From Alphaproteobacteria bacterium (GTDB lineage: Bacteria > Pseudomonadota > Alphaproteobacteria > CAAHEQ01 > UBA3637), in NCBI GenBank assembly GCA_028696805.1, contig JAQVGI010000003.1, positions 1-40,359 on the forward strand: 40,359 nucleotides of DNA, written 5' to 3'. The position numbers were made by a program, and so were the translations under genes. This document shows, piece after piece, positions 1 through 40,359 of this stretch (positions are counted from its first letter, which is position 1; each line of letters opens with the position of its first letter). Under the pieces are notes generated by a model. It was given only the letters and a program-made list of their open reading frames with translations, was not told the origin of the DNA and searched no databases.

Positions 1-216
1 GACCTCGACATCCCGCCGGATGGCGTCGTTCTGGGCTTCCAGAAAGCTGACGCGCGCTTTGAGCGCGTGGAACGCGTCGTCGAGCCCCCGGGCGTAATAC
101 GCTTCCAGCGCCTGGGCGAATACATCTCCGGCTTCCGTGATGTTCGCGAGGAAAGTGCCGATTTTGGATTCCAGCTCTTTCGTCTTTCGAAACAGGTTCC
201 ATTGGATTTTATGCAT
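1..216 (-). CDS. DUF47/PhoU-like protein, N-terminal part (cut by window edge)
   Basis: Only the first 72 codons are in the window; the rest lies beyond base 1. The N-terminus starts MHKIQWNLFRKTKELESKIG and continues as charged amphipathic helices (FLANITEAGDVF, ARVSFLEAQNDAIRRDV). This matches my memory of the DUF47 (PhoU-divergent) family, helical proteins usually paired with Pit-type phosphate transporters. The start codon overlaps the last 8 bases of prfB and follows a GGAGG site at about 8 bases, so it is translationally coupled to prfB as the third gene of the mrcA-prfB operon. No transporter is visible here; one may lie just outside the window. Family assignment rests on a short N-terminal piece, so it is moderate. 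Confidence 0.6.
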   Translation of the reverse strand, partial: MHKIQWNLFRKTKELESKIGTFLANITEAGDVFAQALEAYYARGLDDAFHALKARVSFLEAQNDAIRRDVEV

Positions 217-1319
217 GGTTTTCCTCCGTTTTCCGCGTCAGGGCCGCCCGCATCAGCCCGTTGAGATCGCCGTCCAGAACGCCGCGCGCGTCCGAGGTTT
301 CGAAGCCGGTGCGCAGGTCCTTGACCATCTGGTACGGCTGCAGGACATACGAGCGGATCTGGTTGCCCCAGCCGTTGTCGCCCTTCGCCGATTCGGCCGC
401 AGTCTGGGCGGCGTCGCGCTTTTGCAGCTCCGCCTCATACAGCCGCGCGCGCAGCATCGCCCAGGCCTCGGCGCGGTTCTGGTGCTGCGACCGGTGCATC
501 TGGGAGCTGACGGCGATGCCGGTCGGCAGGTGCGTGATGCGGACGGCGCTCTCCGTCTTGTTGACATGCTGGCCGCCGGCGCCGGACGCGCGGTAGACGT
601 CGACGCGGCAGTCCGCCGGGTCGATGTCGATTTGAATGGAATCGTCGACGGCCGGCCACACCCAGACCGACGCGAAGCTGGTGTGCCGCCGCGCGTTGGC
701 GTCGAACGGCGAAATCCGCACCAGCCGGTGCACGCCGGATTCGTTTTTCAGCCAGCCGTAGGCGTTGCGCCCGCCGATTTTCAGCGTCGCGGACTTGATG
801 CCGGCCTCCTCGCCGTCGCTCTGCTCTATCGTGCGGATGACATAGCCGTTCTGCTCCGCCCAGCGGGTATACATGCGCCGCAGCATGTCCGCCCAGTCCT
901 GGGATTCCGTCCCGCCGGCGCCGGCGTGGATCTCTAGAAACGCGTCGTTCGCGTCCGCCTCGTGGTTCAGCAGGCTTTCCAGCTCCGCGGCATCGAACGT
1001 GGGCGCCAGCTTTTGATAGCCCTCCTCCGCGTCGCGCAGCAGCGCGTCGTCGGCTTCCGCTTCGGCCAGTTCGATCAGCGCATAGCCGTCGCGCTCTTGG
1101 CGCTCCAATTCCCGGACGGCGCCGATGCGGGCGGCCAACGTGTTGCGCTCACCCATCAGGCGCGCGGCTTTTTCGGCGTCCGTCCACAGGTCCGGGTCGG
1201 CCGTTAATGCGTCGAGTTCTTCTTGGCGGAGCAGGGCGTCTCCCCAGTCAAAGACACTCCTTAAGCATCCGGATCACGCGCACATATCTGTCGTGCAGGG
1301 CGATGATTTCTGCTTTCAT
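209..1319 (-). CDS. prfB: Peptide chain release factor 2 (programmed +1 frameshift)
   Basis: RF2 reads UAA and UGA stop codons and triggers peptidyl-tRNA hydrolysis in the ribosome. The GGQ catalytic motif is present as RASGAGGQHVNKTESAVRITH, and family blocks such as HAGAGGTESQDWA and GVHRLVRISPFDANARRHTSFAS are clear. The gene starts at ATG 1319 and runs 23 codons to an in-frame TGA at 1250-1248. The reading frame continues after a +1 shift (CTT-TGA-C), giving about 369 residues, the normal RF2 length (E. coli 365). Reading only the second frame from an internal ATG at 1156 would lose the N-terminal helices, so the frameshifted product is the right model. The start overlaps the mrcA stop (TAATG), with AGGAGG upstream. 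Confidence 0.95.
1246..1262 (-). promoter_or_regulatory. RF2 autoregulatory +1 frameshift site
   Basis: On the minus strand the order is AAGGAG, TGT, CTT, TGA, C. The internal Shine-Dalgarno-like AGGAG lies 3 bases before the CTT slip codon and the in-frame TGA, the same geometry as the E. coli prfB site (AGGGGG TAT CTT TGA C). When RF2 is scarce the ribosome pauses at TGA and slips +1, making more RF2. What is seen is the motif and the frame relationship; the mechanism is established knowledge for this family. Confidence 0.93.
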
Positions 1320-3712
1320 TAATAAAATCCTCCTAAATCGGGAATGTTTTCGTCTTTAATCGTGATGTCGCGGCCGATGATTTTCGTCGGCTTGAACAAA
1401 TCCGCATCCACGCGGTAGGCTTCCAGGATGATGTTCTTGTCCCCCGGCGCGGCGGGCTCGCCCGTTTCGGCGTTGATCCGCACCAGCTTGACCGAGCTGG
1501 GGACGCGGAACGGGATGACCGGCTGACCTTGCAGCGCCCGCTGCATGAAGTCGCGGAAAATCGGCGCGGCCACGACGCCGCCGGTGTCGTTCGGCCCCAG
1601 CGTCTGCGGGTTGTCGAACCCGATCCACACGCCGACGACCAGGTCGGGCGAAAAGCCGACGAACCACGCGTCGAAGCTGCTGTTGCTGGTGCCGCTCTTG
1701 CCGCCCAGCGGCCGTTTCAGCACGCGCACGGCGGATCCCGTGCCGCGCTCGATGACGCCGGTCAGGATGTTGACCATCTGGTAGGCGCTGGCGGGGTCTT
1801 GAATCTGCGCGCGGGCATCCTCCAACGCCGGCGGCTCGTCCGGCGAGGCCGCATCGCCGGCGCAGGCGGGGCAGGCGCGTTCATCGTGTTTGTAAATCGT
1901 TTTCCCGTTCCTGTCCTGGACGCGGTCGATCAGGCTCGGGGTGATTTGCTTGCCGCCGTTGACCAGCGACCCGTAAGCGGTCGTCAGCCGCGCCAGCGTC
2001 GTTTCGCCCGAGCCCAGCGCGGTCGACAGATCCGGCTTCAGGTTGTCGGAAATGCCGAACTTCCGGCCATACTGCGTGATTTTGCGCATGCCGATGGCCT
2101 GCGCCAGCCGGATGGTCATCAGGTTGCGCGATTTTTCAACGCCGACGCGCAACGTGCTGGGGCCGTAGAAGACGCGCCCGTAATTCTGGGGCTTCCACAA
2201 TTCGCCGGTTTCCTTCTCCATCACGATCGGCGCGTCCAGGATCAGGCTGGACGGCGTGTAGCCGGAATCCAGCGCCGCCAGATACACGAACGGCTTGAAC
2301 GACGATCCGGGCTGGCGCCACGCCTGAACCGCGCGGTTGAACTGGCTTTTCTGATACGAGAAGCCGCCGGCCATCGCCAGCACGCGCCCCGTGTGCGGAT
2401 CCATCGCGACCAGGGCGCCCTCGACCTCGGGCATCTGGCGCAGCAGGTAGGCGGCGTCCTCGCGGCTTTTGCGGGACACATAGACGATGTCGCCGACTTT
2501 CAGAACATCCGACGCCTTGGCGATTTTCGCGCGGGCGATTTTTCCGTCCGGCAGCGCCGCCCGCGCCCAGGCCAGGTCGCCGGCTGCGATCGTTCCGGTT
2601 TCGCCGTCGGACAGCGCGACGGAGGCCGCGGCGTCCGTCAGCTGATACACGACCGCGTGCCGCCATCCGGCCGGCGCGAAGGTCGGCAGCGTCATTTCGA
2701 GCATCTTTTCGCGGGCCTCGTTCGCCGTTTCGAAGTGCGCGACCGGCCCGCGCCAGCCGTGCCGCCTGTCATAGGCCAGCAGCCCGTCCGCCAGCACCTG
2801 CGCGCCGATCCTCTGCAGATGCGGATCCAGTGATGTGCGGATGAACAGCCCGCCGTCGTAAATCGCGTTCTCGCCGTATGTGTCCGAGATAAACCGCCGC
2901 ACCTCCTCGGCGTAGTATTGGGCGTCGGCCACGATGCTTTCGGGGCGCTCGACGATGCGGATGGGCTCGCGCGCGGCTTTCAGCATGTCCGTCTCGGCGA
3001 TGTATCCGTCGGCATGCATCCGCGACAGGACCCAGTCGCGGCGCTCCTTGGCCGCCTCGGGGTGCCGGACGGGGTGGTAGTTGTTGGGCCCTTTCGGCAG
3101 CGCCGCCAGGTAGGCCGCCTGCCCCAGCGTCAGCTCGGACATGTCCTTGTTGAAATAATGTAGCGCCGCGCTGGCGACGCCGTATGCGCTCTGCCCCAGG
3201 TAGATTTCGTTCAGATACAATTCCAGAATGTGGTCTTTCGTGAACGTCTGCTCCATCTTGCGGGCCAGAAGCGCCTCGCGGATTTTGCGGGAAATGGAGC
3301 GCTCGTTGCCCAGCAGGAAGTTCTTGGCGACCTGCTGCGTGATCGTCGACGCGCCGACAACGCGCCGGCCCGTCCCGATGTTCCGGATGTTCGTGATCAC
3401 GGCGCGCGCCAGCCCCTGGACGTCGATGCCGCCGTGCGTGTAGAAAGTCTTGTCCTCGGCCGAAATGAACGCGGCGCGCAGCAGCGGCGGTATCTTGTCC
3501 ACCGGGATGAACGTGCGCTTTTCGCTGGCGTATTCGGTCAGCAGCGACCCGTCGCTGGCATACAGGCGGCTGGTGACCGGCGGCCGGTAGACGGCCAGCT
3601 GCTGGTAATCCGGCAGCCCGATGGAGTAATGCAGCACGACGACGAACACCGCCGCCGCCAGCAGGAAGCAGCCGAAGAAAAAAACGCTGATGAGATTAGC
3701 GATGAGTTTCAT
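1319..3712 (-). CDS. mrcA: Penicillin-binding protein 1A (bifunctional transglycosylase/transpeptidase)
   Basis: Class A PBP, about 797 residues, polymerising and cross-linking peptidoglycan in the periplasm. It has an N-terminal membrane anchor (LIANLISVFFFGCFLLAAA). The GT51 transglycosylase domain contains the EDKTFYTHGGIDVQG block and GASTITQQVAKNFLLG. The transpeptidase domain has SxxK (GSSFKP), SxN (KSRNL) and KSGT (GGKSGTSNSSFDAW). The ATG at 3712 gives a sensible anchor; the frame stays open to a TTG at 3748, which would add 12 residues, and neither start has a strong ribosome site. It is the first gene of mrcA-prfB-DUF47, and its stop overlaps the prfB start by one base. The divergent gene at 3847 shares its upstream region. 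Confidence 0.93.
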   Translation of the reverse strand: MKLIANLISVFFFGCFLLAAAVFVVVLHYSIGLPDYQQLAVYRPPVTSRLYASDGSLLTEYASEKRTFIPVDKIPPLLRAAFISAEDKTFYTHGGIDVQGLARAVITNIRNIGTGRRVVGASTITQQVAKNFLLGNERSISRKIREALLARKMEQTFTKDHILELYLNEIYLGQSAYGVASAALHYFNKDMSELTLGQAAYLAALPKGPNNYHPVRHPEAAKERRDWVLSRMHADGYIAETDMLKAAREPIRIVERPESIVADAQYYAEEVRRFISDTYGENAIYDGGLFIRTSLDPHLQRIGAQVLADGLLAYDRRHGWRGPVAHFETANEAREKMLEMTLPTFAPAGWRHAVVYQLTDAAASVALSDGETGTIAAGDLAWARAALPDGKIARAKIAKASDVLKVGDIVYVSRKSREDAAYLLRQMPEVEGALVAMDPHTGRVLAMAGGFSYQKSQFNRAVQAWRQPGSSFKPFVYLAALDSGYTPSSLILDAPIVMEKETGELWKPQNYGRVFYGPSTLRVGVEKSRNLMTIRLAQAIGMRKITQYGRKFGISDNLKPDLSTALGSGETTLARLTTAYGSLVNGGKQITPSLIDRVQDRNGKTIYKHDERACPACAGDAASPDEPPALEDARAQIQDPASAYQMVNILTGVIERGTGSAVRVLKRPLGGKSGTSNSSFDAWFVGFSPDLVVGVWIGFDNPQTLGPNDTGGVVAAPIFRDFMQRALQGQPVIPFRVPSSVKLVRINAETGEPAAPGDKNIILEAYRVDADLFKPTKIIGRDITIKDENIPDLGGFY

Positions 3713-3759
3713 GCGTTTCAGGATATCTTTTTTTGGATGAAAAAACAACTAAAATAGTA

Positions 3760-3788
3760 TTGCAATCCGAAAATAAACGGAGTATAGT
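3760..3788 (+). promoter_or_regulatory. Sigma-70-type promoter for the 3847 gene
   Basis: TTGCAA at 3760-3765 and TATAGT at 3783-3788 are separated by 17 bases, about 60 bases before the start of the membrane protein gene. It lies in the AT-rich divergent gap with mrcA. Confidence 0.6.
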
Positions 3789-3846
3789 GGCTTGTATCAG
3801 GTAAAATAAACTGATGACACCCGGTGCAATCATGAAGGAGGAGACT

Positions 3847-4812
3847 ATGGTGCAAAAGGCAAAAAAATCCAAGAAGAAAGTCGTTGTCCGGCCCGCGAAA
3901 AAGGCGGCCGCCGCAAAGGCGCGCCCGCAAAAAGCGGCCGTCCGGCGCGTCAAGAAGGCGGCGCCCGCGCCGCGGAAAACGCCGCTTGTCGTCGGTCCGC
4001 AGAGAACGGCCGCCGCGCGCCTGCCGGCGGTATCGGACATCCGCCTGCCCGCCGTCGTCGAGCGGAAGCCGTGCGGCTTCCTGAACAAGGCGTCCTCGGG
4101 CCTGCTGTTCGCCGTTTATGTCCTGGCGGTCGGGCTGATCGGCAGCATCGCGATGCCGGTTCTGCTGACGAAAGCGGTCGTCCTCGTCGGCGTCCTGGCG
4201 CTGCTGTGGCAGATCGCGAAGACCGCGCGCGTCTACTGGCGCCGCCAGCTGGTCCTGGCCGCGGTGTCCGCCGCCCTGATGTACCAGTTGTTCACGACAT
4301 TGAGGGCGGGGTTCCCGGACACGGCCTACTTGTCGCTGATGCTTCTGCCGCTGATGCTGTTCTTCGCGTGGCACAACCCGCAGACGAACAAAGGCGTCGC
4401 CGGATTCCTGGCGCTGTTGCCGATACTGATCTTCATGAGCTTCGTTTCGGGCATCGTCGGGCTGGTGCACGCCGGCATGGGCGCGTGGATCGGGCCGGTG
4501 TTCCTGGTGACGGCGCTGTTTTTCCCCGTCCTGCTGGCCGTCCATTGGATCTGGCTGAAGCTGCTGATGGGATGGCGGTGGTTCGCGGCGGTTCTGGTGC
4601 TTGAAATCGGCTCCCTGGTGATCCTGTCCCGGGTCACGATGCCGCTGCTGGCCAGGCTGAGGGCCATGCCGGCGCCGGATTGGCGCATGACGGAAGCCGC
4701 GCAGCCGCAGATCGCCCTGCTGACGGGCATATTCCTCGCGACGCTGGTGCTGTCTTTGCTTGGCGCCTATGCCTATCACTTCGTGAAGTTCGTCCGGCGG
4801 CGCCGCGGATAA
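3847..4812 (+). CDS. Multi-pass membrane protein with histone-like Lys/Ala/Arg N-terminal tail
   Basis: I do not recognise a family. The 321-residue product starts at ATG 3847 (AAGGAGG, 5 bases upstream). Residues 1 to about 75 are almost entirely Lys, Arg, Ala, Val and Pro, with repeats such as KAKKSKKKVVVRPAKKA and KAAVRRVKKAAPAPRK, like the tail of histone H1-type bacterial proteins. After that come about seven hydrophobic segments (for example LLFAVYVLAVGLIGSIAMPVLL and YLSLMLLPLMLFFAW), ending in a basic tail (FVKFVRRRRG). The tail would be cytoplasmic and could bind nucleic acid or acidic surfaces; that is inference. It has its own promoter and is followed after 3 bases by dtd, so dtd and murA are probably co-transcribed with it. 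Confidence 0.7.
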   Translation: MVQKAKKSKKKVVVRPAKKAAAAKARPQKAAVRRVKKAAPAPRKTPLVVGPQRTAAARLPAVSDIRLPAVVERKPCGFLNKASSGLLFAVYVLAVGLIGSIAMPVLLTKAVVLVGVLALLWQIAKTARVYWRRQLVLAAVSAALMYQLFTTLRAGFPDTAYLSLMLLPLMLFFAWHNPQTNKGVAGFLALLPILIFMSFVSGIVGLVHAGMGAWIGPVFLVTALFFPVLLAVHWIWLKLLMGWRWFAAVLVLEIGSLVILSRVTMPLLARLRAMPAPDWRMTEAAQPQIALLTGIFLATLVLSLLGAYAYHFVKFVRRRRG

Positions 4813-4815
4813 GCG

Positions 4816-5262
4816 ATGCGTGTCGTATTGCAACGGGTGACAAAATCCGCTGTGTCGGTTGAAGGCCGGGTCGTTGGCCAGATCGGACGCGGGTTTTGTT
4901 TATTGCTGGGCGTCGCGCCGGCGGATACGGAGGAAGATGTCGGCCGGATGGTGCAGAAGGTTGTCGGGCTGCGCGTTTTCGAGGATGAGAATCGCAAGAT
5001 GAACCGATCGCTGCAAGACATCGGCGGCGAGGCGCTGGTCATCTCGCAATTCACGCTGCTGGCGGATTGCAACACCGGACGCCGCCCCAGCTTCACCGGC
5101 GCGGGCTCCCCCGAAAATGCGAATCAATTATACCAGCTGTTCGTCCGGAAAATGGCCGAGGCGGGCATTCCGACCCAGACGGGCATTTTCGCCGCGGACA
5201 TGTCCGTCGAAATCCACAACGACGGGCCCGCGACATTCATATTGGAGAGCCCCTCGAAATGA
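4816..5262 (+). CDS. dtd: D-aminoacyl-tRNA deacylase
   Basis: The 148-residue product matches the DTD family length of about 145. DTD hydrolyses D-aminoacyl-tRNAs (and glycyl-tRNA-Ala), protecting translation from chirality errors. The active-site blocks are visible: SQFTLLADC (family SQ-T motif), TGRRPSFTGAGSPE, and the cross-subunit Gly-cisPro loop, here HNDGPATFILE where most members have GPVT. The start follows the preceding stop by 3 bases, and its own stop overlaps the next start (ATGA), so it sits in a tight operon upstream of murA. Confidence 0.93.
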   Translation: MRVVLQRVTKSAVSVEGRVVGQIGRGFCLLLGVAPADTEEDVGRMVQKVVGLRVFEDENRKMNRSLQDIGGEALVISQFTLLADCNTGRRPSFTGAGSPENANQLYQLFVRKMAEAGIPTQTGIFAADMSVEIHNDGPATFILESPSK

Positions 5263-5411
5263 CCGCGGAGGATTTGGAGCAACAGGCGCGCAAGCTTTTG
5301 AACCTGTCCGGCAAGAAGGCCGGGCGGTTCGCGCGCGAAGCGGCGGCGTTGCGCGCCAATTTAGAATTACGCCGGAAACAAAAAGGCCACACATGCAAGC
5401 ATTCAAAATAA
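5259..5411 (+). CDS. Small charged protein coupled to dtd (unknown function)
   Basis: This 50-residue frame starts at an ATG that overlaps the dtd stop (ATGA) and ends inside the first codons of murA. The product (MTAEDLEQQARKLLNLSGKK, then AREAAALRANLELRRKQKGH) is helical and strongly charged. Similar short Ala/Arg-rich helical proteins are common in alphaproteobacteria, but I cannot name a family. The two-sided overlap (4 bases with dtd, 19 with murA) argues that it is translated and couples the two neighbours. Confidence 0.6.
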   Translation: MTAEDLEQQARKLLNLSGKKAGRFAREAAALRANLELRRKQKGHTCKHSK

Positions 5412-6661
5412 CGGGCGGGAAAAAACTGACGGGAACGATTGCCGTCCAGGGCGCCAAGAACGCGGTTCTGCCGCTGATGGCGGCGGCGCTGCTGACGGAC
5501 GAGCCCGTTACGCTTCGCAACACGCCGTATTTGTCGGACGTGCACACCTTGTCCGACCTGCTGGCCAGCCTTGGGGCGGAAATAACCCACGGCGCCGACA
5601 GCATCACGGTGCGGGCGAAGAACATCACGAACCTGTGCGCGTCGTATGAGTTCGTGTCGCGGATGCGCGCGAGTTTTTGGGTGCTCGGGCCGCTGCTGGC
5701 GCGCTTCCACGAGGCCAAGGTGTCGCTGCCGGGCGGGTGCGCCATCGGCGCGCGGCCGGTGGACAGGTATTTGAAGGCGTTGCAGAACATGGGCGCCTCT
5801 CTGGACATCGCGCACGGGTATGTCGTCGCGCGCGGGAAGCTGCACGCCGCGGAGCACACTTTTCCGAGCATTTCCGTCGGCGCGTCGCACAACACGATCA
5901 TGGCGGCGGTGCTGACGCCCGGCGAGACGATCCTGCACAATGTGGCCGTCGAGCCCGAGGTCGTCGACCTGATCCATCTGCTGCAAAAAATGGGCGCGCG
6001 GATCGAGGGCGCCGGCACGCCGACGCTGCGCATCGCGGGCGTCAAGAAACTGCACGGCGCGACGCACGATGTCATTCCCGACCGCATCGAAACGGCGACG
6101 TTCGCGGTCGCCGCCGCGATGACGCAGGGGCATGTCTTCATCCAAAACGGCCGGCTGGACCTGATGCATGCGGTTGCGGACACCCTGACCCCCAGCGGCG
6201 TGAAGCTGGTCCAGAAAAAGGAAGGGCTGGATGTCGACGCCACGCGGGCCGCGCCGGTGTCCGTCAATGTCGTCACGCGCGAGTATCCGGCTTTTCCGAC
6301 GGACGCGCAGAGCCTGCTGTCGGCGTTTCTGTGCGTCGCGGACGGCACGGCGAGCATTCAGGAAAACATTTTCGAAAACCGCTTCATGCACATTCCGGAA
6401 TTGCAGCGGATGGGGGCGGACATCGATGTCATCGACAACCACAGCGTCGTGATTCGCGGCGGAAAGCCGCTGTCCGGCGCCGTCCTGACCGCGTCCGATT
6501 TGCGGGGGGGCGTCGGGCTGGTGCTGGCGGCGCTGGTCGCGGAGGGCCAGTCGGTGATTCAGCGGATTTACCACATCGACCGCGGGTATTACCATTTGGA
6601 GGAAAAATTGAAAGCGCTGGGCGCGGACATCGAGCGCTGCCGCTTCCCGGACGGGGAGTGA
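5393..6661 (+). CDS. murA: UDP-N-acetylglucosamine 1-carboxyvinyltransferase
   Basis: MurA transfers enolpyruvate from PEP to UDP-GlcNAc, the first committed step of peptidoglycan synthesis in the cytoplasm. The 422-residue length is typical. The start ATG (MQAFKITGGKKLTGTI) is followed by VQGAKNAVLPLMAAALL, the substrate-binding KN motif. The catalytic Cys is present at about residue 116 in PGGCAIGARPVDRYL, so the fosfomycin-sensitive Cys form is expected. ALVAEGQSVIQRIYHIDRGY near the C-terminus is also family-typical. It is the last gene of the run starting at 3847. Confidence 0.96.
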   Translation: MQAFKITGGKKLTGTIAVQGAKNAVLPLMAAALLTDEPVTLRNTPYLSDVHTLSDLLASLGAEITHGADSITVRAKNITNLCASYEFVSRMRASFWVLGPLLARFHEAKVSLPGGCAIGARPVDRYLKALQNMGASLDIAHGYVVARGKLHAAEHTFPSISVGASHNTIMAAVLTPGETILHNVAVEPEVVDLIHLLQKMGARIEGAGTPTLRIAGVKKLHGATHDVIPDRIETATFAVAAAMTQGHVFIQNGRLDLMHAVADTLTPSGVKLVQKKEGLDVDATRAAPVSVNVVTREYPAFPTDAQSLLSAFLCVADGTASIQENIFENRFMHIPELQRMGADIDVIDNHSVVIRGGKPLSGAVLTASDLRGGVGLVLAALVAEGQSVIQRIYHIDRGYYHLEEKLKALGADIERCRFPDGE

Positions 6662-6676
6662 GATTGCTTTCATTTA

Positions 6677-6736
6677 ATATCCCGCCCGTCTCGGTTTTAC
6701 CAGTGTCGGGAAAAAATCACCAGAGAGGGCGGGTAT
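6677..6736. repeat. Inverted repeat between murA and the AT-rich gene, possible bidirectional terminator
   Basis: AATATCCCGCCCGTCTC at 6677-6693 is an imperfect inverted copy of GAGAGGGCGGGTATT at 6722-6736, with a loop of about 28 bases. It sits between two convergent genes, where a shared terminator is expected, but there is no clean T-run. It also marks the edge of the AT-rich patch. Confidence 0.4.
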
Positions 6737-6780
6737 TTACCCCAACATTTTGTTGATTGATATAACCTTGCCCAATACCT

Positions 6781-7659
6781 TTACTTTCCTTTGTTAGACT
6801 TCTTAAAGCCTTCAACAATCCACTTAATGGCACAAGACAGATAAAATGGAAAATAGAACATAAAGATTATTCCAAATAGCCAAAGAAGGTATGACCAATT
6901 TGTGAGTTTCACAACTATATCGTGCTCCATTGGCCACACAACTAATGCGCATGGGGGCCCCCGATCCGTTCCTGCTCGTGCCTCTCTATATATTCCATAT
7001 CTATCCTGTTCAACCCATTTACGCAACAAAGGATCGTTGGCTTTACACCAATTATAGTAGCCATTTGCTAATGAAAGTTCAGGCTCTTTTTGTAGGAAGA
7101 CAAGTTTCCACTGATGAAAGGTTATTATAGCTGTTGGATACATGCTTTTATAGATATTTTCTAATTGTTGTTCTGTAAGTTTATTAGAATAATATAAGTT
7201 CTGAACTTCCCTGATTCCATGATATTTTTTATAGGATATATTATTGTCCAATTGGCTCATCCAAATAGAGAAAGATAGTAATGAAATAAGCAGGCCTAGA
7301 ACAAACGATATCCTTCTAACGCCTTTGTTTTTGATATAAGAAACAGATAGAATACTTTTTATGCCCTTTTTATCAAAAGGGGAAAAAAATAACAATACTA
7401 ACACCAGCACTAAAATAAGAAATCCATAATCTAGTCCTGTCCCATAGTCTGTTGGCGTCTCCTTGGTAACAGGGTCAATCTTTTTGAATTGTGTCCAATA
7501 ATTATTCTGCGCTTGCTCTACGTCGTTTTTAATGGTTTTAGATATTTGGTTATCAAAAACGCCAGGAAATCTGTCTGAAATAAAAGCCCTTATTTGCTCT
7601 TTGGGCATTTCGTCAGGAAACCTGACATTGTCCCCGTTCGGCATTCTTACAATAGGCAT
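6781..7659 (-). CDS. AT-rich predicted membrane protein, unknown
   Basis: The 292-residue product starts at ATG 7659 with AAGGAG upstream. The N-terminal 35 residues (MPIVRMPNGDNVRFPDEMPK, then EQIRAFISDRFPGVF) resemble a short motif I associate with phage and mobile-element proteins (Pro-Asp-Gly ... Phe-Pro-Asp-x-Met ... Glu-Gln-Ile). Hydrophobic stretches at about 74-93, 113-133 and 255-280 predict three membrane segments. Between them is a soluble domain rich in Tyr, Lys and Trp. Base composition is far more AT-rich than murA and recA on either side, which suggests acquisition. No function can be assigned. Confidence 0.6.
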   Translation of the reverse strand: MPIVRMPNGDNVRFPDEMPKEQIRAFISDRFPGVFDNQISKTIKNDVEQAQNNYWTQFKKIDPVTKETPTDYGTGLDYGFLILVLVLVLLFFSPFDKKGIKSILSVSYIKNKGVRRISFVLGLLISLLSFSIWMSQLDNNISYKKYHGIREVQNLYYSNKLTEQQLENIYKSMYPTAIITFHQWKLVFLQKEPELSLANGYYNWCKANDPLLRKWVEQDRYGIYREARAGTDRGPPCALVVWPMEHDIVVKLTNWSYLLWLFGIIFMFYFPFYLSCAIKWIVEGFKKSNKGK

Positions 7660-7815
7660 ACTCTACTCCTTCCTAAAACTTTCGATAACAATACCGATAA
7701 TCTTTGTTTCGCCAGATTCATCAGCTCAATCCTAATTCGCGTATTCTGTTTTTCATATTTTCCATCGTAATACAAACGATATCGCAATGCAAGGGAAACA
7801 AAAATACATTTGATA

Positions 7816-7840
7816 TAAAAAACCCGCCAGGGTGGCGGGT
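7816..7840 (-). terminator. Rho-independent terminator for the 7853-8101 gene
   Basis: On the minus strand AACCCGCC-ACC-CTGGCGGGTT is followed by a run of T. It lies just downstream of the small gene at 7853-8101. Confidence 0.75.
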
Positions 7841-7852
7841 TGGTTCAAGCGG

Positions 7853-8101
7853 TTAGCGCTGATGTTCTTTTTTGATCCTGCGCTTTGCCCTGTTCAGCTG
7901 GGCCGCCGCCGGATGGTCGCCGATTTTGAACGAGACGCTTCCCTCGACCCGGACATGCTCGATGCCGGATTTCGCCAGCCGCGCCGCCGCGTTCAGGAAA
8001 GAAATCAGATCCGCGATTTGCTCCGGGGTCGGCGCGGGCGTTTCATCGCTCGGCGTGACGGGGGACAGGACGCGCGTTCCGGGTTTTTTGAATTTGGCCA
8101 T
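7853..8101 (-). CDS. Small hypothetical protein
   Basis: The 82-residue product starts at ATG 8101, preceded by AAGGAG; a longer reading to 8176 has no such site. The sequence begins MAKFKKPGTRVLSPV and contains a Thr/Pro-rich linker, a helical section (EQIADLISFLNAAARLAKSG), then HVRVEGSVSFKIGDHPAAA and a basic end. I do not recognise the family. It is a single-gene unit with its own terminator, divergent from recA. Its GC content matches the core genome, unlike its neighbour at 6781. Confidence 0.65.
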   Translation of the reverse strand: MAKFKKPGTRVLSPVTPSDETPAPTPEQIADLISFLNAAARLAKSGIEHVRVEGSVSFKIGDHPAAAQLNRAKRRIKKEHQR

Positions 8102-8236
8102 TTTTCGACTCCTTGTTTCGATTGCCCGTTCAGGATAACATAAAAAGGCCGTTTTGTCAAAAAAATTGACAAACAAAACAACAATTCACTGATAATAAAA
8201 GATAAAAAAATATATGCGGTTTTTTCAAAAAAAGTA

Positions 8237-8286
8237 TTGTATTTTGAAAAAAGACGCGTATACTAGGTATAGAACAAAAGTAGAAC
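8237..8286 (+). promoter_or_regulatory. recA promoter with LexA (SOS) box
   Basis: TTGTAT at 8237-8242 and TATACT at 8259-8264 (16-base spacer) form the promoter. Just downstream, 8272-8286 reads GAAC-AAAAGTA-GAAC, which on the other strand is GTTC-TACTTTT-GTTC. This is the alphaproteobacterial LexA operator GTTC-N7-GTTC. Its position over the transcription start would block initiation until LexA is cleaved. The match to the consensus is exact; control by LexA is inferred from the family. Confidence 0.85.
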
Positions 8287-8304
8287 ATTCAAACAGGAGG
8301 AACC

Positions 8305-9342
<1,038 letters not shown>

Positions 9343-9369
9343 GTCTTATCCCGTTTGTTTTCTCCTCCG

Positions 9370-9399
9370 AAAATCCCCCGACACCCTCGGGGGATTTTT
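9370..9399 (+). terminator. recA terminator
   Basis: AAAATCCCCCGA-caccc-TCGGGGGATTTTT: a 12-bp stem with a 5-base loop and a T-run, 28 bases after the recA stop. The A-rich left flank could let it also work for the convergent gene ending at 9425. Confidence 0.88.
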
Positions 9400-9424
9400 A
9401 TCGAGAAAGCGTTAAGCGGCTTTA

Positions 9425-9682
9425 TTATTTCGGGTGGCCTTCGATGCCGAAGACGCACTTGAAGTTGCGGCGGGTTTTGCGCGCGATTTTCAAACCTGTC
9501 ACGGAGAGGATAAACACGCGGCGGCCGACCCACAGCCGGACATAACGCCGCACCGGCACCATCGGCACCGCGTGCTTGACGCGGCGCTCCGACCCATCTT
9601 CATTTTCAATTTCGATGCTGCGGCCGAAGCCGTATCTGTTGTTGTCGAAATCCAGGCCGTATTCCGCGAAGACTTTGGGCAT
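9425..9682 (-). CDS. Small basic protein coupled to alaS, unknown
   Basis: This is an 85-residue frame whose ATG comes 2 bases after the alaS stop (TGA-CC-ATG), so it is co-transcribed and probably translationally coupled. The product begins MPKVFAEYGLDFDNNRYGFG and continues with an acidic patch (IEIENEDGSERR) and a basic, Arg-rich C-terminal half (VRRYVRLWVGRRVFILS, GLKIARKTRRNFKC). I do not recognise it. It shows no similarity I can see to the missing C-terminal domain of AlaRS. It could be an RNA-binding accessory of the short synthetase, but that is speculation from position and charge. Confidence 0.6.
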   Translation of the reverse strand: MPKVFAEYGLDFDNNRYGFGRSIEIENEDGSERRVKHAVPMVPVRRYVRLWVGRRVFILSVTGLKIARKTRRNFKCVFGIEGHPK

Positions 9683-9684
9683 GG

Positions 9685-11448
9685 TCAGGTCAGCACCGCC
9701 TTGATGCGGCGGACGCCGGCCGAGGAGGCCTCCTCCTTGACGATCTTGAACGTGCCGAGCTCGGACGTGTTGCCCACATGCGGGCCGCCGCAGATTTCCT
9801 TGGAATACGGCCCCATGCTATAGACCTTGACCACGGCGCCGTACTTGCTGTCGAACACGCCGATCGCGCCGCTTTCCTTGGCCTCGGCCACCGATGTTTC
9901 GGAGCAGGTGATGGGGATTTTCGCGGCGATCGCCTCGTTGACCAGGCGCTCCGTTTCCGCGATTTCTTCGGGCGTCATCTTGCGGTCGAACGAAAAATCG
10001 AAGCGCAGGCGCTCCGCCGTGATGTTGCTGCCCCTTTGGAATACGGACTCGCCCAGCACCTGGCGTAACGCCCGGAGCATCAGGTGCGCGGCCGTATGCA
10101 GCCTTGTCGTCGCCTCGCTGTTGTCGGCCAGGCCGCCCTTGAACTTTTGCTCGGCGCCGGCGCGGGATTTGGCCTGGTGCTCCGCATACAGCCGGTGGAA
10201 CCCGTCCGCATCCACCGCGATGTTCTTTTCCGCGGCCAGCTCCTGCGTGAATTCCAGCGGAAAGCCGTAGGTGTCATACAGCCTGAACGCATCCTCGGGC
10301 GCCAGGGCGCCCCGCGCGTTTTCCAAATACTTCGTGGCGATTTTCATGCCCGCGTCCAGCGTCCGGCCGAACAGCTCTTCCTCGCGGTTCAGCTGCGCCG
10401 TCACGAAATCGCGGTTGCGCCCCAGCTCGGGATATGCGTCCTGGTAATGGGCGACGATGACTTCGGCCACGGCGGCCATGGATTTCGCCGGCGCGTTCAT
10501 CTGCATCAGATAGCGGTAGGCGCGGCGGATCAGCCGGCGCAGCACATAGCCCTGATCCATGTTGGATGGAGCCACGCCCCGGTCGTCGCCCAAGATGAAT
10601 GTCGCGGCCCGCAGATGGTCGGCGACGATGCGGTAGGCCTTGAAGTTTTTTGCGGCATACGGAACGCCGGTCAGCTCTTCGATTTTCCGGATGATCGGCC
10701 GGAACAGCTCGGTGTCGTAGACGGACGCCGCGCCGGTCATGACGCACAGCGCCCGTTCCAACCCAAGCCCCGTGTCCACGTTCTTTTGCGCCAAAACGGA
10801 GTACGCGCCGTCCTTGTCCTTGAAATACTGCATGAACACGTCGTTCCAAATCTCCACCCAGTTTTTGTCCGCGGGGTCGAAGGCGGCCGGCGCCGGCAGC
10901 GGGCCGTTCCAGTAAAACATTTCCGTGTCCGGGCCGCACGGCCCGGTTTGTCCGGCGGGGCCCCACCAGTTGTCTTTTTTCGGCAGCCGGGCGATGCGCG
11001 CTTCGGGCACGCCCAAGCCGATCCACAGGCCGTGCGCCTCGTGGTCGAACGGCGCGGTTTCGTCGCCGGCGAACACCGAAAACGCTAGCCTGTCCGGCGG
11101 CAGGCCCAGCCCCCGGGCGGATGTCAGGAACTCGAAGCTGTTCCGGATGGCGGTTTCCTTGAAGTAATCGTTCAGCGACCAGTTGCCGAGCATCTCGAAA
11201 AAAGTCAGGTGCGTGGCGTCGCCGACTTCGTCTATATCGCCCGTGCGCACGCATTTCTGGCAATTCGCCAGACGCTGGCCCAGCGGATGCTTTTCGCCCA
11301 GCAGATACGGCACCAGCGGATGCATGCCGGCCGTGGTGAACAGGACGCTCGGGTCGTTCTCGGGTATCAGCGACGCGCCGGCGATCACCGCGTGATCCTT
11401 GGACGCGAAAAAATCCAAAAACTTTTTCCTGAGTTCTGCGGCATTCAT
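9685..11448 (-). CDS. alaS: Alanyl-tRNA synthetase, short form lacking the C-Ala domain
   Basis: The product charges tRNA-Ala with alanine and edits Ser/Gly. It starts at ATG 11448 (AAGGAG upstream) and is 587 residues, against about 870 for typical bacterial AlaRS. The class II catalytic core is present (CVRTGDIDEVGDATHLTFFE, EMLGNWSLNDYFK, NVDTGLGLERALCVM). The editing domain carries HTAAH at about 451 and CGGPH at about 553, supplying the four zinc ligands, with Pro replacing the usual Thr of CGGTH. The protein then stops at AGVRRIKAVLT, so the DHHA1/C-Ala region is absent, and no trace of it is found before the recA terminator. The wording DIDEVGD...MLGNWSLNDYFK and the short end recall candidate-phyla (CPR) enzymes, suggesting horizontal replacement; this is from memory and needs a tree. 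Confidence 0.9.
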   Translation of the reverse strand: MNAAELRKKFLDFFASKDHAVIAGASLIPENDPSVLFTTAGMHPLVPYLLGEKHPLGQRLANCQKCVRTGDIDEVGDATHLTFFEMLGNWSLNDYFKETAIRNSFEFLTSARGLGLPPDRLAFSVFAGDETAPFDHEAHGLWIGLGVPEARIARLPKKDNWWGPAGQTGPCGPDTEMFYWNGPLPAPAAFDPADKNWVEIWNDVFMQYFKDKDGAYSVLAQKNVDTGLGLERALCVMTGAASVYDTELFRPIIRKIEELTGVPYAAKNFKAYRIVADHLRAATFILGDDRGVAPSNMDQGYVLRRLIRRAYRYLMQMNAPAKSMAAVAEVIVAHYQDAYPELGRNRDFVTAQLNREEELFGRTLDAGMKIATKYLENARGALAPEDAFRLYDTYGFPLEFTQELAAEKNIAVDADGFHRLYAEHQAKSRAGAEQKFKGGLADNSEATTRLHTAAHLMLRALRQVLGESVFQRGSNITAERLRFDFSFDRKMTPEEIAETERLVNEAIAAKIPITCSETSVAEAKESGAIGVFDSKYGAVVKVYSMGPYSKEICGGPHVGNTSELGTFKIVKEEASSAGVRRIKAVLT

Positions 11449-11480
11449 GGTATTCTCCTTTTTCATTTACGAAACAAGGT

Positions 11481-11508
11481 AGCATATTTTTTGGCGAAAA
11501 TCAATCAA
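11481..11508 (-). promoter_or_regulatory. alaS promoter
   Basis: On the minus strand TTGATT (11508-11503) and TATGCT (11486-11481) are spaced 16 bases, about 33 bases before the alaS start. The same short gap must hold the promoter of the divergent pilin gene, where only a weak TGGAAA-17-TATATG is visible. Confidence 0.55.
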
Positions 11509-11572
11509 AATGCTGGAAAAAAAGGCCGGAGTGTGGTATATGTCGGGAAAGGAAACAGAGGAGGAAAACCGC

Positions 11573-12046
11573 ATGCACCGCACAAATGAAACAGGCCGGA
11601 CGCTGCTGGAAATGTTCGTCGTGATGACGTTGCTGGCCGTCATTACGATCGGGGTCGTCCAGGGCTTGCAGCACGCGATCGGCGTGTATCGCGCGAGCGT
11701 CGTCACGACCGAGGTCGACGAAATCGCCAAGCAGACGCTGCGGCTGACCTCTTTTTACAGCAATTTCGCGCAGGCGAATATGACCATCTTGTGCGACAAC
11801 GACATCCTGCCGCGCGCCTGCGTAGCCGGGGCGTGGCCGGCCGGCTGGTCGGGGGGAACGATTGCCGTCGCGCCGGTGGACAACGACGCGAGCTTTACGA
11901 TCACCATTACGAATATCCCCGATTTGATTTGCGGCCGGATGAAAGTCTATGGCTGGCAGAATGTCTACATTGAGGATCCAAGCTGCGGTGCGATGGTGTT
12001 CGAGCCGACGTTGAGCTACGGCGGCGCCGCCGAGGTGCGGCCATGA
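11573..12046 (+). CDS. Type IVb prepilin-like protein (first copy)
   Basis: The 157-residue product starts at ATG 11573 (GAGGAGG upstream). It has a short leader ending ETG, then mature RTLLE with Glu at +5, followed by a hydrophobic helix (MFVVMTLLAVITIGVVQGL): the signature of a type IV prepilin cleaved after Gly. The globular part has a Cys pair pattern (TILCDNDILPRAC) and IPDLICGRM. It is a clear paralog of the gene at 12765: EVDEIAKQTLRLTS and QANMTILCDNDILPRAC match EVEEIAQGVLDLTS and KANMGVICANDILPRAC. It probably supplies a pilin or pseudopilin to the pilus operon at 19-28 kb. Its stop overlaps the start of the CCA-adding enzyme gene (ATGA). Confidence 0.8.
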   Translation: MHRTNETGRTLLEMFVVMTLLAVITIGVVQGLQHAIGVYRASVVTTEVDEIAKQTLRLTSFYSNFAQANMTILCDNDILPRACVAGAWPAGWSGGTIAVAPVDNDASFTITITNIPDLICGRMKVYGWQNVYIEDPSCGAMVFEPTLSYGGAAEVRP

Positions 12047-12744
12047 CGCACGCCCTGTGGATGCCGGATGTTGCCGCCCTCGCGCGCATTCTGGACCATC
12101 AGGCGCGGCTGGTCGGCGGGTGCGTGCGCGACCACCTGCTGAACCTGCCGGCGACGGACTGGGACATCGCGACGCCGCTGCTGCCGGAGGTCGTCCTGCG
12201 CAAATTGACGGACGCCGGCGTCCGGACGCGCACGATCGGCATGAAGTTTGGCACGATCGTCGCGGTGCTGGACAGGAAGCATTACGACATCACGACGCTG
12301 CGCGCAGATATCCGGACGGACGGGCGGCACGCGGTCGTGCGCTACACGGATTCGTATCGGGTGGATGCGCGCCGGCGGGATTTCACGATCAACGCGCTGT
12401 ATATGGACGAAGCGGGGCATATCGACGATTTCGTCGGCGGGCGCGCGGATTTGGACAGGCGCCTCGTCCGGTTCATCGGCGACCCTGAAACGCGCATCGT
12501 CGAGGATTACCTGCGCATTCTGCGGTATTTCCGGTTCTGGTCGCTGGTTTCCGCCGACGCGCCGGACGCCCGGGTTTTGGAGCTCTGCCGGAAGCATGCC
12601 GGCGGACTGGACAAGATTTCAGCCGAGCGCAAACGCGAGGAAATGATAAAATTGATGAAAACGCCGCGGGCGGCGGAGGCCGTTCATTATATGGCGCAGT
12701 GCGGCATAATTATCCCTTGCAATGGGGCGGATTCTGGGGTATGA
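12043..12744 (+). CDS. CCA-adding enzyme / poly(A) polymerase head and neck, C-terminally truncated
   Basis: A tRNA nucleotidyltransferase (class II) adds CCA to tRNA 3' ends. The head domain is intact: LVGGCVRDHLLNLPATDWDI holds the GG and DxD motifs, followed by IGMKFGTIVAVLD, RRRDFTINALYMDE and DYLRILRYFRFWS. The product ends at 233 residues, whereas family members are usually about 400, so the body and tail domains that hold the tRNA are missing. The last residues (CNGADSGV) lie over the promoter of the following pilin gene, which suggests the C-terminus was replaced by that gene. Its start overlaps the upstream pilin stop by 4 bases. Whether this short form is active is unknown. Confidence 0.8.
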   Translation: MTHALWMPDVAALARILDHQARLVGGCVRDHLLNLPATDWDIATPLLPEVVLRKLTDAGVRTRTIGMKFGTIVAVLDRKHYDITTLRADIRTDGRHAVVRYTDSYRVDARRRDFTINALYMDEAGHIDDFVGGRADLDRRLVRFIGDPETRIVEDYLRILRYFRFWSLVSADAPDARVLELCRKHAGGLDKISAERKREEMIKLMKTPRAAEAVHYMAQCGIIIPCNGADSGV

Positions 12745-12745
12745 T
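12717..12745 (+). promoter_or_regulatory. Promoter of the second pilin gene, inside the end of the CCA-enzyme gene
   Basis: TTGCAA (12717-12722) and TATGAT (12740-12745) with a 17-base spacer. It overlaps the last codons and stop of the preceding gene and lies 20 bases before the AAGGAGG-ATG of the pilin gene. Confidence 0.6.
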
Positions 12746-12764
12746 GGCACAAGGAGGTCGGCGC

Positions 12765-13232
12765 ATGCAGACACAAAACGAATCCGGGCGGACGATGATC
12801 GAGACGATGGCGGTTCTGGTCGTCCTCACCGTGATGATGCTGGGCGTGATTTCGGGGCTGGGCTTCATGTTCACATCGTGGCGCCTCTACACGATCCACG
12901 CCGAGGTGGAGGAAATCGCGCAGGGCGTGCTGGACCTGACATCGTGGGACAGGGATTTCGCGAAAGCCAACATGGGCGTCATCTGCGCGAACGACATTTT
13001 GCCGCGCGCGTGCAAGAAGACCGGCGCATGGGATCACCCGTGGGGAGGGGAGATCCGGGTGTTTCCGGCCGGCGACAATTCGAGCTTCGAAATCCAGCTG
13101 ACGCAGCTGCCGCGGGACGTGTGCATTGAATTGAAGCGGCGGTCGGACTGGCGTTTCGTCGGCGCGCCCAATGGCGCCTGCGGCACGAACCAGGCGAACA
13201 ACACGTTGACATTCGCGCCGGTGGGCATTTAA
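12765..13232 (+). CDS. Type IVb prepilin-like protein (second copy)
   Basis: The 155-residue product has an excellent ribosome site (AAGGAGG) before ATG 12765. Leader MQTQNESG is followed by mature RTMIE (Glu +5) and the hydrophobic helix TMAVLVVLTVMMLGVISGLG. The globular part contains VICANDILPRACKK and LPRDVCIELKRR, conserved with the copy at 11573. The C-terminal region differs (WRFVGAPNGACGTNQANN), so the two may occupy different places in the pilus, for example major and minor subunit. It has its own promoter. Its TAA overlaps the stop of the convergent gene at 13229 (TTAA). Confidence 0.8.
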   Translation: MQTQNESGRTMIETMAVLVVLTVMMLGVISGLGFMFTSWRLYTIHAEVEEIAQGVLDLTSWDRDFAKANMGVICANDILPRACKKTGAWDHPWGGEIRVFPAGDNSSFEIQLTQLPRDVCIELKRRSDWRFVGAPNGACGTNQANNTLTFAPVGI

Positions 13233-14140
13233 TCTTCGGACAGGATCGCGCGGGCCAGGCGGCGGTTTTCCGCGGCGAACGCGGAGCGGTTCAGCAGCGC
13301 GTGGATCTGCGCGCGCTCATACAGCGGCAGCGTGCCGGTGTCCCACAACGTGTCTTCGGGGCTTTTCAGGAACATCTTCAAAGTGTATGCGTTTTCGGGA
13401 ACGCTGTCCAAAAAGGCGTTGATGCCGTCCACATACACCCACTCGCCGACGCTCAAATCGCGGGGCATCCGGCCGGTTTTTTCAATCTGCGCCGTTGCGC
13501 GCTCGATGAAGTCCAGGCAGTCGCGGCAGACGACGATCGGCGAATACCCGCCGATTTTGTTGTAGGCGATTTTCGGCTTTTCGATCAGCCGCCCGCCGTG
13601 GATGATGGCGTTGTTGCTGACGTCTTCCTTTTCGATGCCGGTCAGCAGGATCTGCCTTTCGTTTTCCAGGAACGCCGCGCACAGGCGCTTCAAATGCGTG
13701 TCGCCTGTACCGGTCGACTCGATGATGTCGTCCGGGAAAATCAGGACGCCGTGCCTCCCCGGCGACAGCCGGTGCGCCAGCCCCAGAACCTGCGCCGTGC
13801 CAAGAGGCTTTTCCTGAATCGCATACTTGATGTCCATATCGGCGGGCAGGAATGTCGATTTCAGCGCGTCCGCCGTCCGGACATGCCCGCGCGCGCGCAG
13901 CTTGCTTTCGGCGTCCGGGTCGCCGGCGAGCGCCTCGCGCAGCGCGTCGATCGTCTTTTGGTCGCCGCACACCAGCGTGACATGCCGCCCGCCGGCGGCG
14001 ACGATGTCCCGCAGGACGATGTCGATCAGGCGCACATCCCCGATCGGCAGCAGGCATTTGTGCGGCAGCCCTTTCGCATGCGGGTAGTTGCGCGTGCTTT
14101 TGCCGGCGGCGGCGATGATGAATTCCAGGTTGTCAAGCAT
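13229..14140 (-). CDS. Sugar-phosphate nucleotidyltransferase, GalU-like
   Basis: The 303-residue product belongs to the nucleotidyl transferase superfamily (UTP-glucose-1-phosphate uridylyltransferase type), making NDP-sugars for surface glycans. The N-terminal nucleotide-binding signature is degenerate but present (FIIAAAGKSTRNYPHAKGLP followed by HKCLLPIGD, cf. GxGTR...PK). Other blocks are EKPLGTAQVLGLAHRL, GVLIFPDDIIE and VDGINAFLDSVPENAY. The usual Arg of GxGTR is shifted here (AGKSTRNYP). It starts 2 bases past the pgeF stop with GGAGAA overlapping it, so lgt-pgeF-this gene form one operon. Exact substrate unknown. Confidence 0.75.
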   Translation of the reverse strand: MLDNLEFIIAAAGKSTRNYPHAKGLPHKCLLPIGDVRLIDIVLRDIVAAGGRHVTLVCGDQKTIDALREALAGDPDAESKLRARGHVRTADALKSTFLPADMDIKYAIQEKPLGTAQVLGLAHRLSPGRHGVLIFPDDIIESTGTGDTHLKRLCAAFLENERQILLTGIEKEDVSNNAIIHGGRLIEKPKIAYNKIGGYSPIVVCRDCLDFIERATAQIEKTGRMPRDLSVGEWVYVDGINAFLDSVPENAYTLKMFLKSPEDTLWDTGTLPLYERAQIHALLNRSAFAAENRRLARAILSED

Positions 14141-14142
14141 GC

Positions 14143-14772
14143 TTATTCTCCCTTTATTTCGATGAAGCTGATCTGCCGGGCCGGGTTGTTGGGGTTCAGC
14201 CGGTAGCTGTTATACGCGCGGTCCGCATAGGTGTCGATCATCACCGCATCGATTTGCGCGACGCCGGCGCGGCGCAGGCGGTGTTCCACATACGCGTGGA
14301 AATCGAAATACAGGTCCCGGTTTTTGACGCCGAAGAAGCGGCGCTCGGTCGACGGGAACAGCGCATACATGTCGTTTTGGAACTCGAAGCTGTCCTTTTG
14401 CAGGTGCGGCCCGATGCCGGCGACGATGTTCTCCGGCCGGCCGCCCAGCTTCATCATCGCGAGTATCGCATTTTCGATGACGCCTTGGAAAGCGCCGCGC
14501 CAGCCGGCATGGACAGCGGCGACGATCTTGGCCTGGGTGTCCGCTAGCAGGACCGGCGCGCAATCCGCGGACTTGACGGCCAGCCGCAGCCCGGGCGTCT
14601 TGGTGACCAGCGCGTCGACGGACGGCGTCTGAACGAACTGCCTGATGACCAGCACGTCCGCCGAATGCACCTGATTCATTAAAATGGGGTTTGTCAGCAG
14701 CGGCGATTCATGCTTGTTGGCGAACCCGTGGTTGATCCAGGGCAGCTGCGATAACAGGGAAACATGCTCCAT
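14143..14772 (-). CDS. pgeF: Purine nucleoside phosphorylase / laccase-domain protein (YfiH family)
   Basis: The 209-residue product matches the multi-copper-oxidase-like YfiH/PgeF family, linked to peptidoglycan quality control and purine nucleoside phosphorolysis. The metal-binding triad is visible as His in NQVHSADV, Cys in KSADCAPVLLAD and His in AAVHAGWRGAFQG. The C-terminal block DTYADRAYNSYRLN is a variant of the family end (CTY...FFSYRR). The start ATG 14772 has AAGGAGG upstream and lies 15 bases after lgt, so the two are co-transcribed. Confidence 0.88.
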   Translation of the reverse strand: MEHVSLLSQLPWINHGFANKHESPLLTNPILMNQVHSADVLVIRQFVQTPSVDALVTKTPGLRLAVKSADCAPVLLADTQAKIVAAVHAGWRGAFQGVIENAILAMMKLGGRPENIVAGIGPHLQKDSFEFQNDMYALFPSTERRFFGVKNRDLYFDFHAYVEHRLRRAGVAQIDAVMIDTYADRAYNSYRLNPNNPARQISFIEIKGE

Positions 14773-14787
14773 CGGCTCCTCCTTCCG

Positions 14788-15603
14788 TTAGATTTTTTTC
14801 ATCTGATGCCGCGGCGATGTATGGACGATCAGCCACCAGCCGAACAAAACCATCGGGACGCACAGCAGCTGGCCCATCGGCGCGCGGACAACCATCAGGT
14901 CGATCAGCGTTTCCGGCTCGCGGACGAACTCCACCGCGAAGCGGAAAACGCCGTAGTAGATGAAGAACAGGCCGGCCGTGAACCCTTTGCGGCGGCGGTA
15001 TTTCTCGCCGAGCCACCACACCGCGTTCAAAATCGCGAACAGCAGAACGCCTTCCAGCAGCGCTTCGTAGATCTGGCTCGGGTGGCGCGGCTGGGGCCCG
15101 GCGTCCGGAAACACGACCGCCCACGGGACGGCGGTCGTCGCGCGGCCGTAGAGCTCGGCGTTGACGAAATTCGCCAGGCGCCCCAGGAACAGGCCGATCG
15201 GCGCGACGCAGGCCAGGATGTCCGCCATGTCGAACAGGTCGATTTCCTTCTTGCGGGCGAACAGGATCGTGACGGTGACCACGCCGAGCAGCCCGCCGTG
15301 GAACGACATGCCGCCCTGCCATATCTTGACGATTTCCAGCGGGAACTCCCAATAATACGACGGGTTGTAGAACAGCACCTCGCCCAGCCGCCCGCCCGCG
15401 ATGATGCCGATCGTCGCCCAGATCAGGAAGTCGTCGATTTTCAAAACCGTGAAGGTGCTGTGCGCCTTGCGGGACATGTGGCGCGCCAGAACCCACGCCA
15501 AAAACAATCCGCCGATGTAGGCCAGCGAATACCACCGCACGATAATCCAGCCGAACTGGAAGGCGACGGGGTCGATGTCGGGGAAGGGTATGCCGGGATA
15601 CAT
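14788..15603 (-). CDS. lgt: Prolipoprotein diacylglyceryl transferase
   Basis: Lgt moves diacylglycerol from phosphatidylglycerol to the lipobox Cys of prolipoproteins in the inner membrane. The 271-residue, seven-helix protein carries the family signature GRLANFVNAELYGR, plus GGRLGEVLFYNP, MSFHGGLLGV (active-site His) and HPSQIYEALLEG. Start MYPGIPFPDIDPVAFQ with AAAGGAA upstream. Several lipoproteins in this window (16878, 20104, 20912, 31716) would be its substrates. First gene of lgt-pgeF-nucleotidyltransferase. Confidence 0.95.
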   Translation of the reverse strand: MYPGIPFPDIDPVAFQFGWIIVRWYSLAYIGGLFLAWVLARHMSRKAHSTFTVLKIDDFLIWATIGIIAGGRLGEVLFYNPSYYWEFPLEIVKIWQGGMSFHGGLLGVVTVTILFARKKEIDLFDMADILACVAPIGLFLGRLANFVNAELYGRATTAVPWAVVFPDAGPQPRHPSQIYEALLEGVLLFAILNAVWWLGEKYRRRKGFTAGLFFIYYGVFRFAVEFVREPETLIDLMVVRAPMGQLLCVPMVLFGWWLIVHTSPRHQMKKI

Positions 15604-15627
15604 GTTTTTTCCTTTCGCTCCGCGGAT

Positions 15628-15656
15628 AGTCTAGGAAAAAATCAGGCGCGGGTCAA
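15628..15656 (-). promoter_or_regulatory. lgt operon promoter
   Basis: On the minus strand TTGACC (15656-15651), 17 bases, TAGACT (15633-15628), 25 bases before the lgt start. Confidence 0.6.
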
Positions 15657-15684
15657 GCGAAATCTCGGCGCCGGCCGGCATCCC

Positions 15685-16140
15685 TTATTCCATAACGGGT
15701 TTGGCGGGCACGGGCGCGACGGCCGGGGATTGGAAACCGGCGGCCGGCAGCCATGTCTGATTGCGTCCCAGGAAGGCGATCTTGCCGCGGACGATCAGGT
15801 TGTCGCCGTCGCGCCATGCTTCGCATTTGTAGACTTTTCCCTTCTTGGGGTCCAGGATTTCGCCGCCCTTGAAGCGCTCACCGGCGTCCTGCATATCCCA
15901 CAGGATGTCCAGCCCCCAAATCCGGGGTGCGCCGACGACATTCTTCGCGGTCGCGTCCGGGTTGTTGAACAGCTTGACGACGCGCCCGTAGACTTTTCCG
16001 TCGTGGGCGTAGATGTGGACGACGCTCTTGGGCTGCTTCGTCTCGTCGTCGATGGTCGTCCAGAAGCCGGTGATGTCCTGCGCCGCCCACAGGCAGGTGG
16101 ATGTCAGAAAAACGGCCAGCATCGTCAGCAATTTCGTCAT
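15685..16140 (-). CDS. DUF2147-family secreted protein
   Basis: The 151-residue product starts at ATG 16140 (AAAGGAA upstream). It has a signal peptide (MTKLLTMLAVFLTSTCLWAA) then QDITGFWTTIDDETKQPKSV, the typical DUF2147 opening (GxW.T.DD...). Further blocks are VHIYAHDGKVYGRVVKLF, GLDILWDMQ and GGEILDPKKGKVYKCEAW, which fit the family, a small periplasmic beta-rich domain of unknown function. The C-terminus is Pro/Val-rich. It is a separate unit with its own promoter upstream of the lgt operon. Confidence 0.85.
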   Translation of the reverse strand: MTKLLTMLAVFLTSTCLWAAQDITGFWTTIDDETKQPKSVVHIYAHDGKVYGRVVKLFNNPDATAKNVVGAPRIWGLDILWDMQDAGERFKGGEILDPKKGKVYKCEAWRDGDNLIVRGKIAFLGRNQTWLPAAGFQSPAVAPVPAKPVME

Positions 16141-16174
16141 GTCGCGTTCCTTTCGTTCGTTCGATGGGAATGCC

Positions 16175-16203
16175 AGGCTAGCCCCTTTCGCGCCGGAAAG
16201 CAA
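16175..16203 (-). promoter_or_regulatory. Promoter of the DUF2147 gene
   Basis: Minus strand TTGCTT (16203-16198), 17 bases, TAGCCT (16180-16175), 35 bases before the start codon. Confidence 0.5.
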
Positions 16204-16266
16204 GGCCCGTCCCGTGATATTTTTGTGAAATCGCGGCGCCGTGCGGCGGCTCTTTTCATCCAGGCA

Positions 16267-16296
16267 CTTGATTTTCGTTCCAAGAATACCTAAATA
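16267..16296 (+). promoter_or_regulatory. grpE promoter, possibly heat-shock (RpoH) type
   Basis: CTTGATT at 16267-16273 and CCTAAATA at 16289-16296. Read as sigma-70 it is TTGATT-17-TAAATA. The CTTG ... CCTA-AT layout also resembles alphaproteobacterial RpoH promoters, fitting for grpE. The sequence alone does not decide between them. Confidence 0.5.
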
Positions 16297-16325
16297 TGTC
16301 CCATCAACTTTTGAAGAGGATACGC

Positions 16326-16871
16326 ATGACACAGAAAAACGACCCCGCGGCGGCCGCGCCCGAAAATCCCGCCCAGCCGCCGGCGCCCATTCCGGAAGAG
16401 GAAATCGCGCGCCTGGCGGAGGAGGCGGCCCATTGGAAAGAGCTGGCGCTGCGCGCGCACGCCGACATGGAGAACCTGCGCAAGCGGACGCAGGCGGACG
16501 TCGAGGCCGCGCACAAATACGCCGCCGGAGCCGTCGCGCGGGAGCTGCTTCCCGTTGTCGATTCTCTGGAAAACGCGCGGGCGCATGCGCGGACGGCGCT
16601 GGCGGACGGCGCTTCCGACAAGGCGTTCTTGGACAACCTGCTCCAAGGCGTCGAAATGACGCACCGGCAGTTTCTGGACGCGTTGAAAAAGCAGGGCGTC
16701 GAGCAGGAGTCCGCGCTGGGGAAAATATTCGACCCGCACAAGCACAAGGTCATTCAGGAAATAGAGGACAAGACCAAACCGGCCGGAACGATCGTGCAGG
16801 AATTGCAGAAGGGCTATGCCATCGGCGGCGACCGCGTTCTGCGCGAGGCGCTGGTCGTCGTCAGCAAATAA
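16326..16871 (+). CDS. grpE: Nucleotide exchange factor GrpE
   Basis: GrpE releases ADP from DnaK in the Hsp70 cycle. The 181-residue product starts at ATG 16326 (AGAGGA upstream). It has an Ala/Pro/Glu-rich N-terminus, a long coiled coil (EEEIARLAEEAAHWKELALR, then HADMENLRKRTQADVEAAHK) and the beta-wing domain (GKIFDPHKHKVIQEIEDK, GTIVQELQKGYAIGGDRVLR, ALVVVSK). Length and motif order are standard. It is alone: dnaK and dnaJ are not adjacent, and the next gene is convergent with a 6-base gap. Confidence 0.95.
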   Translation: MTQKNDPAAAAPENPAQPPAPIPEEEIARLAEEAAHWKELALRAHADMENLRKRTQADVEAAHKYAAGAVARELLPVVDSLENARAHARTALADGASDKAFLDNLLQGVEMTHRQFLDALKKQGVEQESALGKIFDPHKHKVIQEIEDKTKPAGTIVQELQKGYAIGGDRVLREALVVVSK

Positions 16872-16877
16872 GCGCGC

Positions 16878-17309
16878 TTATTCGCCGGCCGCGGGGCCGT
16901 CGTATCCGTAATCCAGGAAGTTCGTTTCCGTCAGGCGGTCGAATTCGTTGCCGTAGACGGCGATTTCGTCCGGCTCGGAAATCAGCGCGCACTGGTTGCC
17001 GTGGCTGTTCCACGCGACGACATATCCGTCGATGGTGTCGAATTGCAGGTCGCAGTAATAGAAGAACTGCCGCGCCCAATCGCGGACGACGCGCTCGCTG
17101 TGGTAGGCGTAGACGGTCAGGCCGCCGGGCAGCTTGTAAATGCGCGTCGGCACGCCGAAGTTCTCGAACAAATCGGCGATCGTCTGCCCGTAGTAGACGA
17201 TCGAGCGCTTTTCGCGGTTGGAGGAATCGACGATGCCCGCCGAGCACCCGAACAGGCAGGCGGCGGCCAGGCAGGCAAACATCCATCGCGCGCAAAACAA
17301 TTTCTTCAT
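16878..17309 (-). CDS. Predicted lipoprotein, unknown
   Basis: The 143-residue product starts MKKLFCARWMFACLAAACLF, with lipobox LFGC just after; an in-frame start 12 codons upstream would put the signal too deep. The mature part contains YYGQTIADLFENFGVPTRIY, LPGGLTVYAYHSERVVRDWA and YYCDLQFDTIDGYVVAWNSH. This resembles the small SmpA/OmlA-like outer-membrane lipoprotein pattern (a short domain reading '...LFGPPTR...Y'), but I would not assign it firmly. It lies 70 bases downstream of lpxC on the same strand and may share its transcript, which would fit an envelope role. Confidence 0.7.
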   Translation of the reverse strand: MKKLFCARWMFACLAAACLFGCSAGIVDSSNREKRSIVYYGQTIADLFENFGVPTRIYKLPGGLTVYAYHSERVVRDWARQFFYYCDLQFDTIDGYVVAWNSHGNQCALISEPDEIAVYGNEFDRLTETNFLDYGYDGPAAGE

Positions 17310-17378
17310 ACCGGCCAGCGTATCATTGTTTTCGGCGGAAGTCAAAAGGATTTTTCATGTCGCCCGAAAATGTCGGAA

Positions 17379-18335
17379 TCACGCGCTGCGGCGGGCGTTC
17401 CGGCGGCCGGCCTGCAGCTCGTCCCTGTACTCGTCCAGAGTGACGACGGCGTAGGCGTCGGGGTCGGCCATCACCTGGCGCAGCAGCGCATTGGTCTGCG
17501 CGTGGCCGGATTTCGCGCCGGAGAAATGCCCGATGATCGGCATGCCGAGCTGCCACAAATCGCCGATGACGTCCATCGTCTTGTGCACGACGAATTCGTT
17601 TTCGCTGCGCAGGCCGGTCGGGTTCAGCACCTTGTCGCCGTCCACGACGACGGCGTTGTCCAACGAGCCGCCGCGCGCCAGGCCGGCCTTGTGCATCATC
17701 TCGACTTCCTGCGCCATGCAGAACGTCCGCGCATACGCGACGGAATCGCAGAAGTCGCGCTCGGTCAGCGCGATGGAGTATTCCTGGCGCCCGATCGCCG
17801 AGGATTGCTTGAAATCGATCATGAAATCGATTTCCAGCCCCTCGCGCGCGGGATACAGGCAGACCTCCGCCCCCTTGCCGTCCGCGTAGACGACCTCTTT
17901 CAAAATCTTGACCGCTTTCAGCGGCGCGTCCAGATCCATGATGCCCGCGCACCGGATCAACGTGATGAAATCCGTCGCCGAGCCATCCATAATCGGCACT
18001 TCCGGCCCGTCCAGCTCGATCGTCAGGTTCGTGATGCCGAAGCCCGCCAGCGCCGCCATCAGGTGCTCGACCGTCGACACCGACACGCCCGCGGCGTTCC
18101 GCAGGCACGAGCACAGCCGCGCGTCCGCGACATTCAGGTAAGAGGCCGGTATCACGTTGTCCCTGTCCGCCACGTCGGTGCGGACGAAGCGGATGCCCGC
18201 GCCGATGCCGGCCGGCTTCAAGGCCATGCGCACTTTCTGTCCGCCGTGCAGGCCGACGCCCGTGCACGGGATGGTGTTCTGCAATGTCTTTTCGCGGCAG
18301 CGGTAGGCGGAGAGGGTTTTGATTTCTGCAATCAT
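17379..18335 (-). CDS. lpxC: UDP-3-O-acyl-N-acetylglucosamine deacetylase
   Basis: LpxC performs the committed, zinc-dependent deacetylation in lipid A synthesis, so the cell makes LPS. The 318-residue protein has TGVGLHGGQKVRMALKPA, STVEHLMAALAGFGITN (zinc His), ELDGPEVPIMDGSA, HKTMDVIGDLWQLG (zinc His and Asp) and GHFSGAKSGHAQTNALL (catalytic His). The start at ATG 18335 has AGGAG at 8 bases; the upstream in-frame ATG at 18395 lies inside the promoter. Length is normal (E. coli 305). Confidence 0.96.
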   Translation of the reverse strand: MIAEIKTLSAYRCREKTLQNTIPCTGVGLHGGQKVRMALKPAGIGAGIRFVRTDVADRDNVIPASYLNVADARLCSCLRNAAGVSVSTVEHLMAALAGFGITNLTIELDGPEVPIMDGSATDFITLIRCAGIMDLDAPLKAVKILKEVVYADGKGAEVCLYPAREGLEIDFMIDFKQSSAIGRQEYSIALTERDFCDSVAYARTFCMAQEVEMMHKAGLARGGSLDNAVVVDGDKVLNPTGLRSENEFVVHKTMDVIGDLWQLGMPIIGHFSGAKSGHAQTNALLRQVMADPDAYAVVTLDEYRDELQAGRRNARRSA

Positions 18336-18366
18336 GTGAGTGCTCCTGTGGTTTCGAAACATCCAC

Positions 18367-18395
18367 AGGATACCGCCTTTCGGGCGGACAATCAA
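18367..18395 (-). promoter_or_regulatory. lpxC promoter
   Basis: Minus strand TTGATT (18395-18390), 17 bases, TATCCT (18372-18367), about 30 bases before the lpxC start and directly after the terminator of the upstream gene. Confidence 0.6.
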
Positions 18396-18426
18396 ATCAA
18401 TGATTATTACAGATTGTTACAGAAAC

Positions 18427-18460
18427 GAAAACACCTCCGCGCGCCGCCCGGAGGTGTTTC
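18427..18460 (-). terminator. Terminator between the VirB2-like gene and lpxC
   Basis: GAAACACCTCCG ... CGGAGGTGTTTTC: a 12-bp stem with a 9-base GC-rich loop, then TTTC-GTTTC on the minus strand. It ends the 18478-18834 transcript. Confidence 0.75.
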
Positions 18461-18477
18461 GAAGAAACAGGCGCGGA

Positions 18478-18834
18478 TCAGAATCCGCCGCCCAGCGTGT
18501 CGCCCAGCTGCGATCCGCTGAACGATGTGATGCCGCCGCCGGCCGGCGTCGTGACGTAGTCCACGACCGCGCCCGCCGCCGCGACGATGGCCAGGCCGGC
18601 CGCCAAAGCCGCCAGGTATTTCCACTTGACGGTGCCGAAGATGGCGCCGACGCCCAAAACGATCAGCCCGAAGCCGCCGATGATGAACACGATGGCCCGG
18701 ACGTTCTTGAATGTGTCCACCAGCTTTTCCGTGGCGATGCCGAACGCGCCCGATCCCTGCGCCATTGCGCCGCATGCCGCGAAAACAACGGCGAACGCCG
18801 CGATCACGCCGAGTACTTTCATATATTTCTTCAT
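18478..18834 (-). CDS. VirB2/TrbC-like small secreted membrane protein (pilin-like)
   Basis: The 118-residue product starts at ATG 18834 (AAGGAG, 6 bases); longer in-frame starts lack ribosome sites. It has a signal peptide (MKKYMKVLGVIAAFAVVFAA ... AMAQG), then a short segment and two hydrophobic helices (IVFIIGGFGLIVLGVGAIFG and YLAALAAGLAIVAAAGAVVD) joined by TVKWK. This two-helix layout after a signal peptide is that of VirB2/TrbC conjugative pilins and related inner-membrane proteins. It is divergent from the pilus operon and 264 bases from its first gene. A VirB2-type subunit next to a type IVb pilus system is unusual; a link is only suggested by position. No other type IV secretion genes are in the window. 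Confidence 0.6.
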   Translation of the reverse strand: MKKYMKVLGVIAAFAVVFAACGAMAQGSGAFGIATEKLVDTFKNVRAIVFIIGGFGLIVLGVGAIFGTVKWKYLAALAAGLAIVAAAGAVVDYVTTPAGGGITSFSGSQLGDTLGGGF

Positions 18835-18886
18835 GTTTCTCTCCTTAAAAATTTCAAAACAGACATGCATAATGTCCTTGACCATC

Positions 18887-18914
18887 AGCATATACGAAAA
18901 AAGGGAATTGTCCA
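18887..18914 (-). promoter_or_regulatory. Promoter of the VirB2-like gene
   Basis: Minus strand TGGACA (18914-18909), 16 bases, TATGCT (18892-18887), 53 bases before the start. Confidence 0.5.
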
Positions 18915-18955
18915 GCTTTTTTTTGCCGAAAAACAAAAAAAAAGCGTTTTGTTAA

Positions 18956-18984
18956 TTGAAAATTAACTTGTTTGTAGATAAAAT
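18956..18984 (+). promoter_or_regulatory. Promoter of the pilus operon
   Basis: TTGAAA (18956-18961), 17-base spacer, TAAAAT (18979-18984). It lies in an AT-rich gap, about 110 bases before the first operon gene; that leaves a leader of roughly 100 bases with no obvious fold. Confidence 0.6.
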
Positions 18985-19097
18985 CTTGAAAACAGGACTA
19001 TTTTTGATAAACGCAGGCGATGTCATCGGGAATAATCCAGGAAAAACAAGCCTGCTTCGGGCAACGGGGCATTTTAGGAAAAGGGGCGAGGCGAACC

Positions 19098-20036
19098 ATG
19101 GTGCACATGAAAATGATTTCTTTGATGATATGCGGCATTCTGGCCGTCGGCTTGCCCGGCGGCATCGCGCGGGCGGATGGGGAGGTCGTCGAGACGGCTC
19201 TGCTGCCGGACGAATGGGGAGAGCCGGCTGAAGACGCGCTGGCGACTCTGACGGCGGACGGCGATTTCCTGCTGCCGACCTACGCGATACCGGACGACAT
19301 AACGGATATTCCGGAAACGCCGCTGGCCCTGATGCCGGCGGAGCAGCAGGCCGCGCCGGCCGAAGCGCCGAAAGCCGCGCCGCCGGTCGTTGCGGCGCGC
19401 GCGCCCGCACCGACGCCCGTTTCCCCGCCCGCCGCGCCGGGCACCCGGCCGCTGTCGGCCGAGCAGCCGACGACGCCGCTGCTGCTGGGGACGGGGCATG
19501 CGCCCGCCGCTCTCGCCGTGGAAGCGCCCGCGAAAAAGCCCGTGCTGGTGAAGCTGGGCGAAAGCCAGCCGATGCCCGAGCGGGAAGTGAAAATCCCCGC
19601 GCCGGCGCGGCCCGTCGTGCCGTCCGACATGGCGGACAGGGTGATCGCCGGCATCAAGGCCGGCCGGCCTGCGCCGGTGAACATGCCGTCCGAGATGAAA
19701 ATCACGTTCTATCCGAAGGTCGCGGAGTTTTCCGGAACGACGGTCAAATGGATCAAGGCGTTCGCTTTGAAAGCGCTGCAAGACCCGAACACGATCATCC
19801 TGATCCGCGCCAGCGCGGCGGACAAGGCGCTGCAGACGACGCGCGCGCGGCTGGTCATCCAGGCGCTGAAATCCGCAGGGCTGTCGACGCATCAGATCCG
19901 GATGGCTTTCGTCGACAGGCCGGCGGACACGCTCGTGCTGCAAGTCCTGCCGAAACCCGATCAGACGCGCGTCGTTCCGGTGAAGCCCGCCCGCTCGTCC
20001 GACAAACGCAGGAATGTTTCGACAAAGGAATGGTAA
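19098..20036 (+). CDS. Secreted Pro/Ala-rich protein with OmpA-like C-terminal domain
   Basis: The 312-residue product starts at ATG 19098 (GAGGCG upstream). It has a signal peptide (MKMISLMICGILAVGLPGGI ... ARA), a long low-complexity linker rich in Ala and Pro (about residues 75-190) and a C-terminal domain. That domain reads SEMKITFYPKVAEFSGTTVK, then KALQDPNTIILIRASAADKA, then LQTTRARLVIQALKSAGLST. This is the OmpA/MotB fold order (beta strand, helix, long strand, helix with Arg), which binds peptidoglycan, although the usual NxxLSxxRA motif is degraded to QTTRARLVIQAL. It is the first gene of the pilus cluster and could anchor the machine to the wall. Confidence 0.65.
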   Translation: MVHMKMISLMICGILAVGLPGGIARADGEVVETALLPDEWGEPAEDALATLTADGDFLLPTYAIPDDITDIPETPLALMPAEQQAAPAEAPKAAPPVVAARAPAPTPVSPPAAPGTRPLSAEQPTTPLLLGTGHAPAALAVEAPAKKPVLVKLGESQPMPEREVKIPAPARPVVPSDMADRVIAGIKAGRPAPVNMPSEMKITFYPKVAEFSGTTVKWIKAFALKALQDPNTIILIRASAADKALQTTRARLVIQALKSAGLSTHQIRMAFVDRPADTLVLQVLPKPDQTRVVPVKPARSSDKRRNVSTKEW

Positions 20037-20052
20037 AAAAATAAAAAGGCAC

Positions 20053-20081
20053 TTGTATATTCGGTGAAAATAAAGTAGATT
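20053..20081 (+). promoter_or_regulatory. Second promoter, ahead of the pilL-like gene
   Basis: TTGTAT (20053-20058), 17 bases, TAGATT (20076-20081), 22 bases before the pilL-like start codon. The 67-base gap to the upstream gene is wide for this operon, supporting a separate start of transcription. Confidence 0.5.
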
Positions 20082-20103
20082 TGTTCAGAGCAAGGAGTGA
20101 AAT

Positions 20104-20922
20104 ATGAAGGGACGCTTTTTAGAATTAATCGTTTTGTCGATCATTGCGTGCTTGGGGGTGACATCCTGCCAGAACGGATGGAACGACTCCGACGAGCAGG
20201 GCGGCGAAACATTCGTCATCGCCGAATGCCCTGTCGACGATTGCCTGCCCGATCCGCCCGTCCGGGAAGTCAGGAAGCAGGCTCCGACCGGCCCCGGCGA
20301 TTCCGCGATCGCGCAGTCGAAGCCGGCGCGCCCGAGAGGGCGGGCCGTCGCGAAGCCGGACGATGTCCGCCTTGCGGCCGCGCAGCCTCAAAAACCCGCC
20401 GCGCCCGTTGTTGCGTCCGAGCCTGTTCCGCCCGCGTCCGCGCCCGAGTCCGCGGCCGGCGGCGTCGGTCAGAAAGACAGGACGTCCGTGTCCGAGCCCG
20501 CTTCGGAAGCCGGCGCAATGCGTGTCGTGACGACGAAGATCACCGAAGAAAGCGAGAAGACGATCTCCGCGCGCAATGCGAAGCGGACGGAGGCGCGCCT
20601 GGTTCAGTCGGAGCAGTCGCTGACGACATTGACGGAGCGGGTGCTCTACGGCGAGGAAGTGAACGACTGGGACGCCGCGATGGGCGAATCCTTGCGCTCG
20701 CTGCTGATGGCCTGGGGGGAGAGGGCCGGCTGGACGATCGTCTGGAAAATGGACCGCGACTACGTGCTGGAGGCCGGCGTTGTCTTCCGCGGCACTTTCA
20801 TGGATGTGGCGGGGGCGCTGATCCGCTCGTTCGCGCGGGCGACGCCGGCGCCGATCGGCACGTTCTACAAGGGAAACCGCGTGTTGGTCGTGAGCATAGT
20901 GGAGGATGAAAATGCAAATTAA
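20104..20922 (+). CDS. PilL/TcpQ-like pilus lipoprotein
   Basis: The 272-residue product has AAGGAG before ATG 20104. It is a lipoprotein (MKGRFLELIVLSIIACLGVT then SC, lipobox GVTSC) with a Pro/Ala-rich middle. The C-terminal domain (VNDWDAAMGESLRSLLMAWG, ERAGWTIVWKMDRDYVLEAG, then FMDVAGALIRSF) is the TcpQ/PilL C-terminal fold found before the secretin in type IVb pilus operons; it helps the secretin assemble in the outer membrane. It overlaps pilN by 11 bases. R64 PilL is larger; only this C-terminal domain is comparable. Confidence 0.75.
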   Translation: MKGRFLELIVLSIIACLGVTSCQNGWNDSDEQGGETFVIAECPVDDCLPDPPVREVRKQAPTGPGDSAIAQSKPARPRGRAVAKPDDVRLAAAQPQKPAAPVVASEPVPPASAPESAAGGVGQKDRTSVSEPASEAGAMRVVTTKITEESEKTISARNAKRTEARLVQSEQSLTTLTERVLYGEEVNDWDAAMGESLRSLLMAWGERAGWTIVWKMDRDYVLEAGVVFRGTFMDVAGALIRSFARATPAPIGTFYKGNRVLVVSIVEDENAN

Positions 20923-22567
20923 ATCTTGGAAAATCGGTATCGCCGCCGTGCTGGCCGCCGCGTGCACGCTGACCGCGTGCAACCGGTATGTCGACAAGGC
21001 GGACCGCCAGATCGAAACGACGCTGACGCGCGTGGAGGGCCACTTGCAGCAAGCCAAGGTGCCCGACCTGCCGGCGCCGATCGACACGGTGCGGGTGCAG
21101 AACGACATCTGGCTCGGGGAATCCAGCACGAAGATCATGGAGGGCGACGCGCTGCCCGCCTGGGCCGAGAAGGAGAACGGCGTGACGCTGGTCATTTCCG
21201 AGCAGGCGACGCTGCCGGAGCTGGCCCAGACGCTGACGGATCTGACGGGCATTCCGGTCCGGATCGACGATTTGAAGTCGGAGCAGAACGTGCCGACGGA
21301 TTCCGTGCCCGTGAACTACTCGGGCAAATTGAGCGGGCTGCTGAACTACCTGTCCAACCGCTACGGCGTGTGGTGGAAATACCAGGGCGGCGTGATCACG
21401 TTCTTCACCAAGGAAACACGCGTCTTCACGATTTACGCGCTGCCGACCGAAACGACGATGTCCGCGTCGCTGAGCGGCGCGTCGATGGGCAAGGAAGCCG
21501 GCGGCGGCGCGAACTCGTCGCTGTCGACGTCCGCCAACCTGGCGCTGTGGGACACGATCGAAAAGGGATTGCAGCAGACGGTCGGCAAGGAAGCCGAGCT
21601 GTCGTTCAGCCGCGCCGCCGGAACGGTCACCGTGACGGCCAGCCCGTTCGTCATCCGCAAGGCCGGCCATTACATCGCCAACTGGAACGAAAAGCTGTCC
21701 CGCCAGTGCGCGATCACGATCAAGGTGCTGCAGGTGACGCTGAACAACGCGGACAACTACGGATTGGATCTGGGCGCCGTGTTCCAGAACACCGACGTGC
21801 TGGGCAAGTTCACGAGCCCGTGGACGGCCGCGGCGAATTCCAGCGGCGCCGGCGAATTGGGCCGGCTGTCCCTGACGCTGCTGTCGCCCAACTCGAAGTG
21901 GAAAGATTCGACGGCGATCATCCAGGCGTTCTCGACGCAGGGCAAGACGGCGCTGGTGACCAGCTCCAGCGTGACGACGCTGAACAACAAGGTCGCGCCG
22001 GTGCAGATCACGACGTCCCAGAACTATGTGCGCAAATCGACCGTGACCGTGAACAACAACAGCAACAGCTCGGACACCTCCACCGACATGGAAACCGACA
22101 CGTTGAACTACGGCTTCACGATGGAGATTCTGCCGCGCATTCTGGACCACGGGCGGCTGATCATCATGTTCTCGATGACGCTGACCGACCTGATCTCGCT
22201 GGACACGTTCTCGTCCGACGGGTCGACCGGCAACGCCGGCGGCGGATCGAACACCAACGGCAACACCAACGACAACAACGGCAATAACACCGGCACCGGC
22301 GGCGATGTGACCGTCGTGCAGCTGCCGAAGATGCAGACGCGCGGATTCATGCAGGAAATCGCGATGACATCCGGATCGACGCTGGTCCTGACCGGCTTCG
22401 AGAACACGCAGGACGTGACGGAGACGGCCGGCATCGGCAAGGCCCGGATGGGCGTGCTGGGCGGCAAGGCTTATGCGACGAAGCTGCGGACGGTGATGGT
22501 GATCCTGCTGACGCCCGAGGTGCTGCAGTCGCCGCTGGCGCCCGAAGCGCGGATGCGGAACTTTTAA
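20912..22567 (+). CDS. pilN: PilN-type secretin lipoprotein (type IVb pilus outer-membrane channel)
   Basis: The 551-residue secretin starts at ATG 20912, six bases after GGAGG. Signal and lipobox: MQIKSWKIGIAAVLAAACTL then TAC-NRY. The N-terminal domains include LPELAQTLTDLTGIPVRIDD (N0-like) and SGLLNYLSNRYGVWWKYQGG. The C-terminal secretin core includes WDTIEKGLQQTVG, NYGLDLGAVFQ, LVTSSSVTTLNNKVAPVQIT and VVQLPKMQTRGFMQEIAMTS, ending VMVILLTPEVLQSP. A Gly/Asn/Ser/Thr-rich insert sits at about 445-465. This is the R64 PilN / Tcp TcpC class, which forms the gate through which the pilus leaves the cell. Confidence 0.88.
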   Translation: MQIKSWKIGIAAVLAAACTLTACNRYVDKADRQIETTLTRVEGHLQQAKVPDLPAPIDTVRVQNDIWLGESSTKIMEGDALPAWAEKENGVTLVISEQATLPELAQTLTDLTGIPVRIDDLKSEQNVPTDSVPVNYSGKLSGLLNYLSNRYGVWWKYQGGVITFFTKETRVFTIYALPTETTMSASLSGASMGKEAGGGANSSLSTSANLALWDTIEKGLQQTVGKEAELSFSRAAGTVTVTASPFVIRKAGHYIANWNEKLSRQCAITIKVLQVTLNNADNYGLDLGAVFQNTDVLGKFTSPWTAAANSSGAGELGRLSLTLLSPNSKWKDSTAIIQAFSTQGKTALVTSSSVTTLNNKVAPVQITTSQNYVRKSTVTVNNNSNSSDTSTDMETDTLNYGFTMEILPRILDHGRLIIMFSMTLTDLISLDTFSSDGSTGNAGGGSNTNGNTNDNNGNNTGTGGDVTVVQLPKMQTRGFMQEIAMTSGSTLVLTGFENTQDVTETAGIGKARMGVLGGKAYATKLRTVMVILLTPEVLQSPLAPEARMRNF

Positions 22568-22576
22568 GGGAGCCAC

Positions 22577-23938
22577 ATGACGGACACACCGCAGCAACCG
22601 GAAACATTCTCGCCCGTTCCTCCCGCGCCGCCCAAGGCGCCGGAGGTTCTTGCGAAGAACATCCAGAACAAAACCGGCATGGTGGTTGTGGACGGCGTCA
22701 GCTATGCGGTCGGGCTGCTGTGGCAGCCGCTGCAGAACCCGGACGACCCGAACCCCGAAATCCGCGAGGCGATCGAGTCCGAATCCGGATACGATCTCTA
22801 CTGCATCCGCGCCAGCTCCGCGCCGCAATACGCGCTGGGCCGGTCGGACATGGGGCACCGCGTCGGCGCGCCGTCGCTGGCGGCGTCCGTGGCATATGCG
22901 CTGTCGACGGAAACATCCGTCTGCGCGGTCTTCAAGCTGGACGAGGGCTGGTGGTTCATCGCGATCCGCAACGACCTGATCCTGTCCGAGGAAGACGTCC
23001 TGTTCAAGACGGAGGAGGAGGCCCAGAAGGCGTTCATGTCGATGATGGCGGTGCCGGATTGGGACATGCGCGTCGTGCCGGCGGAGTGGCGCATCGACGG
23101 GGCCGTTCAGAAAAACCTGACGGACCTGGTGCGCAACACGCCCAAGATCCGGCTGTCCGAATTGAGCCCGATCAAGAAGACGCAGATCCTGATCCTGCTG
23201 TCGCTGCTGATTTTAAGCATCATGGGCGGGCTGATCTATATGATCATCTCGCTGTGGAAGATCATCGGGACGGCCGAGCCGATACCGCAGATCCGCGAGC
23301 CCCAGAAAATCGAGGCGGTGCAGCCGGCGCCCGAAAAGCCCAAGCCGTGGGAGCGCATCGTCGACCTGGATGTCTTCATCAACAAATGCTGGAACAATTC
23401 GTATCAGCTGAGCGTCCTGACGATTCCGGGATGGACGCTGGGGAACGTGGTCTGCACGCCGGACGGCATCGCGACCGGCTGGACCAAGAACGCCGCGCGC
23501 GGCAGCCGGCTGACCTACCTGAAGAAGGCGATCGAGGAATACAAGCTGGCCGTTCTGTCCATCGCGCTGGCCTCCGGCGGCACGTCCGCCAGCGGCCAGA
23601 TAAAGTTCACGAACCTGCCGCTGGTTCCGTCCCTTCCGACGCTGACTCCCGAGCAGCTGCAGGAGCAGCTGACCGACATCGTCCAGGCGTCCGCGATCCC
23701 GCTGCAATTCTCCCAGCAGACGGTTCAGGATCCGCCGACCCCGCCGGGCGGGGAGCCGCCGCCGGGGCAGCAGACATTCACGTTCTTTTCGTTCTCCGTC
23801 GCGTCGATGTATTCGCCGTGGGAATGGAAGACGTTCTTCGACAAGTTTTCGGGGTTGGAGCTGACCAAAATCGAATACAACCCGTCCGTATCGCTGCAAA
23901 ACAAATGGAAATATGAAGGGAAAATCTATGCAAAATAA
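22577..23938 (+). CDS. pilO: Pilus accessory protein PilO
   Basis: The 453-residue product has AAGGGAG before ATG 22577. A cytoplasmic N-terminal domain (VVVDGVSYAVGLLWQPLQNP, YALSTETSVCAVFKLDEGWW) matches my memory of the PilO accessory family (PAP_PilO) of R64-type thin pili. A single membrane helix follows at about 210-235 (ILILLSLLILSIMGGLIYMI), then a periplasmic part. The inner-membrane PilO is thought to join ATPase and secretin sides. It starts 9 bases after pilN and its last 11 bases overlap the pilP start. Confidence 0.8.
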   Translation: MTDTPQQPETFSPVPPAPPKAPEVLAKNIQNKTGMVVVDGVSYAVGLLWQPLQNPDDPNPEIREAIESESGYDLYCIRASSAPQYALGRSDMGHRVGAPSLAASVAYALSTETSVCAVFKLDEGWWFIAIRNDLILSEEDVLFKTEEEAQKAFMSMMAVPDWDMRVVPAEWRIDGAVQKNLTDLVRNTPKIRLSELSPIKKTQILILLSLLILSIMGGLIYMIISLWKIIGTAEPIPQIREPQKIEAVQPAPEKPKPWERIVDLDVFINKCWNNSYQLSVLTIPGWTLGNVVCTPDGIATGWTKNAARGSRLTYLKKAIEEYKLAVLSIALASGGTSASGQIKFTNLPLVPSLPTLTPEQLQEQLTDIVQASAIPLQFSQQTVQDPPTPPGGEPPPGQQTFTFFSFSVASMYSPWEWKTFFDKFSGLELTKIEYNPSVSLQNKWKYEGKIYAK

Positions 23939-25055
23939 AAAAATATACATCGGGGCTTTGGTCGGGTTTTTCATCATGTATGGTGCGGCGGCGGTTCTGG
24001 CGCAGGCCAAGCCGGCCGTCCCCAAGCCGGACAAGCCGGCGGTTTCCGCGCCGGCTGCGAAGCCTGCCGCGAAGCCGGCCAAGCCGGATACGAAGCAGCC
24101 TGCGAAACCGGATGCGAAACAGCCCGCCAAGCCGGCCGCCGAGAAACCGGCCCCGCCGCGCGTTTCCGTGCCCGAGGACATTGCGCCGGCTCCGGTCGCG
24201 CCGGTCATGCCGGATGCGGCCGCGGACATCGGCGGAGAGGCGGCGCCTTTGGCGACGCCGCGCGTGACGATCCAGGATCTGGGCGACGCGACGCCGTCGT
24301 CCGACAAAGCGGCGGTCGATTTCCCGAACCGCCCGTCGCTGGGCGAATTGAAATACGCGCCGCTGCCGGGCATCAAGGAGACGAACATCACCGGCCCGGC
24401 GCCGGCCGCTCCGGCCGTGTCGCAGCGGGATCTGCCGAACGAGCAGCTGCTGGGGCGCGTGACGAGCGAGATTTTCCAGGAAATGGCGGATTTGGAACGC
24501 GGCAACACATTCCTGCAACTTCAAAAACAAAAGGAAACGTTCAAGAACGATTTGGAAAACCTGAAATCCTCGTATCGCCAGGCGCGCCTGAAAGAAATCG
24601 CCGACCGCGAGGAAGTCGTGCGCAGCCGCATCAAGTGGTGGCAGGACCAGGAGCAGATCCGGCTGGACATCGAGCGCAAGCGCGCGGAGGAGGAGCAGCT
24701 GGCGCAGCAGATCGCCGATCGCGAGGCGCTGCGTGAGAAATTGTGGGCGGATATGATGGGGAAGGCCGACGCGGCCGCCGGCGCGGATGCGGAAAAGAAG
24801 CCCGTCGTCTTCGTTCTGGGGGATTTGTTCGACCTGGTCGGCGTCCGCGGGACGCGCGGCGTCCTGACGGCCCAGCTGAAGCAGAAGCGCGACGGCGTCG
24901 TGCGGTCTTTGAACGTGGGCGACACGCTGGTCGACAACTGGAAGATCACCGACATCACGCGGGATGCGATATCCGCGACGAACGGCGAGCTGGTCGGCAA
25001 GGTTACGCTGACGGCTCCGCCGGCGCAGCAAGAGAAAACAACAGAAGAAAAGTAA
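23928..25055 (+). CDS. pilP: Pilus protein PilP
   Basis: The 375-residue product starts at ATG 23928 (GAAGGG upstream); an alternative ATG at 23913 adds five residues. It has a signal peptide (MQNKKIYIGALVGFFIMYGA ... AVLA), then a Lys/Pro/Ala repeat region (KPAKPDTKQPAKPDAKQPAK), a coiled coil (about 190-285, rich in Glu, Gln and Arg) and a C-terminal domain. The latter reads LGDLFDLVGVRGTRGVLTAQ, then SLNVGDTLVDNWKITDITRD. It resembles the PilP/GspC homology fold that contacts the secretin. It lies between pilO and pilQ exactly as in R64. Confidence 0.78.
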   Translation: MQNKKIYIGALVGFFIMYGAAAVLAQAKPAVPKPDKPAVSAPAAKPAAKPAKPDTKQPAKPDAKQPAKPAAEKPAPPRVSVPEDIAPAPVAPVMPDAAADIGGEAAPLATPRVTIQDLGDATPSSDKAAVDFPNRPSLGELKYAPLPGIKETNITGPAPAAPAVSQRDLPNEQLLGRVTSEIFQEMADLERGNTFLQLQKQKETFKNDLENLKSSYRQARLKEIADREEVVRSRIKWWQDQEQIRLDIERKRAEEEQLAQQIADREALREKLWADMMGKADAAAGADAEKKPVVFVLGDLFDLVGVRGTRGVLTAQLKQKRDGVVRSLNVGDTLVDNWKITDITRDAISATNGELVGKVTLTAPPAQQEKTTEEK

Positions 25056-25069
25056 TGGGATGGCTTTGA

Positions 25070-26953
25070 ATGGACAATCGGACGGAAGAATCTGCGGCTC
25101 CTTTGAAACCGGAGGATTCCTCCGGTGCGGCCGCGCCCGGCCGCGCCGCGCCGATGTCCGCGCCGAAGCCCGCCGCGCCCGCGCCGGCCGCCAACCCCAA
25201 TCCGGCGCCGAAAGCCGCGCCGCCGGCGTCCGTCCAGCCTTCCGTCAAGACGGCGGATTTGACTCCGCCTGAAAAATTGTCGTCCGAAGCGGCGTCCGCC
25301 GCCGAGGCGCAGAAGATGAAGACGGCCGAAAAAGCCCTGACCGACGCGTCCAAGAAAGACCTGAATTACCGGACGGGCGGGTTTTTGAAATCGCTGTTTT
25401 CCGAAGGCGTGGAGTGCATCACGGCGCCGAACGGATCATTCCCGATCAAGGAGGAGACGCGCGGGCTGCTGGCGCTGTTTTCCAACGGCCGCTTCTTCGT
25501 CGTCGAGACGGCCAAGTTCGACGGCAAGGTGCTGGGCTTCGAATATCTGGTCAAGAAGCGCCACCTGCAGATCGGCAAGCCCGAGTATGTTCCCAAATCC
25601 GTCCTGATGGAGATTTACGAATACGCCGCCCAGATGGGGCGCAACAAGCCCGTCGTCGAGGAGGTCGGCGAGGACAACCAGGAACAGGCCCAGATGCAGC
25701 GCGACTTCGTGACCATCGTGTCGCAGGCGGCCAGCAACCATGTGTCCGACATCCACATCGTCGTGGCCGACCACACGACCGTGATGTTCCGCGTGAACGG
25801 CCTGATGCAGACGGAGCTGGAATACAACAAGGAGTGGGGCGAAACGTTCGTCCGCGCGGCGTTCGCGTCGGCGGACATTTCTGATTCGAACTATGCCCAG
25901 AACGAATACCAGGCCGCCCAGAAGCTGGGGCGGACGCCGCTGCGCGGCTCCGGCGGCCGGCTGATCCTGCCCAACAACATCCTGGGCATCCGGCTGCAGT
26001 TCAACCCGATCGCGTTCGGGACGCGGTATGTCGTGATGCGGCTGCTGTATGCCGAGGAAGGCGACCAGACCGGCGACGATCTGTCGCTGCTGGGCTTCAC
26101 GCCGAAGGAGGTGGAGACATTCTACCGGCTGCGGACGATGCCGACGGGCGTGGTCGTGATTTCGGGGCCGACGGGCTCCGGCAAATCGACGACGTTGCAG
26201 CGGAACATGATCGCGATGCTGCGCGAGAAGAATTACGAGATCAACCTGATCACCGTCGAAGACCCGCCCGAATACCCGATTCCCGGCGCGCGCCAGATGC
26301 CCGTGACGAACGCCAGCATCGAGGAGGCCAAGGACCGCGAGTTCACGAAGGCGCTGTCGGCGGCGCTGCGGTCCGACCCCGACTCGCTGATGATCGGCGA
26401 AATCCGGACATTGTCCGCGGCGGACCTGGCCTTCCGCGGCGCGCTGTCCGGCCACAACGTGTGGACGACGCTGCACGCGAACAGCGCCGGATCGATCATT
26501 ACGCGCTTGAAGGACATGGGCGTCGAGGACTTCAAATTGCAGGATCCCGAAATCATGAAGGGCATGATGGCGCAGCGGCTGTTCCGGACGGTCTGCCCGA
26601 ACTGCCGCATCGCGGCGAAGGATCAGCCGGACAACAAGGCCGTCGCGCGCCTGCGCCTGGCGTTCGGCGACGATGCGGTCGATCAGGCCTACCTGCGCGG
26701 CCCGGGTTGCGCCGAGTGCCATTTCCGCGGCGTCAAGTCGCGCACCGTCGTCGCCGAGATGATCATGCCCGACATCACGTTTTTGAACCTGATGCTCAAA
26801 GGGGAGACCAAGAAGGCGACGAATTACTGGATCAACGACATGGGCGGCCAGACGCTGCGCCACGCCGCCATTTCGCGGATGCTGAAAGGCGTCATCGACA
26901 TCGACGAAGTGGAGCGCTGGACGGGTCTGCTGGACCTGCCCATCATGGCATAG
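25070..26953 (+). CDS. pilQ: Pilus assembly ATPase PilQ (GspE/VirB11 superfamily)
   Basis: The 627-residue cytoplasmic ATPase drives pilus extension. The N-terminus is Pro/Ala-rich. The ATPase core has Walker A GPTGSGKSTT (about 366-375), the Asp/Glu box ITVEDPPEYPI, Walker B SLMIGEIRTL (about 438-447) and a His box TTLHANSAGS (about 466-475). A zinc site of two Cys pairs (CPNC at about 508 and CAEC at about 547) is typical of GspE-like enzymes. An N-terminal NVSDIHI-like stretch (NHVSDIHIVVADHTTVMFRV) is also characteristic. The ribosome site is weak; a four-codon frame ATG-GGA-TGG-CTT-TGA between the pilP stop and this start may pass ribosomes on. Confidence 0.9.
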   Translation: MDNRTEESAAPLKPEDSSGAAAPGRAAPMSAPKPAAPAPAANPNPAPKAAPPASVQPSVKTADLTPPEKLSSEAASAAEAQKMKTAEKALTDASKKDLNYRTGGFLKSLFSEGVECITAPNGSFPIKEETRGLLALFSNGRFFVVETAKFDGKVLGFEYLVKKRHLQIGKPEYVPKSVLMEIYEYAAQMGRNKPVVEEVGEDNQEQAQMQRDFVTIVSQAASNHVSDIHIVVADHTTVMFRVNGLMQTELEYNKEWGETFVRAAFASADISDSNYAQNEYQAAQKLGRTPLRGSGGRLILPNNILGIRLQFNPIAFGTRYVVMRLLYAEEGDQTGDDLSLLGFTPKEVETFYRLRTMPTGVVVISGPTGSGKSTTLQRNMIAMLREKNYEINLITVEDPPEYPIPGARQMPVTNASIEEAKDREFTKALSAALRSDPDSLMIGEIRTLSAADLAFRGALSGHNVWTTLHANSAGSIITRLKDMGVEDFKLQDPEIMKGMMAQRLFRTVCPNCRIAAKDQPDNKAVARLRLAFGDDAVDQAYLRGPGCAECHFRGVKSRTVVAEMIMPDITFLNLMLKGETKKATNYWINDMGGQTLRHAAISRMLKGVIDIDEVERWTGLLDLPIMA

Positions 26954-26965
26954 GGAGGAGGACGC

Positions 26966-28093
26966 ATGGTGATTGTGAACAAAACGGCTCCGAAGGCCAA
27001 GCGCGCGTCGGTCAGCGTGCTGGACGTGTGGTATGCGCACCTGATGGTGCGGTGGTCGATGGACGACCGGCTGACGGTGTATCGCAAGATTTCCGCGCTG
27101 CTGCGCAACCGGTTCTCGCTGATGGACGCGTTGGAGCGGATGTATCAGATCTCTTCCAAGGACGGCAAGAGCCCCGGCGACACGATGGCCGTCGCGGTGA
27201 CGGCGTGGATGCGGTCCGTCCAGAACGGCGACCCGTTCTCGGTGGCTTTGCGCGGCTGGGCGCCGTCGTCCGAAGTGCTGATGCTGTCCGTCGGCGACAT
27301 TTCGAACCTGGAAATGGCGCTGGACAACACGATCCGGGTCGTCGAGGGCATGCGCAAGATGCGCGAGGCCGTGTGGGGCGCGCTGGCCTATCCGATGGTT
27401 TTGCTGCTGATGGTCGCGTTCCTGGTCTGGGGCGTCGCGAAGTTTCTGGTGCCGCCGATGAAGGACGCCGTGCCCAACCTGGTCTGGAAAGGGACGGCCA
27501 AGACATTGGTGGACATGTCCGTGTTCGTCGACAGGCATCCGATCCTGCTGGCCTCCATTTTCCCCATTCTGGTCGCCGGCGTGATTTTGTCTTTCCCGCG
27601 GTGGAAAAGCGGGCTGCGCCGGTTTTTCGACAAAGTGCCGCCGTGGTCCATCTACCGCATTTTCATCGGCGTTGGCTGGCTGCTGTCGCTGTCGGCGCTG
27701 ATCAAGGCGGGCACGCCGGTGTCCAAGGCGATGCGCGCGCTGCGCTCGGACGCGACCCCGTATCTGCTGTACCGCATCGACCGGTCGCTGTTCTATGTCA
27801 ACAACGGCGACAACCTGGGCGACGCGCTCTACCACACGGGGCAGGGCTTTCCGGACGACGAAGTGGTCGGGGACCTGCGCATCTACGCCGAGCTGGACAA
27901 CTTTCCGGAGGCGTTGGAGCACCTGTCCAACGACTGGCTGGAAACATCCCTGTCCGACATCGAAAAGAAAGCCGGCATCCTGAACGGCGTCGCGATCCTG
28001 CTCATCGCCGGATTCGTGGCGTGGACGGTCTTCGGCACATTCGACATGCAGAACCAGATGGTGTCCGGCATGGGATTGGGCAGCGGCAGCTAG
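26966..28093 (+). CDS. pilR: Pilus inner-membrane platform protein PilR (GspF/PilC family)
   Basis: The 375-residue product has GGAGGAGG before ATG 26966. It has the two-repeat GspF layout: a soluble helical domain (RKISALLRNRFSLMDALERM), a membrane segment (LAYPMVLLLMVAFLVWGVAK), a second membrane segment (HPILLASIFPILVAGVILSF), a second domain (YRIFIGVGWLLSLSALIKAG, TPVSKAMRALRSD) and a last helix (GVAILLIAGFVAWTVFG). It is the membrane base on which PilQ acts. It is the last gene of the operon: no pilin, prepilin peptidase, transglycosylase or adhesin gene follows. The stop is one base from the stop of the convergent DUF502 gene. Confidence 0.88.
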   Translation: MVIVNKTAPKAKRASVSVLDVWYAHLMVRWSMDDRLTVYRKISALLRNRFSLMDALERMYQISSKDGKSPGDTMAVAVTAWMRSVQNGDPFSVALRGWAPSSEVLMLSVGDISNLEMALDNTIRVVEGMRKMREAVWGALAYPMVLLLMVAFLVWGVAKFLVPPMKDAVPNLVWKGTAKTLVDMSVFVDRHPILLASIFPILVAGVILSFPRWKSGLRRFFDKVPPWSIYRIFIGVGWLLSLSALIKAGTPVSKAMRALRSDATPYLLYRIDRSLFYVNNGDNLGDALYHTGQGFPDDEVVGDLRIYAELDNFPEALEHLSNDWLETSLSDIEKKAGILNGVAILLIAGFVAWTVFGTFDMQNQMVSGMGLGSGS

Positions 28094-28094
28094 C

Positions 28095-28739
28095 TTATTT
28101 CCGGCGCGCCGGCGGCTTCGCCCCGCCCGATGCGATGATGCCCATCGACAGGATGATTTTCAGGGCGTCCTCGACGCTCATGTCCAGCCTGACGATGTCG
28201 CGCGCCGGCATATACAGCAAGAATCCGGACGTCGGGTTCGGCGTCGTCGGCACAAAGATGCCGATCAGATCCCGCTTGGCCGCGGCTTGGACGACGGCGT
28301 CCGCCGGCCCGGTCAGGAAGGCGATCGTCCACAGCCCCTTGCGCGGGTATTGGATCAGGACGGGCTGGCGGAACGCCTTGGCCGTCCCGTCGCCCAAAAA
28401 GGTCTCGAAGATTTTGCGCAGCGCGTTGTAGAGGCCGGACACGACCGGCACGTGCTCCATCAGCGACTGGCCGACGCGGACGAGCGCGCGCCCGACGAAG
28501 TTGGCCGTCAGGAACCCGACCAGCAGGAAAAACCCGGCGAGGATCAGGATGCCCAGCCCCGGCAGGCTGTAATGCAGGTATGTTTCGGGGTTGTATTGGG
28601 CGGGCAGCAGCTCCGTCACGCGCGAATCGATGTAGTCGAACAGGATGAAAATCACATAGAACGTCATCGCCACGGGAACGCTGACGAGAATGCCTGTGAA
28701 AAAATAGGTTTTGAGTGTCGGTTTGATGAGTTTTTTCAT
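28095..28739 (-). CDS. DUF502 family membrane protein
   Basis: The 214-residue product starts at ATG 28739 with GGAGG upstream. Two membrane helices (TYFFTGILVSVPVAMTFYVI and LGILILAGFFLLVGFLTANF) are followed by the conserved DUF502 region VPVVSGLYNALRKIFETFLG, FRQPVLIQYPRKGLWTIAFL and IGIFVPTTPNPTSGFLLYMP. The family is widespread in Gram-negative bacteria with no known activity. It is convergent with pilR with almost no gap and therefore no private terminator. Confidence 0.85.
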   Translation of the reverse strand: MKKLIKPTLKTYFFTGILVSVPVAMTFYVIFILFDYIDSRVTELLPAQYNPETYLHYSLPGLGILILAGFFLLVGFLTANFVGRALVRVGQSLMEHVPVVSGLYNALRKIFETFLGDGTAKAFRQPVLIQYPRKGLWTIAFLTGPADAVVQAAAKRDLIGIFVPTTPNPTSGFLLYMPARDIVRLDMSVEDALKIILSMGIIASGGAKPPARRK

Positions 28740-28812
28740 CCGGAGCCTCCGTTGCTTCTCCCTTATCCATACCGCACCGGACGCGAAAAGTCCAGCGAAA
28801 AGCAAAAATGAC

Positions 28813-28841
28813 TTGACAGCGGCGGAAAAAATCTGTATAAT
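28813..28841 (+). promoter_or_regulatory. Consensus promoter of rplU-rpmA
   Basis: TTGACA (28813-28818), 17 bases, TATAAT (28836-28841): a perfect sigma-70 promoter, 37 bases before rplU, as expected for a ribosomal protein operon. Confidence 0.88.
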
Positions 28842-28877
28842 CACGCCTGTTTTTGACCGAATCAAAGGAATTATAGG

Positions 28878-29177
28878 ATGTTTGCAATTATCAAAACGGG
28901 CGGGAAGCAGTTCCGCGTTTCCAAAGACGCCCTTATCGTTGTGGAAAAACTGGCCGGCGCCGAGGGCGACAAGGTCGTCTTTGGCGAAGTGCTGATGATC
29001 GGGAGCAAGGTCGGCGCGCCGCTGGTCGCCGGCGCTTCGGTTTCCGGGGAAATCGTCAAGCAGGGCCGCGGCGAGAAGGTCATCGTCTTCAAAAAGCACC
29101 GCCGGCACGGCTATAAGCGCAAAAACGGCCACAAGCAGCACCTGACGGCCGTGCGTATCACCGAAATCAAGGGATAA
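28878..29177 (+). CDS. rplU: 50S ribosomal protein L21
   Basis: The 99-residue product reads [20 protein letters not shown], with later [20 protein letters not shown] and [20 protein letters not shown], the L21 signature. It binds 23S rRNA. Start follows AAGGAATTATAGG. It is the first gene of rplU-rpmA, conserved upstream of obgE. Confidence 0.97.
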
Positions 29178-29188
29178 GGAGTTGGACC

Positions 29189-29446
29189 ATGGCACATAAG
29201 AAGGCAGGCGGCAGCACCAAGAACGGCCGCGATTCCGAAGGGCGGCGCCTCGGGCTGAAAAAAGCCGGCGGCCAGCCCGTCGTCGCGGGCAACATCATCG
29301 TCCGCCAGCGCGGCACGCAATACCGCGCCGGAACGAACGTCGGCATGGGGACGGACCACACCTTGTTCGCCAAGATGGACGGCATCGTGACGTTCGCCCG
29401 GAAATTGAAAGACCGCGTCTTCGTTTCCGTCGAGCCGAAAAAATAA
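29189..29446 (+). CDS. rpmA: 50S ribosomal protein L27
   Basis: The 85-residue product begins [20 protein letters not shown] and contains [20 protein letters not shown], standard L27, whose N-terminus reaches the peptidyl transferase centre. There is no Firmicutes-type cleavable N-terminal extension. A strong terminator follows. Confidence 0.97.
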
Positions 29447-29465
29447 CATTGGATTTTGAAAAAGG

Positions 29466-29491
29466 ACCGGCCGCCTGGCCGGTTTTTTTTA
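29466..29491 (+). terminator. Terminator after rpmA
   Basis: ACCGGCC-gcct-GGCCGGT followed by eight T. It ends the ribosomal protein transcript before the methyltransferase gene. Confidence 0.9.
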
Positions 29492-29526
29492 TTTTCATCT
29501 GGCAAAAGAAACGGAAATCTGATACA

Positions 29527-31281
<1,755 letters not shown>

Positions 31282-31331
31282 GCTCGGACGCGCTTCAAAA
31301 TAAAACGGCTGTCTCGGCATTCCGGAACCAT

Positions 31332-31634
31332 TTGGTGGACGCCATCGTCCGTCAGCTTGATATGGGGAAGGGGAGCGAGATAGCCGTTTTAGATATCTCG
31401 CGCACGTCCTCGTTCACGGATTACCTGATCATTGCTACAGGCACGTCCGCCCGCCACGTCATGGCGCTGGGGTATCATCTGGGCGAGGATCTGAAAAAAC
31501 AAAACGTCTGCGTGCGCGTGGAGGGCAGGCAGGGGGACGGCAGCTGGATCGCCGTCGACGCCGGCAGCATCGTCGTGCACTTGTTCACCGCGGATACGCG
31601 CCGGAAATACAATCTGGAAGAGCTGTGGCGGTAA
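31332..31634 (+). CDS. rsfS: Ribosomal silencing factor RsfS
   Basis: RsfS binds L14 and prevents subunit joining in starvation. The 100-residue core reads VDAIVRQLDMGKGSEIAVLD, then ISRTSSFTDYLIIATGTSAR and GDGSWIAVDAGSIVVHLFTA, full RsfS signature. The start is uncertain: the only usable initiators are TTG 31332 or GTG 31335 with no good ribosome site. The frame is open upstream through ISSDALQNKTAVSAFRNH to the A10 run at the end of the lysine-rich gene. Translation may therefore arise by reinitiation, or by -1 frameshifting as a fusion. Position after obgE is typical. Confidence 0.88.
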   Translation: MVDAIVRQLDMGKGSEIAVLDISRTSSFTDYLIIATGTSARHVMALGYHLGEDLKKQNVCVRVEGRQGDGSWIAVDAGSIVVHLFTADTRRKYNLEELWR

Positions 31635-31715
31635 TGCCGCGCGATGATGCGCGGATAAGACGCGCCCGTTTGGAAAGCCCGGCGTCATCGCGGCGCCTCT
31701 CCGAGTTAAAAAATC

Positions 31716-32021
31716 CTATTTGATGCAATCGTAAAACGCGACCGACGGCGTCAGCAGCCGGCACGTGAAGTATTTCGTCCCGTCCGCATCGAAGACGGCG
31801 CGGCGGTTTGTCTTGACGCAGGCGGCGTCCGCCAGTTTGCGGGCGGCTTCCTGCTTGTGCCACAGCGGGTTGTAGCAGACGGCGATCCTGTCGGGCGTCG
31901 ACCGGCCGACGGGAGCGACCTGCCCCGCCTCCTTGCGCGTGTCGATGAACGGACGCACCTCGGCGCATGCGGCCAAGAAAAGAAACGCGCAGATGCCTGC
32001 GATACGATAAGCTTTGTCCAT
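31716..32021 (-). CDS. Small predicted lipoprotein, unknown
   Basis: The 101-residue product starts at ATG 32021 with a G-rich upstream sequence. Signal and lipobox are MDKAYRIAGICAFLFLAACA (LAAC). The mature part has four further Cys (AVCYNPLWHKQ, DAACVKTNRRAVF, FTCRLLTPSV, YDCIK), and the ICYNPLW-type motif with later VFD...FTCRLLTP recalls small lipoproteins of unknown function in alphaproteobacteria. It is downstream of carD on the same strand with a 29-base gap, so probably co-transcribed. Confidence 0.75.
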   Translation of the reverse strand: MDKAYRIAGICAFLFLAACAEVRPFIDTRKEAGQVAPVGRSTPDRIAVCYNPLWHKQEAARKLADAACVKTNRRAVFDADGTKYFTCRLLTPSVAFYDCIK

Positions 32022-32050
32022 TGCCCCCGTTCCCCCCGATGCTTGGAAAC

Positions 32051-32566
32051 TTATTTGGCGGATGCGAAGCGCGCCTGCAAAATGCCGTCGATTTTGGCGC
32101 ACGCGGCCGGCTCGTCCATTTTGTGCACGACGGCGTACTCGGACGAGAAGCGCTCCATCGCCTGTTCCAAAATCTGGCGCTCGCTGAACGTTCCCGCGCC
32201 GGCTTTCGGATCCTTGTATAAATCGCGGATGACCTCCGCCGTCGCGATCGGGCAGCCGGACGCGATCTTGCCGTTGTATTCCAGCGCGCGCTTGGCCCAC
32301 AGGATGCGCCGCACCTTCGGCTTGCCCTGCAGGACTTTGACGGCCGATTCCATGATCGCGGGCGTCGATACCTGGCGCAGCTTCGTGTCGCCGACCTTGG
32401 TCGACGGAATGCGCAGAGTCCCTTTGTCTTTTTTCGAAAGCTGAACGGCGATCAGATCCAGATCCTGCCCCGCCACATTTGTTGTTTCGATGCTTGTTAC
32501 CCGGCCGATGCCGTGCGCCGGATAAACCACAAAATCCCCCGGATTGAATGTATAGTCTTTAGACAT
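32051..32566 (-). CDS. carD: CarD-family transcriptional regulator
   Basis: The 171-residue product starts MSKDYTFNPGDFVVYPAHGI, the CarD/TRCF RNA-polymerase-interaction Tudor-like domain that contacts the beta subunit. It continues GRVTSIETTNVAGQDLDLIA and has a helical C-terminal DNA-contact domain (LRIPSTKVGDTKLRQVST and ERFSSEYAVVHKMDE). CarD stabilises open promoter complexes and often tunes rRNA genes. Length agrees with alphaproteobacterial CarD. AGGAGG-like GGAGG lies before the start. Confidence 0.92.
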   Translation of the reverse strand: MSKDYTFNPGDFVVYPAHGIGRVTSIETTNVAGQDLDLIAVQLSKKDKGTLRIPSTKVGDTKLRQVSTPAIMESAVKVLQGKPKVRRILWAKRALEYNGKIASGCPIATAEVIRDLYKDPKAGAGTFSERQILEQAMERFSSEYAVVHKMDEPAACAKIDGILQARFASAK

Positions 32567-32709
32567 AACGCTTTTCCTCCGTTCTTGTTCGCACGGACGC
32601 AGTATAGCACATTTCGCCGCATTTGGGAAGCAAAAAGAGCGCGCAAATCCGCTCTTTCGAGAAATATTTTCCTTGACTTTAACGATTCGTTTATTTTTGA
32701 TAAAAAAGA

Positions 32710-32738
32710 TTGATTTTTCGGAGGATTTGTATTAAAAT
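32710..32738 (+). promoter_or_regulatory. tRNA promoter
   Basis: TTGATT (32710-32715), 17 bases, TAAAAT (32733-32738), 16 bases before the tRNA 5' end. Confidence 0.65.
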
Positions 32739-32754
32739 AACACGCTGTTTCCGT

Positions 32755-32831
32755 GGGTCTGTAGCTCAGTTGGTTAGAGCTGTCCGCTCATAACGGATAG
32801 GTCGGGGGTTCGAGTCCCTCCGGACCCACCA
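32755..32831 (+). tRNA. tRNA with CAU anticodon (elongator Met or Ile2)
   Basis: 77 bases including an encoded CCA. Acceptor GGGTCTG pairs with CGGACCC (one G-T); the D arm is GTAGCTCAGTTGGTTAGAGC and the anticodon loop CTCATAA gives CAU. The T arm contains GTTCGAGTC. G1 pairs with C72, so it is not the initiator. Whether it is elongator tRNA-Met or the lysidine-modified tRNA-Ile2 cannot be decided by eye. Confidence 0.93.
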
Positions 32832-33027
32832 ATAAAGAAGCCCGCCTTCAAGGCGGGTTTGTTTATTGGTCAGATTCGCGAAGGACACGAGAACCCCCGG
32901 GAAGGGGGTTCGGAATCGAGTGTTTTAGGCGGGCGGGAGCACGCCGGCGGCGCAGCCGAAAACCGAGATGAAAGGGGCCCGTTTTCCGCAGGAAAATGGG
33001 AATACCCAATCCCTCCGGACCCACCAA
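32815..33027 (+). repeat. 18-bp direct repeat of the tRNA 3' end around a hairpin-rich segment
   Basis: TCCCTCCGGACCCACCAA occurs at 32815-32832 (tRNA 3' end) and again, perfectly, at 33010-33027, 195 bases later. The segment between has the tRNA terminator, a perfect hairpin GAACCCCC-gggaa-GGGGGTTC (32891-32911) and a hairpin CCCGTTTTCC-gca-GGAAAATGGG (32978-33000). A duplicated tRNA 3' end is the usual mark of a tRNA-targeting integrase (attL/attR). No integrase is in the window, so this could be a scar or a locally duplicated tRNA fragment. Confidence 0.7.
32838..32865 (+). terminator. tRNA terminator
   Basis: CCCGCC-ttcaa-GGCGGG followed by TTTGTTT, seven bases after the CCA end. Confidence 0.85.
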
Positions 33028-33030
33028 GTA

Positions 33031-33070
33031 TAACAAATACCCCCGCCGTGAAGGACGGGGATATTTGTTA
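33031..33070. terminator. Strong palindrome after the second tRNA-end copy, probable terminator
   Basis: TAACAAATACCCCCGCC-gtgaa-GGACGGGGATATTTGTTA forms a stem of about 17 bp. The A/T-rich outer stem would allow termination in either direction. It sits at the junction with the AT-rich patch; 33071-33120 holds nothing else recognisable. Confidence 0.6.
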
Positions 33071-33120
33071 TGTGGTCCTTCGGGCCTCTCACCCTTCGGG
33101 TTCGTTCAATATAGATAGTT

Positions 33121-33510
33121 TTATTTTAAGAGCTGCCCATTTAAGTATGCAATGATTTTTTGAGCCATATCTTGTGGATTTGAATATATCAATCTTATAG
33201 GCCTGGGATGAATAAAGTCAAAGCTCGTCGATATTTTGGCATCAATCTTTGAAAGAAGCAGGATAGGTATATTATTTGCCTCCGCACGCCCTATTTCAAT
33301 TCCAAGACCCGTTGAAGGAGCCGATACATCAGCTATAAATAAATCGCAGGTGGGTATAATATCAAATGAATCTTCCCCACTGCCTTTTTTCAAATGGGGA
33401 AAATAAAATTTGTATGGTTTCAGTTCTTCAGAATTGACAATGCCATCATAAAGCGAGGAATAGTCTATAGATGATGCGTGTGCGAAATATATTTTCATAT
33501 TTGGTAACAT
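33121..33510 (-). CDS. Nucleoside 2-deoxyribosyltransferase-like protein
   Basis: The 129-residue product starts MLPNMKIYFAHASSIDYSSL; the internal Met at 33498 (MKIYFAHA) matches the usual family start better, and neither has a ribosome site. The block CDLFIADVSAPSTGLGIEIG, followed by RAEANNIPILLLSKID, is the hallmark of the nucleoside 2-deoxyribosyltransferase-like fold (catalytic Glu in the 'G-G-E-G' helix), used in nucleotide salvage, DNA-modification and defence proteins. AT-rich and isolated, it looks acquired. Actual substrate unknown. Confidence 0.72.
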   Translation of the reverse strand: MLPNMKIYFAHASSIDYSSLYDGIVNSEELKPYKFYFPHLKKGSGEDSFDIIPTCDLFIADVSAPSTGLGIEIGRAEANNIPILLLSKIDAKISTSFDFIHPRPIRLIYSNPQDMAQKIIAYLNGQLLK

Positions 33511-33732
33511 ATCATTAATTTTTTAATTTTGCCAGTAAATTGTTATATGGGAGATTGTGCAATAGAATGACGGCCAGTATCTCGACCATGCCGCGGCCGG
33601 ATTCAAGCCTTTTTAAGCGTGTGTGTGGGGGTGGGGGGGTAGCAGAGTTATGCATAACGCAGGACATTCAGATCTCCTCGCAACGGGTTTATCGGGCCTA
33701 TTGTAATTAACAGCAGCCCCTTTGTCAAGCCG
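33511..33732. other. Gene-free gap with a G-run
   Basis: No convincing gene. It contains a GT/G-rich tract at about 33617-33640 (GTGTGTGTGGGGGTGGGGGGG) and returns to GC-rich composition from about 33565, so the junction between acquired and core DNA lies near there. Confidence 0.4.
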
Positions 33733-34100
33733 TCAGTTCAAAATCTTGGAAATATGATACTCGTGGTGCCACTCCCCGTCGATGCAGGCCGCGTCCCGGG
33801 CGATGCCCTCGATTTCGAATCCGCATTTCAGGTAAAGGGCGATCGCGCGGTAATTCTTATGCCGGACCTCCCCGAATATCCGGTGCAGGCGCTTTGCCCG
33901 CGCCCATTCTTCCAGCAGCGCCATCAGGCGCGTTCCCAATCCCTGCCCGTAATACGCCTTCAAAAGCATGATGCCGAACGACGCGCCGACGCCGCCCCAC
34001 GGATGCTCCGGCTTGAAAATATGGAGGCCAGCGATTGAAACCAGCTTGCCGCCAGGCGATACGCAGAAAAACTGGCCCTCTGGCGGGAAGAGGTGTTGAA
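33733..34100 (-). pseudogene. GNAT acetyltransferase, 5'-truncated
   Basis: The C-terminal two thirds of a GNAT domain are readable: QFFCVSPGGKLVSIAGLHIF, then GIMLLKAYYGQGLGTRLMAL (acetyl-CoA loop with QGxG) and KNYRAIALYLKCGFEIEGIA. The frame is open upstream only to a stop at 34147 and has no ATG/GTG/TTG before the internal Met at 33969. The first roughly 50 residues of the domain are missing, and the upstream sequence switches to AT-rich at about 34100. A short protein from 33969 (78 residues) could be made but would lack half the fold. It looks interrupted by the AT-rich insert. Confidence 0.72.
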
Positions 34101-34199
34101 GTAGTTTGCTTTTTGATATAAAGCGGTAAAATTTACTAATTGCCCTTTATTCATTTAAATGATAGAATTAAATAATAATATAAAAACTAGGAGAAAATT

Positions 34200-34937
34200 A
34201 TGATTCAAGATAAGCTGTCGTCCGATAATTGTTTTTTTTGTGATAATAATAAATTTTATCAGGTTAAGAAACTTGAAGAAATAAGTTCAAAATTTTATGA
34301 AACTAGCGAGATTTATGGAAATGAACATGGAATGACGAGCTTTGATGATATTTATGGAGCAAAAATATGGAAAACTTATCAAGAAGAAGTTATCCCTTTA
34401 ATCAAATTGGCTAAAAAAATTAAAGCAACTGCAATTTGTTTTACGGGATCTTCTAACCTTCCTTATGATGCTATATTTAAATTATCAAACAACACTCTTC
34501 AAAAAATTGAATGTGTAACAACGATAGATGGTTATCTGGGAGATCTGGAACATGAAGTCTATAAAAGAGGAGAAGTAGTATTACGTGGGCCACATACAGG
34601 AAGTGATGGGTTTTGCAAAAGTTATGGAATAACAGGCACTAAAATCAATAGAAAAATGAGGGGATATAATGCCAACAATGAAGATCCCGAAGATAATATG
34701 ATTAACACAGAGCGTTATTGTGTTCAGGATATGAAAAGAATTCAAAAAAAGTTTTCAAAAAAATATAAAGGCTGTTGGCTTTTAGTAACAACAGACCATA
34801 TTCTCGCCCCCTATGAGAATGAGTTTCTCTCTGGTATAAAGAAAAGTATTAGAAACGCTTTCAATAATCCCTTTGAAAAAATCTTTTTATGTAATAAAGA
34901 TATTGGAAAAGAGTTTATTGAACAGATTTTTAATTGA
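34200..34937 (+). CDS. AT-rich orphan protein, unknown
   Basis: The 245-residue product starts at ATG 34200 with AGGAGA at 5-6 bases. It begins MIQDKLSSDNCFFCDNNKFY, with a CxxC pair that might bind zinc, and includes YGAKIWKTYQEEVIPLIKLA, TAICFTGSSNLPYDAIFKLS and RGPHTGSDGFCKSYGITGTK. The C-terminal half has KYKGCWLLVTTDHILAPYEN. It reads as a soluble alpha/beta protein, but I do not recognise a family. The AT-rich composition, unlike tyrS next door, and the broken GNAT gene on its left suggest recent insertion. Confidence 0.7.
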   Translation: MIQDKLSSDNCFFCDNNKFYQVKKLEEISSKFYETSEIYGNEHGMTSFDDIYGAKIWKTYQEEVIPLIKLAKKIKATAICFTGSSNLPYDAIFKLSNNTLQKIECVTTIDGYLGDLEHEVYKRGEVVLRGPHTGSDGFCKSYGITGTKINRKMRGYNANNEDPEDNMINTERYCVQDMKRIQKKFSKKYKGCWLLVTTDHILAPYENEFLSGIKKSIRNAFNNPFEKIFLCNKDIGKEFIEQIFN

Positions 34938-34993
34938 TACAACTACCTCCTTGATCACTAACCGAATGCGACGAAACAGATTATCCTGCGGTA

Positions 34994-36199
34994 TTACCGG
35001 ACGACCTTGAAAAATCCGAGCTTGCCGATTTTCACTTCCAGCGGCGCGGAGACGTCCCAGCTTTGCCTTTCATCCGCGCATTTCACGCCGTTGACGCTCG
35101 CGGCATTCTGGGCGATCAGGCGCCTGATTTCGCCGTTGGATTTGCCTGGCATGCACGCCTTGACGATGTCAAACAACGCGGCCGGCGTTTTCCCGAGTGA
35201 AATCTCCGGCGCATCCGCGGGGAAATCTTTTTTGGAAAACGTATCGATGAAATGCGCGCGCGCTTTTTCGGCCGCGGCCGTTCCGTGGAAGATCTCAACG
35301 ATTTCCACCGCCGCGAACATCTTGGCGTCCCGCGGATTGCCCACGATATCCAGCGCCTCTATTTCGGCCAGCGGAATCCGCGTGTTCCAGCGCAGCAGCC
35401 GGTCTATCATCTCGTCGGGCATCGCCATGATCTGCCCGAACATCGTCTCGGCGCCGGTGTTCAGAAAAACGCCTATCCCGCGCGACTTCGACATCATCGG
35501 CTCGCCGGTCACCGGATGATTCATCAGCTGGGCGATCAGGCAGAACTTTTCCTTGCCCAGTTTCGTCTTGACGAATTGCCGCCCCAGCAGCGCGTTGAAA
35601 GTCTGATCCGTTCCGCACACCTCCACATCCGCATTCAGGGCGACCGAATCGAACGCCTGAAACAACGGGTATGAGAACTCGTGCAGGTGAACCGGCTTGT
35701 TCTCCGCGATTCGCTTTTGGAACATGTCGCGTTCAAGCATCCGCTGAACGGTCGTCTGCGACTGCAGCTCCAAGAACTCGGCAATCGTCAGCTTATCCAG
35801 CCAGGCGCTATTAAACACAATGTGCGGCGGATTGACGGCGGCGTCGAAATCCATCAGGTTCCGCACCTGGTTTATCCAATCTTTGGCATTGGCGATCGTC
35901 TGCGCGCGCGTCAGCGGCCGCCGCGCCGATTTTTGCGCGCTCGGGTCGCCGATGCAGGCGGTGAAATCCCCGAACAGGACGAAAACCTTGTGCCCCAGCT
36001 TCCTCAAATCCTCCATAACCATGAAGTTTTGAGCATGCCCCAGATGTAGCGCCGTATTCGTCGGGTCGAATCCGCCATAGATGTTCAGCGGGCGGGAGAG
36101 GGCTTCCCGGATGAAGGCGTCTTTCGTCGGCAAAACATCCACGATCAGCCCGCGGTCAAAAATCGCGTTTAATTGTTTCAATTGTTCAGAGGGTGTCAT
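34994..36199 (-). CDS. tyrS: Tyrosyl-tRNA synthetase
   Basis: The 401-residue product charges tRNA-Tyr. The class I HIGH motif is LHLGH in GGFDPTNTALHLGHAQNF and the KMSKS motif is MMSKS in GEPMMSKSRGIGVFL (first Lys replaced by Met). Tyr-binding region: FQAFDSVALNADVEVCGTDQ then TFN. The C-terminal S4 RNA-binding domain reads KSNGEIRRLIAQNAASVNGV. Start ATG 36199 follows AAAAAGGA at 6-7 bases. The upstream 200 bases hold a leader peptide frame and a two-state terminator, described separately, which would make expression depend on Tyr-tRNA supply. Confidence 0.93.
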   Translation of the reverse strand: MTPSEQLKQLNAIFDRGLIVDVLPTKDAFIREALSRPLNIYGGFDPTNTALHLGHAQNFMVMEDLRKLGHKVFVLFGDFTACIGDPSAQKSARRPLTRAQTIANAKDWINQVRNLMDFDAAVNPPHIVFNSAWLDKLTIAEFLELQSQTTVQRMLERDMFQKRIAENKPVHLHEFSYPLFQAFDSVALNADVEVCGTDQTFNALLGRQFVKTKLGKEKFCLIAQLMNHPVTGEPMMSKSRGIGVFLNTGAETMFGQIMAMPDEMIDRLLRWNTRIPLAEIEALDIVGNPRDAKMFAAVEIVEIFHGTAAAEKARAHFIDTFSKKDFPADAPEISLGKTPAALFDIVKACMPGKSNGEIRRLIAQNAASVNGVKCADERQSWDVSAPLEVKIGKLGFFKVVR

Positions 36200-36225
36200 A
36201 AAAAATCCTTTTTCAAAAATGTCGA

Positions 36226-36300
36226 TAAAAAAATCGGCCTTGCCTTTTATCCCTTAAAGTGCAAAGCCGATTGTTGTTTTTCGATCGAACACTTTAAGGG
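36226..36300 (-). promoter_or_regulatory. Transcription attenuator of tyrS (terminator / antiterminator)
   Basis: On the minus strand four arms follow each other. Arm 1 is CCCTTAAAGTG (36300-36290); arm 2 is AATCGGCTTTGC (36272-36261); arm 3 is CACTTTAAGGG (36261-36251); arm 4 is GCAAGGCCGATT (36243-36232), then a T-run to 36227. Arms 2:4 form a 12-bp Rho-independent terminator with a 17-base loop containing arm 3. Arms 1:3 form a perfect 11-bp stem enclosing arm 2, so the two states compete. The leader-peptide stop codon lies in arm 1. The arms and pairing are seen; the regulatory role is inference. Confidence 0.8.
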
Positions 36301-36383
36301 CGCATATAGCGATAGTAGGCGCAAACGCTCGCCTGCCCCGCAACAACCATACCCTCGAAAATATCCTGATGCATCTGCCTCAT
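36294..36383 (-). CDS. Tyr-rich leader peptide of tyrS
   Basis: The 29-codon frame ATG 36383 to TAA 36294 has AAGGGA 5 bases upstream. The peptide begins MRQMHQDIFEGMVVAGQASV and ends CAYYRYMRP. Three Tyr codons (TAC TAT CGC TAT) fall at codons 23, 24 and 26, shortly before the stop, which is inside arm 1 of the attenuator. A ribosome stalled at the Tyr codons would leave arm 1 free, forming 1:3 and preventing the terminator. A ribosome at the stop would cover arm 1 and let 2:4 form. A -10-like TATACT lies at 36406-36401. Too short for statistical proof, but position and content fit. Confidence 0.72.
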   Translation of the reverse strand: MRQMHQDIFEGMVVAGQASVCAYYRYMRP

Positions 36384-36503
36384 GTGTATCCCTTGGGGAT
36401 AGTATAGGCGCCACAAATCATCCTTTTCCCGCTCGCCGCCCACAAAAATCCGCCGCAGACCGCACGGATAACGGCCTCTCGCACCCTATCCTTAAAATAC
36501 AAA

Positions 36504-36531
36504 AAATCCTGCCAACGCAATGGCAAGATTT
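36504..36531 (-). terminator. Minus-strand terminator-like hairpin at the head of the Cys-rich gene
   Basis: On the minus strand AAATCTTGCCA-ttgcgt-TGGCAGGATTT followed by TTTTG-TATTTT: an 11-bp stem with one G-T and a T-run. It faces away from the plus-strand gene at 36549 and lies just in front of it. It may end an antisense transcript or be left from a gene that once occupied the DNA now to its right. Confidence 0.6.
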
Positions 36532-36548
36532 CCAAATGGTGGTGCAGT

Positions 36549-37763
36549 ATGGTGATTGTCGGCGTCCTGACGATTGCCGGAATTGCCGGATACAGATACG
36601 CGGTGGATAAGAACGCCGTGGACGCGGCGGTCGATGTCGTCAATAAGTTTTTGGTTCTCTGCCACGCGCACAAGCAGAATAATGCGGCCGAGGATTGCTC
36701 CGCCGTCCTGAACGAACTGGCGCTGGACGCGGACCGGTATAACTACTACGACAACGTGGACAGGGAAGAGTTCGGCATCATCATTGCGGATGTGCCGCAG
36801 AAAGTCTGCACGCAGCTGATCGGCATAGACTGGGGCGACGTGGTGGTTCAAAAGGTGATCGGGGAGGCGATGCTGACGCCGTTCCCGAACGCGGCGGCCT
36901 GCGACGAGCCGACGGCGATGGCTTTTTCCGACACCACCATCATCGAGCCCTGCGACAGCGGAAACAAGTGTGGCGCGACATGCTGCGCGCATGCGTCCAG
37001 CACATGCTCGGGGGAGACGTGCCTCCTGCCGAACGGATGCCCGGAGAGCGCGCCGCTGAAACATGCAGACAGCGGCTTGTGCTATTCCTGCGACACCCCC
37101 GTTATGGTTCTCACGCGGCCGGGCGCCGCGTCCTGCACCTCCGTTTGTCCCGCCCGATCCTGGAAGAGCGATGTGTGCGTTCTATGCCCCGAAGGCATGA
37201 CATTGGTTCAGCATTATTGCACGAAGACATGCGCCGCCGGCGAAACGTTCGTTTGCAATAACGCCGGGAAGCAGCTTTGCAGATGCTGTCTGTCGGACAA
37301 GCCCAAACTGGTCAATGACGAATGCGTCGCCGCCACCACGGCGTGCAATTCCGTCGGCGGCTGCCCGGCGGGGCAATTCTGCAATTACGACGGCGCGTAT
37401 ACGCCGAACGTCTGCATGCCGATCAACCCGCAGACGGCGGAGGTCGGCGGCGTTACGTATTATTTCAATACGCTGAACGACTTGACCTCCTGGTGCCGCG
37501 GCGCGGATAACGGGATCAACTGCCTCTGGGGATATTTGGCGCGCAACGGCGCCAGCAGCTGGTGCGCCGGGATAGGCAAGCGGCTGCTGACATCCGCCGA
37601 ACTGGTCGCGGCGACGGATGGCTTGAAAAATATCCTGCCCAGAGGAGGATATGGACCGCACTTGTATTGGACATCGAACGGCGCCGTCAATTTGGATACC
37701 AAGGCCATCGATTCGGCGCGCCCGGACGGGTATGCGTGGAAAGGCGGCGTTGTCTGCAGGTAG
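36549..37763 (+). CDS. Cys-rich pilin-like protein with damaged or absent N-terminal leader
   Basis: The 404-residue frame begins MVIVGVLTIAGIAGYRYAVD, the inner part of a type IV pilin helix, but the prepilin leader, cleavage Gly and Glu+5 are missing. The frame is open upstream to 36408 without a start codon, and no ribosome site precedes 36549. Residues to about 130 are pilin-like (NVP/DVPQKVCTQLIGIDW-type block, as in the copies at 11573 and 12765). About 140-290 is a Cys-rich region (32 Cys in the whole protein) of EGF-like spacing. The end (SSWCAGIGKRLLTSAELVAA, YGPHLYWTSNG) recalls the DUF1566/FISUMP type of domain in surface proteins. Either a silent cassette, a 5'-truncated pseudogene, or a gene with an unusual start. 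Confidence 0.7.
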   Translation: MVIVGVLTIAGIAGYRYAVDKNAVDAAVDVVNKFLVLCHAHKQNNAAEDCSAVLNELALDADRYNYYDNVDREEFGIIIADVPQKVCTQLIGIDWGDVVVQKVIGEAMLTPFPNAAACDEPTAMAFSDTTIIEPCDSGNKCGATCCAHASSTCSGETCLLPNGCPESAPLKHADSGLCYSCDTPVMVLTRPGAASCTSVCPARSWKSDVCVLCPEGMTLVQHYCTKTCAAGETFVCNNAGKQLCRCCLSDKPKLVNDECVAATTACNSVGGCPAGQFCNYDGAYTPNVCMPINPQTAEVGGVTYYFNTLNDLTSWCRGADNGINCLWGYLARNGASSWCAGIGKRLLTSAELVAATDGLKNILPRGGYGPHLYWTSNGAVNLDTKAIDSARPDGYAWKGGVVCR

Positions 37764-37778
37764 GAAATGTCGGGCGGT

Positions 37779-40250
37779 TCAGTCCGCCGGCTTGAACGGA
37801 AAGGCGGCCAGCAGCCGGTCGCAGATCGCGTCTATCTCCGGCAACCTGCTCCGGTGATGCGCGACGATTGCGTCGATCTGCTCGTCTGTTATCGGATGCT
37901 CCCAGGGGCGCAGCGGCGCCGCCGCCGGCGTTTCGAAAACGGAATCGTAATCGGCGAACTTGAAATCGGACACGACCGGCTTGCGCGACAGAATCATCCG
38001 CCGGTTCGGAATGCCGAAGCTGTCCGCGACGATCAGCCCGTGCAGCCCGGACGACACGATGACGCGGCACGCGGCGATTTTGCGCAGCGCGTCGGGCATG
38101 CTCATGGTCGCGTCGATGACGACGCAGGAATGCTTTTTCAACCGCCGCGCCGATTCCGCGAACATCGGCAGCTCGGAATGGTGTGGGATGAATCCGACAT
38201 CGTATTCCTTTTCAATGCCCGAGATGTCGAAGAAGCGCCCGACCAGCAGGCCGGGGTCGCCCAGCGCGATGTCGCCGAGATCCCGCCCGAGGATTTTTGC
38301 GCAGCGCTCCTTGGATAATTTTCCGCGCAGCGCGGCGAACTCCATCGGCGCGGCGAACGACTCCGGCGCCGCCGCATCCCCGCCGAATTCACCGGGATGC
38401 GCCAGAAAGCCGCTGCCCCAGACTTTGACCGGGTTCTGCATTTTGGGCATAGTGTCGCGCGCCAGGAAAAACTGATCCAGCAGCGACCCGACCGCGATGA
38501 AATTGCACCGCGAAAAATGCGTGTTCATGTGCCGGATTTTCAGCGCTTTCAGAATCAGGTAGTTCAGCTGATCTCCCAAATTGTTGACGCCGTTCCACAC
38601 GAAGATCTTGACCGGCGGCGTTTCCAGCTTCGGCGCGTGCGCCCGCGGGTGCAGCGTCTGGCGCGTGGAGGCCGCGTATTTCGTCTCGACATCCTCGACC
38701 ATCGCCAGGCAGTTCCGCTCGAACGAGCGCGCGAACCGCCGGATGTCGAACAGCGGCGCGGTCTTGATGTTATGCTCGACGCGGGCGCGCAGCTGTTTCA
38801 GCTTGTCGGGATGCGCCGCCAGGTCGACGACTTTGTCCTCGTATTCCTTCAAGTCCTTGCAAATCAGATCCGGCATGTCCAGCGCCGTCAGCAGGCTTCC
38901 CCCGACGCGGCTTTGGAACGTATCGCCGGGGCAGGTGATGCCCGGGCACCCCATATACAGCGCCTCCAAGAAAGTCGTGTGCGCGTTGTAATACTCGGTG
39001 TCCAGAAACAAATCGGCCAGCAGGTAGCGCCCCAGGTGCTCGGCGTGCGGCAGCATTTCCGTCAGCATGATGCGATCGGCGCCGATATGCCGCTTGTCGA
39101 ACTCTTTCAGGATGTTGGATTCGATGAACGGGCTGACCTTGTAAAACCACAAAACGGCTTTCGGGACGCGCTTCAAAATCCGCGCCCACAGGTCGAAATA
39201 ATTTGGCGTGTATTTGTAGGAATTGTTGAAGCAGCACAGCACGACCGCGTCGTCCGGAATGCCGAAATGCTTGCGCAGGTATGTGTTTTGGGGCAGCTCG
39301 ATCTTGCTGTCCGTCATCCGGTGCGTCGGTTCCAGATACAGGATTTTCTCCTTGTAGAACCGCTGCTCGGACGGCGGCACGCAGTAGGTGTCCGCGAACA
39401 GGTAATCGACGCCCGGAATACCGCCTAGCGTCCCCAGGAAGCCCAGGAAAGTCGCCTGCGCGGGCGCCGGCTGGTAGGTCAGCACCGCCAGCGGGTGGTT
39501 CATCGTCAGGCCGTTCACATCGATCAGGACGTCTATCCCGTCCGCGTGGATGCGCTGGGCCACCGCGGCGGGCGGCATGCCCTCGACCTGCGCGACGAAA
39601 TCCACGGCGCCATACATCCTTTTCTGCGGCCAGCATTCCTTCGGATCCGGGAAAATATCATACAGGTAGACCTCGAACAGATTGCGGTCGAGCGTTTCGA
39701 GCAGCTCGCCGAGGACGAACCCCGTCGGGTGGTGCCGGAAATCGCCGCCGATGAACCCCAGCTTGATTTTGCGGTCCCGATACGTCCGGCCCTGGAACGA
39801 AAACATCATCGGCTTGGGTGCCAACTCGGGCGTCCGTTTGACGAAGCGTTCGGCATTCAGCATCAGTTGGCGGTTGTCCATCGGCATCGACAGCGCCAGA
39901 AAGGGCGGTATCAGACCGAGAAGGTTCTCCTCTTTCATCAGCACGTCAAAGACGGCGGCCTGACCCTCCCAAAACATGTACTTTTTCTGCAATTCCATCA
40001 GCATCATATAGACGGCTAGCGCCGCGTCCTTGCCTTGCAGGCGGATAATATGGCGCAGGACATTGCTCGCCTCATACGGCTTTTCCAGAGCCGTATACAT
40101 CCGCGCGATTGAAAAAAGGATATTTATGGCGTTCCTGTCTTGCGCCAAGATTTCTTTGTAAAGACACAACGCGTCCGAGAAGCGCTTTGCCTCGGCCAAC
40201 GCGTCCGCCTGCATGGTCAATCTGACATGTTCATCCATCGACGCGTTCAT
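37779..40250 (-). CDS. TPR - SPINDLY/OGT-like glycosyltransferase fused to polysaccharide pyruvyl transferase
   Basis: The 823-residue product starts at ATG 40250 (GGAG upstream; a TTG at 40316 would add 22 residues). Residues 1 to about 120 are TPR-like helices. About 160-520 is an OGT/SPINDLY (GT41) catalytic region: LGFIGGDFRHHPTGFVLGEL, VLIDVNGLTMNHPLAVLTYQ, PAQATFLGFLGTLGGIPGVD, CCFNNSYKYTPNYFDLWARI, TTFLEALYMGCPGITCPGDT. About 550-820 is a polysaccharide pyruvyl transferase-like domain: VKIFVWNGVNNLGDQLNYLI, VKVWGSGF, GDIALGDPGLLVG, VIVSSGLHGLIVADSFGIPN. It probably modifies surface glycans or glycoproteins, perhaps the neighbouring Cys-rich pilin-like proteins. The fusion order is unusual. 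Confidence 0.85.
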   Translation of the reverse strand: MNASMDEHVRLTMQADALAEAKRFSDALCLYKEILAQDRNAINILFSIARMYTALEKPYEASNVLRHIIRLQGKDAALAVYMMLMELQKKYMFWEGQAAVFDVLMKEENLLGLIPPFLALSMPMDNRQLMLNAERFVKRTPELAPKPMMFSFQGRTYRDRKIKLGFIGGDFRHHPTGFVLGELLETLDRNLFEVYLYDIFPDPKECWPQKRMYGAVDFVAQVEGMPPAAVAQRIHADGIDVLIDVNGLTMNHPLAVLTYQPAPAQATFLGFLGTLGGIPGVDYLFADTYCVPPSEQRFYKEKILYLEPTHRMTDSKIELPQNTYLRKHFGIPDDAVVLCCFNNSYKYTPNYFDLWARILKRVPKAVLWFYKVSPFIESNILKEFDKRHIGADRIMLTEMLPHAEHLGRYLLADLFLDTEYYNAHTTFLEALYMGCPGITCPGDTFQSRVGGSLLTALDMPDLICKDLKEYEDKVVDLAAHPDKLKQLRARVEHNIKTAPLFDIRRFARSFERNCLAMVEDVETKYAASTRQTLHPRAHAPKLETPPVKIFVWNGVNNLGDQLNYLILKALKIRHMNTHFSRCNFIAVGSLLDQFFLARDTMPKMQNPVKVWGSGFLAHPGEFGGDAAAPESFAAPMEFAALRGKLSKERCAKILGRDLGDIALGDPGLLVGRFFDISGIEKEYDVGFIPHHSELPMFAESARRLKKHSCVVIDATMSMPDALRKIAACRVIVSSGLHGLIVADSFGIPNRRMILSRKPVVSDFKFADYDSVFETPAAAPLRPWEHPITDEQIDAIVAHHRSRLPEIDAICDRLLAAFPFKPAD

Positions 40251-40270
40251 CGGAGCTCCATTCCGTTTTA

Positions 40271-40359
40271 TCAAAAACAGCTCGGATACGTCAGGCCGCT
40301 GCATCCATTCGAACAATATGGGCCGCTGGCGCCGCAGGCGGCGTCATACCATTGGTTGC
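40271..40359 (-). CDS. C-terminal end of a Cys-rich protein (cut by window edge)
   Basis: The last 29 codons of a frame entering from the right end: NQWYDAACGASGPYCSNGCS then GLTYPSCF, stop TGA at 40273-40271. Four Cys in 28 residues and Gly/Ser/Tyr spacing match the style of the Cys-rich part of the gene at 36549. It ends 21 bases before the glycosyltransferase start, so the two are likely co-transcribed. Too short to identify a family. Confidence 0.5.
   Translation of the reverse strand, partial: NQWYDAACGASGPYCSNGCSGLTYPSCF

Follow-up and report, generated by a model that had tools for sequence, protein, structure and literature searches.

The window, that is, the whole stretch of DNA analysed here, comprises 40,359 nt of contig JAQVGI010000003.1 (GCA_028696805.1, positions 1 to 40,359) of an Alphaproteobacteria bacterium. 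Its minus strand carries tyrS2, a gene for a tyrosyl-tRNA synthetase (TyrRS), preceded by a short leader frame and a predicted terminator. From 5' to 3', the features are the following.

36401..36406, minus strand: candidate -10 element TATACT of a putative leader promoter (sequence reading; -35 weak)
36390..36394, minus strand: leader ribosome-binding site AAGGG (sequence reading)
36294..36383, minus strand: leader peptide ORF, 29 codons plus stop, C-terminus AYYRYMRP-stop, with counterparts in relatives
36317..36334, minus strand: small hairpin P1, AGGCG/CGCCT, immediately 5' of the Tyr codons (covariation in relatives)
36312..36317, minus strand: control codons Tyr23-Tyr24 (TAC TAT), from the stall model
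36290..36300, minus strand: arm A (CCCTTAAAGTG), overlapping the leader stop codon
36261..36272, minus strand: terminator 5' arm T5 (AATCGGCTTTGC), from sequence and folding
36251..36261, minus strand: arm A' (CACTTTAAGGG), perfect partner of A in the antiterminator pairing, in the terminator loop
36227..36243, minus strand: terminator 3' arm T3 (GCAAGGCCGATT, 36243-36232) with the T7 tract (36233-36227), from sequence and folding
36206..36210, minus strand: tyrS ribosome-binding site AAGGA (sequence reading)
34994..36199, minus strand: tyrS2, auxiliary Patescibacteria-like tyrosyl-tRNA synthetase of 401 aa (PF00579, TIGR00234; HxGH and MSKS motifs)

The leader, a short ORF with clustered Tyr codons whose translation is predicted, reads MRQMHQDIFEGMVVAGQASVCAYYRYMRP from the ATG at 36383 to the stop at 36296-36294; its third Tyr codon lies at 36306-36308 (minus strand). 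An intrinsic terminator is predicted between this frame and the gene: its stem joins 36272-36261 to 36243-36232 through 12 pairs, one of them G-U, and its tract of seven T ends 27 nt before the tyrS ATG (36199). An earlier, sequence-only reading of this DNA had described the 29-codon frame with its ribosome site and AYYRYMRP ending, the stop codon lying within the first arm of a perfect 11-bp stem (A, 36300-36290; A', 36261-36251), and the partner arm in the loop of a 12-bp T-tailed terminator 27 bases from tyrS; all of these are present at the coordinates above. Frames with at least three Tyr in their last eight codons occur once in the window, against a mean of 0.1 in 40 shuffles; with an 11-nt arm over the stop codon in addition, the count is one against a mean of 0.0 (0/40 shuffles). 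The leader RNA also folds better than its shuffled versions (z = -3.7).

The same reading took the two folds to exclude each other. Exclusion itself is borne out, but it does not come from A' sharing bases with the terminator. Because A' lies inside the terminator loop, the A:A' and terminator arm pairs alone would merely cross, in pseudoknot order, and they share just 1-2 bases. In the folding model, the folds become mutually exclusive because the inner part of the antiterminator also pairs with the 5' terminator arm.

A consensus promoter scan at the window leader found no strong promoter and no good -35. In most of the ruminant set of relatives described below, TTGACT/A and TATAAT, about 17 nt apart, stand at the matching place directly 5' of the leader, which suggests where transcription would begin. 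In the G423 order (L032-L041, L142-L146), the leader start codon follows the -10-like box by only ~8-14 nt; very little mRNA would then precede the start codon, and translation may be of a nearly leaderless kind. Upstream of the window promoter, a T-tailed hairpin of 13 pairs (36502-36533, minus strand) may shield the attenuator from incoming transcription.

Relatives were reached by a protein search with the window TyrRS. Three alphaproteobacterial lineages share this architecture in front of orthologous tyrS genes: the window, G111 and 15 genomes of the G423 order. G111, from a third order, has a TyrRS 64-66% identical, its gene being split over two contigs; its leader ends AYYYYIFP-stop and its terminator differs in composition. 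Orthologues of the G423 order are 55-59% identical and come from ruminant-gut metagenome-assembled genomes (L032-L036, L038-L041, L072). Their tyrS leaders have exactly 26 codons and end GFYYAY-stop; in the tyrS and leuS leaders shown for this order, the distance from the frame start to the CCC of arm A is 82 nt, free of indels. The arm pair has 12 bp (for example CCCCTTATGGTG/CACCATAAGGGG) and begins at the stop codon, and the terminator (ATTGGCTTTGG/CCAAAGCCAAT) is followed by a T tract.

Across the three lineages, the leaders have little in common beyond a cluster of Tyr codons, the arm pairing and the spacing. Over 11-12 aligned sequences, A:A' is 97-99% paired, with up to 3 pairs changed on both sides. 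Its covariation score is reached by none of 500 shuffles and collapses in slid registers. P1 covaries as well, and terminator stems keep 9-10 of 10 pairs despite two-sided changes (U-A to C-G, C-G to U-A). The comparison that the sequence-only reading had proposed thus shows that distant relatives keep both the Tyr-rich frame and, through compensatory changes, the pairing. Tyr codons precede tyrS in the 16 genomes with a complete leader, and Leu codons precede leuS in G494.

Covariance models built from the aligned leaders were used for a genome survey. In the G423 order they return 17 strong matches in 16 of 201 genomes, plus one case in G593 where the tyrS2 attenuator is cut by the contig end and the leader is thus not visible. 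Behind the 17 lie tyrS2 (14), leuS (1; G494, L146/L239) and a phosphodiesterase gene (2; G537 and G561). Each carrier genome has one strong match, or two in G561, always before one of these genes. The two attenuators of G561 (C3 and C9) serve tyrS2 and the phosphodiesterase separately; G591 holds two tyrS2 copies (C22 and C16). Of 385 genomes sampled evenly across the class, the model matches only the window genome and G111, and it gives no match in 153 genomes of the G427 order. Weak order-wide matches (E 0.1-0.9) look like chance, G593 excepted. Model search finds no attenuator at three close relatives of these tyrS2 genes (L002, L031, L037), nor does inspection by eye at L031 and L037.

Other origins and classes were considered for the element. 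We rejected inheritance of the leader from a Patescibacteria donor, as the nearest Patescibacteria are without a comparable leader, and a phage origin, as viral contigs gave neither a match to the attenuator pattern nor a tyrS2 relative. Plasmid copies were likewise dismissed: plasmid records hold only TyrRSs below 60% identity. A T-box, riboswitch or other Rfam family was rejected, with nothing at gathering score and only weak matches at chance level; in particular, neither a T-box domain nor a specifier loop has an Rfam match, and the element is not assigned to the T-boxes.

The regulated gene is a divergent second copy beside a housekeeping synthetase. The window genome has a second tyrS at G000:C13:5726-6835, and every examined genome with an attenuated tyrS also has a housekeeping tyrS; upstream of the latter, no Tyr-rich leader was found in seven genomes. 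The tree unites the attenuated tyrS genes (100/100) with three alphaproteobacterial copies that lack an attenuator; their clade falls within the Patescibacteria TyrRSs and is separate from the housekeeping genes. The enzyme, which retains HxGH and MSKS, is therefore an acquired, spare TyrRS. The tree, built without G111, places the window with the attenuator-less copies (88/25) and does not fix the order of attenuator gain and loss within the clade. Since the attenuated tyrS is always a second copy, the control falls on an auxiliary synthetase and not on the essential one. The earlier claim of an attenuator controlling tyrS is to this extent amended: leader-peptide attenuation is supported, but its target is a horizontally acquired second copy rather than the sole tyrS. 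In G426 (L072:2501-3672), tyrS2 is broken behind an intact attenuator into two pieces in different frames, the second interrupted by stop codons; this would fit either a spare copy that can be dispensed with or an assembly error.

In one genome of the G423 order, G494 (L146), the element precedes leuS. Its leader, MKTKGTIFDNIFDNARFCAYVLRLSY, ends VLRLSY and carries TTG codons for Leu at positions 22 and 24; in the tyrS relatives of the order, codons 22-24 are Phe-Tyr-Tyr. Behind the terminator, 20 nt identical to a tyrS2 start (ATGAAAACCAAAGAACAAAT) persist, followed by leuS (TIGR00396, 816 bits), which is 80% identical to the leuS elsewhere in the genome. Leu codons before leuS, set against Tyr codons before tyrS, mean that control codons and synthetase switched amino acid together. 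At the level of sequence, this change of gene and codons demonstrates that evolution can reprogram the switch. It amounts to a natural experiment on codon specificity within one lineage and supports the evolution of attenuators by re-coding of one scaffold. No other single finding, though this one comes from one genome, speaks as strongly for the mechanism.

The element is also associated with a PF01663 gene (type I phosphodiesterase/nucleotide pyrophosphatase), found within ~20 nt 3' of tyrS2 in G423, G467 and G486. In G537 and G561, a PF01663 homologue stands alone behind its own attenuator copy, with a leader ending AFYCAY. No attenuator occurs in the upstream sequence examined for the phosphodiesterase homologues of G511 and G512.

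In our model of ribosome stalling, the RNA is free from the base 13 nt past the start of the A-site codon onwards. In the window, arm A stays fully or almost fully free until the ribosome moves past Tyr24; at Tyr23 or Tyr24 it is fully free, at the third Tyr it is not. The idea that stalling at the Tyr codons frees the first arm hence holds for codons 23 and 24 but not for the third Tyr. Elsewhere, the freeing codons are the first or second Tyr (G111), Tyr23/24 (L032) and Leu22/24 (L146), the switch point of G494 being the same as in the tyrS leaders. With a ribosome at these codons, and before the 3' terminator arm is made, A:A' has a probability of 0.9-1.0. With the ribosome further along the leader or at its stop, the terminator forms with a probability of about 0.96-0.99 (window, G111, L032, L146), in agreement with the sequence-only reading, which had a ribosome at the stop masking the first arm and giving the terminator. 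Model and covariation together point to an antiterminator that excludes the terminator and has one arm masked by a ribosome finishing the leader. L141 behaves similarly, with an even balance at codon 25.

We conclude that the auxiliary synthetase is very probably controlled by ribosome-mediated transcription attenuation. RNA polymerase would start just upstream of the leader frame, with a ribosome following. When Tyr-tRNA is ample, the ribosome would reach the leader stop and cover arm A; A' would stay single, the terminator would form and transcription would end 27 nt short of tyrS2. When charged Tyr-tRNA is scarce, through tyrosine shortage or because the housekeeping TyrRS is inhibited or overloaded, the ribosome would stall with Tyr codon 23 or 24 in its A site. 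Arm A would then be free to pair with A' once A' has left the polymerase, the 5' terminator arm would be tied up in the inner part of the A:A' hairpin, and the polymerase would read into tyrS2. P1, next to the Tyr codons, is perhaps a pause hairpin.

Some observations count against attenuation. The promoter of the window has a weak consensus, and the allied tyrS2 genes noted above do without the element. In L142 (G561), a free arm A does not keep the terminator from winning at equilibrium, and antitermination there would have to be kinetic. P1 is conserved and does not pair with arm A, and a possible 1:2 protector hairpin, as in classical four-arm (trp-like) attenuators, where it gives termination when the leader is not translated, is seen in the window RNA only. 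Lacking a conserved protector of arm A, unlike trp, an untranslated leader should give read-through; that it leaves arm A free also weighs against the reading.

Terminators before genes are common, and the element could be a constitutive terminator or an insulating hairpin pair upstream of tyrS2, its Tyr-rich frame being there by chance. This is most improbable given that the Tyr cluster, spacing and pairing are kept in three lineages with little else conserved, that Leu codons stand before leuS, and that shuffled sequences do not reproduce the arrangement. The near-constant GFYYAY terminus of G423-order leaders might instead speak for arrest by the nascent peptide or a ligand, as in TnaC and Erm leaders, rather than for Tyr decoding. 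The C-terminus nevertheless differs in the window (AYYRYMRP) and in G111 (AYYYYIFP), and is VLRLSY before leuS, and we give such arrest very little credence.

If attenuation is the mechanism, the minimal reading of its role is that of a back-up enzyme, presumably induced when Tyr-tRNA charging falls. Compatible with attenuation, and held here only tentatively, is an inducible resistance cassette against a natural antibiotic that acts on the housekeeping TyrRS or LeuRS: lowered charging would open the attenuator and yield an insensitive second synthetase, sometimes with a phosphodiesterase that could destroy the compound. Such an immunity role is hinted at by the second copy in every carrier of an attenuated tyrS or leuS, the foreign type of the TyrRS, and the PF01663 gene directly behind tyrS2 or its own attenuator. 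Precedents are TrpRS1 with indolmycin and IleRS2 with mupirocin (PMC9437257), and the AgnB2 LeuRS with agrocin 84 (PMC5059758). A further hint comes from attenuator-less tyrS2 genes in G427 (L233:124-5670) and G100 (L234:1760-6768), which share a conserved neighbourhood with genes for an anthranilate phosphoribosyltransferase-like (TrpD-like) protein, a Zn-dependent dehydrogenase, a TrpRS-like protein and a HIT hydrolase, with a HAD phosphatase in addition in G427. This looks like a small biosynthetic cluster for a compound of aminoacyl-nucleotide type, in which tyrS2 could possibly serve self-protection. Against resistance stand the absence of a known compound and the 80% identity of the auxiliary leuS to its housekeeping copy; a starvation back-up, or an enzyme discriminating D-Tyr as TyrZ does, fits equally well. 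The most far-reaching version seems rather unlikely to us: a reprogrammable cassette dispersed among gut alphaproteobacteria, re-coded for whichever auxiliary synthetase (Tyr, Leu) or phosphodiesterase it controls, and giving alarm and immunity against nucleotide-like antibiotics that target aminoacyl-tRNA synthetases. The linked phosphodiesterase and the biosynthesis-like cluster beside attenuator-less tyrS2 provide a lead to a synthetase-targeting compound in animal gut communities.

Leader-peptide control of a synthetase is familiar from pheST of E. coli, where the codons of the enzyme's own amino acid likewise govern a terminator and an antiterminator. There, however, the synthetase is essential and single-copy, the codons are Phe and the arm layout is classical; tyrS2 is auxiliary and has Tyr codons in its leader. 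Nearest in logic, by analogy, would be trpRS1 of Streptomyces coelicolor, described as an auxiliary indolmycin-resistant TrpRS with an attenuator (Vecchione and Sello 2010; PMC4787780, PMC9437257). From the passages that describe it, it shares ribosome-mediated transcription attenuation of an auxiliary synthetase with a housekeeping copy elsewhere. The likeness is one of described arrangement. trpRS1 concerns Trp and Actinobacteria, whereas the tyrS2 element has in addition been converted to Leu codons before leuS and put to use in front of a phosphodiesterase gene. Nearest in target would be tyrZ of Bacillus subtilis, a second TyrRS described as controlled by a T-box and a MarR regulator (PMC9437257). 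Its expression, too, depends on tRNA-Tyr charging, but according to that description a T-box reads the tRNA directly, whereas the tyrS2 leader would be read by a ribosome and has no T-box match.

Leader peptides upstream of synthetase genes are further described for Streptomyces trpS and leuS (predicted attenuators; PMC1262725), the duplicated hisS*/hisZ of bacilli, with His leader peptides shared between paralogues (PMC2965389), and Caulobacter trpS, with a leader CDS upstream (PMC4117421). In the relevant passages of these sources, none of the systems is tyrS, and no swap of codons and gene behind one homologous element is reported. The sequence-only reading knew of no leader-peptide attenuator for tyrS in an alphaproteobacterium; the open-licence papers searched describe none for any tyrS, although Caulobacter trpS sets a precedent for a synthetase leader in the class. 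As far as that literature goes, no tyrosyl-tRNA synthetase had a leader-peptide attenuator before this one, which stands in front of what is probably an inducible, spare TyrRS of the Patescibacteria kind.

The surroundings of tyrS2 also deserve mention. Facing it end to end in the window is a 245-aa ORF (34200-34937, plus strand) with no Pfam match. Near tyrS2, at 33736-34005, lies the C-terminal half only of a GNAT acetyltransferase, an apparent remnant; in G111, the leader directly follows a GNAT acetyltransferase gene (L238:575-1105). Over 89 residues the two acetyltransferases share 48% identity, and GNAT and tyrS2 may have been transferred jointly.
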